A DNA stretch of 47,249 nucleotides from Mangrovicoccus sp. HB161399. Lineage in GTDB: Bacteria; Pseudomonadota; Alphaproteobacteria; Rhodobacterales; Rhodobacteraceae. Below the pieces are notes generated by a model, which worked only from the letters and a program-made list of their open reading frames with translations, was not told where the DNA came from and searched no databases. Both the position numbers and the translations under genes were made by a program. This document shows, in pieces, positions 1 through 47,249 of this stretch. The number at the start of each line of letters is the position of its first letter. The first letter of the stretch is position 1. The stretch lies in NCBI RefSeq assembly GCF_013184745.1, contig NZ_JAATVU010000045.1, positions 1-47,249 of the forward strand, given 5' to 3'.

Positions 1-445
1 GCGCGGCCGCCGGGTCGGCATGCATCCGGACCCCGCAGGCGGCGCGCTTCCCGCGGCGGCCGTCCTCCAGCTTGTGCCCGGCCGGGAGGGCGAGCCCGGC
101 CTTCTCCGGGGCCGCGCCTGAAGTTGACTTCCGTGGCGTCCTGCAGGATCGGGACGGGACCGCCGGCGGCCCGGATGCGCAGGGCGGACGCCGCGGAATG
201 CCCCCCGGGGATCCCGTCTCCGCTGGCAGTCCCGCCGGAGAGGAACCGGCGGGCGCCTCGGCGTCCGGCCGGTCCCGGACCGCCGCGGGCAGCGGCTTCC
301 CCGGCCGCTCCCCTAGGGCCCCGGGCATCGCCCCGAGCCTGCGGTCCAGCCGCCCGTCCCCCGGACCGCTCCCGGCGGCCTCCGGTTCCACCCGGCTCCG
401 TGCCAGGCCCGCACCCCGCGCATCCGGTGCCGCATGGCGGCTCAT
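1..445 (-). pseudogene. N-terminal remnant of a Tn5/IS4-like transposase
   Basis: Read on the minus strand from an ATG at 445, the sequence resembles the N-terminal DNA-binding domain of Tn5/IS4-type transposases: GDGRLDRRLGAM, then ERPGKPLPAAVRD, then (after a one-base shift near position 245) RRFLSGG, GHSAASALRIRAAGG and the first catalytic motif region, ILQDATEVNF. The family usually reads QDTTE here, so Asp is kept and Thr has become Ala. The copy continues past the left edge of the window. The shift means it cannot make a normal protein. Assignment rests on motif order alone. Confidence 0.6.
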
Positions 446-498
446 GACCCTATCGCCGCCGCCAGGGCCAGGGCTGGCAGGCGAACCAATTCACCGCA

Positions 499-1558
499 TC
501 AACTTGCGGGGAACTGCAAGTCCGGCGGGGCGGATACTGCGTTCCGCATCGGCGTGCCGTAGACGCCGCCATACTTGAGCATGGCCCAGATCCCGCGCGC
601 TGTCTTGTTCGCGACCGGGACCGTGGCAACATTTGCCGGGCGTCGGCCACGCAGCCGGGCGAGCCACGTCCAGGATTTTCTCCGCCAGCGCATGATCGAC
701 CTGCTGCCGTGGATCAGCAGGCGGCGCAGGTAGCCATTGCCGCGCTTGCTGATCCCGCCGAGACGATCGACGCAGGCTGTGGAATGCTGCCGCGGCACGA
801 GGCTCCGCCAGGCCGCCAAGTGGCGGCCGGACTTATAGTCGTCCGCGGCGCGGGCCGATGCGACGATTGCCGTCGCTTTGACGACGCCGACGCCCGGGAT
901 CGTCATGATCCGCTTGCAGGCCTCGTCCTGCGCGGCGAGGGAAACGTGCCCCTTGTCGATGGATGCCAGCTTTTCGGCAACCTGCTCGAGCTGCTCGACG
1001 AGATAGGGCAGCGCCTGCCGCGCAGCCATGGGCAGGCGGGTGTCTTCCTCGTCCCCGATCACGTCGACCAGAAGCTTCACGCGATGGGCGCGCCGAGGCC
1101 CGACAACGCCGAATTCCGCCAGGTGGCCACGGATCCCGTTGATCGCCTGCGTGCGCTGCCGGATTAGCATCTCCCGCACGCGATGCATCGCCAGGATTTC
1201 CTGCTTGCTCTCCTCCTTGACGGGCGCGAAGCGCATGGACGGCCGGGTCATGGCCTCGCAGATAGCTTCCGCGTCCGCCGCATCGTTCTTGTTCGCCTTG
1301 ACGTAAGGCCGGACATATTGCGCGGGCAGCAGCTCACGTCGTGGCCGAGGCTCCGGAGAGTCCGGGCCCAGCAATGCTGCCGGGACAGGCTTCGAGGCCG
1401 ATCTGGCAAGGCGGCAACGCCCTGAAGAACGGCTCCACCTCCTCGCGCTTGAGCTTCCTGCGCGAGACCGGCTTGCCCTCGCAGTCGGCGGCGTGGACCT
1501 GAAAGACGGACTTGGCGATGTCCAGCACGACAAGGGCAATGGGTTCTGGAATGTTCAA
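499..1558 (-). pseudogene. IS110-family transposase, frameshifted
   Basis: An IS110-type transposase broken by two small indels. The likely start is TTG at 1558, preceded by GAGAGGAG. The first part (LNIPEPIALVVLDIAKSVF) carries the first Asp of the DEDD nuclease fold. Reading frame is lost near the codons for GLEACPGS, briefly resumes as HCWARTLRSLGHDV, shifts again, and then runs openly as LLPAQYVRPYVKANKNDAA through the Transposase_20 region (TIPGVGVVKATAIVASA, then LGGISKRGNGYLRRLL) to the stop at 499. The C-terminus is complete. It lies about 120 bp downstream of lpxB on the same strand. IS110 elements lack clear terminal repeats, so element ends were not set. Confidence 0.85.
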
Positions 1559-1678
1559 TCTCCTCTCATGGCAATCTGCCGCTCCGGTTGCACCAACGTT
1601 TCCATTCCGGGCGAGAGGGGGCATCCATGCCATCATGGCTGAGCGCCCCGGTCAGGACCAGCGTCGCAAATTCCGCGG

Positions 1679-2866
1679 TCAGGCGGCAGGATGGCCGATG
1701 CCGTCGAGCACCGCCCGCGCCGCCCTCAGCCCGGGCGGCGGGCCGCCGCGCCCCAGCCGCTCCATCGTCAGCCGCGCCGCCTCGCGCTGCGGCCCCGCAT
1801 CGGCAAGCACCTGCAGCAGCGCCTCGGCGATCGGCTCGGGGCGGCAGTTCTCCATCAGGAATTCCGGCACCACGCGGCTTTCCGAGACCAGGTTCACCAG
1901 CGTCACCGTGTCGATCAGCGCCATGCGCTTCATGATCGCGTTGGTGAGGCGCGTGAAGGTATAGGCGATCACCATCGGCGTGTCGGTGGCGGCCAGTTCC
2001 AGGCTCACCGTGCCGGACGCGGCCAGCGCGGCATCCGCGGCGGCGAAGGCGGCGGCTTTCTCCATCAGCGTGCTGCCGCGGGTCGGATCGAGGATCAGCG
2101 GCTTGACCGTCCAGCCGGCCGTCACCTCGCGCACCAAATCGGCCACCGGCGCGGCGGCGGGCAGCACGAAGCGCGCCCGCGGCTCCTTCGCGGCCACCCC
2201 GGCAATGGCCGGACCGAAGATCGGCGCCAGCCGCGAGACCTCGCCCTTGCGCGAGCCCGGAAGCACCAGCACCAGCGGCGCATCCGGCGCGATGCCGTGG
2301 CTGGTGCGGAAGCGGCGCGCCGCCTCCGGCCCGGGCTGCTGTTCGGCCGCGACCGGGTGGCCGACAAAATCGCAGCGCATCCCTTCGGCCTCCATGAAGG
2401 GCGGCTCGAAGGGCAGCAGCGCCAGCACCTGGTCGATCATCTGCGCCATCTTCTTCGCCCGGCCCGGCCGCCAGGCCCAGACCGACGGGGCGACATAGTG
2501 GATCGTGCGGATTTCCGGCGCCTTCGCCTTCACCAGCTTCGCCACCCGCAGCGAGAAATCCGGTGCATCGATGGTGACCAGCGCATCGGGCTTCGTGGCT
2601 ACGACATGCTCGGCCGTTTCGTGCAGCCGCCGCCGCAGGTCCATGTAGCGCGGCAGAACCTCGGCCAGCCCCATGACGCTGAGCTCGTCCATCGGGAAGA
2701 GGCTCGGCACGCCCGCCGCCTGCATCAGCGGACCGGCCACGCCGTCGAACCGGATGCCCGGCACGAGATCGCGCAGCCCGGCCGCCAGCGCGCCGCCGAG
2801 CGCGTCTCCGGACGGCTCGCCCGCCAGCAGGAACAGCCGCGGCGGCGGCGCGCTCAGATCGCCCAT
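1679..2866 (-). CDS. lpxB: Lipid-A-disaccharide synthase
   Basis: This glycosyltransferase (GT19) joins UDP-2,3-diacylglucosamine to lipid X, giving the beta-1,6 disaccharide of lipid A at the inner face of the cytoplasmic membrane. The 395-residue protein starts at an ATG overlapping the end of lpxI by 13 bp. It shows the family signatures GEPSGD (residues 16-21), VAPSVWAWRPGR, LPGSRKGE and ASGTVSLELA followed by TPMVIAY. Length is normal for the family. It is the last gene of the pyrH-to-lpxB run and its overlapping start suggests translational coupling to lpxI, which supplies its substrate. An IS110 remnant lies just downstream but does not cut the gene. Confidence 0.96.
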   Translation of the reverse strand: MGDLSAPPPRLFLLAGEPSGDALGGALAAGLRDLVPGIRFDGVAGPLMQAAGVPSLFPMDELSVMGLAEVLPRYMDLRRRLHETAEHVVATKPDALVTIDAPDFSLRVAKLVKAKAPEIRTIHYVAPSVWAWRPGRAKKMAQMIDQVLALLPFEPPFMEAEGMRCDFVGHPVAAEQQPGPEAARRFRTSHGIAPDAPLVLVLPGSRKGEVSRLAPIFGPAIAGVAAKEPRARFVLPAAAPVADLVREVTAGWTVKPLILDPTRGSTLMEKAAAFAAADAALAASGTVSLELAATDTPMVIAYTFTRLTNAIMKRMALIDTVTLVNLVSESRVVPEFLMENCRPEPIAEALLQVLADAGPQREAARLTMERLGRGGPPPGLRAARAVLDGIGHPAA

Positions 2867-3672
2867 ATGCTGATCCCCTTCTCTTCCGCCAGCCGGACCG
2901 CCTCGCCCGCATCGAGCACCATCACGCGGCCCGCTTCGAGACAGATGCCGTCGAGCCCCGCCGCGGCAACCCCGGCCACGGTCGCGGGACCGATCACCGG
3001 CATGTCGGCGCGCATCTCCTGCCCGGGCTTGGCGACCTTGACGAAGGTGCCCCCGGTCTCGGGGCGGCGCTCGGGGCGGTGGCGCGCCACGTCCGACAGC
3101 AGCGCGTCGGTGCCGTAGATCGACTCGATGCCGAGGCATAGCCCGCGCGCCACGACACAGGCCTGCGCCACGTCCTGGGCGCCTATGGCCGACAGGATGG
3201 CGCGGCCGCGCTCTGCGTCGCGAGCCTGTGCCTCCGAGGGGGCATTCCGGGTCATGGCACCGGCGGAGGCGACGAAGTCCGGCAGGAATTCATGCGCGCC
3301 GCGGATGCGGAACCCGTTCTCCTCGAAGATCGCGATCACCATCCGCAGCAGCGCGTCGTCTCCCGCCTTCAGCCCGCGGAAGATGCGCGGCACCAGCCGC
3401 AGGGTCTTCAGGTCGAAGCGGCGGGGATCGAAATCGGGGCGGTGGAGGATGCCGGCCATCGCAACCTCCTCGACCCCATGGGCGCGCAGCCCGCGGAACA
3501 GCGCGCCGAGGCGCTCGACACGGAAGGGCACGACCGGATGGTTTCCGGGAACGCCGGAGGGATGGCCCTCCATCTCGGCCAGCACCACGCCGCGCCCGGA
3601 GGCGGCGACCGCACCGGCCAGCGCGACGGGAAGGCCGCCCTGCCCGGCGATGATGCCAAGGGGACCGGCCAC
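2854..3672 (-). CDS. lpxI: UDP-2,3-diacylglucosamine pyrophosphatase LpxI
   Basis: LpxI (DUF1009 family) hydrolyses UDP-2,3-diacylglucosamine to lipid X and UMP, the step done by LpxH in enterics. The 272-residue protein begins MAGPLGIIAGQGGLPVALA, the glycine-rich N-terminal signature of the family, and has the C-terminal domain with TGGTFVKVAKPGQEMRADMP and GPATV near residues 205-235, the part that binds product in the Caulobacter enzyme. It sits between lpxA (4 bp gap) and lpxB (13 bp overlap). Presence of LpxI and not LpxH is typical of alphaproteobacteria. No anomalies seen. Confidence 0.95.
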   Translation of the reverse strand: MAGPLGIIAGQGGLPVALAGAVAASGRGVVLAEMEGHPSGVPGNHPVVPFRVERLGALFRGLRAHGVEEVAMAGILHRPDFDPRRFDLKTLRLVPRIFRGLKAGDDALLRMVIAIFEENGFRIRGAHEFLPDFVASAGAMTRNAPSEAQARDAERGRAILSAIGAQDVAQACVVARGLCLGIESIYGTDALLSDVARHRPERRPETGGTFVKVAKPGQEMRADMPVIGPATVAGVAAAGLDGICLEAGRVMVLDAGEAVRLAEEKGISIWAI

Positions 3673-3676
3673 CGGC

Positions 3677-4474
3677 TCAGCGCGGGGTCAGGAAGGACCG
3701 GTCGGTCTGACCGAGGATGAACTCGACGATGTCGCGCACATACTGGCTCTCGGTTTCGTCTGCGAGCCTGCGGGCCCGGTCGAGGAAGGCGCCCTCGCCC
3801 TGGGCCAGCATCTGGTAGGCGGCGCGCAGCGCGGTGATGTCCGAGCGTGCCACGCCCTTGCGCTTCAGCCCCACCAGGTTTAGCCCGTCCAGCTCGCCGC
3901 GCGGCGCCTGCACCAGCCCGTAGGGGATCACGTCGTTGGTCACCATCGTGACTGCGCCGATGATCGCGCCCTTGCCGATGCGCACCCATTGGTGGATGCC
4001 CGAGAGCCCGCCGATGATCACGTCGTCATCGATCCGGCAATGCCCGGCCAGAGCGGCCTGGTTGGCCATGATCACCCGGTTGCCGACGATCACGTCATGG
4101 CCGACATGGGAGCCGGTCATGAACAGGCAGTCGTCGCCCACCTGGGTGATCCCGCCGCCGCCCTCGGTGCCGGTGTTCATCGTCACGCCCTCGCGGATGC
4201 GGTTGCGCTTGCCGACGACAAGGCGGGTTTCCTCGCCCTTGAACTTCAGGTCCTGCGGGATCTCGCCCACCACTGCGCCGGGGAAGATCACCGTGTCCTC
4301 GCCCACCTCGGTCAGGCCGGTGACGACGGCATGGCTCTTCAGGTGCACGCCGGGGCCGAGCACGACCTTGGGCCCGACAAGGGAGAACGGGCCGACGATG
4401 GCGCCCGCGCCGATCTCGGCGCCGGGTTCGACCACGGCCGAAGGATGGACCTGCGCGGTTTGGTGGATGCTCAA
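3677..4474 (-). CDS. lpxA: Acyl-ACP--UDP-N-acetylglucosamine O-acyltransferase
   Basis: LpxA makes the first lipid A intermediate by moving a 3-hydroxyacyl chain from ACP to UDP-GlcNAc. The 265-residue protein has the left-handed beta-helix hexapeptide repeats (for example PGAEIGAGAIVGPFSLVG) over the first 190 residues and a helical C-terminal tail. The catalytic base is His126 in GSHVGHD, matching E. coli His125; His123 matches the second conserved His. It follows fabZ by 4 bp. FabZ and LpxA compete for 3-hydroxyacyl-ACP, and their adjacency is conserved widely in Gram-negative bacteria. Confidence 0.97.
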   Translation of the reverse strand: MSIHQTAQVHPSAVVEPGAEIGAGAIVGPFSLVGPKVVLGPGVHLKSHAVVTGLTEVGEDTVIFPGAVVGEIPQDLKFKGEETRLVVGKRNRIREGVTMNTGTEGGGGITQVGDDCLFMTGSHVGHDVIVGNRVIMANQAALAGHCRIDDDVIIGGLSGIHQWVRIGKGAIIGAVTMVTNDVIPYGLVQAPRGELDGLNLVGLKRKGVARSDITALRAAYQMLAQGEGAFLDRARRLADETESQYVRDIVEFILGQTDRSFLTPR

Positions 4475-4478
4475 GAGA

Positions 4479-4937
4479 TCACTCCTTGGGGACGTCGATC
4501 ATGGCCATGAATTCGCATTCGCAGGCGGTTTCGCCGTCGACCGAAGCCACGCCCTTGAATTTCCACACCTTGCCGCCGCCACGCAGCGCCTCGACCGACA
4601 GCATCAGCTGGTCGCCCGGTGTCACCTTGCGGCGGAACTTGCACTTGTCGACGCCCATGAAATAGACCAGCGCGTTCTTGCCCACGAGGTCGAGCGACAG
4701 GCCGACCAGCACGGAGGCTGTCTGGGCCAGCGCCTCGATCTGCAGCACGCCCGGGAAGATCGGGGTCGCCGGGAAATGGCCGGTGAACTGCGGCTCGTTC
4801 ATGGTGACGTTCTTGATGCCGGTCGCGGATTTCGACGCCACGATGTCCTTCACCCGGTCCACCAGCAGGAACGGGTAGCGGTGCGGGATCACCTTCTGGA
4901 TCAGGTCGATATCGGCGGTGGCGGGGCAATCGGTCAT
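4479..4937 (-). CDS. fabZ: 3-hydroxyacyl-[ACP] dehydratase FabZ
   Basis: FabZ dehydrates beta-hydroxyacyl-ACP to trans-2-enoyl-ACP in fatty acid elongation. The 152-residue hot-dog-fold protein carries the catalytic His in [12 protein letters not shown] and the catalytic Glu in [10 protein letters not shown], as expected for FabZ. N-terminal [20 protein letters not shown] is also diagnostic. Start ATG at 4937 lies 73 bp from the end of skp, the largest gap in this half of the cluster, and 4 bp separate its stop from lpxA. Cytoplasmic. Confidence 0.97.
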
Positions 4938-5010
4938 GGTCGTCCTGTCTTCGGGATCAGATGCGCTTGGGCCAAGGGGTTAGCAAGCGGCGCGCAGCGG
5001 GGCAAGCGGC

Positions 5011-5742
5011 TCAGTCGCCGTCCTGTGCCGAGCCGCCCTGCCCGGGCACCGCCATCGGCCGCAGCATCCGCGGCGTCGGGCGCAGCTCGGGGCTGGGCTC
5101 GGCCGGGCCGAGCGAGCTGGCGCCGTTGCCGATTTCCGCGTCGAGCCGCTTCACCGCCTCCTCGGTGATGTCGACCACGTCGAAGGCCATCAGCACGACG
5201 GTGTTGTCGAGGATCACCTGCGCGCCGCGGTCCTGGGCGATCTCGGCGAGGATCGGCGCCGCGCGGTTGACGAAGTTCTGCCGCTCGGTGTCGAGCCGCT
5301 GCTGCAGGTTCCGCGCCTTGCGGTCCTGCTCCTGGCGCAGGCGCTGGACCTTCTCGTCGAAATCCGCGGCGAGCTTCTCGAATTCGGCGGCGGGCGTCGC
5401 CCCGCGCCGGTCGGTCAGCTCCTGCTCCTCGGCGGTCAGCTCGGCCTCTATGCGGCGGTTCTCGGCGGCCAGCGCGTTGCGGTCGCGCTCCAGCTCGGCG
5501 ACGATCCGCTTGCCGAGCGCGCTCTGCGAGAACATCGCCTCCTGGTTCAGGGTCAGCACCGGGCTCGGCGCCGCCTGCGGGACGGCTGCCGCCAGGCTCC
5601 CGGCGGGCGCCGCCGGGGGGACGGCCGTGGCCGGCGCATCCTCCTGCGCCGCGGCGCCCCCGGCTGCCAGAAGCAGGCCGAGGAGCAGCGCGGCCTCAGA
5701 ATTTCGTCGAGATCGAGAAGTCGAAGTTCTGCTCTTCGTCAT
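5011..5742 (-). CDS. skp: OmpH/Skp-family periplasmic chaperone
   Basis: Skp-like chaperone that keeps outer-membrane beta-barrels soluble in the periplasm before handover to BamA. The 243-residue reading has a basic N-terminus, the hydrophobic run AALLLGLLLAAGG and a likely cleavage site after GAAA, a Pro/Ala linker, then an OmpH coiled-coil region (about residues 65-200: VLTLNQEAMFSQSALGKRI, then alternating charged helices) and a Pro-rich tail. The start must lie inside bamA: the only usable initiation codon before the signal peptide is the ATG at 5742, 47 bp upstream of the bamA stop, preceded by AAGGAAG at about 4 nt. This gives an unusually long n-region. The tail after residue 210 is low complexity. 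Confidence 0.88.
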   Translation of the reverse strand: MTKSRTSTSRSRRNSEAALLLGLLLAAGGAAAQEDAPATAVPPAAPAGSLAAAVPQAAPSPVLTLNQEAMFSQSALGKRIVAELERDRNALAAENRRIEAELTAEEQELTDRRGATPAAEFEKLAADFDEKVQRLRQEQDRKARNLQQRLDTERQNFVNRAAPILAEIAQDRGAQVILDNTVVLMAFDVVDITEEAVKRLDAEIGNGASSLGPAEPSPELRPTPRMLRPMAVPGQGGSAQDGD

Positions 5743-8053
5743 AGTCTTCCTTCATCACCGCCCTGGTGAAGTCGAAGCGCAGCGGCCCCAGCGGCGTGGT
5801 CCAGAACAGCGACGCGCCCAGCACCGCCCGCAGGTGGAAGCTGTCATCCACTTCGCCCTCGGTGCCCTGGGTGTTGTCCAGTCCCCAGACCGAGCCGGTA
5901 TCGAAGAACACGCCGCCGCGGACGCCGTATTCCTCGGGCAGGCCCAGCGGAAAGTCCATCTCGGTGCGCAGCGCGGTGTAGTAGTTGCCGCCGAGCGCGT
6001 CCTCGTTGGTGGCCGTCAGGTCACGCGGGCCGAAGCCGTTGCGGTCGAAGCCGCGGACCCGGCGCCCCGCGCCGAAGCGGTCGATGATCCGCGTGTCCTG
6101 GCCGTTCAGCGCGGCGATCGCCCCGCCCTGAAGTTCGGCGCGCAGGTTCAGGTCGGTGCCCATCAGCTTGGTCTCGCCGAGCAGCGAGGCGGTGGTGCGG
6201 ATGTAGTCGCTGTCGCCGCCGAGCCCCGCGAGGTCCTGGGAGAACTGGAAGCGGATGCCCGCATCCGGGTTGATGCCGACGCGGCGGGTGTCGAAGGTGT
6301 AGGTGTAGCCGATCGAGCTGGTCAGCCGGTCGCCCTCTTCCTCTTGCAGGATGATCGAGCTGCCGTTGTCGCTGGTGCCCTCGGTGCCGGTATCGACGTC
6401 GTAGAGGTCCTCCTGCGCCAGCCGGTAGCGGACGCTGAGGCGGGAATAGTCGCTGAGATTGAAGCCCAGCGAGGGCTGGATGCCGATTTCCCGGGTGCTG
6501 TAGTCGGAGCTCCACTGGTCGGTCGAGGTGTAGAAGGCCTCCATCGTGCCTGACACGTCCCGGCCCAGAAGCGCGGGCTCGGTGAAGCGCAGGCTGCCCG
6601 CGGCGTTGTCGACGCCGCCCGAGACCGAGAAGGACAGCTGCTGGCCGCGGCCGAGGAAGTTGCGCTCGGACAGGTTGAACGTGCCGCCGAAGCCGTCGCC
6701 GACCGAGTAGTTGATGCCGAAGCCGATCTGGCCGGTGGGCTGCTCGTCGACATTCACGTCGATGATGACGCGGTCGGGCGCGGTGCCGTCGCGCGGCTGC
6801 ACGTCGGCCTTGGAGAAGAAGTTCAGCGCGCGGATGCGCGAGGCGGCGTTGCGGATCTCGCGCGGGTTGAAGGGGTCGCCCTCGACCGTGTCGAACTGGC
6901 GGCGGATCACCTCGTCGCGGGTCGAGGAGTTGCCCTCGATGTCGATCCGCTCGACGAAGATGCGCGGGCCGCGGGTCAGCGTGTAGGTCAGGTCCAGCGT
7001 CTGGGTTTCCGGGTTGCGCTGGATGCGCGGATCGACCCGGATGAAGTCGTAGCCGTCCATGATCGCCTTGCGCTCGAGCCGCGCGATGCCGTCGTCGATG
7101 CGCACCGGCGAATAGAGCTGCCCGGGCTTCGTGCGGACGATGCCGTCGAAGGCGGCGGCTTCGATCTCGGGCACCTCGGAGGCCAGCCCGACCTTGCCGA
7201 AGCGGTATTGCTGGCCCTCGCGCACATTGAACGTGATGAAGAACGCGTTGCGCTCGCGCGAGAATTCGGTGGAGACCGAGGTCACCTCGAAATCGACGAA
7301 GCCGCGGGCGCGGTAGAAGTCGGTCAGCACCTGCCGGTCATAGGCGATGCGGTCCTCGACATAGCTGTCGCGGGCAACGAGCGCGCGGAACAGCCCGGCC
7401 TGCTTGGTGCCAAGCACGTTGCGCAGCCGGCGGTCGGTGAAGCTCTTGTTGCCGACGAAGGCGATGCGCTCGACCTCGACCACGGCGCTCTCGGTGACCT
7501 CGAAGACCAGGTCGACGCGGTTCTGGCTGCGCGGAATGATCCGCGGCGTCACGATGGCGCCCAGCCGCCCGGCCTGGCGGTAGGCCTCGGCGATGGTGCG
7601 GGCGTCGTTCTCGGCATCCGAGGGGCTGTAGACGCGGCGCGACTTGGTGGTCAGCAGCGGCATCAGCACGTCGTCGTCGATCCGGCGGTTGCCTTCGATC
7701 GAGATCTGGTTGACCGTCGGGAATTCCTTGACGGTGATGGTCAGCACGGTGCCGGAGAGGTCGAAATCGACCGTCTCGAACAGGCCCGACCCCATGATCC
7801 GCTGGTAGGCGGCGTTGATCTGGCCGGTGGTCAGCGGCGTGCCCGTGCCGATCCCGGCATAGGTCAGGACCGAGCTGTCATCGACCCGGAGGTTGCCCTC
7901 GACCTCGATGCGCGACAGGCTCCGCCCGGCCTCCTGGGCGAGCACCGCTCCGACCGGCATGGTGGCCAGCGGCGCGGAAACCGCGAGCCAGGCCGTCATG
8001 CTCCATGCCACACTGTTCCGGAGACCGCTCCGCCTGTCCTGCTGCCGCGCCAT
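5696..8053 (-). CDS. bamA: Outer membrane protein assembly factor BamA
   Basis: Central subunit of the BAM complex, which folds beta-barrels into the outer membrane. The 785-residue protein has a long signal sequence ending near VGAVLAQ, five POTRA-like repeats (first one RIEVEGNLRVDDSSVLTYAG) to about residue 430, and a C-terminal 16-strand barrel ending in a Phe (DFSISTKF), the usual barrel-end signature. The barrel contains the loop-6 motif VRGFDRNGFGPRD; E. coli has VRGF. ATG at 8053 is chosen because GAGG sits about 6 nt upstream; a GTG two codons earlier is possible. It is followed by an overlapping skp gene. A candidate promoter lies just upstream. Confidence 0.97.
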   Translation of the reverse strand: MARQQDRRSGLRNSVAWSMTAWLAVSAPLATMPVGAVLAQEAGRSLSRIEVEGNLRVDDSSVLTYAGIGTGTPLTTGQINAAYQRIMGSGLFETVDFDLSGTVLTITVKEFPTVNQISIEGNRRIDDDVLMPLLTTKSRRVYSPSDAENDARTIAEAYRQAGRLGAIVTPRIIPRSQNRVDLVFEVTESAVVEVERIAFVGNKSFTDRRLRNVLGTKQAGLFRALVARDSYVEDRIAYDRQVLTDFYRARGFVDFEVTSVSTEFSRERNAFFITFNVREGQQYRFGKVGLASEVPEIEAAAFDGIVRTKPGQLYSPVRIDDGIARLERKAIMDGYDFIRVDPRIQRNPETQTLDLTYTLTRGPRIFVERIDIEGNSSTRDEVIRRQFDTVEGDPFNPREIRNAASRIRALNFFSKADVQPRDGTAPDRVIIDVNVDEQPTGQIGFGINYSVGDGFGGTFNLSERNFLGRGQQLSFSVSGGVDNAAGSLRFTEPALLGRDVSGTMEAFYTSTDQWSSDYSTREIGIQPSLGFNLSDYSRLSVRYRLAQEDLYDVDTGTEGTSDNGSSIILQEEEGDRLTSSIGYTYTFDTRRVGINPDAGIRFQFSQDLAGLGGDSDYIRTTASLLGETKLMGTDLNLRAELQGGAIAALNGQDTRIIDRFGAGRRVRGFDRNGFGPRDLTATNEDALGGNYYTALRTEMDFPLGLPEEYGVRGGVFFDTGSVWGLDNTQGTEGEVDDSFHLRAVLGASLFWTTPLGPLRFDFTRAVMKEDYDEEQNFDFSISTKF

Positions 8054-8085
8054 GCCCACCTCGAACCGTTTCTTGCCTTGTCCCG

Positions 8086-8114
8086 TCCGTAGACCGTGGC
8101 GGCGTGCTTGTCAA
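8086..8114 (-). promoter_or_regulatory. Candidate sigma-70 promoter for bamA
   Basis: On the minus strand TTGACA (8114-8109) is followed after 17 bp by TACGGA (8091-8086). The -35 is a perfect consensus; the -10 is weak, as is common in Rhodobacterales. Transcription would start near 8079, leaving a leader of about 26 nt before the bamA ATG. This would let bamA-skp and the lipid A genes be expressed apart from the upstream pyrH group. Confidence 0.4.
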
Positions 8115-8164
8115 AACGGCTTGCGGTTTCGGGGGTGCCATTTTTTGTGGCTGTGGCCGGCCGG

Positions 8165-8182
8165 CCCCCATCATGATGGGGG
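8165..8182. repeat. 18-bp perfect palindrome between rseP and bamA
   Basis: CCCCC-ATCATGAT-GGGGG is perfectly self-complementary with no loop. A further four-pair GGCC-type arm can form outside a small internal loop. No T-tract follows on either strand, so it does not look like an intrinsic terminator. It lies about 50 bp upstream of the candidate bamA -35 box and could be a protein-binding site. Confidence 0.5.
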
Positions 8183-8195
8183 TGCGGCCATTTCT

Positions 8196-9530
8196 TCAGC
8201 AGAAGATGTCGTTGGTCAGCGCAAAGGCCATCAGCCCGAGGATCAGCGCCAGGCCGCCGGCCATCAGCACACGCAGCGCGCGATCGGACGGCGGACGGCC
8301 CGCGACCGCCTCGTAGGCGAAGAACACCAGGTGTCCGCCGTCGAGAACCGGAATCGGAAAGAGGTTCATCATGCCGACCGCAGTGGACAGCACGGCGAGG
8401 AACCAAATGAAGCTGTCGAGACCCTGGCTTGCCGCCGCGCCCGAGGTCTCGGCGATGCCGATCGGGCCGGAGAGGTTGCAGGACGAGATCGCGCCGGTGA
8501 TCATGTGCCACAGGCCCGAGAGGCTCTGTTCCACGATGAAGGCCACCTGCCCCGCGCCGATGGCGACCGCAGAGAACGGTCCCGGCATTTCGGTCACCGG
8601 ATCGAAGAACAGCCCGCCGGTCACGCCGATCAGGTAACGCGTCTCGAAGCCGCCGTCGGCGGTCGGCATGTCGGTCTGGCGCGGCGCCAGCTCGACCGGG
8701 AAGGTATCGCCGCCGCGCCAGATCTCCAGCGTCAGCGGCTCGCCTGCCGAGACCGTCACCGCGTCGCGCAGGTCGTCGAAGGAGGAAATCGGCGTCCCGT
8801 CGACCGACAGGATGTAGTCGCCGCTTTCCAGCCCGGCATCCATTGCCGCCGATTTCGGGCTGACCGAGGACACCAGCGGCGGATAGGGATAGGGCCCGAT
8901 GGCATCGACCTGGCGCCCGCCGCGCAGAACGGTGTAGTCGAGCTCCGGCGCCTTGGGCAGGGTCGAGACGAAGCTGTCGAACCCGGCCAGTTCCGGCACC
9001 TTGGCTCCGTTGATTTCCAGCAGCTCGTCGCCGGGTTCCAGGCTCTGCACCGCGGGCGGCATCGGCCGCAGCGTGTCGATGGTCAGAGGATCGGTCGCCT
9101 GGCCCTGCCACAGGATCACCCCGGCGAAGAGCACGACCGACAGCACGAAGTTGAAGACCGGCCCCGCCGCCACCGTGGCGGAACGCGCCCAGAGGGGCGC
9201 GGCATGCATGGTCTTCCTCAGCGTCGCGGCATCCATCTGCTCGAAGCCGCCGTCCCTGCCGGCGCTTGCCGGATCGGCATCTCCGAGAAACTTGACGTAG
9301 CCGCCCAGCGGCAGCGCGGAGATCTGCCACAGCGTGCCGCGCTTGTCGCGCCAGGACGCGATGCGCGGCCCGAAGCCCAGGCTGAACACCTCGGCGTGGA
9401 TACCCGACCAGCGGCCGACGATGTAGTGCCCGTATTCATGGATGGCGACGATGACCGACAGCGCGACCACGAAGGCGGCAATCGTCCAGATGAGATTGCC
9501 GAATTGAGGGATCAGCCCGATCAGGTCCAC
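8196..9530 (-). CDS. rseP: Site-2 protease RseP (RIP metalloprotease)
   Basis: Intramembrane zinc metalloprotease of the M50B family that in other bacteria cleaves anti-sigma factors and signal-peptide remnants. The 444-residue protein has the zinc motif HEYGH at residues 31-35 in the first membrane helix, a central PDZ region (two copies are usual; VSPKSAAMDAGLESGDYILSV is clear), and the third ligand in FPIPVLDGGH near residue 397, followed by two membrane helices. The start is GTG at 9530. It lies 33 bp after dxr. Gap to bamA is 142 bp and carries a palindrome and a candidate promoter. Confidence 0.95.
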   Translation of the reverse strand: MDLIGLIPQFGNLIWTIAAFVVALSVIVAIHEYGHYIVGRWSGIHAEVFSLGFGPRIASWRDKRGTLWQISALPLGGYVKFLGDADPASAGRDGGFEQMDAATLRKTMHAAPLWARSATVAAGPVFNFVLSVVLFAGVILWQGQATDPLTIDTLRPMPPAVQSLEPGDELLEINGAKVPELAGFDSFVSTLPKAPELDYTVLRGGRQVDAIGPYPYPPLVSSVSPKSAAMDAGLESGDYILSVDGTPISSFDDLRDAVTVSAGEPLTLEIWRGGDTFPVELAPRQTDMPTADGGFETRYLIGVTGGLFFDPVTEMPGPFSAVAIGAGQVAFIVEQSLSGLWHMITGAISSCNLSGPIGIAETSGAAASQGLDSFIWFLAVLSTAVGMMNLFPIPVLDGGHLVFFAYEAVAGRPPSDRALRVLMAGGLALILGLMAFALTNDIFC

Positions 9531-9563
9531 GCCTTAGCCTTTCTTGTCCGTGTTCCGCGTCCG

Positions 9564-10739
9564 TCAGTGCGCGGCTTCGCCGAGCCTGAGCGCCGCGTCC
9601 GCGGTATCCCGGGCAATTTGGTCCACGCGGGTCACCTCTTCAAGGGTGACCGGACCGGAGAGCGCGCTGCCCGCGGCCAAATCTTCGAGAACGCGCGCCA
9701 CGACATCGGACATTTCCGTGAAGCGGATGCGCCCGGCGATGAAATGGTCGAGCGCGCGTTCCTTGGCGCCGTTGAAGGCCGCGCCATGCAGCCCGCCCGC
9801 CGCCATCACCTCGCGCGCCAGCCGAAGCGCGGGATAGCGCGTCTCGCAGGCCGGGCGGAAGGTCAGGCTGCCGAGCTTGACGAAATCCAGCCGCTCGACG
9901 GGAAGCGCGCGGCGCTCGGGCCAGTTGAGCGCATAGCCGATCGCGTGGCGCATGTCGGGCGCGCCCAGATGCGCCAGGATGCCGCCGTCATTGTGGGCGA
10001 CCATCGCGTGGATGATGCTCTCGGGATGGACTACGGCCTCGATCTTCGCCGGGTCGATGCCGAAGAATTCGCGGGTCTCGATCAGTTCCAGCGCCTTGTT
10101 GAACATCGAGGCGCTGTCGATGGTGATGCGCTGGCCCATGGCCCAGTTGGGATGGCTCGACGCCTGCGCCAGCGTCGCGCCGGGCAGATCCTCGAGCGGC
10201 CAGTCGCGGAAGGCCCCTCCCGAGGCGGTGATGATCACCCGCTCCACCGAGGACAAGTCCTCGGCCTGCAGCGCCTGGAAGACCGCCGAATGCTCGCTGT
10301 CGACCGGCAGGATAGTGGCGCCGTGGCGGCGCGCGGTCTCCATCAGCAGCGGCCCGGCGCAGACCAGGCTTTCCTTGTTGGCCAGCGCCAGCGTCGTGCC
10401 GTGGCGCAGCGCGCGCAGCCCCGGCGGCAGCCCGGCGGCGCCGACGATGGCCGACATGATCCAGTCCGCCGGACGGTCCGCCGCCTCCAGCAGCGCCTGC
10501 GGCCCGGCCGCGGCCTCGGTCTGCGTGCCCGCCAGCAGCACGCGAAGTTCGGCCAGCCGTTCGGGATAGGCCGTGACCGCGATCTCGGCGCGGAATTCGC
10601 GCGCCAGGGCGGCCAGCTTGGCAATGTTGCCGCCGCCGGTCAGCGCCACCACGCGGTAGCTCTCCGGATCGCGGCGGATCAGGTCGACCGTGCTGTCGCC
10701 GATCGAGCCCGTCGCGCCGAAAATGGAAATCCTGCGCAT
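9564..10739 (-). CDS. dxr: 1-deoxy-D-xylulose-5-phosphate reductoisomerase
   Basis: Dxr catalyses the NADPH-dependent conversion of DXP to MEP, the committed step of the non-mevalonate isoprenoid pathway. The 391-residue protein has the nucleotide-binding motif GATGSIG (residues 8-14), the ALANKESLV motif, metal-binding DSEHSA, the substrate loop around ITASGGAFRDWP and SASMFNKALELIE. Length is typical. It follows cdsA by 3 bp, so it is in the operon with uppS, which uses the product of the pathway. Confidence 0.97.
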   Translation of the reverse strand: MRRISIFGATGSIGDSTVDLIRRDPESYRVVALTGGGNIAKLAALAREFRAEIAVTAYPERLAELRVLLAGTQTEAAAGPQALLEAADRPADWIMSAIVGAAGLPPGLRALRHGTTLALANKESLVCAGPLLMETARRHGATILPVDSEHSAVFQALQAEDLSSVERVIITASGGAFRDWPLEDLPGATLAQASSHPNWAMGQRITIDSASMFNKALELIETREFFGIDPAKIEAVVHPESIIHAMVAHNDGGILAHLGAPDMRHAIGYALNWPERRALPVERLDFVKLGSLTFRPACETRYPALRLAREVMAAGGLHGAAFNGAKERALDHFIAGRIRFTEMSDVVARVLEDLAAGSALSGPVTLEEVTRVDQIARDTADAALRLGEAAH

Positions 10740-10742
10740 TGC

Positions 10743-11546
10743 CTATCCCCAGGGCGCGGGCGGGAAGCCCACCACCTGCTCCACCATCAGGAACAGCACT
10801 GTCGCGCCCAGCATGCCATCGAAGCGGTCGAACAGCCCGCCATGGCCGGGGATCAGGTTGGAGCTGTCCTTGACGCCTGCCCGGCGCTTCAGCGCGCTTT
10901 CGGCGATGTCGCCGAGCTGCGAGGCCATCGACAGGCCGATGGACAGCCCGATCACCTCGTTGCCGCCGCCGAGCAGCGAAATCGCCCCCCAGCCGACCAG
11001 CGCGGCGCCGATCCAGCCCGCGACGGTGCCGGACCAGGTCTTCTTCGGGCTGATCTTCGGCCAGAATTTCGGCCCTCCGATCAGCCGGCCGGCGAAATAG
11101 CCGAAGACATCCGTGACCACGACGACGAGGATCAGCCAGGCCATCCAGGCCGGGCCGAAATCGCCGCGCACATGGACGAGGCCGAAGCCTGCCAGCAGCA
11201 TCAGCACCGAGAAGATGGCGAAGGTCATCTTGCGGTGGACGAGCCGGGAGATGCCGACGAAGGCGGGAAGGATCAGGAAGGGCACGCCCCAGCCCTCGGG
11301 CAGCAGCATCGCCAGCAGCGAGGAGACCCCGGCGACGGCGGCAAGGATGCCCGCCTCGCCCGAGCCGCACATCCGCGCCAGTTCCCAGACCATCAGCCCG
11401 ACGGCAATGGCGACGAAGACCGCCAGCACCGGACCGCCCACCGTGACCACCGCGATGCCCGCCCCTGCCAGCACCAGCCCGGACAGGAGCCGGGGACCGA
11501 GATCGGCCATCTTCGATCCCGGCGCGGTCCTGGCAGGGTCGTTCAT
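10743..11546 (-). CDS. cdsA: Phosphatidate cytidylyltransferase
   Basis: CdsA makes CDP-diacylglycerol from phosphatidic acid and CTP, the branch point to all major phospholipids. The 267-residue integral membrane protein has many hydrophobic helices and the family signature SALKRRAGVKDSSNLIPGHG followed by GLFDRFDG near the C-terminus, containing the conserved Lys-Asp and Asp-Arg residues. Its start overlaps the uppS stop by 4 bp (ATGA). No irregularities. Confidence 0.95.
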   Translation of the reverse strand: MNDPARTAPGSKMADLGPRLLSGLVLAGAGIAVVTVGGPVLAVFVAIAVGLMVWELARMCGSGEAGILAAVAGVSSLLAMLLPEGWGVPFLILPAFVGISRLVHRKMTFAIFSVLMLLAGFGLVHVRGDFGPAWMAWLILVVVVTDVFGYFAGRLIGGPKFWPKISPKKTWSGTVAGWIGAALVGWGAISLLGGGNEVIGLSIGLSMASQLGDIAESALKRRAGVKDSSNLIPGHGGLFDRFDGMLGATVLFLMVEQVVGFPPAPWG

Positions 11547-12268
11547 GTCAGCACGGCCCCGAAGCGGCGTTCGCGGGTGCCGAAATTCTCGAGGATGCTG
11601 CCCAGCTCGCTGCGGCCGAAATCCGGCCAGTAGACCGGCGTGAACTCGAATTCCGAATAGGCGGCCTGCCAGAGCAGGAAGTTCGAGATCCGGGTCTCGC
11701 CCGAGGTGCGGATCACCAGGTCGGGATCCGGCAGGTCGGCGGTGTCGAGATAGGGACGCAGGCTGTCGGCATCGACCGTGTCGGCGCAGATCTCGCCCGC
11801 AGCGACATCGGCGGCCATGCGCGCGGCGGCGCGGGCCAGCTCGTCGCGGGCGCCGTAGTTCAGCGCCACGGTCAGGTGCAGCGTGTCGTTGCGGGCGGTC
11901 GCCTGCTCCAGTTCGCCCATCAGGCGCCGCAGCTTCGAATTCAGCGGGCGGCGGTCGCCGATGAAGCGCACGCGCACGCCGTCCCTCACCAGATCGGCCA
12001 TCTCGGCGCGGATGAACTGCCGGAACAGCGCCATCAGCCCCGCAACCTCGGCCGGCGCGCGCTTCCAGTTCTCGGTCGAGAAGGCATAGAGCGTCAGGTA
12101 GCGCACGCCGTGGTCGGGGCAGGCCTCGACGACCTCGCGCACGCGGCGCGCGCCCATCTTGTGCCCGTACAACCGCGGCTTCCCCCGGCTCTTGGCCCAG
12201 CGGCCGTTGCCGTCCATGATGATCGCGACATGTGATGCCGGAGAAACGGAGGAATCTTTTGCCGCCAA
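11543..12268 (-). CDS. uppS: Undecaprenyl-diphosphate synthase (isoprenyl transferase)
   Basis: A cis-prenyltransferase that makes the C55 lipid carrier for peptidoglycan and O-antigen. The 241-residue protein has the P-loop-like IIMDGNGRWA with catalytic Asp19, FSTENWKR, and the C-terminal RTSGETRISNFLLWQAAYSE that binds the diphosphate. Start ATG at 12268. Upstream are 91 bp to frr with no clear terminator. Coupled by overlap to cdsA. Confidence 0.96.
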   Translation of the reverse strand: MAAKDSSVSPASHVAIIMDGNGRWAKSRGKPRLYGHKMGARRVREVVEACPDHGVRYLTLYAFSTENWKRAPAEVAGLMALFRQFIRAEMADLVRDGVRVRFIGDRRPLNSKLRRLMGELEQATARNDTLHLTVALNYGARDELARAAARMAADVAAGEICADTVDADSLRPYLDTADLPDPDLVIRTSGETRISNFLLWQAAYSEFEFTPVYWPDFGRSELGSILENFGTRERRFGAVLT

Positions 12269-12359
12269 TTTATCCTCGTGCGATGGACTTTACAAACGCG
12301 CCCCGGAGGGCAAACAGGTAATTCCCGCCGGAGCGGGCCGTAAGGGGCATGCAGGTGCC

Positions 12360-12929
12360 TTACACCTGCATGATCTCAGCTTGCTTGGACTCGAGCGCCT
12401 TGTCCACATTGGCAATGGCGGTGTCGGTCAGTTCCTGGATCTCGTCTGCCCAGATCTTCTGGTCGTCCTCGCTCATGCCGGCGGACTTGGCCTTCTTGAT
12501 CTGGTCCATGCCGTCGCGGCGCACGTTGCGAATCGCGACGCGGGCATGCTCGGCATATTGCGCGGCGACCTTCGTCAGCTGCGTCCGTCGCTCTTCGTTC
12601 AGCTCGGGGATCGGCAGGCGGATGATGGTGCCGTCGACCACCGGGTTGATCCCCAGGCCGCTTTCCCGGATCGCCTTCTCGGCCTTGCCGACCAGCGACT
12701 TGTCCCAGATGTTGATCGTCAGCATCCGCGGTTCCGGAACGTTCACGGTGCCGATCTGGTTGATCGGGGTCGAGGACCCGTAGGCATCGACATGGATCGG
12801 TTCGACCATGGTCGCTGCCGCGCGGCCGGTGCGCAGCGTCTGGAATTCGTGCCTCAGCGAGGTCATGGCGCCGTCCATGCGGCGCTTCAGGTCATCGAGA
12901 TCAATCTCTAGGTCGTCTTCGGTGGACAT
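12360..12929 (-). CDS. frr: Ribosome recycling factor
   Basis: RRF splits post-termination ribosomes together with EF-G. The 189-residue protein starts [20 protein letters not shown] and contains the invariant LRTGRA (about residue 31-37) and the three-helix-bundle C-terminus with [12 protein letters not shown]. Length and gene order (pyrH-frr) match the family everywhere. Separated from pyrH by 114 bp containing a small GC hairpin. Confidence 0.97.
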
Positions 12930-13010
12930 GAGCGAGCAGCCTCATTGTTTCTTTCGTTGCCGGCTTCGGACCGCCGCAGCGGGAGCCGGGATGCATGGGG
13001 GCAGAGCCGC

Positions 13011-13028
13011 CCGGGCCGCGAGGCCCGG
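13011..13028 (-). terminator. Small GC hairpin between pyrH and frr
   Basis: A seven-pair stem CCGGGCC/GGCCCGG with a four-base loop. There is no T-tract on the minus strand, so it may be an attenuator or RNA-processing site and not a full terminator. Confidence 0.3.
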
Positions 13029-13043
13029 CACGGTTCTATACGC

Positions 13044-13781
13044 CTAACCATGCACTCTTGTATAGGTCCCCTCACCCCGCAAGATGCCGCAGAACCCGCC
13101 GGGCTCGTCCAGCGGGAAGACGATGATGGGCTTGTTGTTGTCCCGCGCCAGTGCGATGGCCGAGGCATCCATGACCTTCAGGTTCTTCGCCAGCACCTCG
13201 TCATAGGTGACGCTGTCATAGCGCTTAGCGTCCGGATTGGTGCGCGGATCCTTGTCGTAGACGCCGTCGGTGCCGTTCTTGCCCATGAAGATCGCCTCGC
13301 AGCCCATCTCGTTGGCGCGCAGCGTCGCGGCGGTGTCGGTGGTGAAGTACGGGTTGCCGGTGCCGGCCGCGAAGATGCAGACGCGCTTCTTCTCCAGGTG
13401 GCGCACGGCGCGGCGGCGGATGTAGGGCTCGGCCACCTCGTCCATGCGGATCGCGGTGATCACGCGGGTGTGAATCCCGAGCGCTTCCAGCGCCGCCTGC
13501 ATCCCCAGCGCGTTCATCACCGTCGCCAGCATGCCCATGTAGTCGGCGGTGGTCCGCTCCATCCCCTGCGCGGAGCCCTGCAGCCCGCGGAAGATGTTGC
13601 CGCCGCCGATCACCATGCAGATCTCGACGCCCATCTGGTGGACCTTCAGCACCTCGGAGGCGATGCGCTCCACGGTCGGCGGATGCAGGCCGAACCCCTG
13701 GTCCCCCATCAGCGCCTCGCCGGAAATCTTCAGCAAAACCCGCTTGAACGTCACCGGCGTCGCTGCTTTCTCGTCACCCAT
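13044..13781 (-). CDS. pyrH: UMP kinase
   Basis: Hexameric UMP kinase of the amino-acid-kinase fold, phosphorylating UMP to UDP in pyrimidine synthesis; UDP sugars feed the lipid A and peptidoglycan pathways encoded downstream. The 245-residue protein has [55 protein letters not shown] and VYDKDPR, all family hallmarks. ATG at 13781 is chosen over a TTG three codons upstream because GAGGAA sits about 9 nt before it. It is the first gene of the large minus-strand cluster and is divergent from miaA. Confidence 0.96.
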
Positions 13782-13817
13782 GTCACACAATTCCTCGAAG
13801 TCCTCTCATGCGCCGCG

Positions 13818-13846
13818 ACATTGTCCGAAACTGTCCTCAGGCACAA
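13818..13846 (-). promoter_or_regulatory. Weak candidate promoter for pyrH
   Basis: Minus-strand TTGTGC (13846-13841), 17 bp spacer, CAATGT (13823-13818). Both boxes deviate from consensus. It is placed correctly, about 37 bp before the pyrH ATG, in the divergent space between pyrH and miaA, but support is limited to position and spacing. Confidence 0.25.
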
Positions 13847-13888
13847 CCATCCACTCGGTGCCGCGGCGACGGCGCGCGGGCATTCGCC

Positions 13889-14770
13889 GTGGATAGCCGC
13901 CTGCCCGATGCCGATCCCGGCCGTCCCGTCCTGCTCTCGGGCTGCACCGCCTCCGGCAAATCCGCGCTGGCGCTGGAGCTCGCGCAGCGGCAGGGCCGCG
14001 AGATCGTCAATGCCGACGCGCTGCAGGTCTATGACGGCTGGCGCATCCTGACCGCGCGGCCCGATGACGCGGACCTCGCAGCGGCGCCGCACCTGCTCTA
14101 CGGCCATGTCGGCTACCGCGAGACCTATTCGGTGGGCGACTGGCTGCGCGAGGTCGCGCCGCTGGTCGCGCGCCGCCCCGCCCCGGTGATCATCGGCGGC
14201 ACCGGCCTCTATTTCCAGGCGCTGATGAAGGGGCTGGCGGACATCCCGCCGACCGATCCGGACATCCGTGCAGAAGCCAACGGGCGGCTGGCCGAGGACG
14301 GGCTGGCCGCGATGGCCGACGCGCTCGATCCGGAAACACGGTCGCGGATCGACCTGCTGAATCCGGCGCGGGTGCAGCGCGCCTGGGAAGTGCTGCGCCA
14401 GACCGGCCGCGGCCTCGCCTCGTGGCAGGACGAGACCGGCCCGGCGCTGGTTCCGCCGGGCGCGGCCGACTGCTTCGTGGTGCAGATCGGCCGCGACGCG
14501 CTCAATGCCCGGATCGACCGGCGCTTCGACGCGATGATGGCGGCGGGCGCGCTGGAGGAGGCGCGGCGCATGGAACCCGACTGGGATCCGGACCGGCAGT
14601 CCTCGCGCGCGATCGGCGCCCGGGAACTGGTCGGGGCGATCCGCGGCAGCATGTCCATGGCAGAGGCGATCGAGGCCGCGAAACTGGCAACGCGCCAGTA
14701 TGCCAAGCGCCAGAGAACCTGGATGCGCAGCAAGATGGGAAGCTGGATTGCCGTGACGTCTCAAAATTAA
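13889..14770 (+). CDS. miaA: tRNA dimethylallyltransferase
   Basis: MiaA adds the dimethylallyl group to A37 of tRNAs reading UNN codons, using DMAPP from the pathway that includes dxr. It shows the P-loop GCTASGKSA, NADALQVYDGWRILTARP, the IIGGTGLYFQAL motif, and SSRAIGARELVGAI, then KRQRTWMRSKM near the C-terminus. The reading frame is open back to an ATG at 13808, but that leaves only 26 bp to pyrH and adds a low-complexity extension; GTG at 13889 gives 293 residues, with the P-loop near the start as usual. The start is therefore inferred. Cytoplasmic. Confidence 0.9.
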   Translation: MDSRLPDADPGRPVLLSGCTASGKSALALELAQRQGREIVNADALQVYDGWRILTARPDDADLAAAPHLLYGHVGYRETYSVGDWLREVAPLVARRPAPVIIGGTGLYFQALMKGLADIPPTDPDIRAEANGRLAEDGLAAMADALDPETRSRIDLLNPARVQRAWEVLRQTGRGLASWQDETGPALVPPGAADCFVVQIGRDALNARIDRRFDAMMAAGALEEARRMEPDWDPDRQSSRAIGARELVGAIRGSMSMAEAIEAAKLATRQYAKRQRTWMRSKMGSWIAVTSQN

Positions 14771-14839
14771 CCGTTTATTTACGCGATGGGCATGTTATCG
14801 CAGGGTGGGGTCCGGTGCGCAGCGAAATGCGATCCGGCC

Positions 14840-14868
14840 TTGGCCGAATCTGTCAATTTTCCTAGTAT
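14840..14868 (+). promoter_or_regulatory. Candidate promoter of the cupin gene
   Basis: TTGGCC (14840-14845), a 17-bp spacer and TAGTAT (14863-14868), in the only AT-richer stretch between miaA and the cupin gene. Transcription would start near 14875, about 19 nt before the ATG at 14894, which has GAGGGAG upstream. Confidence 0.45.
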
Positions 14869-14893
14869 CCTGCGGAGTTGCGAGGGAGATCCC

Positions 14894-15418
14894 ATGTTTG
14901 ACGCGCAGTACAGCGAGAACGTATCCCATCCCCTGCGGGTCGTGCCGCTGTCCCAGCTGGCCCGTGCAGGCGGTCTGGGACTCGGCGCCGAGCGGAGCTA
15001 CATGGCGCCGGTCCTGTTCTGGATCGCCCATGGCCAGGGACGGCTCAGCGTCGGCGGCGCGCTGCGCGGCTATACCGGCCACAACGCCATTTTCCTGCCG
15101 GCAAACCTCTCCCACGGGATCGAGATCTCGCCGCGCTGCCAGGGCACCGCGGTGTTCTTCGCCGAAAAGAGCATGCTGCCCTTCCCGCCGACGGAGCTGC
15201 ACCTGCGGATGCAGGGCGTGCAGGTCCAGTCCGAGATGAACCAGCTGATCGAGGAGCTCCGCCTCGAATCCCTGAGCGACAGCCCCGACCGCGACCTGAT
15301 GCTGTTCCACCGCGCCGCGCTGATGCTGCTGTGGCTGAACCGCCAGTCGGGCAAGCCGCATGTCCCCAGCGTCCAGGTGTCGGACATGCTGCGCGCCATC
15401 GCGCAGCCCAAGCGCTGA
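14894..15418 (+). CDS. Cupin (AraC-type ligand-binding domain) protein without DNA-binding domain
   Basis: A 174-residue protein starting MFDAQYSENVSHPLRVVPLS. The region around residues 30-95 (APVLFWIAHGQGRLSVGG, then GHNAIFLPANLSHGIEISPR) reads as the small beta-barrel sensing domain found at the N-terminus of AraC-family regulators. The C-terminal half is a helical stretch (MNQLIEELRLESLSDSPDRD, LMLFHRAALMLLWLNRQ) and the protein ends without the two helix-turn-helix motifs of AraC proteins. Start chosen by the Shine-Dalgarno GAGGGAG and the promoter just upstream. It may bind a small ligand or act by protein contact; function is not known. Confidence 0.7.
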   Translation: MFDAQYSENVSHPLRVVPLSQLARAGGLGLGAERSYMAPVLFWIAHGQGRLSVGGALRGYTGHNAIFLPANLSHGIEISPRCQGTAVFFAEKSMLPFPPTELHLRMQGVQVQSEMNQLIEELRLESLSDSPDRDLMLFHRAALMLLWLNRQSGKPHVPSVQVSDMLRAIAQPKR

Positions 15419-15568
15419 GCGGACCGCCCAGGCGGCCCGCCGCGATGACGGGCCTTGCCGCGCCGCAGATAGCGGACCATCCTCCCTCCAGATGCAGCAG
15501 GCCGGCCGGGTGCCTCCGCGCCGCTTCCCTGCTGCCGACGTGACTGCCGCGCCCGAAGGAAGCGACCG

Positions 15569-17203
15569 ATGAGCCATGCCCGCCCGCCCCGTGCCCTGCC
15601 CCATCCAGCACTAGCGGAGCTGCGGCGGGACTGGCGTTCGGGCGGCATGGGGCGGCGCGAATTCCTCGCCCGCGCCACCGCGCTCGGGGTCTCGGCCGCC
15701 GCCTTCGGACCGCTGCCGCGCGCCGCCGCGCAGGACGCGCCGGGCAGCGTGATCCGCATCCAGATGCGGGTGATGCCGCAGGGCGATCCGCGGCTCTGGG
15801 ATTTCACCGAGATGTCGAATGCCTGCGCCGGGCTGCTCGACACCCTGGTGCGTGCCGAATCCGACGGCCGCCTGGCCGGGGCGCTGCTGGAGTCCTGGGA
15901 AACCGCGCCCGACGCCGCCTCCTACGTGCTGCATCTGCGTCCGGACGTGACCTGGTCGAACGGCGACGCCTTCACCGCCGAGGATGTCGCCGCGAATTTC
16001 GAGGGCTGGTGCGACCGCACCATTCCCGGCAATTCGATGGCCTCGCGGCTGCCCGCGCTGATCGACCCCGCCACGGACAGGCTGCGGGCGGGCGCGGTGA
16101 CGATCCTCGACCCCCACACGGTACGGCTGGAGCTTTCTGCGCCCGACATCACGCTGGTCCCCGGCCTGTCGGACTATCCGGCGGCGGTGATGCACCGTTC
16201 CGCCATCGGGGAAAATCCGCTCGACCGCCAGATCGGCACCGGCGCCTACCGCATCGCGGAGTACCTTCCGGGCGTGCGCGCCGTGCTGGAACGCGACCCG
16301 GAGCGGCATCCCTGGCGGCCGGGCCATGTCGACCGGATCGAATTCGTCGATCTCGGCCCCGATCCTGCCTCCGCGGCCGCGGCCGCGGAGGCCGGGGAGA
16401 TCGACGTGAATTACGATACGATCGGCGCCTATGTCTCGGTGCTGGACGGGCTCGGCTGGGTGCGCTCCGAGGTCGACACTTCGGCGACCATCGTCCTGCG
16501 CGCCAGCCAGGCGCATGAAATGGGCGGGTTCCGGCCCTATGGCGACCTGCGGGTGCGCCAGGCGCTGCAGCTGGCCGTCGACAACGGCGTGCTGCTGGAG
16601 CTGGGCTATGACGGGCGCGGGCTGGTGGCCGAGAACCACCATGTCTCGCCGATGCACCCCGCCTATGCCAAGATCGCGCAGCCGAAGCAGGACGTGGCCG
16701 AGGCCCGCCGCCTGATGGACGAGGCCGGTCTGCTGGAATTCGAGCACGAGCTGGTGTCGATCGACGACGACTGGCGCCGCTTCACCACCGACGTGATGGC
16801 CGCGCAGCTGCGCGATGCCGGGTTCAAGGTGAAGCGCATCATCCTTCCGGCGGCCGAATACAACGCCGGCTGGAAGGACTTCGCCTTCTCCTCGACCAAC
16901 TGGAACGCGCGCGAACTCGGCGTGCAGGTGCTCGACCTCGCCTATCGCTCCGGGGCGGCCTGGAACGAGACCGGCTTCGCCGATCCGGAATTCGACACGC
17001 TCCTCGACCGCGCCAAGGGCCTGCCCGGCGCGGAGGAGCGCCGCGAGGTCATGCGCCAGCTCGAGCAGCGCATGCGCGACCAGGCGGTGATCGTCCAGCC
17101 CTACTGGCGGCGGCTGATGCGACATGCCCGCCCCGGCGTGATCGGGGCCGAGCGCGGCCACAAGGACATGATCGACGTCCACGCGCTGGCGCTGGCGGGC
17201 TGA
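15569..17203 (+). CDS. Tat-exported ABC transporter substrate-binding protein, family 5
   Basis: A 544-residue periplasmic binding protein of the peptide/nickel family (SBP_bac_5). The N-terminus has a twin-arginine motif GRREFLARA (Arg29-Arg30) and a hydrophobic stretch ending near AAAQD around residue 54. The mature part has features of the family: LLESWETAPDAASYVLHLRP, GDAFTAEDVAANFE, and DLRVRQALQLAVDN. No permease or ATPase genes are adjacent, so its transporter is elsewhere or the protein has another role. Good Shine-Dalgarno AAGGAA about 8 nt before the ATG. Stop lies 3 bp from the stop of the convergent paaG-like gene. Ligand cannot be told from sequence. Confidence 0.85.
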   Translation: MSHARPPRALPHPALAELRRDWRSGGMGRREFLARATALGVSAAAFGPLPRAAAQDAPGSVIRIQMRVMPQGDPRLWDFTEMSNACAGLLDTLVRAESDGRLAGALLESWETAPDAASYVLHLRPDVTWSNGDAFTAEDVAANFEGWCDRTIPGNSMASRLPALIDPATDRLRAGAVTILDPHTVRLELSAPDITLVPGLSDYPAAVMHRSAIGENPLDRQIGTGAYRIAEYLPGVRAVLERDPERHPWRPGHVDRIEFVDLGPDPASAAAAAEAGEIDVNYDTIGAYVSVLDGLGWVRSEVDTSATIVLRASQAHEMGGFRPYGDLRVRQALQLAVDNGVLLELGYDGRGLVAENHHVSPMHPAYAKIAQPKQDVAEARRLMDEAGLLEFEHELVSIDDDWRRFTTDVMAAQLRDAGFKVKRIILPAAEYNAGWKDFAFSSTNWNARELGVQVLDLAYRSGAAWNETGFADPEFDTLLDRAKGLPGAEERREVMRQLEQRMRDQAVIVQPYWRRLMRHARPGVIGAERGHKDMIDVHALALAG

Positions 17204-17206
17204 GGC

Positions 17207-17983
17207 TCAGCGCCCCTCGAATTTCGCGGTCCGCTTTTCCAGGAAGGCCATGACGCCCTCGGTGAAATCCCGCGTCCGCCCGCATTCGCCCTGCAGGTGC
17301 GCCTCCAGCTGGAGCTGCGCCTCCAGCCCGTTGTCGAAGCTCGCCCGCAGCGCCTGCTTCATCCGCGCATAGGCCTCGGTCGGACCCTGCGCCAGCTGCG
17401 CGGCGCGGGCGCGCCAGACGGTGTCGAATTCGGCATCCGGCACCGCCTGCCAGATCATTCCCCAGCTTTCCGCCTGCCGCGCCGTGACCGGTTCGGCGAA
17501 CAGCATTGCGCCCATCGCCTTGGCGAAGCCCATCTGCCGCGGCAACCAGTAGGTGCCGCCCGCATCCGGGATCAGCCCGATCCGCGAGAACGCCTGCAGG
17601 AAGACCGCCGACTCCGCCGCGATCACCACGTCGGCGCAGAGCGCCAGGTTCGCGCCCGCGCCCGCTGCCGCGCCGTTCACCGCGGCGATCACCGGCAGGC
17701 GGCAGTCATGGATGGCGCGCAGCAGCGGCTCGTACTCGTCGCGCAGCGTCCGCTCGATGTCCAGATTGGCGGCATTGCCCCGGTCGGCCAGGTCCTGCCC
17801 GGCGCAGAAGGCCTCGCCAGCGCCGGTCAGCACGATCGCCCTGGCGCCGCGCTCGGCCGCCTTCAGCGCGTGCAGCAGCTCCACCCGCATCCGGGTGTTC
17901 AGCGCGTTCCTGCGGTCCGGGCGGTCGAGGCGGATCACCGCCACCCCGCCTGCCGACTCCAGCGCGATCGTTTCGTAGTCCAT
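17207..17983 (-). CDS. Enoyl-CoA hydratase/isomerase, PaaG-like
   Basis: A 258-residue crotonase-fold protein. It carries the oxyanion-hole segments FCAGQDLADRG and AAAGAGANLALCADVVIAA and the Asp-containing GLIPDAGGTYWLPRQMG. In PaaG this Asp is the catalytic residue of 2-(1,2-epoxy-1,2-dihydrophenyl)acetyl-CoA isomerase, and the overall match to PaaG, including WGMIWQ, is closer than to ordinary enoyl-CoA hydratases, which use a Glu pair. No other phenylacetate genes are nearby, so the physiological substrate is uncertain. It lies 75 bp downstream of ccmH on the same strand. Confidence 0.85.
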   Translation of the reverse strand: MDYETIALESAGGVAVIRLDRPDRRNALNTRMRVELLHALKAAERGARAIVLTGAGEAFCAGQDLADRGNAANLDIERTLRDEYEPLLRAIHDCRLPVIAAVNGAAAGAGANLALCADVVIAAESAVFLQAFSRIGLIPDAGGTYWLPRQMGFAKAMGAMLFAEPVTARQAESWGMIWQAVPDAEFDTVWRARAAQLAQGPTEAYARMKQALRASFDNGLEAQLQLEAHLQGECGRTRDFTEGVMAFLEKRTAKFEGR

Positions 17984-18058
17984 GGATGCCTCCCGTCGGT
18001 CCCGCGGCCAGACTAGCGGGGCGCGCCCCGAAGGAAAGCGGAACGCGGGGTCACAGGG

Positions 18059-18514
18059 TCACTCTTCGAGGATCGCCTTCAGACGCGCGCTTTCCGCCTC
18101 GCTCAGGGTCTCGGCCGGCGCCTCGCGCGACAGCCGGTTCTTGCGCTGGTAGGCGAAGCCGATGCCGAGCCCCGCAACCAGCAGCACCGGCCCCGCCACC
18201 CAGAGGATCAGGTTGGCGCCGGTCGCGGTCGGCTTCAGCAGCACGTATTCGCCGTAGCGGTCGACGACGAAGTCGATCACCTGCTTGTCGCTGTCGCCTT
18301 CGACCAGCCGTTCGCGGACCAGCAGCCGCAGGTCGCGGGCCAGGTCGGCATTGCTTTCGTCGATGCTCTCGTTGCGGCAGACGAGGCAGCGCAGCTCCTT
18401 CGACAGCTCGCGGGCGCGGGATTCCAGCACCGGGTCGTCCAGCACCTCGTCGGGCTGCACGGCGAAGGCCGGCGCAGCGGCCGCAATCAGAAGGGCGGCA
18501 ATCAGGGCACGCAT
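18059..18514 (-). CDS. ccmH: Cytochrome c maturation protein CcmH
   Basis: Membrane-anchored thiol protein of System I cytochrome c maturation. It is thought to reduce or hold the CXXCH cysteines of apocytochrome for heme attachment by CcmF. The 151-residue protein has a cleavable signal peptide (ALIAALLIAAAAPAFA), the redox motif LRCLVCRNES with Cys43 and Cys46, and one membrane helix near residue 100. Start ATG at 18514 lies 5 bp after the ccmF stop with its Shine-Dalgarno inside the end of ccmF, so the two are coupled. Confidence 0.95.
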   Translation of the reverse strand: MRALIAALLIAAAAPAFAVQPDEVLDDPVLESRARELSKELRCLVCRNESIDESNADLARDLRLLVRERLVEGDSDKQVIDFVVDRYGEYVLLKPTATGANLILWVAGPVLLVAGLGIGFAYQRKNRLSREAPAETLSEAESARLKAILEE

Positions 18515-18519
18515 CGGGC

Positions 18520-20487
18520 TCACTCCGCCGGGACCGGGCTTGCCGGGGATTTTGCCGCGCCGGCCGCGACGCGGAAGCGGCGGTCGGTCAGGCTGAGGAA
18601 CCCGCCACCGGCCATGATGATCGCCCCCGCCCAGATCCAGTTGGCGAAGGGCTTCACGTAGGTGCGCACCGCGTAGCCGCCCGCCGCCTGCGGATCGCCG
18701 ATCACCAGGTAGAAGTCGCGCCAGATGCCGTTGTCGATCCCGGCCTCGGTCGTCGGCATCTGCGCCACCGGATAGACCCGCTTCTCGGGATGCAGCGTGG
18801 CCAGCTTCTTCTCCCCGTCCCAGACGGTCATGGTCGCCATGGTGGAAAAGTAGTTCGGCCCCTTCACGTCCTCGACCTTGTCGAGCTGGATGCCGTAGCC
18901 GCCGACCTCGAACCGGTCGCCGACATCGGCGACGCGGATGTCCTCGATCTGCCAGGCGGTCATCGCGGCGATGCCGATGAAGGTCACGCCCAGCCCGGCA
19001 TGGGCCACCGCCTTGCCCCAGTCGGCGCGCGGCAGGTGCGCCAGCCGCCGCAGCTTGCCGCCGCCGCGCCCGGTGCGCAGCCACAGATCGCGCAGCGACC
19101 CGAGGATCAGCCAGACGCCCAGACCGATGCCGATCGGCGCCAGTGCCGATCGCCCGGTCTGCACCGCGAAGGCCAGCAGGCCGACCGCCATCGCCAGAAG
19201 CGCCATCGGCCAGAGCTGCAGGACCACCCGGCCGATCTTGCCGCGCTTCCAGGGCAGGATCGCGCCGAAGGGCAGGATGATGGCGAGGACCACCATGAAC
19301 GGCGTGAAGGCGGCATTGAAGAACGGCGCCCCGACAGTCAGCTTGCGGCCGAAGAGCAGCTCGGCCACCAGGGGCCAGATGGTTCCGATGAAGACGACGA
19401 AGCAGGACACGGCCAGCAGGATGTTGTTGGCCACCAGCGCGCTTTCGCGGCTGACGAGCCCGAAGACGCCCTTCGAGGTCATCGCGCTGGCCCGCGCGGC
19501 ATAGAGGGTCAGCGCGCCGCCCATGAAGACCGCGAGGATGCCGAGGATGAAGACGCCGCGCTCGGGATCGTTGGCGAAGGCATGCACCGAGGTGATCACG
19601 CCCGAACGCACGATGAAGGTGCCGATCAGAGAGAAGCCGAAGGCGAGAATGGCGAGCAGGATCGTCCAGTTCTTCAGGCTCTCCCGCTTTTCGACCACGA
19701 TGGCGCAGTGAAGCAGCGCCGCGGCGATCAGCCAGGGCATGAAAGAGGCGTTTTCCACCGGGTCCCAGAACCAGAATCCGCCCCAGCCGAGCTCGTAATA
19801 GGCCCACCAGGATCCCAGCGCGATGCCGACGGTCAGGAACATCCAGCTGACCAGCGTCCAGGGCCGCACCCAGCGGCCCCAGGCGGCATCGACCCGGCCC
19901 TCGATCAGCGCGGCGACGGCAAAGGAGAAGGTCAGCGACAGACCGACATAGCCGAGGTAGAGGAAGGGCGGATGGAAGGCGAGACCGGGGTCCTGCAGCA
20001 GCGGGTTCAGGTCGTGCCCGTCCATCGGCGGCACGGCCAGGCGCAGGAACGGGTTCGAGGTGAAGAGGATGAAGGCGAAGAAGGCTGCCGCGATCATCGC
20101 CTGCACCGACAGCACGCGGGCCTTCAGCGAGGGCGGCAGGTTCTTCCCGAACCAGGCGCAGAGCGCGCCGAACAGCGTCAGGATCAGCACCCAGAGCAGC
20201 ATCGAGCCCTCGTGGTTCCCCCAGACGCCCGAGACCTTGTAGAGCATCGGCTTCAGGCTGTGCGAATTCTCGACGACGAGCCTCAGCGAGAAGTCCGAGG
20301 TGACGAAGGCATGGGTCAGCGCCGCGAAGCTCAGCGCCGTCAGCAGGAACTGCGCCGTCGCCGCCGGGACCGCGGCGGCCATCCACGAGCTCCAGCCGCG
20401 CTGCGCGCCGATGAAGGGCACCACCGCCTGGAACAGCGCGACGAAGCCTGCGAGGATCAGCGCGAAATGGCCGAGCTCTGAAATCAT
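18520..20487 (-). CDS. ccmF: Cytochrome c heme lyase subunit CcmF
   Basis: Integral membrane core of the heme ligation complex that attaches heme from holo-CcmE to apocytochrome c. The 655-residue, many-helix protein has the tryptophan-rich heme-handling segment (about residues 226-252: SWWAYYELGWGGFWFWD, then PVENASFMPW) and a long periplasmic domain near the C-terminus. It is full length. In related genomes ccmE sits directly upstream; here ccmE is 6.5 kb away at 27 kb behind an accessory island. Any promoter for ccmF must now lie in 20488-20719. Confidence 0.96.
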   Translation of the reverse strand: MISELGHFALILAGFVALFQAVVPFIGAQRGWSSWMAAAVPAATAQFLLTALSFAALTHAFVTSDFSLRLVVENSHSLKPMLYKVSGVWGNHEGSMLLWVLILTLFGALCAWFGKNLPPSLKARVLSVQAMIAAAFFAFILFTSNPFLRLAVPPMDGHDLNPLLQDPGLAFHPPFLYLGYVGLSLTFSFAVAALIEGRVDAAWGRWVRPWTLVSWMFLTVGIALGSWWAYYELGWGGFWFWDPVENASFMPWLIAAALLHCAIVVEKRESLKNWTILLAILAFGFSLIGTFIVRSGVITSVHAFANDPERGVFILGILAVFMGGALTLYAARASAMTSKGVFGLVSRESALVANNILLAVSCFVVFIGTIWPLVAELLFGRKLTVGAPFFNAAFTPFMVVLAIILPFGAILPWKRGKIGRVVLQLWPMALLAMAVGLLAFAVQTGRSALAPIGIGLGVWLILGSLRDLWLRTGRGGGKLRRLAHLPRADWGKAVAHAGLGVTFIGIAAMTAWQIEDIRVADVGDRFEVGGYGIQLDKVEDVKGPNYFSTMATMTVWDGEKKLATLHPEKRVYPVAQMPTTEAGIDNGIWRDFYLVIGDPQAAGGYAVRTYVKPFANWIWAGAIIMAGGGFLSLTDRRFRVAAGAAKSPASPVPAE

Positions 20488-20643
20488 GGGGGCCTCCTTC
20501 CCGTGGCTTTGCCCCTTCTAGCCGCCGCAGCCCCCCGCGCCAAGTGGCCGTTCCCGGCACCAAGGTGCCGCACGCGATCGTGTCCGGCCCGGCGGCGGCC
20601 GCAATGCCGCCCCCGGCTCCGGAAATCCGCACCTGACGCGGAT

Positions 20644-20672
20644 TTGGTTTTCTGCTCAACGTCAGGTAGAGT
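20644..20672 (+). promoter_or_regulatory. Candidate promoter of the Hcp-like/methyltransferase pair
   Basis: TTGGTT (20644-20649), a 17-bp spacer and TAGAGT (20667-20672). The -10 region overlaps a short inverted repeat, AGAGT-N6-ACTCT (20668-20683), which could be an operator. Transcription would begin about 40 nt before the ATG at 20720. Confidence 0.4.
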
Positions 20673-20719
20673 TCACGGACTCTTTACCATTCATGGACTG
20701 CGCTGGAGGAGGAGCCGCC

Positions 20720-21199
20720 ATGCCCATCGACGTGTATCTCAAGATCCCGGATATCGACGGCGAGTCGCAGATCGCCGAGGCCGAGCGGCTGGTCAAGGAG
20801 TACGGCAGCCAGCTGACCGAGGATGCCGCGGATCTGCTGCTGGCCTTCGCCACGATCGCCGACCGCCAGGACATCGACAGCTTCGACTTCTCCAGCCTGA
20901 CCGTGCCGCCGCCGGATGCCGGGGCCGCCAGCGAGGAGATCACGCTGAACTTCACCAAGATCACCTTCGACTACGACCCCGAGGCAAGCGGCCGCGAGGG
21001 GATGCTGGAAACCCGCGCCTATGCCGCCGAGCTGGAGGCCATGCTGGAGGAACAGGGTTTCGACCTGAAGGTGAAGACCACCGGCACCAATTCCATCGAC
21101 TTCTACCTGAAGCTCGACGGCATCGAGGGAGAGGCGCAGGACCACGGCCGCCCGGACGGCGCGGACCTGACCGATACCGGCGATTTCTTCCTGCTCTGA
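20720..21199 (+). CDS. Small protein with rearranged Hcp-like segments
   Basis: A 159-residue acidic protein of unknown function. Start ATG at 20720 has GGAGGAG about 7 nt upstream. Three pieces look like parts of Hcp-type (type VI secretion tube) proteins: residues 2-17 (PIDVYLKIPDIDGESQ), the first Hcp strand; residues 73-85 (EITLNFTKITFDY), like the last strands of Hcp; and residues 124-142 (NSIDFYLKLDGIEGEAQDH), a second copy of the first-strand motif at the C-terminus. The segments between them (about 20-70 and 95-120) are helical and do not look like Hcp. No other type VI genes are present. Its stop is one base from the start of the next gene. Function not known; relation to Hcp is inference from motifs. 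Confidence 0.6.
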   Translation: MPIDVYLKIPDIDGESQIAEAERLVKEYGSQLTEDAADLLLAFATIADRQDIDSFDFSSLTVPPPDAGAASEEITLNFTKITFDYDPEASGREGMLETRAYAAELEAMLEEQGFDLKVKTTGTNSIDFYLKLDGIEGEAQDHGRPDGADLTDTGDFFLL

Positions 21200-21200
21200 C

Positions 21201-22562
21201 GTGGCCGGAACCCCCTGGGGCGGCGGCTATCCCGTCGCGACGAGCTATCTGGAAACGGCCCAGCCGCTCCAGGCACCGGACCTGATCGACCTGTCGCTGC
21301 TGGCGGCAGGCCATCTCCCGCCGCGCCGCGAGGGCGGCTTCCGCTATGCGGAGCTGGGCTGCGGCACCGGCTTCACCCTGATCGGACTGGCCGCGCTGCA
21401 TCCCGAGGGACAGTTCCTCGGCATCGACTTCATGCCCGAACATGTAGCCCGCGCCCGCGCCTTCATCGCCGAGGCCGGGCTGGCGAACATCGAGATTGCC
21501 GAGGCGTCCTTTGCGGAACTGGCCGCCGCGCCGCCGCCCGCCGCTTTCGACTATGTCGCGATGCACGGGGTCTGGACCTGGGTCTCGGCGGAGAACCGCG
21601 CCCACCTGGCGGCGATCCTCGGGCGCTGGCTGGCGCCGGGCGGCGTCTGCTACAACGGCTATTCAGCCGCGGCCGGCTGGCAGGAGACCGCGCAGATCCG
21701 CCGGATCTTCCGCGAGGCGCCGCAGATCCCCGGCCGCCCGCAATTCGAGGCGGCCCGCGCGGCCGTCGATGCCTGGCTGGCCGCGGGCGGCGGCAGCGAA
21801 ACGGCGGCGCGGCTGTGGAAGAAGCTCGCCAAGCTGCCCGACCGCTACCTCGCGCATGATTTCGGCGCCGAGCATGCCTCGGCCTGCTGGTGCCCCGAGG
21901 TCGCCGCGGCGCTGGCCCCGGCCAAGATGGGCTTCGCCGCCCCTGCCGACCTTTTTGACCAGTTCGACACGCTGCGCTTCGAGCCGGGCTGGGCGGAATT
22001 CGTCCGCAGGGCCGCCGCCGAGGGCTGGGGCGAGACCGCCCGCGACATGGCCAGCGGCCGCGGCTTCCGCACCGACCTGTTCGGCCGCGGCACGCCGCGG
22101 ATAGGCGAGGCGCAGCAGCAGGACCTGCTCGGCCGCATTGCCATCCGGGACTGGCCGCCGCTGCTGCGCCACGAAACGCAGGAGGCCGAGGAGCGCGGCA
22201 AGCGCGGCTTCGGGCCGGAGACCGCCGCCAAGGTCGCCGCGGCGCTGGAGGGCGGCCCGGTAACGATCGGCAGCTTCGCCGCGCGCACCGGCCTGCCTGC
22301 GCGGCAGGGGCTGCAGGCGGCGCTGCTGGGGCTGGCGCGGCGGGAGATCAGGATGGTCGCCCCGCCCGAGGTGCTGGCCGCGCGGGCGGCGCCGGTGAAG
22401 GGCTATCTGGCGGCGCTGCGCAGCCGCCTGGCCCGCGGCGAGCCGGTGCCCGGCGTGGCGTCACCCGCGCTGTCGCAGGTGGTGCCGCTCGGTGCGAACG
22501 AGGCCGCAGCGCTTTCGAGCAGCTGCCTGCCGGAGGCGCTGGCCCGGCTCGGCCTCGGCTAG
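21201..22562 (+). CDS. SAM-dependent methyltransferase with PKMT-type regulatory domain
   Basis: A 453-residue protein starting at GTG, one base after the preceding stop, so the two genes are almost certainly cotranscribed. Residues 45-130 are a class I methyltransferase core: YAELGCGTG (motif I, about 50-57), LGIDFMPEHV, and MHGVWTWVS. The last motif and the long helical part after about 210 resemble the methyltransferase regulatory domain seen in rickettsial outer-membrane-protein lysine methyltransferases. This suggests a protein methyltransferase, perhaps acting on the upstream Hcp-like protein, but that is inference. The stop TAG shares the four bases CTAG with the stop of the convergent remnant. 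Confidence 0.75.
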   Translation: MAGTPWGGGYPVATSYLETAQPLQAPDLIDLSLLAAGHLPPRREGGFRYAELGCGTGFTLIGLAALHPEGQFLGIDFMPEHVARARAFIAEAGLANIEIAEASFAELAAAPPPAAFDYVAMHGVWTWVSAENRAHLAAILGRWLAPGGVCYNGYSAAAGWQETAQIRRIFREAPQIPGRPQFEAARAAVDAWLAAGGGSETAARLWKKLAKLPDRYLAHDFGAEHASACWCPEVAAALAPAKMGFAAPADLFDQFDTLRFEPGWAEFVRRAAAEGWGETARDMASGRGFRTDLFGRGTPRIGEAQQQDLLGRIAIRDWPPLLRHETQEAEERGKRGFGPETAAKVAAALEGGPVTIGSFAARTGLPARQGLQAALLGLARREIRMVAPPEVLAARAAPVKGYLAALRSRLARGEPVPGVASPALSQVVPLGANEAAALSSSCLPEALARLGLG

Positions 22563-22875
22563 CGCCGCGCCCGTCGCCTTGCGTCGGGGAAGAAGCTGCG
22601 GATCTGCGGATGGACGGGCTCGAAATGGCTGCGCGTCGTCCAGAGGAATTCCCGGACCGCCGTCGGCCGGTCCGGGATGGTCCGCAGCAGATGGCCCGCC
22701 AGCGCAAGCCCGACCAGATCGCGCGAACGCGGCGACAGCTGGCGCGGGCCATTCCGGAACATGTGGCGGCAATACGGCAGGTAGTCCCGCCGCTTGCGCA
22801 GCGCGCGGGCGAATTCGGCGGATGCCGTTGAAAACTCGCCGACGATCTGCTCCTCGGGCTGATAATGCGGATGAT
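22559..22875 (-). pseudogene. 3' remnant of an unidentified gene, cut by the IS1182-type element
   Basis: A minus-strand frame with plausible protein character runs from just inside 22875 (HPHYQPEEQIVGEF, then ARALRKRRDYLPYCRHMF, LAGHLLRTIPDRPTAVREFL, IRSFFPDARRRARR) to a TAG at 22559. It has no start: a stop precedes it exactly where the insertion element begins. The family was not recognised. It may be the C-terminal part of the hydrolase whose other portion lies on the far side of the insertion at 25666-26376, since both are on the minus strand and flank the element, but this is a guess. Confidence 0.45.
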
Positions 22876-22876
22876 T

Positions 22877-24215
22877 TCAGGGGATTTTCTGCAAGCCTGA
22901 AGCCCACATGATCGGCCTTCCCAGGCGATCTGCGTCGCGGGTGAGTTCATGGGGGGCGAGCTTGGCCAATTTCCGGAGGTTTTGGGCGATCGCGGCGAGT
23001 GTGAACTCGTCCTTCACGCCCAATGGCCCCCTCAATCGCAAGCGGCCGAGACCCAGGAGACGTTTCAGGATGCGCGAACAGCATCTCGACCTTCTCGCGC
23101 CGCCTCGGGGCCGTCTCGTTGAATGCGGATGCGGTGCAGGTGCGCGCAAAGTCGCGCACGATCTCGTACTTGCCGCGTTGTAGGCTGCGCGTTTCGCTGT
23201 TCGGGCAGCATTGCGTCTTCAAGGGACAAGCCTGGCAGTCGGCTTTTGCAGCGCGATACCTGCGTGCTTTCACCTCGGTCGAGAAGCGCTCCGGATCGGA
23301 ATAGTTCCGCCGCGTGTGTCGCAGCTCCTTCCCGTTCGGACAGATGTAGCGGTCATTCTCTTCGTCCCAGGTGAAGTCGGAACGTGACAAAGTCCCGTCC
23401 GTGCGCTCACCCTTGTCGATTACCGGGATGAAGGGCAGGATCTGCCGCTTCAGGACGATCTCGGCCAGGCCTTCCTTGGAGCCATAGGCCGTATCGGCCA
23501 CCAGCCAATCCGGGCCAATGCCGAAGCGGTCTGCCGTGCGGTCCAGCATCGCAAGTGTGGATCCGACCTCGGCCTGCCGAACCGAAAGGGTCGCTTCGAC
23601 ATCCATGATGATCCCGTGATCCGTGTCGATCAGGTAGTTGTCCGGATAGGCGAAGAAGGCAGGTCCCTTGCGCGCTGCCCTCCATTGGCTGGCGGCATCA
23701 GCATGGGCCGTGAACTTGGGCCTAACGGGCGTGGCCGCGCCGAAGGCCTCCTCATCCAGCGTGTCGAGTTTCTCGCGCACCGCCCACGGGGCTTCCGCCG
23801 GATCGATGGCGGAGGCGTCCCAGTCGCGCTGGCGGCTGGAGCTCCGCTTTTGGAGGTCGGCGCAGATCAGGCTGGCATCGACGGCAAAGCCATGGCCGCC
23901 GACCAAGCCATGGGCGATGCACTGGGCCACCACCCGTTCGAAGACGACGCGGAAGATGTCACTGTCTCGGAACTTGCCATGCCGGAGCTTTGAGAAGCTC
24001 GAAGGATCCGGCACCTTGTCCTCGAGCCCGAGCCGGCAGAACCAGCGACAGGCGAGGTTGAGGTGAACCTCCTGAGGGAGCCAACGCGCGGACCGCAGCC
24101 CCATGACATAGCCAGCCACCAGCATCCGGATCATGAGCTCGGGATCGATCGAAGGCCGCCCGGCATGGCTGTAGAAGCCGCGCATCTCCTCGTGCAGACC
24201 CGCCAGATCCAGGAA
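22877..24215 (-). pseudogene. IS1182-family transposase, C-terminal part
   Basis: DDE transposase of the IS1182 family. From the junction FLDLAGLHEEMRGFYSHAGR the frame runs through GRPSIDPELMIRML, VDASLICADL (first Asp), VADTAYGSKEGL (second Asp) and REKVEMLFAH (Glu). Next to FAH a single extra base (GG at about 23068 on the plus strand) shifts the frame; the proper C-terminus ILKRLLGLGRLRLRG, DEFTLAAIAQNLRKLAKL continues in the next frame to a TGA at 22877. So this copy carries two lesions: the IS110 insertion near its N-terminus and this frameshift. All three catalytic residues lie before the frameshift. Confidence 0.85.
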
Positions 24216-25535
24216 GCATGGGTAGTCGGGCGGCCCTGCGCGTTGGGGTCCGGCTCTGGATAGAAGGCGGATGCATCTGCTGCTCAGGAGAGACCCATGG
24301 ACGACTATGCCGGATTGGACGTGTCACTGCGCTCGGTGGCGATCTGCATCGTCGACGCCAAGGGCAAGGTCGTGCTGGAGAGGAGCGTGACGATCGGATT
24401 TGCCGGGATCATTGCTTGCCTCAACAGTTTTTCCCAGCCCCTGACCCTGGTCGATTTTGAAGCCGGGGCCATGAGCCAGCACCTGTTCCCGGGCCTGAAG
24501 GCCGAGGGCTTCGCAACGGTCTGCATGGAGGCGCGCCAGGTCAATGCCGCTCTTTCGGCAATGAGGAACAAGACCGAGCGGACGGATGCGCGCGGCATCG
24601 CCCAGGTTCTGCGGGCGGCCTGTTTCAGCCCGGTCCATATCAAGAGCCGCGAGGCGCATGCGACCCGGGCGCCGCTGAGCAGCCGGAAAGCGGTCCAGCA
24701 GAAATGCATCGACCTGGCCAACGAAATCCGCGGTCTTTTCCGGGTGTTCGGCCTGCGCCTTCCGGCGCGCGTCGCGCAGCGGGCCTCCGATGGAATGGTC
24801 CGCCCGATCATCGAGGCGGATCCCGACCTGTCGCGGGCTCTGCCGCCGCTTCTGGATGCGCGTGCGGCACTCTACCAGACCTACCAGGAACTTGACCGCC
24901 GGGTGAGGCAGTCGGCGAGCCGGGATGCCATCTGCCTGCAGTTCATGGAGATCCCGGGCGTGGGCACCATTGCCGTGCTCACGTTCCGGGCGGCAGTGGA
25001 TGACCCGGCGCGGTTCGCGCGTTCCAGGACTGTTGCCGCTCCTTCTGGCCTGACCCCGCGCCGATGCCAGTCCGGGGAAATGGACAATCCCGGCCGCATC
25101 TCCAAGGCGGGCGACACCGGCCTCCGGTCCGCTCGGTACGCGGCGGCCAATGCCATGCTGATGAGATCTGCCGCCGGATCGGAGATCAAGAATTGGGGCA
25201 TGCGGCTTCTGCGCCGCAGGGCCCGCCCCCGTGCGATCATTGCCGTCGCCCGTAAGCTTGCCGTCGTCATGCACCGCATGTGGGTGGATGGCACAGAGTT
25301 CCTCCGTGGTCAGGAGGCAGCCGCATGACCTGAAGCCTTCCTGAAACACGGCCGGATCGTCCTCACCGGACGAGGTCCGTGGATGACGCCGAAACCGGCT
25401 GCTGCGGCTGGAACAGAGCGCGACAGAAAGCAGGGCGCTCCTCTGCCGATCCGGCACATGCCTGCAGCGTCCGGCCACGTGTCAGGCCAGATGAGACTGC
25501 GAAGAGAAGCGTGACCCGGATGACCGATTAGAGCA
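24216..25535 (+). mobile_element. IS110-family insertion element (about 1.32 kb)
   Basis: Boundaries follow from the split IS1182 gene: the left flank ends at the codon for Phe (24213-24215) and the right flank resumes with the Arg codon (25536-25538). The trinucleotide GCA occurs at both junctions (24216-24218 and 25533-25535), reading like a short target repeat or shared end. Upstream of the transposase are 81 bp and downstream 207 bp of noncoding element sequence. No terminal inverted repeats are obvious, as is usual for IS110. Confidence 0.75.
24297..25328 (+). CDS. IS110-family transposase (intact)
   Basis: A 343-residue DEDD transposase. The N-terminal RuvC-like part begins MDDYAGLDVSLRSVAICIVD (Asp8), with VDFEAGAMSQ and NKTERTDARGIAQVL supplying further acidic residues. 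The C-terminal Transposase_20 part has FMEIPGVGTIAVLTFRAAVD and the serine-containing stretch LTPRRCQSGEMDNPGRISK. Length is normal and the frame is clean, so this is the only copy in the window that looks able to move. It is inserted in an IS1182 transposase gene in opposite orientation. A relative of the decayed IS110 copy at 46.2-47.0 kb, judging by shared motifs. Confidence 0.92.
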   Translation: MDDYAGLDVSLRSVAICIVDAKGKVVLERSVTIGFAGIIACLNSFSQPLTLVDFEAGAMSQHLFPGLKAEGFATVCMEARQVNAALSAMRNKTERTDARGIAQVLRAACFSPVHIKSREAHATRAPLSSRKAVQQKCIDLANEIRGLFRVFGLRLPARVAQRASDGMVRPIIEADPDLSRALPPLLDARAALYQTYQELDRRVRQSASRDAICLQFMEIPGVGTIAVLTFRAAVDDPARFARSRTVAAPSGLTPRRCQSGEMDNPGRISKAGDTGLRSARYAAANAMLMRSAAGSEIKNWGMRLLRRRARPRAIIAVARKLAVVMHRMWVDGTEFLRGQEAAA

Positions 25536-25631
25536 ACGGTCGATACCCCGGAGGACATGGTCGGACGGGATGGGCGTCTCGAGATCGAACTCGTAAAACA
25601 GCTGGGCGTGAACCTTCTGCCTTCCACGCAT
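25536..25631 (-). pseudogene. IS1182-family transposase, N-terminal part
   Basis: From ATG at 25631 the minus strand reads MRGRQKVHAQLFYEFDLE, TPIPSDHVLRGIDR and then runs into the IS110 element. The pattern (LFY.FDLE...DH.LR.IDR) is the normal N-terminus of IS1182 transposases and supplies what the C-terminal half at 22877-24215 lacks. Upstream has GGGGATCTGGAG as a possible ribosome site. Confidence 0.8.
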
Positions 25632-25665
25632 CGCAATATCTCCAGATCCCCGCAAACCAAGGGAC

Positions 25666-26376
25666 TCAGAAGCTCTTGAGCCGATAAAGCCCGGCGTTTT
25701 CCAACAGTATCGGCCCGTCCGGGAGGCCGCGCAGCAGCGTCCGGACGAAGTCCCCGGGCAGGCCCATGTCGAGCACGTGATCGCCGACCCGGTCCCCGAC
25801 GCCGGTTACCGGGCAGAAAATGACGTCGGGATGGGCCGTCCCGTAGCACCGCAGCTGCGCGCGGTCGGCGCGCAGCTACGGGTCGGCTGCGATGGCGATC
25901 TCGGTCCCGGGCCCCGGCACGGCAGCACTGTCGTTGCGCGGGCCGCTCCAGCCGTGTTCCCTGGCCGCGCCGGAACGGTGTTCCCAAGGGGCGAGCGCCT
26001 CGTCGAGCGTCGAAATCGGGCTGATCAGCACGAGCCTGTCGCAGCGCAGCACGTCAGAGAAGGCCGCCGCCGCAAAGGCGCCCATGGAGGCACCGTAGCC
26101 GATGTGGCGACAGCAGGGCCAGGCATCGACCCTGGCGACGGCCTCCTTGAAAATGGGCAGGAAACTATCGCGGCGGAACCAGGCATCCGGATCGCCTTCG
26201 GAAAAGGAGACCGCGTCGAACCCGTGGCTGCACAGGAAATCGAACCCCCAGCCCCGTCTGGTCTCGAGCGCATTGTGCGCCTCCCCGGCATTGTCGAAGG
26301 CGAAGATGACCGGTCCGTCATTGGCCAGCGGGATGTCCGCCCCATAGTCCCCGTTTTCCAAGCAAATTGCGGCCAT
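25666..26376 (-). pseudogene. Alpha/beta-hydrolase-like gene with an in-frame amber stop
   Basis: Starts MAAICLENGDYGADIPL at ATG 26376 (AGGAG 7 nt upstream). Around residue 110 it has the nucleophile elbow IGYGASMGAFAAAAF followed by LVLISPIST, typical of alpha/beta hydrolases. A TAG at 25878-25876 (codon 167, after EIAIAADP) stops translation, but the same frame continues for 69 sensible codons (RCYGTAHPDVIFCPVTG, GDHVLDMGLPGDFVRTLL, ENAGLYRLKSF) to a TGA at 25666, right beside the IS1182-type element. The late His-containing segment would normally complete the catalytic site, so the product is probably inactive. Substrate unknown. Confidence 0.65.
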
Positions 26377-26477
26377 GACAATCTCCTGCATCTCCAATGG
26401 CACGATCATTGAGCGGCACGAATGCAGGCATCAATGTATGTCGGACGCGTTCGGATGGCCTATCCGGCAGGAAACCG

Positions 26478-26921
26478 TCAGGCGACGGCCTCGATCAGGC
26501 GCTCCCGTCCGCCCATGCGGAACCGGTCGCCGGCCGCGAGGCCCTGCATCTGTTCGAAGACCGGCGCGGTGGCCGAGATGCCGAGGCAAGGGTCGCCGTC
26601 GAAATCGAATTCGGTGGTGGCCACGGCGACGACCAGCCAGCGGCCCTCGACCAGCACGGCCGCGCCCTCCTCGACGCTGGTCTTGGGGCCGAAATCGATG
26701 TCCTGCAGGCGCTCGATCTTGGCTCCGTGCGCGGCGATCGGATTTTCCAGCGCGGCGGCAAGATCGGCCGACTGTTCGGCGCGGCTCTCGCCGTCATGGT
26801 CCATCTGCGTCTCCCCGTCGAGCTCGCTGCCCGCGACGAAATCGGCGAAGAAGCCCTGGTCGTCGTCGAGCTCCGCCCGTTCGAGGTCGAGCATGCGGTT
26901 GCGCAAAGCTTGCTTGTCCAT
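26478..26921 (-). CDS. GreA/GreB-like protein
   Basis: A 147-residue protein. The first 75 residues are charged and helical (DKQALRNRMLDLERAELDDD, ... HGAKIERLQDIDFG) like a short coiled coil, and the C-terminal 70 (VEEGAAVLVEGRWLVVAVA, then LGISATAPVFEQMQGLAAGD) match the FKBP-like C-terminal domain of transcript-cleavage factors. It is shorter than GreA (about 158) and the coiled-coil tip acidic pair cannot be assigned with confidence, so it may be a Gre-like regulator that binds the RNA polymerase secondary channel and not a cleavage factor. It lies 74 bp downstream of ccmE on the same strand. Confidence 0.6.
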   Translation of the reverse strand: MDKQALRNRMLDLERAELDDDQGFFADFVAGSELDGETQMDHDGESRAEQSADLAAALENPIAAHGAKIERLQDIDFGPKTSVEEGAAVLVEGRWLVVAVATTEFDFDGDPCLGISATAPVFEQMQGLAAGDRFRMGGRERLIEAVA

Positions 26922-26995
26922 TGTCCTTTCCTCCTTTGCAGGGTCGCAGGGACAACGGGAGCGGCCCCGGCAGGGTTCCTGCCGGGAACGCGGCG

Positions 26996-27439
26996 TCAGC
27001 TTCCGGGAGCCTCGTAGACGCCCTGCTCCTTCAGCGCGTCGATGACATCCTTGGGCATGTAGGTCTCGTCATGCTTGGCGAGGATCTCGGTCGCCTGGAA
27101 CACGCCGTCGACATAGCGGCCGGTGCCGACCATGCCCTGGCCCTCGTCGAAGAGATCCGGCAGCACGCCGGTATAGGCGACGGGGACCGAAGCGCCGCCA
27201 TCGGTGACGCGGAAGGAAATCGTCTCGCCCTGCCCGCGCACCAGGCTTCCATCCTCGACCAGGCCGCCGATGCGGAACACCTCGGTCGGCCGCGGCGGAT
27301 CGGCCGCGACCTGGCTCGGCGAGCGGAAGAAGTTGATCCCGTCGCGCATCGCATAGCCGATCAGCCCGGTGGACACCGCCAGCGCCACGGCGGCGACGGC
27401 AATGATCTGGATGCGGCGTTTCTTCTTCAGTCCCTTCAT
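26996..27439 (-). CDS. ccmE: Cytochrome c maturation heme chaperone CcmE
   Basis: Membrane-anchored periplasmic chaperone that binds heme covalently and delivers it to CcmF. The 147-residue protein has a basic N-terminus, one membrane helix (IIAVAAVALAVSTGLIGYA), an OB-fold domain and the heme-binding motif AKHDETYMP, with His123 the covalent attachment residue and Tyr127 its axial partner. The gene follows argC by 7 bp, as in other Rhodobacterales, but ccmF and ccmH, usually next, are displaced to 18-20.5 kb by an island. Confidence 0.95.
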   Translation of the reverse strand: MKGLKKKRRIQIIAVAAVALAVSTGLIGYAMRDGINFFRSPSQVAADPPRPTEVFRIGGLVEDGSLVRGQGETISFRVTDGGASVPVAYTGVLPDLFDEGQGMVGTGRYVDGVFQATEILAKHDETYMPKDVIDALKEQGVYEAPGS

Positions 27440-27446
27440 CGGCTCC

Positions 27447-28472
27447 TCACGGGAAGACCGGGGCCAGTTCGAGCCCGGCGGTCTCCTTCTCTCCCAGCAT
27501 GATGTTGGCGCATTGCAGCGCCTGTCCCGAGGCGCCCTTCATCAGGTTGTCCAGCACCGACAGGATGATCACCCGGCCCGGACGGCGGTCGGCATGGACC
27601 CCGATCCGGCAGATGTTCGAACCCTTCACGTGCTGGGTCTGGGGAACGCCGCCGAGGGGCAGGATATCGACGAAGGGCTCGGAAGAATACTGCTTTTGCA
27701 ATGTCTCCAGAACTTCCGCCGCGTCGCCCTTGGCATAGATCGTCGCCTGCATGCCGCGGATCATCGGCACCAGATGGGGCGTGAAGGCGGCCGTCACCGG
27801 CTCGCCTGCGGCGAGGCCAAGTTCCTGGTCCAGCTCGCCCATGTGGCGGTGCCCGGCGACGCCGTAGGACTTGAAGCCCTCGTTCGCCTCGGAGAACAGC
27901 ATCGCTTCGTTCAGGCCGCGGCCCGCGCCCGAGACGCCGGATTTGGCGTCGATCACGATGTCGTCAGCCGCGATCGCCTTCGCGCGCAGCAGCGGGATCA
28001 GCGGCAGCAGCGAGGTCGCCACGTAGCAGCCGGTATTCGCCGTCACCCGCGCCCTGGCGATTTCCGCACGGTAGAATTCCGGCAGGCCGTAGGCCACGTC
28101 CGCCTGCACGTCCATCGCGGTGTGGTCGAGCTTGTACCATTTCTTGTATTCGGCCGCGTCGCGCAGCCGGAAATCCGCCGAGAGATCGACGATCTTCACG
28201 TGGTCCGGGATGTCGCGCACCAGCCCGTGCGCCACGCCGTGCGGCAGCGCGAAGAAGGCCAGGTCGATGCCGGAGAAATCCACCTCGTCGATCTTCGAGA
28301 GCACCGGCAGGTCGAGATGGCGCAAATGCGGGAAGACCTCGCCCATCGGCTGGCCGGCCTTGCGGTCGGCGGTCAGCGCGGCGATCTCGAAGGAGGGATG
28401 CGTGGCGATCAGCCGGACAAGCTCGGCCCCGGTGTAGCCGGAAGCGCCCAGAACTACGATTTTCTTGGTCAT
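27447..28472 (-). CDS. argC: N-acetyl-gamma-glutamyl-phosphate reductase
   Basis: Third step of arginine synthesis: NADPH-dependent reduction of N-acetylglutamyl phosphate to the semialdehyde. The 341-residue protein has the Rossmann motif GASGYTGAELVRLI near the N-terminus, the active-site Cys149 in TANTGCYVATS, and HRHMGELDQEL with the conserved His. Cytoplasmic, homotetrameric in the family. It lies 24 bp after murI and 7 bp before ccmE, forming a minus-strand run from the acyltransferase to ccmE. Confidence 0.96.
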   Translation of the reverse strand: MTKKIVVLGASGYTGAELVRLIATHPSFEIAALTADRKAGQPMGEVFPHLRHLDLPVLSKIDEVDFSGIDLAFFALPHGVAHGLVRDIPDHVKIVDLSADFRLRDAAEYKKWYKLDHTAMDVQADVAYGLPEFYRAEIARARVTANTGCYVATSLLPLIPLLRAKAIAADDIVIDAKSGVSGAGRGLNEAMLFSEANEGFKSYGVAGHRHMGELDQELGLAAGEPVTAAFTPHLVPMIRGMQATIYAKGDAAEVLETLQKQYSSEPFVDILPLGGVPQTQHVKGSNICRIGVHADRRPGRVIILSVLDNLMKGASGQALQCANIMLGEKETAGLELAPVFP

Positions 28473-28496
28473 GTCAGGTCCTTGCGGAGCAATTCT

Positions 28497-29318
28497 TCAG
28501 ATAGGGTCGACGTGTTCGAAGACGACCCGTCGTCGGAGGATCTGGGTCGCCTTGTTCGACACGGCGCGCGCGTCCCCCGTGGTCAGGAAACGGGACTCGG
28601 TCCCCGATCCGTACATGTCGGGATGGCGCTTGAGATAGTCCTCGAGGCTCGAGGCCACCAGGTTGGCCTGGGAATAGACCGTCACCTCCGGCCCCAGAGC
28701 CTCCTGGAAGACCGACTCCATGATCGGGTAGTGCGTGCAGCCCAGGATCGCGGCCTCGGGATGCGGCATGCGCCGCTTCAGTGCCTCGACATGGGAGCGC
28801 ACCAGCGCCTCGGCGAGGATGTCGTCGCCCGCCTCCAGCGCATCCACCAGCCCGCCGCAGGGCTGTGCCTCGACATCGACGCCGATCGCGCGGAACGCCA
28901 GCTCGCGCTGGAAGGCGCGGCTCGAGACGGTGGCGGGCGTGGCAAACAGCGCGACATGCTTCACCGCGACCTCGCGCGGCGGGGAATTGTCGCCCCACTG
29001 GCGTTCGGTCAGCGCTTCGATCAGCGGCACGAAGACGCCCAGAACGCGCTTGTCGGCCGGGATCCAGTGTTCCTGCATCCGCTTCAGCGCGGCGGCCGAG
29101 GCCGTGTTGCAGGCCAGGATCACCAGATCGCAGCCCGCTTCCCACAGCCGGGTCACCGCCGACGTCGTGAGGTTGTAGATGTCTTCGGCATCGCGCACGC
29201 CGTAGGGCGCGTGGGCGTTGTCGCCGAAATAGACGAAGGGCACGTCCGGCAAGCGCCGGGACACCGCGTCAAGGACGGTGAGCCCGCCCAGGCCTGAGTC
29301 GAAAATGCCGACAGCCAT
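28497..29318 (-). CDS. murI: Glutamate racemase
   Basis: Cofactor-independent racemase that provides D-glutamate for peptidoglycan. The 273-residue protein has [13 protein letters not shown] (Asp7-Ser8), [11 protein letters not shown], the first catalytic Cys70 in [10 protein letters not shown] and the second Cys194 in [10 protein letters not shown]. Its ATG overlaps the stop of the upstream acyltransferase (TGATG), so translation is likely coupled. Normal length. Confidence 0.96.
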
Positions 29319-30220
29319 CAGTTCCGGTGCTTTTCCTCGAATTCGAACCCGTAGCCCATGGATTTCACGGGCGTTGGCGAAAGGCGATACGTCTGTTCGC
29401 GCAGAAAGTCCATCATCGCGCGCGCATCTCCCAGAAAAGGCGCCATCATTTCCCGCGGCACGGGAGTGCCGATCACCACGTCGACGGGGCGGTTCACCCG
29501 CGCCTTGAACTCCTTGATCAGCAGCCCCAGCCGCAGGTTCTGGTGCAGGTGGCTGGCCAGCTGGAAGAAGCGCGAATTGTGGCCGACGAAGAAGACCGGC
29601 ACGACGGCGGCGCCGGACTTTGCGATCATCCGCGCGGTGAAGCTGCGCCAGCCCGGATCCATCGGCTGGGAAAACGGCCTGAGCGCGGTGGAGACGGTGC
29701 CGCCGGGAAAGACGCCCATCGCGCCGCCCTGCCCCAGATGGCCGAGCGCCAGCCGCCGGGTCTCCAGGTTGAGCTTCACCGCCTCCTTCGTCTCGTCGAA
29801 GCTGATCGGCAGGATGGCCTGCTGCAGGTCCTCGGCACGGCGGAAGACCTGGTTGGCGAGGATGCGGAAATCGCCCCGCGCCCGGCGCAGGATCAGGCCC
29901 ATCATCAGCCCGTCGAGGATGCCGAAGGGATGGTTGGCAATCACCACGACCGGTCCCCGGGCGGGGATGTTGCCGAGGCCGCCGCCGACGATGCGCAGGG
30001 ACAGCCCGTAGCGCTCGGCCATGACCTCCCAGAAGTCGCGGCCCTCGGCGACCTCCCGCTCGTAGCCATCCGCCCGGCGGATCAGCTTGATCCGGCCGGT
30101 CGCATTCTCCATGACGCGGATCAGCGCACGCCCGCCGGGCGAGCCGGCGGAGCTTGCATAGCTGATGTCGCGCGCGATATCCCGCCGGCGCTGCCGGTCC
30201 CCGCGGCTGATGCGGCCCAT
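29318..30220 (-). CDS. PlsC-type lysophospholipid/ornithine-lipid acyltransferase family protein
   Basis: A 300-residue glycerolipid acyltransferase homologue. The HX4D-type active site is NHPFGILD (His97, Asp103), preceded by RGPVVVIA, and a second block VFPGGTVST fits the substrate-binding motif of the family. This larger form, with a 90-residue N-terminal extension, is common in alphaproteobacteria beside housekeeping genes; some relatives acylate ornithine lipids. The exact acceptor is uncertain. Start ATG at 30220 has GGAGGAT upstream; the longer frame to 30313 is less likely because it reads into the divergent promoter region. Confidence 0.8.
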
Positions 30221-30369
30221 GGATCCTCCGTTCCTCGGATGCCCTTCCGGATACCAGCGCCGGTCAACCTGCGGCAAGGGGGCCATAATCTGGGCGCAAA
30301 GCTGATTTCTCATAATTGCAATCCTCGGCTGCGCATGTCAGGTTTGCTGCACTCAACACAGGCATGATC

Positions 30370-31281
30370 ATGGACTGGGACAAGTTACGGATTTTCCACG
30401 CAGTTGCGGACGCGGGGAGCCTCACGCATGCGGGCGAGCACCTGCACCTGTCGCAATCGGCGGTCTCCCGCCAGATACGGGCGCTGGAGACATCTCTCAA
30501 TACCACCCTCTTTCACCGCCATGCCCGCGGCCTGATCCTGACCGAGCAGGGGGAACTGCTTTTCGACGCGACCTCGGCGATGGTGAAGCGGCTCGATGCT
30601 GCGGCTGCGCGGATCCGCGACAGCGAGGAAGAGGTCTTCGGCGAGCTGCGCGTGACCACGACCACCGGCTTCGGCTCGCTGTGGCTGGTCCCGCGGCTGC
30701 CCGCGCTCTACAAGAAGTATCCCGACCTCAAGATCGACCTGATGCTGGAAGAGCGCGTGCTCGACCTGCCGATGCGCGAGGCCGATGTCGCGATCCGGAT
30801 GAAGGAGCCCTCGCAGGCCGACCTGATTCGGAAGCGCCTGATGGCGGTGCACATGCGGCTCTATGCGACGCCGGAATACCTGGCGGAATACGGCACGCCC
30901 CAGACCCGCGCCGACATGCGCAACCACCGGCTGATCTGCCAGAACGCGACCAGCTTCCAGGTGATGGCGGGGCTGCGCATGGTGCAGGCGCTGATGGCCG
31001 AGGACATGCCGTCGCTGCTGACGGTGAACAACTATTTCGGCGTGCTGCAGGGGGTGGCGAACCATCTGGGCATCGGCGTGCTGCCGCATTACGTCGCCCA
31101 TGACACCGGAAACCTCGTGCGCGTGCTGCCGGACGTCGACAGCGGAGAGGTGCCTGTATACCTCGCCTATCCCGAGGAACTGCGCCAGTCCAAGCGCATC
31201 GCCGCCTTCCGCGATTTCGTGATGGACGAGATCGCCATCTACCGGCGCAACGCCCAAATTTCTGCAGGTGCGAGCGAATAG
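30370..31281 (+). CDS. LysR-family transcriptional regulator
   Basis: A LysR-type regulator of about 303 residues. The winged helix-turn-helix is MDWDKLRIFHAVADAGSLT, then LSQSAVSRQIRALE, and the effector domain runs from about residue 90 (ELRVTTTTGFGSLWLVPRL) to the end. Start may be ATG 30370 or ATG 30364 two codons earlier. It is divergent from the acyltransferase gene; the 149-bp gap contains ATTGCAAT in an AT-richer stretch, a possible LysR-type site. Close relatives are conserved across Rhodobacterales, often near thioredoxin reductase; target genes here are not known. Confidence 0.9.
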   Translation: MDWDKLRIFHAVADAGSLTHAGEHLHLSQSAVSRQIRALETSLNTTLFHRHARGLILTEQGELLFDATSAMVKRLDAAAARIRDSEEEVFGELRVTTTTGFGSLWLVPRLPALYKKYPDLKIDLMLEERVLDLPMREADVAIRMKEPSQADLIRKRLMAVHMRLYATPEYLAEYGTPQTRADMRNHRLICQNATSFQVMAGLRMVQALMAEDMPSLLTVNNYFGVLQGVANHLGIGVLPHYVAHDTGNLVRVLPDVDSGEVPVYLAYPEELRQSKRIAAFRDFVMDEIAIYRRNAQISAGASE

Positions 31282-31322
31282 GCCAATTTACGCGTATTTT
31301 TCGCTACTGCGGAAAATTTAAT

Positions 31323-31352
31323 CTTGAACTAGGCAGGCCAGCCGATTAAGTG
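31323..31352 (+). promoter_or_regulatory. Candidate promoter (RpoH-like -35) for a small RNA
   Basis: CTTGAAC (31323-31329) then, 17 bp after TTGAAC, TAAGTG (31347-31352). The CTTGAA form resembles the -35 element of heat-shock sigma (RpoH) promoters in Rhodobacter; the -10 is imperfect. It sits in an AT-rich patch downstream of the LysR gene with no reading frame after it until 31528. Confidence 0.35.
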
Positions 31353-31357
31353 GGCTG

Positions 31358-31428
31358 CAGATGAAGGTTTTGGCCTTCTTCTACCTCCCTGTTGGACTTT
31401 GGCCGAGCTTTGTCTCGGCCTTTTTTTT
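31358..31428 (+). ncRNA. Candidate trans-acting small RNA with ACCUCCC motif
   Basis: A stretch of about 70 nt lies between the promoter-like boxes and a strong intrinsic terminator. It has no plausible reading frame. Upstream of the terminator stem it has CUACCUCCCUG, which can pair with Shine-Dalgarno sequences, as in the CCUCC-loop small RNAs known from alphaproteobacteria (such as the CcsR family of Rhodobacter). It lies directly before genes of stress type. Alternatively the hairpin simply ends the LysR transcript. Not proven without expression data. Confidence 0.45.
31401..31428 (+). terminator. Intrinsic terminator
   Basis: Stem GGCCGAG/CTCGGCC (7 bp), loop CTTTGT, then eight T. It is a textbook factor-independent terminator on the plus strand. 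Confidence 0.9.
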
Positions 31429-31527
31429 GCCTTGCCGCCAGGTGAGCCGCCTCGGGCAGGCGGAACCGCGGAGCGCTCCGCCACGTTGTCCATCCGAACG
31501 CAGACAAATGCCAAAGGTAGGACACAC

Positions 31528-31686
31528 ATGGATTTCTTGAGGATCGTCATCGCCATCCTGCTGCCGCCCCTGGGCGTCGCGCTGCAGGTCGGGCTGAGAT
31601 GGCCTTTCTGGATCAACATCCTGCTGACGCTTCTGGGCTACATTCCTGGCATCGTCCACGCGGTGTGGATCATTGCGAAGCGCTGA
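31528..31686 (+). CDS. Pmp3/YqaE-family small membrane protein
   Basis: A 52-residue proteolipid with two membrane helices: MDFLRIVIAILLPPLGVALQ and WINILLTLLGYIPGIVHAVW. The LPPLGV and LLGYIPGI.HA.W motifs define the Pmp3/UPF0057 family, whose members in other organisms are induced by salt, cold or membrane stress. The ATG at 31528 follows AGGTAGGA. A DUF4112 gene overlaps its end. Start and size agree with the family. Confidence 0.9.
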   Translation: MDFLRIVIAILLPPLGVALQVGLRWPFWINILLTLLGYIPGIVHAVWIIAKR

Positions 31687-32062
31687 GACGGCAGAACGGC
31701 TGGCCCGGGCCGAGCGGATCGCCGCGCTGATGGATGCGCGGTACAGCCTCTTCGGCATCCACTTCGGCTGGGATTCGCTGATCGGGCTGCTTTTGCCCGG
31801 CATCGGCGATGCAGCCACCGCCCTGCCGTCCCTATATGTGATGTACGAGGCGCACCGCCTCGGCGCGCGCAAGCGGGTGCTGGCGCGCATGGGGCTGAAT
31901 GTCGGCCTCGACACGGTGCTGGGTTCGGTCCCGCTGGCAGGGGACATCTTCGACCTCGCCTTCAAGGCGAATCGCCGGAACGTCGCCCTGCTGTCCCGGG
32001 AACTGGCCCGCGCCGAACGGAAGAAGGAGGAAAACCCATGGCCAAACGCAATTCCGGACTGA
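31673..32062 (+). CDS. DUF4112 domain membrane protein
   Basis: A protein of up to 129 residues with two likely membrane segments (WDSLIGLLLPGIGDAATALP; NVGLDTVLGSVPLAGDIFDL), the repeat G..PG.GD / GSVPLAGD being characteristic of DUF4112. The start is uncertain: TTG at 31673 overlaps the pmp3-like gene by 14 bp; the next ATG is at 31730. Its end overlaps the start of the next gene by 25 bp. The tail is basic. The three genes probably form one transcript. Function unknown. Confidence 0.75.
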   Translation: MRSAETAERLARAERIAALMDARYSLFGIHFGWDSLIGLLLPGIGDAATALPSLYVMYEAHRLGARKRVLARMGLNVGLDTVLGSVPLAGDIFDLAFKANRRNVALLSRELARAERKKEENPWPNAIPD

Positions 32063-32508
32063 AGCCGGGCACCTGGGTGCTGATCGCAGACGGCGGAAAG
32101 GCGCTGTTCCTGCGCAACGAGGGCGACGAGCTCGACATGAACCTCGCCGTCATCTCCAAGGAGGAGCACGAGAACCCGCAGGCACAGGACTGGAAGACCG
32201 ACCGTGCGGGCCGCTTCAACGACGGACCCTCGGTGCAGCGCTCGGCGGTCGAGGAAACCGACTGGCACCAGCTGGAGAAGGAGCGCTTCGCCGCCGATCT
32301 GGCGGAGATCCTCTACAAGGCGGCGCATCGCGGCCGCTATGACCGGCTGGTGATCCTGGCGAGCCGCCCGGTGCTTGCGACGCTGCGCAAGGAGCTGCAC
32401 CGCGAGGTGCTGGACCGGCTGGTGCTCGACATCCCGAAAGTGGTCACGAACATCCCGCTCGACGAGGTCGAGGCGGTCGTGGCCCGCGAGATGGCGGCCA
32501 TGGCCTGA
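32038..32508 (+). CDS. Host attachment family protein
   Basis: A 156-residue protein with a strong Shine-Dalgarno (AAGGAGG) 7 nt before the ATG, all within the end of the preceding gene. It has TWVLIADGGKALFLRNEG at the N-terminus, the charged region DRAGRFNDG, and YDRLVILASRPVLATLRKEL in the second half, matching the family annotated as required for attachment to host cells after an Agrobacterium gene. The fold is like the middle domain of release factor eRF1; a biochemical role is not established. Soluble. Confidence 0.8.
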   Translation: MAKRNSGLKPGTWVLIADGGKALFLRNEGDELDMNLAVISKEEHENPQAQDWKTDRAGRFNDGPSVQRSAVEETDWHQLEKERFAADLAEILYKAAHRGRYDRLVILASRPVLATLRKELHREVLDRLVLDIPKVVTNIPLDEVEAVVAREMAAMA

Positions 32509-32517
32509 CATCCGGCA

Positions 32518-32535
32518 GGGAGGCTCCGGCCTCCC
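32518..32535 (+). terminator. GC hairpin after the host-attachment gene
   Basis: Stem GGGAGGC/GCCTCCC with loop TCCG, 10 bp after the stop codon, without a T-tract. Likely the end of the pmp3-like operon or a stability hairpin. Confidence 0.45.
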
Positions 32536-32650
32536 GCCCCTCCCCGGCCTGCCGATAATGCTTCATTCCGGGCGATAGATCGCGCGCAGGCCTTCAATTC
32601 CCGCATCAACATCGCTAAGGGCAGGCGCAAAGCAACCTACGGATGGTGCC

Positions 32651-34810
<2,160 letters not shown>

Positions 34811-34817
34811 GGCCTGC

Positions 34818-34851
34818 GCCGGAGCGCGCCCTGAAGGGCCAGCGCTCCGGC
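34818..34851 (+). terminator. Long two-tier hairpin after purL
   Basis: A ten-pair stem GCCGGAGCGC/GCGCTCCGGC encloses a second five-pair stem GCCCT/AGGGC. It begins 8 bp after the purL stop. There is no T-tract, so termination strength is uncertain. Confidence 0.55.
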
Positions 34852-34982
34852 CCCCGGAACGGTCCCCGGCGGCAGCGGCGTGGCGGCGGTCAGCACGACC
34901 GGCGCCCGGCTTCTCCAGGCACGCCGGAACTCGCCATGGCCGCCGAGAGGCTGGCGAAGCGGAATTCCTGCGCCCAGTCGCC

Positions 34983-35474
34983 TTACCCGTCGAAACAGGC
35001 CGGAGGCTCCGGCTTCGGATTCAAGCCGGCGGCACTGAAATCGAGGGCCTCGCCGCCGGATCTGGCGGCAAAGTCCAGCTTCGCCGCGGTTTTCGCGGTC
35101 CCGGCCGAAATCGGCTCCGCTCGTCCGCTGCACGGCAGGCATCAGCATGCCGGAGGCAGGCTCTGACGGCAGGGCCGCCAGATCGGGCTCGCTGCCTTTC
35201 GGGAGACCCATCAGCCCCCGGAAGGTCCAGCCGCCCACCACGCCGGTTCAGATCCGGGATGCCGATGCCGGACCGATCGTCCGGCGGGCTGCCCGGGCTG
35301 CGGGTCGAAGCCGAACAGCGCCAGCGGATTGTCCCCGCCGAGAGACTGGGCGGACATGCCGATGTCATGTTTGATCTCGTGTTCGTCCCCAGCGGCTCTG
35401 CCTGGCATGGCGGGTGCTGCACCGGGGAAAAGCGACGCCGCGGGCAACAGGACTCCGACAATCCGCATGAACAT
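34983..35474 (-). pseudogene. Decayed small secreted protein
   Basis: A minus-strand coding signal spread over three frames. From ATG 35474 (or 35468) it reads MFMRIVGVLLPAASLFPGAA, a signal peptide, then GMSAQSLGGDNPLALFGFDP. After a shift the sense continues as GGWTFRGLMGLPKGSEPDLA, ALPSEPASGMLMPAVQ; after a second shift, AKLDFAARSGGEALDFSAAG, LNPKPEPPACFDG and TAA at 34983. The total, about 163 codons, fits one small periplasmic protein. The family was not identified, and the reconstruction is inference. Confidence 0.5.
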
Positions 35475-35646
35475 GACAAAATCTCCGATCGGATGGATGC
35501 CCAAACCTTGCCCCAAGGTCAATGCGGCAGCCGAGCGGATGGGCGTCCGGCAAACCCCGCCCCGGCCGGAAAGGACGGGCCGCAGTTCCATCTTGCGGGG
35601 CGGGCAGCCGGGCCTTAGATTTCGACAGACACAAAGGAAATATCCC

Positions 35647-35889
35647 ATGCCGATGCAAGCCGAGGAAATCGAGACTCTCCTGCGCGAGACGTTTCCCAAC
35701 GCACAGATTACCATCATGGACATGGCCGGCGACGGCAACCACTACGCCGCCGAGATCATCGACGAAAGCTTCCGCGGCCTGAACCGCGTGCAGCAGCAGC
35801 GCTCGGTCTATGCGGCGCTGAAAGGCAAGATGGACGGCGCCGAGGGCGAACTCCACGCGCTGGCGCTGACCACCAAGGCGCCCGAGTGA
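35647..35889 (+). CDS. BolA-family protein
   Basis: An 80-residue BolA-like protein (MPMQAEEIETLLRETFPNAQ; GDGNHYAAEIIDESFRGLNR; HALALTTK). BolA proteins bind a shared [2Fe-2S] cluster with monothiol glutaredoxins through a conserved C-terminal His, here His in the ELHALALTT strand. The partner glutaredoxin grxD is two genes downstream. It belongs to the short IbaG/BolA2-like type. ATG at 35647 follows AAGGAAA. Its stop overlaps the GTG start of the next gene (GTGA). Confidence 0.92.
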   Translation: MPMQAEEIETLLRETFPNAQITIMDMAGDGNHYAAEIIDESFRGLNRVQQQRSVYAALKGKMDGAEGELHALALTTKAPE

Positions 35890-36155
35890 GCACGCTTCTC
35901 TGGGTCCTCGCCGGACTGGCCGCGGCCCTGGCCGCAGCCGCGCTGGCAGAGGCCTGGATCAAGCGTGGCCGCCACCGCCCGCTGGCGGAGCACCGGCCCC
36001 TGCCCGACCGGGACATCCCGGCGGAGCTGGGCATGGAAGCGACCGATATCGCCGGATACCGGAAGCTCCTGAGACAGAACGACCAGATCGGCGCGCAGCG
36101 GACGCGTCTTGGCACCTCCCGTGCTAGGATCCGCAAGAGTGACACACGCGCCTGA
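35886..36155 (+). CDS. Small single-span membrane protein between bolA and grxD
   Basis: An 89-residue protein starting at a GTG that overlaps the bolA stop by 4 bp. It has one N-terminal membrane helix (LLWVLAGLAAALAAAALAEA) and a basic soluble tail (KRGRHRPLAEHRPLPDRDIP...). No family recognised. Overlap with bolA and 21-bp spacing to grxD suggest one transcript. It could tether or regulate the BolA-Grx pair at the membrane, but nothing in the sequence shows it directly. Confidence 0.65.
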   Translation: MSTLLWVLAGLAAALAAAALAEAWIKRGRHRPLAEHRPLPDRDIPAELGMEATDIAGYRKLLRQNDQIGAQRTRLGTSRARIRKSDTRA

Positions 36156-36176
36156 CGCAGACCAAGGAGACGACGC

Positions 36177-36542
36177 ATGACCACCACCGTGGAAGACCAG
36201 ATCAAGGATACCGTGACCGCGAACGACGTGGTCCTGTTCATGAAGGGCACCAAGATGATGCCGCAATGCGGCTTCTCCAGCCGCGTCGCGGGCGTGCTGA
36301 ACTTCATGGGCGTCGAGTTCAAGGACGTGAACGTCCTCGAGGATGACGGCATCCGCCAGGGCATCAAGGATTTCTCCGACTGGCCGACCATCCCGCAGCT
36401 CTACGTCAAGGGCGAGTTCGTCGGCGGCTGCGACATCATCACCGAGATGACCCTGTCGGGCGAGCTCGACGCGCTGTTCGAAAAGGAAGGCGTGACCTTC
36501 TCCAAGGACGCCGCAGACAAGATCCGGGCCGCCAACGGCTGA
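36177..36542 (+). CDS. grxD: Monothiol glutaredoxin Grx4
   Basis: A 121-residue monothiol glutaredoxin with the CGFS active site (Cys31 in MMPQCGFSSRV), the WPTIPQLYVKGEFVGGCDI segment with the cis-Pro and glutathione-binding residues, and the K in FMKGTK. Such proteins carry and pass on [2Fe-2S] clusters with BolA partners. AAGGAG 7 nt before ATG 36177. It ends the bolA operon. The C-terminal extension (about 15 residues) is ordinary. Confidence 0.95.
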   Translation: MTTTVEDQIKDTVTANDVVLFMKGTKMMPQCGFSSRVAGVLNFMGVEFKDVNVLEDDGIRQGIKDFSDWPTIPQLYVKGEFVGGCDIITEMTLSGELDALFEKEGVTFSKDAADKIRAANG

Positions 36543-36634
36543 CCCATTCCGCCGGGGCGGCCCCTCCCGCCCCGGCCCTCTCCGCCGCCTACGGGCGCGT
36601 GCGGAGACCTGCCCCAGAGGCAGCCCCCGGCCCC

Positions 36635-36648
36635 TGCTAACGCTACCG
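36635..36648. promoter_or_regulatory. LacI-type operator-like site, distal, upstream of gap1
   Basis: TGCTAACGCTACCG fits the pattern TG-n-TA-n-CG-n-TA-n-C, the 14-bp palindrome type (TGTTAGCGCTAACA) that I associate with the carbon-control LacI-family regulators CceR and PckR. It lies about 100 bp upstream of the promoter-like region. The 36543-36866 gap holds no gene. Confidence 0.4.
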
Positions 36649-36699
36649 GATTCGCGGCCCGGGCCGGTTTTTCCCGCCGCCGTTGCCGCATTGCAGAAC

Positions 36700-36756
36700 C
36701 GTTACCGCAAACGGTCGCGCTAACACGTCACGTTTACCGCTAACACATTCTATAGA
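36700..36756 (+). promoter_or_regulatory. Operator cluster and -10 box of gap1
   Basis: Three more sites of the same type lie side by side: CGTTACCGCAAACG (36700-36713, itself within ACCGTT-N6-AACGGT), CGGTCGCGCTAACA (36712-36725) and GTTTACCGCTAACA (36732-36745). A TATAGA at 36751-36756 is a likely -10 box, so the last site would sit between -35 and -10 and block RNA polymerase when bound. The leader to the ATG is about 105 nt. Confidence 0.5.
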
Positions 36757-36866
36757 CAGGATTTTTCGCTTTTTTGCCACGGTACGCACGGGTATACGGA
36801 GGCCAGTTCAGCACCGGCTCGGCGCGCCTCCCACGCCTCGCAGCCCCCCCTTCAGGAGACTGTCCC

Positions 36867-37871
36867 ATGACGATTACCGTCGGCATCAACGGTTTCGGCC
36901 GCATCGGCCGCTGCACGCTCGCCCATATCGCCGAAAGCGGGCGCAACGACGTGGAAGTGGTCAAGATCAACGCCACGGGGCCGATCGAGACCAATGCGCA
37001 TCTCCTGAAATACGACTCCATCCATGGCCGCTACGGCGGCACGGTGAAGGTCGAGGGCAACACGCTGGACATGGGCCGCGGCCCGATCCAGGTCTTCTCG
37101 ACCTACGAGCCGAAGGAACTGGACTGGACCGGCGTCGACATCGTGCTGGAATGCACCGGCAAGTTCAACGACGGCAAGAAGGGCATCGTCCATGTCGAGC
37201 AGGGCGCCAAGAAGGTCCTGTTCTCCGCCCCGGCCAAGAACGTCGACAAGACCATCGTCTACGGCGTGAACCACCGCAGCCTTCTGACCTCCGACACGAT
37301 GGTGTCGAACGGCTCCTGCACCACCAACTGCCTCGCCCCGCTCGCCAAGGTGCTGAACGACGCCATCGGGATCGAGCGCGGCATCATGACGACGATCCAC
37401 TCCTATACCGGCGACCAGCCGACGCTGGACCGCCGCCACAGCGACCTCTACCGCGCGCGCTCCGCCGCGATGGCGATGATCCCGACCTCCACCGGCGCGG
37501 CCAAGGCGCTCAAGGAGGTCCTGCCGGAGCTGGAAGGCAAGCTCGACGGGTCCTCCATCCGCGTGCCGACCCCGAACGTTTCCTGCGTCGACCTGACCTT
37601 CGAGGCCGCCCGCAACGTGACCGTGGCCGACGTCAACGAGGTCGTCCGCGAGGCCGCCGAAGGCCACATGCGCGCCGTGCTGGGCTACGATCCGGAGCCG
37701 AAGGTCTCGATCGACTTCAACCACACCACGCAGTCCTCGATCTTCGCTCCCGAGCAGACCAAGGTCGTCGGCGGCCGCACCGTCCGCGTGCTGGCCTGGT
37801 ACGACAACGAATGGGGCTTCTCCTGCCGCATGGCCGACGTGGCCGCCGCGATGGGCCGCCTGCTGCACTGA
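36867..37871 (+). CDS. Glyceraldehyde-3-phosphate dehydrogenase, NADP-type candidate
   Basis: A 334-residue phosphorylating GAPDH (first of two here). NGFGRIGR is the Rossmann motif, Cys151 in SNGSCTTNC is the nucleophile, His in TTIHSYTGDQ the general base. At the end of the second strand it has INATG (Asn35-Ala36) where NAD-specific enzymes have Asn-Asp; the same loss occurs in Bacillus GapB, which prefers NADP. It may therefore serve gluconeogenesis or NADPH balance; this is inference. ATG at 36867 follows AGGAG. Strong terminator after the stop, operator-like sites before. Confidence 0.93.
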   Translation: MTITVGINGFGRIGRCTLAHIAESGRNDVEVVKINATGPIETNAHLLKYDSIHGRYGGTVKVEGNTLDMGRGPIQVFSTYEPKELDWTGVDIVLECTGKFNDGKKGIVHVEQGAKKVLFSAPAKNVDKTIVYGVNHRSLLTSDTMVSNGSCTTNCLAPLAKVLNDAIGIERGIMTTIHSYTGDQPTLDRRHSDLYRARSAAMAMIPTSTGAAKALKEVLPELEGKLDGSSIRVPTPNVSCVDLTFEAARNVTVADVNEVVREAAEGHMRAVLGYDPEPKVSIDFNHTTQSSIFAPEQTKVVGGRTVRVLAWYDNEWGFSCRMADVAAAMGRLLH

Positions 37872-37924
37872 ACCACCGCCAGGCGCGAGCCCGGCACCTC
37901 GCGCCGACCACACACGCGAGCTCC

Positions 37925-37957
37925 GGCCCCGGCAGTCCTGCCGGGGCCATTTCTTTT
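37925..37957 (+). terminator. Intrinsic terminator of gap1
   Basis: Stem GGCCCCGGCA/TGCCGGGGCC (10 bp), loop GTCC, followed by ATTTCTTTT. Confidence 0.85.
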
Positions 37958-38058
37958 GCCCTCCCCCGGATCGTGAAGGAACATGCGCCCCGCACGCCTG
38001 TTCCCCTGACAGGCGGTCCCTTGGACCGCTCCGTCGGAACCATAGAGGAGGATGACCG

Positions 38059-38421
38059 ATGACCCTGCAGACACAGATCGAGCGCGGCGCCGGGCGTGCC
38101 GTCAACGCCGCGGCCGCGGCCCAGGAAGAGGCCCGCCGGAAGCTGGGCGAGACCGCCTCCCATGCCGCCAGGCGCGGCGCGGAGGCCGGCAAGACCGTTT
38201 CAGAGTCGCAGCGCGAGATGATCGGCCACATGGCCGAAGCCATGACCGGCACGATGGAGAAGCTGCGCGACGCGATGCAGGACTTCGCCGGAATGGCCCG
38301 CGAAAGCGCGCATGCCGTCACCGACGGCAGCGCCGAGGTCGGCAACGCCGCCGCAGCCGAGGCGCGCAAGGCGGCGAGCGGCCCGGCCGAAAGCCGCAGC
38401 CGGCCCAAGGCCCGGGCCTGA
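38059..38421 (+). CDS. Small alanine-rich helical protein, phasin-like
   Basis: A 120-residue protein, nearly all amphipathic helix rich in Ala, Arg and Glu (GRAVNAAAAAQEEARRKLGE; MAEAMTGTMEKLRDAMQDFA) with a basic C-terminal tail (SRSRPKARA). There are no membrane segments or cysteines. Such proteins resemble phasins (granule-coating) or nucleoid-associated proteins, but no diagnostic motif is present. Strong GAGGAGG 7 nt before the ATG. It stands alone between the terminator of gap1 and the operators of gap2. Confidence 0.6.
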   Translation: MTLQTQIERGAGRAVNAAAAAQEEARRKLGETASHAARRGAEAGKTVSESQREMIGHMAEAMTGTMEKLRDAMQDFAGMARESAHAVTDGSAEVGNAAAAEARKAASGPAESRSRPKARA

Positions 38422-38482
38422 CCGGCACGCGGGCGCGGCCCCGCCGCCGCGCCCGGCCTCCCGCCGCCGTGACGATTTAGCC

Positions 38483-38537
38483 TGTTAGCGCAATCATCTT
38501 GCTGTTGACCGCTGCGTCAGAAATGTTAGGGCTAACG
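38483..38537 (+). promoter_or_regulatory. Operator pair and promoter of gap2
   Basis: TGTTAGCGCAATCA (38483-38496) and TGTTAGGGCTAACG (38524-38537) belong to the same 14-bp palindrome class as the sites before gap1; the second is nearly perfect. TTGACC (38505-38510) could be the -35 box, with the -10 (TAGGGC, 38527-38532) inside the second site, so binding would repress. Confidence 0.5.
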
Positions 38538-38569
38538 CAACCCTGCACGCTGCTGAAAGGGAGGCAGAC

Positions 38570-39571
38570 ATGGCCATTCAGGTCGCAATCAACGGTTTTG
38601 GCCGCATCGGCCGCAACGTTCTCCGCGCTGTCATGGAAAGCGGTCGCACCGATATCGAAGTCGTGGTGATCAACGATCTCGGTCCGGTGGAGACCAACGC
38701 CCACCTGTTCCGGTACGACAGCGTCCACGGACGCTTCAAGGGCGAGGTCACGACCGGCGAGGACTGGATCGACGTCGGCCAGGGCAAGATCAAGGTGACC
38801 GCCGAGCGCGATCCGGCGAAGCTGCCCTGGGGCCATGTCGACATCGCGATGGAATGCACCGGCATCTTCACCGCCCGCGAGAAGGCCGCGCTGCACCTGG
38901 AGAACGGCTCTGCCCGCGTCCTGGTCTCCGCCCCGGCCTCCGGCGCCGACAACACCGTCGTGTTCGGCGTGAACCACGGCACGATCACCGCGGACCAGAA
39001 GGTGATCTCCAACGGCTCCTGCACGACGAACTGCCTGGCCCCGGTGACCAAGGTCCTGCATGAAGGCATCGGCATCACCCGCGGCTTCATGACGACGATC
39101 CACAGCTATACCGGCGACCAGCCGACGCTGGACACGATGCACAAGGATCTGTACCGCGCCCGCGCCGCGGCGATGAACATGATCCCGACCTCGACCGGCG
39201 CCGCCCGCGCCATCGGCCTGGTCATGCCGGAACTGGCAGGCAAGCTAGACGGCGTCGCGATCCGCGTGCCGACCCCGAACGTCTCCTGCGTCGACCTGAC
39301 CTTCGAAGCTGCCCGCGACACCACCGCGGAGGAAATCAACGGACTGATCAAGGCCGCCGCCGAAGGCCCGCTGAAGGGCGTGCTCGGCTATGCCGACGGG
39401 CCGATGGTGTCCATGGATTTCAACCACGACCCGCATTCCTCGACCTTCGCGGCCGAGCAGACCAAGGTGCTCGACGGCAACATGGTGCGGATCCTCAGCT
39501 GGTACGACAACGAGTGGGGCTTCTCCAACCGCATGGTCGATACCGCGGCGGAGATCGGCAAGACGCTCTGA
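38570..39571 (+). CDS. gap: Glyceraldehyde-3-phosphate dehydrogenase, NAD-type
   Basis: A 333-residue phosphorylating GAPDH, paralogue of the gene at 36867. It has NGFGRIGR, Cys151 in SNGSCTTNC and TTIHSYTGDQ. Unlike its neighbour it keeps INDLG (Asn35-Asp36) at the cofactor-discriminating position, the normal NAD-binding state. It is thus the likely glycolytic enzyme. ATG at 38570 follows AAAGGGAGG. A strong terminator lies 25 bp after the stop. Confidence 0.95.
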   Translation: MAIQVAINGFGRIGRNVLRAVMESGRTDIEVVVINDLGPVETNAHLFRYDSVHGRFKGEVTTGEDWIDVGQGKIKVTAERDPAKLPWGHVDIAMECTGIFTAREKAALHLENGSARVLVSAPASGADNTVVFGVNHGTITADQKVISNGSCTTNCLAPVTKVLHEGIGITRGFMTTIHSYTGDQPTLDTMHKDLYRARAAAMNMIPTSTGAARAIGLVMPELAGKLDGVAIRVPTPNVSCVDLTFEAARDTTAEEINGLIKAAAEGPLKGVLGYADGPMVSMDFNHDPHSSTFAAEQTKVLDGNMVRILSWYDNEWGFSNRMVDTAAEIGKTL

Positions 39572-39596
39572 GCGCAGCCGCCCGTGGAAACGAACG

Positions 39597-39626
39597 AACC
39601 GCGCAGCCCCTGCTGCGCGGTTTTTT
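39597..39626 (+). terminator. Intrinsic terminator of gap2
   Basis: Ten-pair stem AACCGCGCAG/CTGCGCGGTT, loop CCCCTG, then a run of T that ends at 39626. Confidence 0.92.
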
Positions 39627-39787
39627 CTTGCGCCGCCACCGGTGCAACCCCAGGTAATTTGCCGTTGCAGCATTTCAGCCATGCTCTGGACGCAAACCTG
39701 GCCCGCAACCCACTGCACCAATGAATTTTTCTTTTACGCCGCGTTGCAGCAAACGCATGCCGGGACTGCCGGTTTGGCGGTTTTTCT

Positions 39788-39801
39788 CGTTAGCGCCATC
39801 A
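39788..39801. promoter_or_regulatory. Operator-like half-palindrome upstream of the DUF1127 gene
   Basis: CGTTAGCGCCATCA resembles the gap2 upstream site TGTTAGCGCAATCA at 11 of 14 positions. TATCTA follows at 39804-39809 and could be a -10 box. The symmetric right half is poor, so this may be chance. The rest of 39627-39851 contains no gene; the 9-mer GTTGCAGCA occurs twice in it. Confidence 0.25.
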
Positions 39802-39851
39802 CGTATCTAAGGCTCAACAGACGAACACATACTCATCCGATGGAGCCGAAA

Positions 39852-40016
39852 ATGACGAAGATCGTGAACACCTGGAAAAGCCGTTTCGCTCAGCGCGAGC
39901 GTTTCCGCCGCACGCTGAACGAACTGAACATGCTGTCCGACCGCGAAGCCGCCGATCTGGGCCTGGCCCGCGCAGACTTCCGCCGCGTGGCGCACGAGTC
40001 GGTCTACGGCTACTGA
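39852..40016 (+). CDS. DUF1127 small protein
   Basis: A 54-residue basic protein: WKSRFAQRERFRRTLNELNM, LSDREAADLGLARADFRRVA. The pattern L..LSD.ELADLGL.R.D is DUF1127 (YjiS-like). In Rhodobacter and Agrobacterium such proteins are RNA-binding and linked to stress responses and small-RNA maturation. Start ATG 39852 has GGAG 8 nt upstream; an in-frame ATG four codons earlier (39840) is an alternative. Stop is 4 bp from that of the convergent coaD. Confidence 0.88.
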   Translation: MTKIVNTWKSRFAQRERFRRTLNELNMLSDREAADLGLARADFRRVAHESVYGY

Positions 40017-40020
40017 GAGA

Positions 40021-40521
40021 CTACCGGCGCTCGGCCATCCGGGCCATGAGCGCCTGCCGCACGGCCGGGGTGACGAATTTCGATACGTCTCCCTCGAGCC
40101 GGGCGATTTCCTTGACCAGCTTCGACGCGATCGCCTGGTGCTGCGCCTCCGCCATCAGGAAGACCGTCTCGACATCCTGGCTCAGCGCGCGGTTCATCGC
40201 GACCATCTGGAATTCGTACTCGAAATCCGCCACGGCGCGCAGGCCGCGGATAATCACCGTCGCCTCGACATCCTGGGCGCAGTGGATCAGCAGGTTCTCG
40301 AAGGGATGGACGGTGATCTTGCACCCTGTCCCCTCGGCCAGCATCTCCTTCTCCGCCTCGATCATCGCGACGCGCTCTTCCAGCGAGAAGAGCGGACCCT
40401 TGTCGCGGTTGATGGCGACGCCGATCACCAGATGATCGACCAGCTTGCAGCCGCGCTTGATGATGTCCACGTGTCCCATCGTCAGCGGGTCGAACGTGCC
40501 CGGATAAAGGCCAGTACGCAT
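40021..40521 (-). CDS. coaD: Phosphopantetheine adenylyltransferase
   Basis: CoaD makes dephospho-CoA from 4'-phosphopantetheine and ATP. The 166-residue protein has the nucleotidyltransferase motif GTFDPLTMGHVDII near the N-terminus, the IIRGLRAVADFEYE segment, and the C-terminal SKLVKEIARLEGDVSKFVTP. Standard length and cytoplasmic. The upstream 133 bp to usg hold no clear promoter. Confidence 0.96.
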   Translation of the reverse strand: MRTGLYPGTFDPLTMGHVDIIKRGCKLVDHLVIGVAINRDKGPLFSLEERVAMIEAEKEMLAEGTGCKITVHPFENLLIHCAQDVEATVIIRGLRAVADFEYEFQMVAMNRALSQDVETVFLMAEAQHQAIASKLVKEIARLEGDVSKFVTPAVRQALMARMAERR

Positions 40522-40654
40522 TTGGGCGGTCCCTCGTCGCCAATTGTTGGCCCGCAGACCACCTCAAATTCCGCCGGACTTCAAGATGCTTGGCCAAAGC
40601 CGCGCAACTTTGTTGCGCAGGCGTTGGCGTCCTGCAACCCTGCCCGGCCCGGCG

Positions 40655-40924
40655 TCAGTGGTACTTGAATTCTCCGACCACGTTGCGCCATTCGCCGGGC
40701 GCGATCATCTTGCGGTGGGTGAAGCGCACCGAATGCAGCGGGCCCTCGATCTCGCCCTGCCAGAATTCGATGAACTTGAAGAGGCGCGGATAGTCCGGCG
40801 CCAGATCGTATTCCTGCCAGACGAACGTGTTCAGGACGTTCCGGTAGTCGGGCATCCGGTAGAACACCTCCGCCGTTGTCAGCCCGTAGCCCTTGAGCAT
40901 CAGTTCGGTTTCGCTTGTTGCCAT
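40655..40924 (-). CDS. Usg family protein
   Basis: An 89-residue protein beginning MATSETELMLKGYGLTTAEV with FYRMPDYRNVLNTFVWQEYD, LAPDYPRLFKFIEFW and HSVRFTHRKMIAPGEWRNV. This is the small alphaproteobacterial family named usg, not related to the E. coli semialdehyde dehydrogenase homologue of that name. Start ATG at 40924; the frame is open ten codons further upstream. Function unknown. Divergent from gyrA. Confidence 0.85.
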   Translation of the reverse strand: MATSETELMLKGYGLTTAEVFYRMPDYRNVLNTFVWQEYDLAPDYPRLFKFIEFWQGEIEGPLHSVRFTHRKMIAPGEWRNVVGEFKYH

Positions 40925-41039
40925 TCTCGACCTCTTGCCATACACGGCTTCCATGCTGCGGGAAGACGGTTAAAGGTCAACAAAAACAATCTGTTATCAC
41001 TCCATCGCACTGGATGATGACAAACGCATGACTGCGACA

Positions 41040-41069
41040 TTGCAGCCCTGTCTGCCGGTCTGATATACC
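41040..41069 (+). promoter_or_regulatory. Candidate gyrA promoter
   Basis: TTGCAG (41040-41045), an 18-bp spacer and TATACC (41064-41069), about 45 nt before the gyrA ATG. Confidence 0.45.
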
Positions 41070-41113
41070 CTGTCTCGAAGCTGGACCCCTAAGTCACAAG
41101 CGAGCAGGCAGAC

Positions 41114-43840
<2,727 letters not shown>

Positions 43841-43846
43841 TCCCGG

Positions 43847-43874
43847 ACGGCCCGCCGCACCCGCGGCGGGCCGT
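43847..43874 (+). terminator. Terminator-like hairpin after gyrA
   Basis: Twelve-pair perfect stem ACGGCCCGCCGC/GCGGCGGGCCGT with loop ACCC, 6 bp after the stop; no T-tract. Confidence 0.65.
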
Positions 43875-43899
43875 CTGCCTCCGTTCCGGCCGTCCGATG

Positions 43900-44340
43900 C
43901 CCTCCGCAGCGACGGTTCCGAACTCCGCGAGATGGCCGCGCAAGGCATTTTCGGCGCGCACGCTGCCGGATCAGAAGCTGCCGCGCCTTCAGTTCCGCGC
44001 CTGACGCTTGCGGTCCGACAGTATTCCTCCCGGCAAAACGCTTTGTGCCGAGCGTGACGCCTCGCAGATTGCTTCGGCATCAGCAGCGCCAGACTTGCCC
44101 CGTTGGACATATGGCTTGAGGTAGTTAGGCGGCATGAGCCGCACTTCATTTTCACACCCAGCCAGGTCTCGCGCCCATTGGACTACACTGCCGCCGGTTT
44201 CCATGCCGGTCAGCCACGGAGCCGGCCCGGTGAAGAAGGTGAGCAGGCCAGCCAGTCGCCGCGCCAGGTACAGCTAGACGCCCGCCGGCGCTTGCTCCGC
44301 GTGCCTGGACCACGTTCAGCCCGATCATGGCATTCTTCAT
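43900..44340 (-). pseudogene. IS110-family transposase remnant (5' part)
   Basis: From ATG 44340 the minus strand reads MKNAMIGLNVVQA, then in another frame METGGSVVQWARDLAGCENE, VRLMPPNYLKPYVQRGKSG, AADAEAICEA, and further on NALRGHLAEFGTVAAEG. These are consecutive parts of an IS110-type transposase, in at least three frames, ending about 43.9 kb just after the gyrA terminator. The C-terminal half is missing. Related in type to the copy at 0.5-1.56 kb. Confidence 0.75.
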
Positions 44341-44481
44341 CCCTGTCCCACCTCATCTATTGTCGAACGCTCCAAGCACCGCTTGCGACGCTCGCGTCCC
44401 GGGGCTTGGTATATCTGGGGGCCATCGGGTTTCCCGTCAGGGTCGGGTTGCCGCGCCAACCTGAGCCGGGGGATGTCCAGG

Positions 44482-45870
44482 ATGGCCAATCCCATGATGG
44501 ACCTGCGCGCGCGTGGAGACGAGCATCGGCGCCAGCCTGCTGGATGACCGGCTTCGCGGCCAAGCGGCTGATGGAATTCGAGCGCCCGTCAATAGAACCG
44601 GTCCGTTGGTTGCAGCGGGAATGAGGTCGGCGCCAGGACCCTTGCCGGCTAAGGCGGGAAGAGCGGCGAGCGGCTGGCACAGCGCAACGGCGACCGAGAC
44701 CGGCAGACCCGCGTCGGAAGCGCCGCGCTTCGCGTCGCGCGCCGGCGCACGGGATCCTGTTTCCCGTCCTTCCTCGAGCTGCCGCGCTCGGCCGGGAAGG
44801 CGCTCGCTGCGGCGATCCGGGAGACATGCGTCCATGGCGTCCCGGCGCGATCCATGGACGACCCGCGAGAGGCAACGGGCGGGACCGGCATCTCGAAGAG
44901 CCAGGTCAGCCGCCCGTGCGAGGAGATCGACGAGAGGGTCGATCGAGGGCGAACGGCCCGTCGGCAAGGAAAGGCTCCCCCGGAGCCTTTCTTGCTCCGC
45001 TTCGGCTCATGGATCGATGCGACCAACCTGAAGGTGCGCCAAGGCGGCCGGATCGTGTCCGTCGCGGTCACGCTGGCCGTGGGCGCGGACAGCCTGCCCT
45101 TGAAGGCGCCATCGGTCCGGACCCGATGGCAGGCAGGCTGCCGGGCATGGCAATCGGCGCATCCGGGACGGAGCCCTTCTGGACCGGGTTCCCGCGCGAT
45201 CCCGTCCGCAGCGGTCTCGGCGGCGCGAAGCTGGCGGCCGACGACGCGCACGAGGGCATCAAGACAGCGGCGGCATGCGTGCTCTCCACCACCTGGCAGC
45301 GCTGCCGCATGCCTTTCCAGCGCAATGCCCTGGCCCATGCCGGGAGGAACAGCCGACGCATTCGCCGGGGAAACGATCCCCCGGTTCCTTTCCCGGCCCG
45401 GCACATTCTCGGCCGACTTCGCCACCGCCTTCGTCCAGCCCGATCATGCGGCGGCCAGAGCGCAATGGCGCTTCGCCGCCGACCGGATGCGGCACAGCCT
45501 GCCGAAGCTCTCCACTCTGACGGAGACGGCAGAGCAGGACGCCCGGTTAGCATGGGCCCCCGCCCGTTCTTGCCTCAAGCCGACCGCGGGACGGCTTGCC
45601 GCTTAGCGGACCGGCGCGAACTCCCCGGCAGCAGTGGACCAAGCTGCGCAGCACGAGCTCGCTCGAGCGTCTCAACGGCGAGGTCAAGCGGGGCGTCGAT
45701 GTCGCCGACGTTGGTCGGGGAGTCTTTCCCCCGGAAATATTTCTGATCCCCCCAACTTCCAAACGAAGCCGCGATCCGTCGCCTGGTACGCGCCATCCTG
45801 ATGGAGCAGGCCGGGGAACGGACCGTTCGGAGCGGCAAGTACATGACGCTTCCGTCTTGGGCACCCGGTC
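44482..45870 (+). pseudogene. IS256 (Mutator)-family transposase, decayed
   Basis: Pieces in correct order over three frames: MANPMMDLRA, GFAAKRLMEFE, a stop within the next segment, then GERLAQRNGDRDRQTR, GSCFPSFLELPRSAGKALAA, GGTGISKSQVSRPCEEID, SWIDATNLKVRQGGRIVSVA, EPFWTGFPRD, DAHEGIKTAA, FQRNALAHAGRNSRR, FVQPDHAAARAQWRFAADRM, SLERLNGEVKRGVDV and GKYMTLPS. This is an almost full-length IS256 transposase with several frameshifts and at least one nonsense codon. The DAT and DAHEG acidic residues of the active site remain visible. It is clearly inactive. Confidence 0.85.
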
Positions 45871-46249
45871 GTCAATCCGGAATCTGGAAGGCAAGCCTGC
45901 CGCAATTGCCCCGCCTCGCGTTCCGCAGCGTGGCGTGTTTGTTCCGCAGCGCCGTCACGTCCGCTCCCGGTCCCCGTTCCGGTGTCATGCTCCCATCCGT
46001 GGTCAGCAAATCGGCTGGCCGCATCACGTCGATGAGATTGGTTCCCTGGCGCCCACCTGGAAAACGCGCTCGGACGGATGTGCAGCGGCAGCTGCATGTG
46101 CGGCATCGCCGGGAACCCCGTCCCAGCGGGGACTTCGTCGTGGCCGGTTCGGCCCTGCCAGGAGCTGATCCTCTCCTTCTTCCTGTATCGTTGGTCGTCT
46201 CAGGCGGCGGCCGCAACCAGATCGCGCAGCAGGCGGCAGGACGGTCCGT
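45871..46249. other. Unassigned sequence between two transposase remnants
   Basis: About 380 bp with short open frames on both strands, none with a recognisable motif. It probably holds the ends of the flanking insertion elements and possibly a further decayed piece. The tail of the minus-strand IS110 copy may fade out here, beyond the recognisable VRSAMDDPTR segment. Confidence 0.4.
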
Positions 46250-47028
46250 GGTCCCACATCCCCCGACGGGCGTAGCCGCGTCGGGTCGTCCATCGCCGAG
46301 CGCACCGTCAGCGCGATCCCGGCGCCGCCGCCGGCTGCCCGGCAGGCGATTTCCCGCAATCGCCCGGAGGGAGCATCGTCATCATCAGCCGGGAGGCGCC
46401 GCTCCATCGGGCAAGCCTGAGCACCCGGCGATCCAGCGCCAACTGCCAGTCGCTCAGCATCGCCCGGGCATCCAGGATGGCCGAGGCGGCTGTCTCCAGC
46501 GCGGAATTCCCCGCGACCGGCTCGCGGACCCGAGCCTCGCAGCGCCCCTTGCCCTTGCCGACGGGACCGAGTTTCATCCCGAAATTGCGCAGGACGCCGC
46601 GCAGCGACTGCTCGATGTCGGGTGCCGCCTTCTGGACCGCCTTGCGGGCGCTGAGCCGGGCGCGCATCTCCTGTGCGGACACCTATTTGCAGTGAACAGG
46701 CCCGAACCAGCCCAAGCGGAGCATCCGGGCAATGCCCTCGGCATCGCGGCGGCCGGTCTTCACGGGCATGGCGTTCAGGACCGCCTTGACCTGGCTCTCC
46801 ATCAGGATCAGCTCGAAGCCCGCTTCGCCCTGGCCGCGATGAATCCCCTGCGACAGCGGGCCCGTCGAGCCCGACCGCCTCGACGGGCCCGGGCAGGTTC
46901 CGAACGCAGGCGAGCAGCGCCTCGGGCTCACGGTCTATCTGCGCCCGCTTCACGACCCGCCCATGTTCGTCCAGCACGCAGACTGCGGAACTGGCGACCG
47001 AAACGTCGCTGCCGATAAAGATCTCCAT
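46250..47028 (-). pseudogene. IS110-family transposase, decayed
   Basis: From ATG 47028 the minus strand reads MEIFIGSDVSVASSAVCVLD, GRVVKRAQIDREPEALLACV, then in a second frame FELILMESQVKAVLNAMPVK, TGRRDAEGIARMLRLGWFGP, a stop after VHCK, SAQEMRARLSARKAVQKAAP, DIEQSLRGVLRNFGMKLG, and then ALTVRSAMDDPTR in a further frame. This is the order of an IS110 transposase of the same subgroup as the intact copy at 24.3 kb, with frameshifts and one nonsense codon. The C-terminus is not recognisable. Confidence 0.8.
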
Positions 47029-47089
47029 GCCGTCCTCCTCTGGTATGTGGAAGCGCCAGCCTATCCGGTCCTGGCCGCCGCATGACGAC

Positions 47090-47249
47090 TGAGGTGGCTC
47101 CCAAAATCCGGACACCCTGCCAAGCTTGCCGCCAACGAGTACGAGGACTGACAGCGTGGCTGGCAAACGGAAGAACTACAGCGCGGAGTTCAAGGCGAAG
47201 GTGGCCGTGGAGGCGATCAGGGGCGAGATGACGGTCGCCGAGCTGGTGG
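47090..47249 (+). mobile_element. Left end of an IS3-family element, cut by window edge
   Basis: TGAGGTGGCTCCCAAAATCC at 47090 looks like the terminal repeat of IS3-family (IS407-like) elements, followed 66 bp later by the first codons of orfA. The rest lies outside the window. Confidence 0.6.
47156..47249 (+). CDS. IS3-family transposase OrfA (partial)
   Basis: GTG at 47156 begins a frame reading AGKRKNYSAEFKAKVAVEAI, RGEMTVAELV up to the window edge. RKNYSAEFKAKVALEAIRGE is the usual N-terminal helix-turn-helix of IS3 OrfA. Incomplete at its 3' end only because the window stops. Confidence 0.85.
   Translation, partial: MAGKRKNYSAEFKAKVAVEAIRGEMTVAELV

Follow-up and report, generated by a model that had tools for sequence, protein, structure and literature searches.

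The two genes and the slot that holds them

The window, that is, the whole stretch of DNA analysed (47,249 nucleotides of Mangrovicoccus sp. HB161399), carries two adjacent forward-strand genes at 20720-21199 and 21201-22562. The features referred to below are as follows.

20720..21199, +, gene of a small acidic protein with Hcp-like edges: 159 aa, pI 4.05, no Cys, 6 Lys; dN/dS 0.13
20720..20788, +, Hcp-like first strand, residues 1-23 (MPIDVYLKIPDIDGESQ...): 18.4 bits; hhalign E 4.5e-9
20924..20986, +, weak Hcp-like last strand, residues 69-89: 5.6 bits; hhalign E 3.7e-4; aligns with PA0085 at a non-significant E
21095..21175, +, second Hcp-like first strand, residues 126-152: 9.5 bits; PF05638 above cut-off
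21179..21196, +, C-terminal GDFFLL, candidate signal for type I secretion, of the same kind in 4 of 4 family members
21201..22562, +, predicted PKMT/KmtA-type protein-lysine methyltransferase: 453 aa, GTG start, class I AdoMet fold plus MethyTransf_Reg (PF10119)
20559..26477, no strand, variable slot between ccmF and the gene at 26478
22947..24185, -, DUF772/DDE_Tnp_1_6-type IS transposase gene, downstream of the pair in the slot
24297..25328, +, IS110-type transposase gene, downstream of the pair in the slot
25876..26409, ORF without Pfam match, flanked by the IS110 element and the slot's ccmE side
499..1539, IS110-type transposase gene, the third in all, next to lpxB at the window's left end

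The coordinates and the start of the second gene one base after the first are those given by the first-pass annotation, and they were confirmed. A single base separates the stop codon of the small gene from the GTG start of the methyltransferase gene, and three bases do so in M. ximenensis (G1026), an arrangement that suggests translational coupling.

The content of the slot varies. In the congener G1027 the ccmF side is kept up to window position 20558, 1.9 kb of other DNA follows, and the sequence is then resumed from window position 26478. The same ccmF-ccmE slot in G031 (L074 3990-5170) holds two other genes, which we take to be lysozyme-like and holin-like. When the 49 gene calls of the window were searched with Pfam, housekeeping genes were found on one side (LpxB to IPPT, then ccmH and ccmF) and past the slot (ccmE, ArgC-type, purL-type, GAPDH and gyrA), together with three transposase genes. 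No type VI secretion (T6SS), type I exporter or RTX gene was detected among these 49 calls, which bears out the earlier remark that no other type VI gene lies nearby. The same annotation had described a mobile-looking island. This is right as to the variable slot and the two IS elements downstream of the pair, but the slot is set among housekeeping genes and the pair is ccmF-adjacent in M. ximenensis too.

In M. ximenensis the small gene is intact, and homology in the methyltransferase ends at about residue 311-322 of 453. Both ccmF and the methyltransferase gene break off there on one contig (L004 4315-7554), and the remainder of ccmF lies on another (G1026:C18). Either a rearrangement or the assembly accounts for the break.

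The methyltransferase and the neighbourhoods of its relatives

Pfam assigned to the second gene a class I AdoMet domain and, at residues 214-294, the PF10119 'MethyTransf_Reg' domain. With phmmer, PKMT2 was matched at E 3.3e-17 and PKMT1 at E 3.6e-14. The AF2 model had a pLDDT of 81 and a pTM of 0.84, and when it was compared with the PDB by Foldseek, the eight best matches were chains of the rickettsial PKMT1/2 (E from 2.7e-15), followed by Rv2067c. The likeness extends beyond the AdoMet domain (TM 0.50-0.61 over 410-519 columns); the rmsd is 7.7-10.8, and the domain alignment is therefore loose. Asp76 and His122 align with D74 and H118 of RtPKMT2 in an alignment to the PKMT2 chain, residues whose roles in AdoMet contact are described in PMC11784438, and both are invariant across 11 aligned sequences, the window enzyme included. 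Compared with M. ximenensis, the NG86 dN/dS was 0.22, calculated on roughly the first 316 codons.

These results agree with the earlier reading of a PKMT-type enzyme with a regulatory domain. The second gene encodes a PKMT/KmtA-type lysine methyltransferase, whose activity is predicted from the sequence and the model. There is nothing out of the ordinary in the enzyme, which is of a known kind; it is the partner that is unusual. Acinetobacter KmtA and rickettsial PKMT1/PKMT2 methylate outer-membrane proteins (PMC11784438). The window enzyme shares with this family the AdoMet fold, the PF10119 region, D76 and H122 and the best Foldseek match, but differs in length (453 aa against 535 for the PKMT2 and 554 for the PKMT1 PDB chain) and in being preceded by an orphan small gene.

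At E 1e-30 the enzyme was found in 12 of 295 genomes of the family and in 5 of 61 relatives, the own genome included in both counts; a search of G1027 with the enzyme found none. Among plasmids, 17 records matched the window enzyme and 26 matched its relative from Aureimonas, and 16 places from these lists were examined, 15 of them annotated. That relative, which shows 34% identity over 69% of the window enzyme, is encoded on plasmid pAU20a of Aureimonas sp. AU20 (L075 13901-17278), where the PF10119-type methyltransferase gene belongs to a T6SS operon, shares 4 bases with tssG and has a protein kinase gene after it. The resemblance to our locus lies in a related methyltransferase inside an Hcp-bearing operon. 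The difference is that in Aureimonas the genes form a T6SS operon whose Hcp is annotated as a gene of its own, and no small Hcp-edged gene is annotated among them. A T6SS cluster was present at only this one of the 15 annotated plasmid places.

Other places showed different company. Next to the enzyme gene in Ruegeria and R. rubrum are genes whose annotation reads hemolysin-type calcium-binding or M10 C-terminal, and type I exporter genes are no more than about 10 kb away. A gene for a siderophore receptor of the FepA family lies directly upstream of the enzyme gene in Haematobacter (L082 3714-7287) and Acidovorax (L084 3473-7368). Glycosyltransferases are its neighbours in Azospirillum, and some other plasmid places offered nothing telling. 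An ORF with at least two GGxGxD repeats was found within 6 kb of the enzyme at 10 of 32 loci (the window, which has no such ORF, being counted) compared with 1 of 16 control stretches, the controls being unmatched for species and replicon and the 32 loci not independent, as three come from one genome. The single positive control is the stretch that holds the small gene of G1029, described below. An additional enzyme locus, L097, has RTX genes according to Pfam. Within 6 kb of the enzyme's close relatives in G031, G279 and G262, no RTX ORF is present.

It was also observed that PKMT-type genes lie near RTX, DUF4214 or bluetail proteins at L079, L080, L081, L083, L093, L097 and L102, with type I exporter genes close to some of them; in Paracoccus (L102) a FepA gene is separated from the PKMT-type gene by two genes.

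The small protein and its Hcp-like pieces

The small gene is a real gene under purifying selection. Over the 477 nt compared with the M. ximenensis copy, identity is 90.6% at both the nucleotide and the amino acid level, and the substitutions fall 8, 5 and 32 on the three codon positions, a silent-site bias (NG86: dN 0.042, dS 0.330, dN/dS 0.13). It might be argued that the ORF is a degenerate fragment of an Hcp gene or a misread frame, as its Hcp-like pieces are all short and its structural model is of low confidence. The silent-site bias, the dN/dS and the presence of full-length relatives in a second genus make this very improbable. The model in question was obtained with AF2 from a four-sequence alignment (pLDDT 50.2). 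It places helices at residues 17-31, 34-49 and 92-111, again with low confidence, it gave no Foldseek match in the PDB at E 1e-3, and it was given no weight as to the fold.

The first-pass annotation had recognized Hcp motifs in an abnormal order. Three Hcp-like pieces were indeed recovered with a profile built from 15 Hcp sequences of the fetched loci: residues 1-23 matched profile positions 1-23, residues 69-89 matched positions 121-141, and residues 126-152 matched positions 3-29. The total on the small protein was 37.0 bits, while the best of 5,000 shuffles reached a total of 5.6. When the profile was built from 3 Hcp sequences, the protein scored 30.8 bits against 9.9 for the best shuffle, nearly all of it from the N-terminal piece, the second and third pieces being weak (2.5 and 2.8 bits). 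When the alignment of the two Mangrovicoccus proteins was compared with Hcp segment by segment using hhalign, columns 1-30, 51-95 and 121-163 gave E 4.5e-9, 3.7e-4 and 8e-5, respectively; the best of 60 column shuffles gave E 0.05, and nothing notable was found for columns 31-68. With the alignment of the whole family, the N-terminal piece alone was aligned (E 1.1e-6). Between the two first-strand copies there is a similarity of score 48, which none of 20,000 shuffled versions of residues 121-159 attained; a looser test of the two halves of the protein gave 26 of 20,000.

Pfam PF05638 exceeded its cut-off on a single stretch, residues 129-149 (27.5 versus 23.5 bits), and this stretch covers positions 1-21 only, whereas three Hcps scanned in the same way match positions 1-129. 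The small protein thus carries the Hcp first-strand motif and does not carry the full-length 129-position domain. Judged from the sequence, the likeness to Hcp is strong for residues 1-23, moderate for 126-152 and weak for 69-89, and the rest of the protein is unlike Hcp. In other words, the protein has with Hcp/TssD (PF05638) in common the first-strand motif at both ends, a weak last-strand motif and a similar length, but it differs in that the Hcp core is unmatched and helices are predicted at low confidence. A first strand followed by a last strand is how Hcp is normally arranged. The odd features are the missing core and the extra first-strand copy near the C-terminus.

One further resemblance was noticed and rejected. 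Residues 79-133 (window 20954-21118) show a weak LigD primase-polymerase score with an FDYDP...KTTG pattern. The Pfam match (E 0.0011) falls short of its cut-off and the NCBIfam match has E 0.05, LigD is absent among the PDB sequence matches, and no such match occurs in the relatives from G239 and G1029 (limit E 0.1).

The small protein or its profile was run over overlapping sets from the family (394), the order (390), the class (385), the relatives of G239 (61) and the family again (384). Four members were found: those of the window, M. ximenensis, G239 (39% identity in the alignment) and G1029 (23% in a separate alignment). In other genomes the family profile gave weak matches, L036-L042 among them; those whose ORFs were read were Hcps or unrelated (L013). 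No family member was found in plasmids and phages searched with the window protein, in plasmids searched with the G239 and G1029 proteins, or in viral contigs searched with two alignments of the family. The members of G239 and G1029 adjoin the same ABC substrate-binding gene, 76% identical between both genomes; the substrate-binding gene of the window shows only 23% identity and was rejected as a common neighbour. The second first-strand copy is present only in the two Mangrovicoccus members. The G239 member retains the Hcp-like start (11 bits), and the G1029 member (L027 1438-1884, syntenic) has none of the three pieces.

An Hcp was detected with PF05638 in the genomes of the window, M. ximenensis and G239, and no match was obtained in G1029 at E 0.1. 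Hcp-like start and genomic Hcp are thus present or absent together in 4 of 4 family-bearing genomes. The small protein may accordingly be suspected of being an accessory of the T6SS of its genome, its edge strand binding or capping Hcp rings or riding along with them and the enzyme tuning the protein or the tube. The likeness of the N-terminal piece is specific to Hcp, and in other genera of the same family Hcps start with nearly the same sequence; T6SS genes are present in the genome (Hcp, a ClpB-type AAA ATPase, TssF, gp25-like, ImpE, VipB/TssC, VipA/TssB and ImpA); and the overlap with tssG in Aureimonas fits as well. However, the first strand of the genome's own Hcp differs (LYFEGGTQKAEGE), the pair lies on contig C264 and the T6SS on C302, and the concordance with Hcp amounts to one evolutionary contrast. 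Moreover, a T6SS cluster accompanies the enzyme at 1 of 15 places, and the feature common to all four members is the C-terminal tail and not the Hcp-like start. We regard docking on Hcp as possible, though doubtful. A bolder version, in which the protein is an Hcp mimic that has kept only the edge strands and caps, bridges or leaves with Hcp rings under the control of a dedicated PKMT through lysine methylation, seems unlikely. If it were true, there would be a methylation switch on a type VI tube, and if the small protein does bind Hcp it would be an Hcp-edge mimic. Among the papers listed in a literature search for a link between Hcp and methyltransferases, or for Hcp-like or truncated Hcp proteins, none matched.

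The C-terminal tail and the relation between the two genes

All four members have a pI of 4.05, lack cysteine and end in an aspartate with hydrophobic residues (GDFFLL, GDFFLL, FDFLL and FDFAFFS). For the type I signal of the protease type, PMC2642768 describes an Asp with three hydrophobic residues after it at the very end of the protein, and it also cites one case in which the acidic residue of the motif is dispensable. A C-terminal acidic residue with hydrophobics, as in the uncleaved signal of a type I substrate, is present in 4 of 4 members, which is suggestive only. Of 491 gene calls at 40 loci, a set enriched in methyltransferase neighbourhoods, 9 have a strict form of the tail that was defined after the family had been seen: the four members and five other proteins. 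Pfam finds RTX repeats in each of these five and DUF4214 in two of them as well. A looser form occurs in 18 of the 491, several of them ordinary cytosolic-looking proteins. Among 134 called proteins of 120-220 aa, three combine a pI under 4.2 with the lack of Cys, and all three belong to the small family; the window copy is not among them because the gene caller used an upstream start. With HasA, serralysins and DUF4214 proteins the small protein shares the lack of Cys, the acidity and the C-terminal Asp with hydrophobics. It differs from such type I substrates in having no GGxGxD repeats (two or more were looked for), in the lack of type I genes in the window and in that its secretion is a prediction; HasA illustrates that type I substrates without RTX repeats are possible (PMC8277102). 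Separately, an RTX-type gene of 441 aa (L043 1996-3321) lies about 6 kb from the small-family member of G1029. No paper on C-terminal DFLL/DFIV signals was returned by a literature search. With edges like those of Hcp and a tail resembling an export signal, the small protein makes up a new orphan family.

The two genes form a real, rare, accessory pair, found in two Mangrovicoccus species only. G239 has a gene of the small family without the methyltransferase, and neither gene was found in G226. Around 16 other enzyme genes (15 places, two being tandem) no small-protein-like gene was seen among the neighbours, fourteen of these neighbourhoods being read from composition-based gene calls in which short genes could be missed. 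The first-pass annotation had proposed a self-contained system and named rare co-occurrence in other genomes as evidence against it. The two genes do occur together rarely, each stands alone elsewhere and the M. ximenensis enzyme is truncated, so that the proposal is not upheld. The neighbours might also share no function at all, a patchwork orphan gene and a solitary PKMT having been joined in a variable slot with IS elements and cotranscribed by chance. The short gaps in both species, which suggest translational coupling, and the constraint on both genes speak to the contrary, and we rate this reading as tentatively as docking on Hcp.

Our best guess, to which we give a probability of about 0.35, is an accessory two-gene unit of an exported small protein and a methyltransferase modifying that protein or its partner; docking on Hcp comes next, and the lack of a functional link is placed level with docking. 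In the preferred reading, the small acidic Cys-free protein is most likely exported in unfolded form by a type I secretion system, as its C-terminal Asp-hydrophobic tail would indicate, and would display Hcp-like edge strands at both ends of a non-Hcp core. The enzyme, probably translated in coupling with the small gene, would most likely methylate the small protein, or a surface protein working with it, before export. Both genes are under purifying selection (dN/dS 0.13 and 0.22), the strict tail is otherwise found, among the 491 calls, in RTX proteins, and relatives of the enzyme lie near RTX ORFs and FepA genes. On the other side, the window has neither a type I exporter nor an RTX gene, close relatives of the enzyme (G031, G279, G262) lack a nearby RTX ORF, and each gene is found without the other, as in G239 and around the 16 other enzyme genes. 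The M. ximenensis enzyme is incomplete beside an intact small gene, and lysines are few. That the small protein itself is the substrate is a weak claim because it has 6 lysines in either Mangrovicoccus species, and its distant relatives have 1 and 3.

Among the papers listed in a literature search for lysine methyltransferases with type I secretion none matched, and section 6 of PMC11784438 reports no clear consensus among the targets of PKMT/KmtA. If the small protein is the substrate of the enzyme, it would offer an easily handled protein of 159 aa for studying target choice by PKMT/KmtA. The pattern of neighbours, with RTX/type I proteins, FepA receptors and one T6SS operon, may also provide a genomic route to guessing the substrates of this widespread enzyme family.
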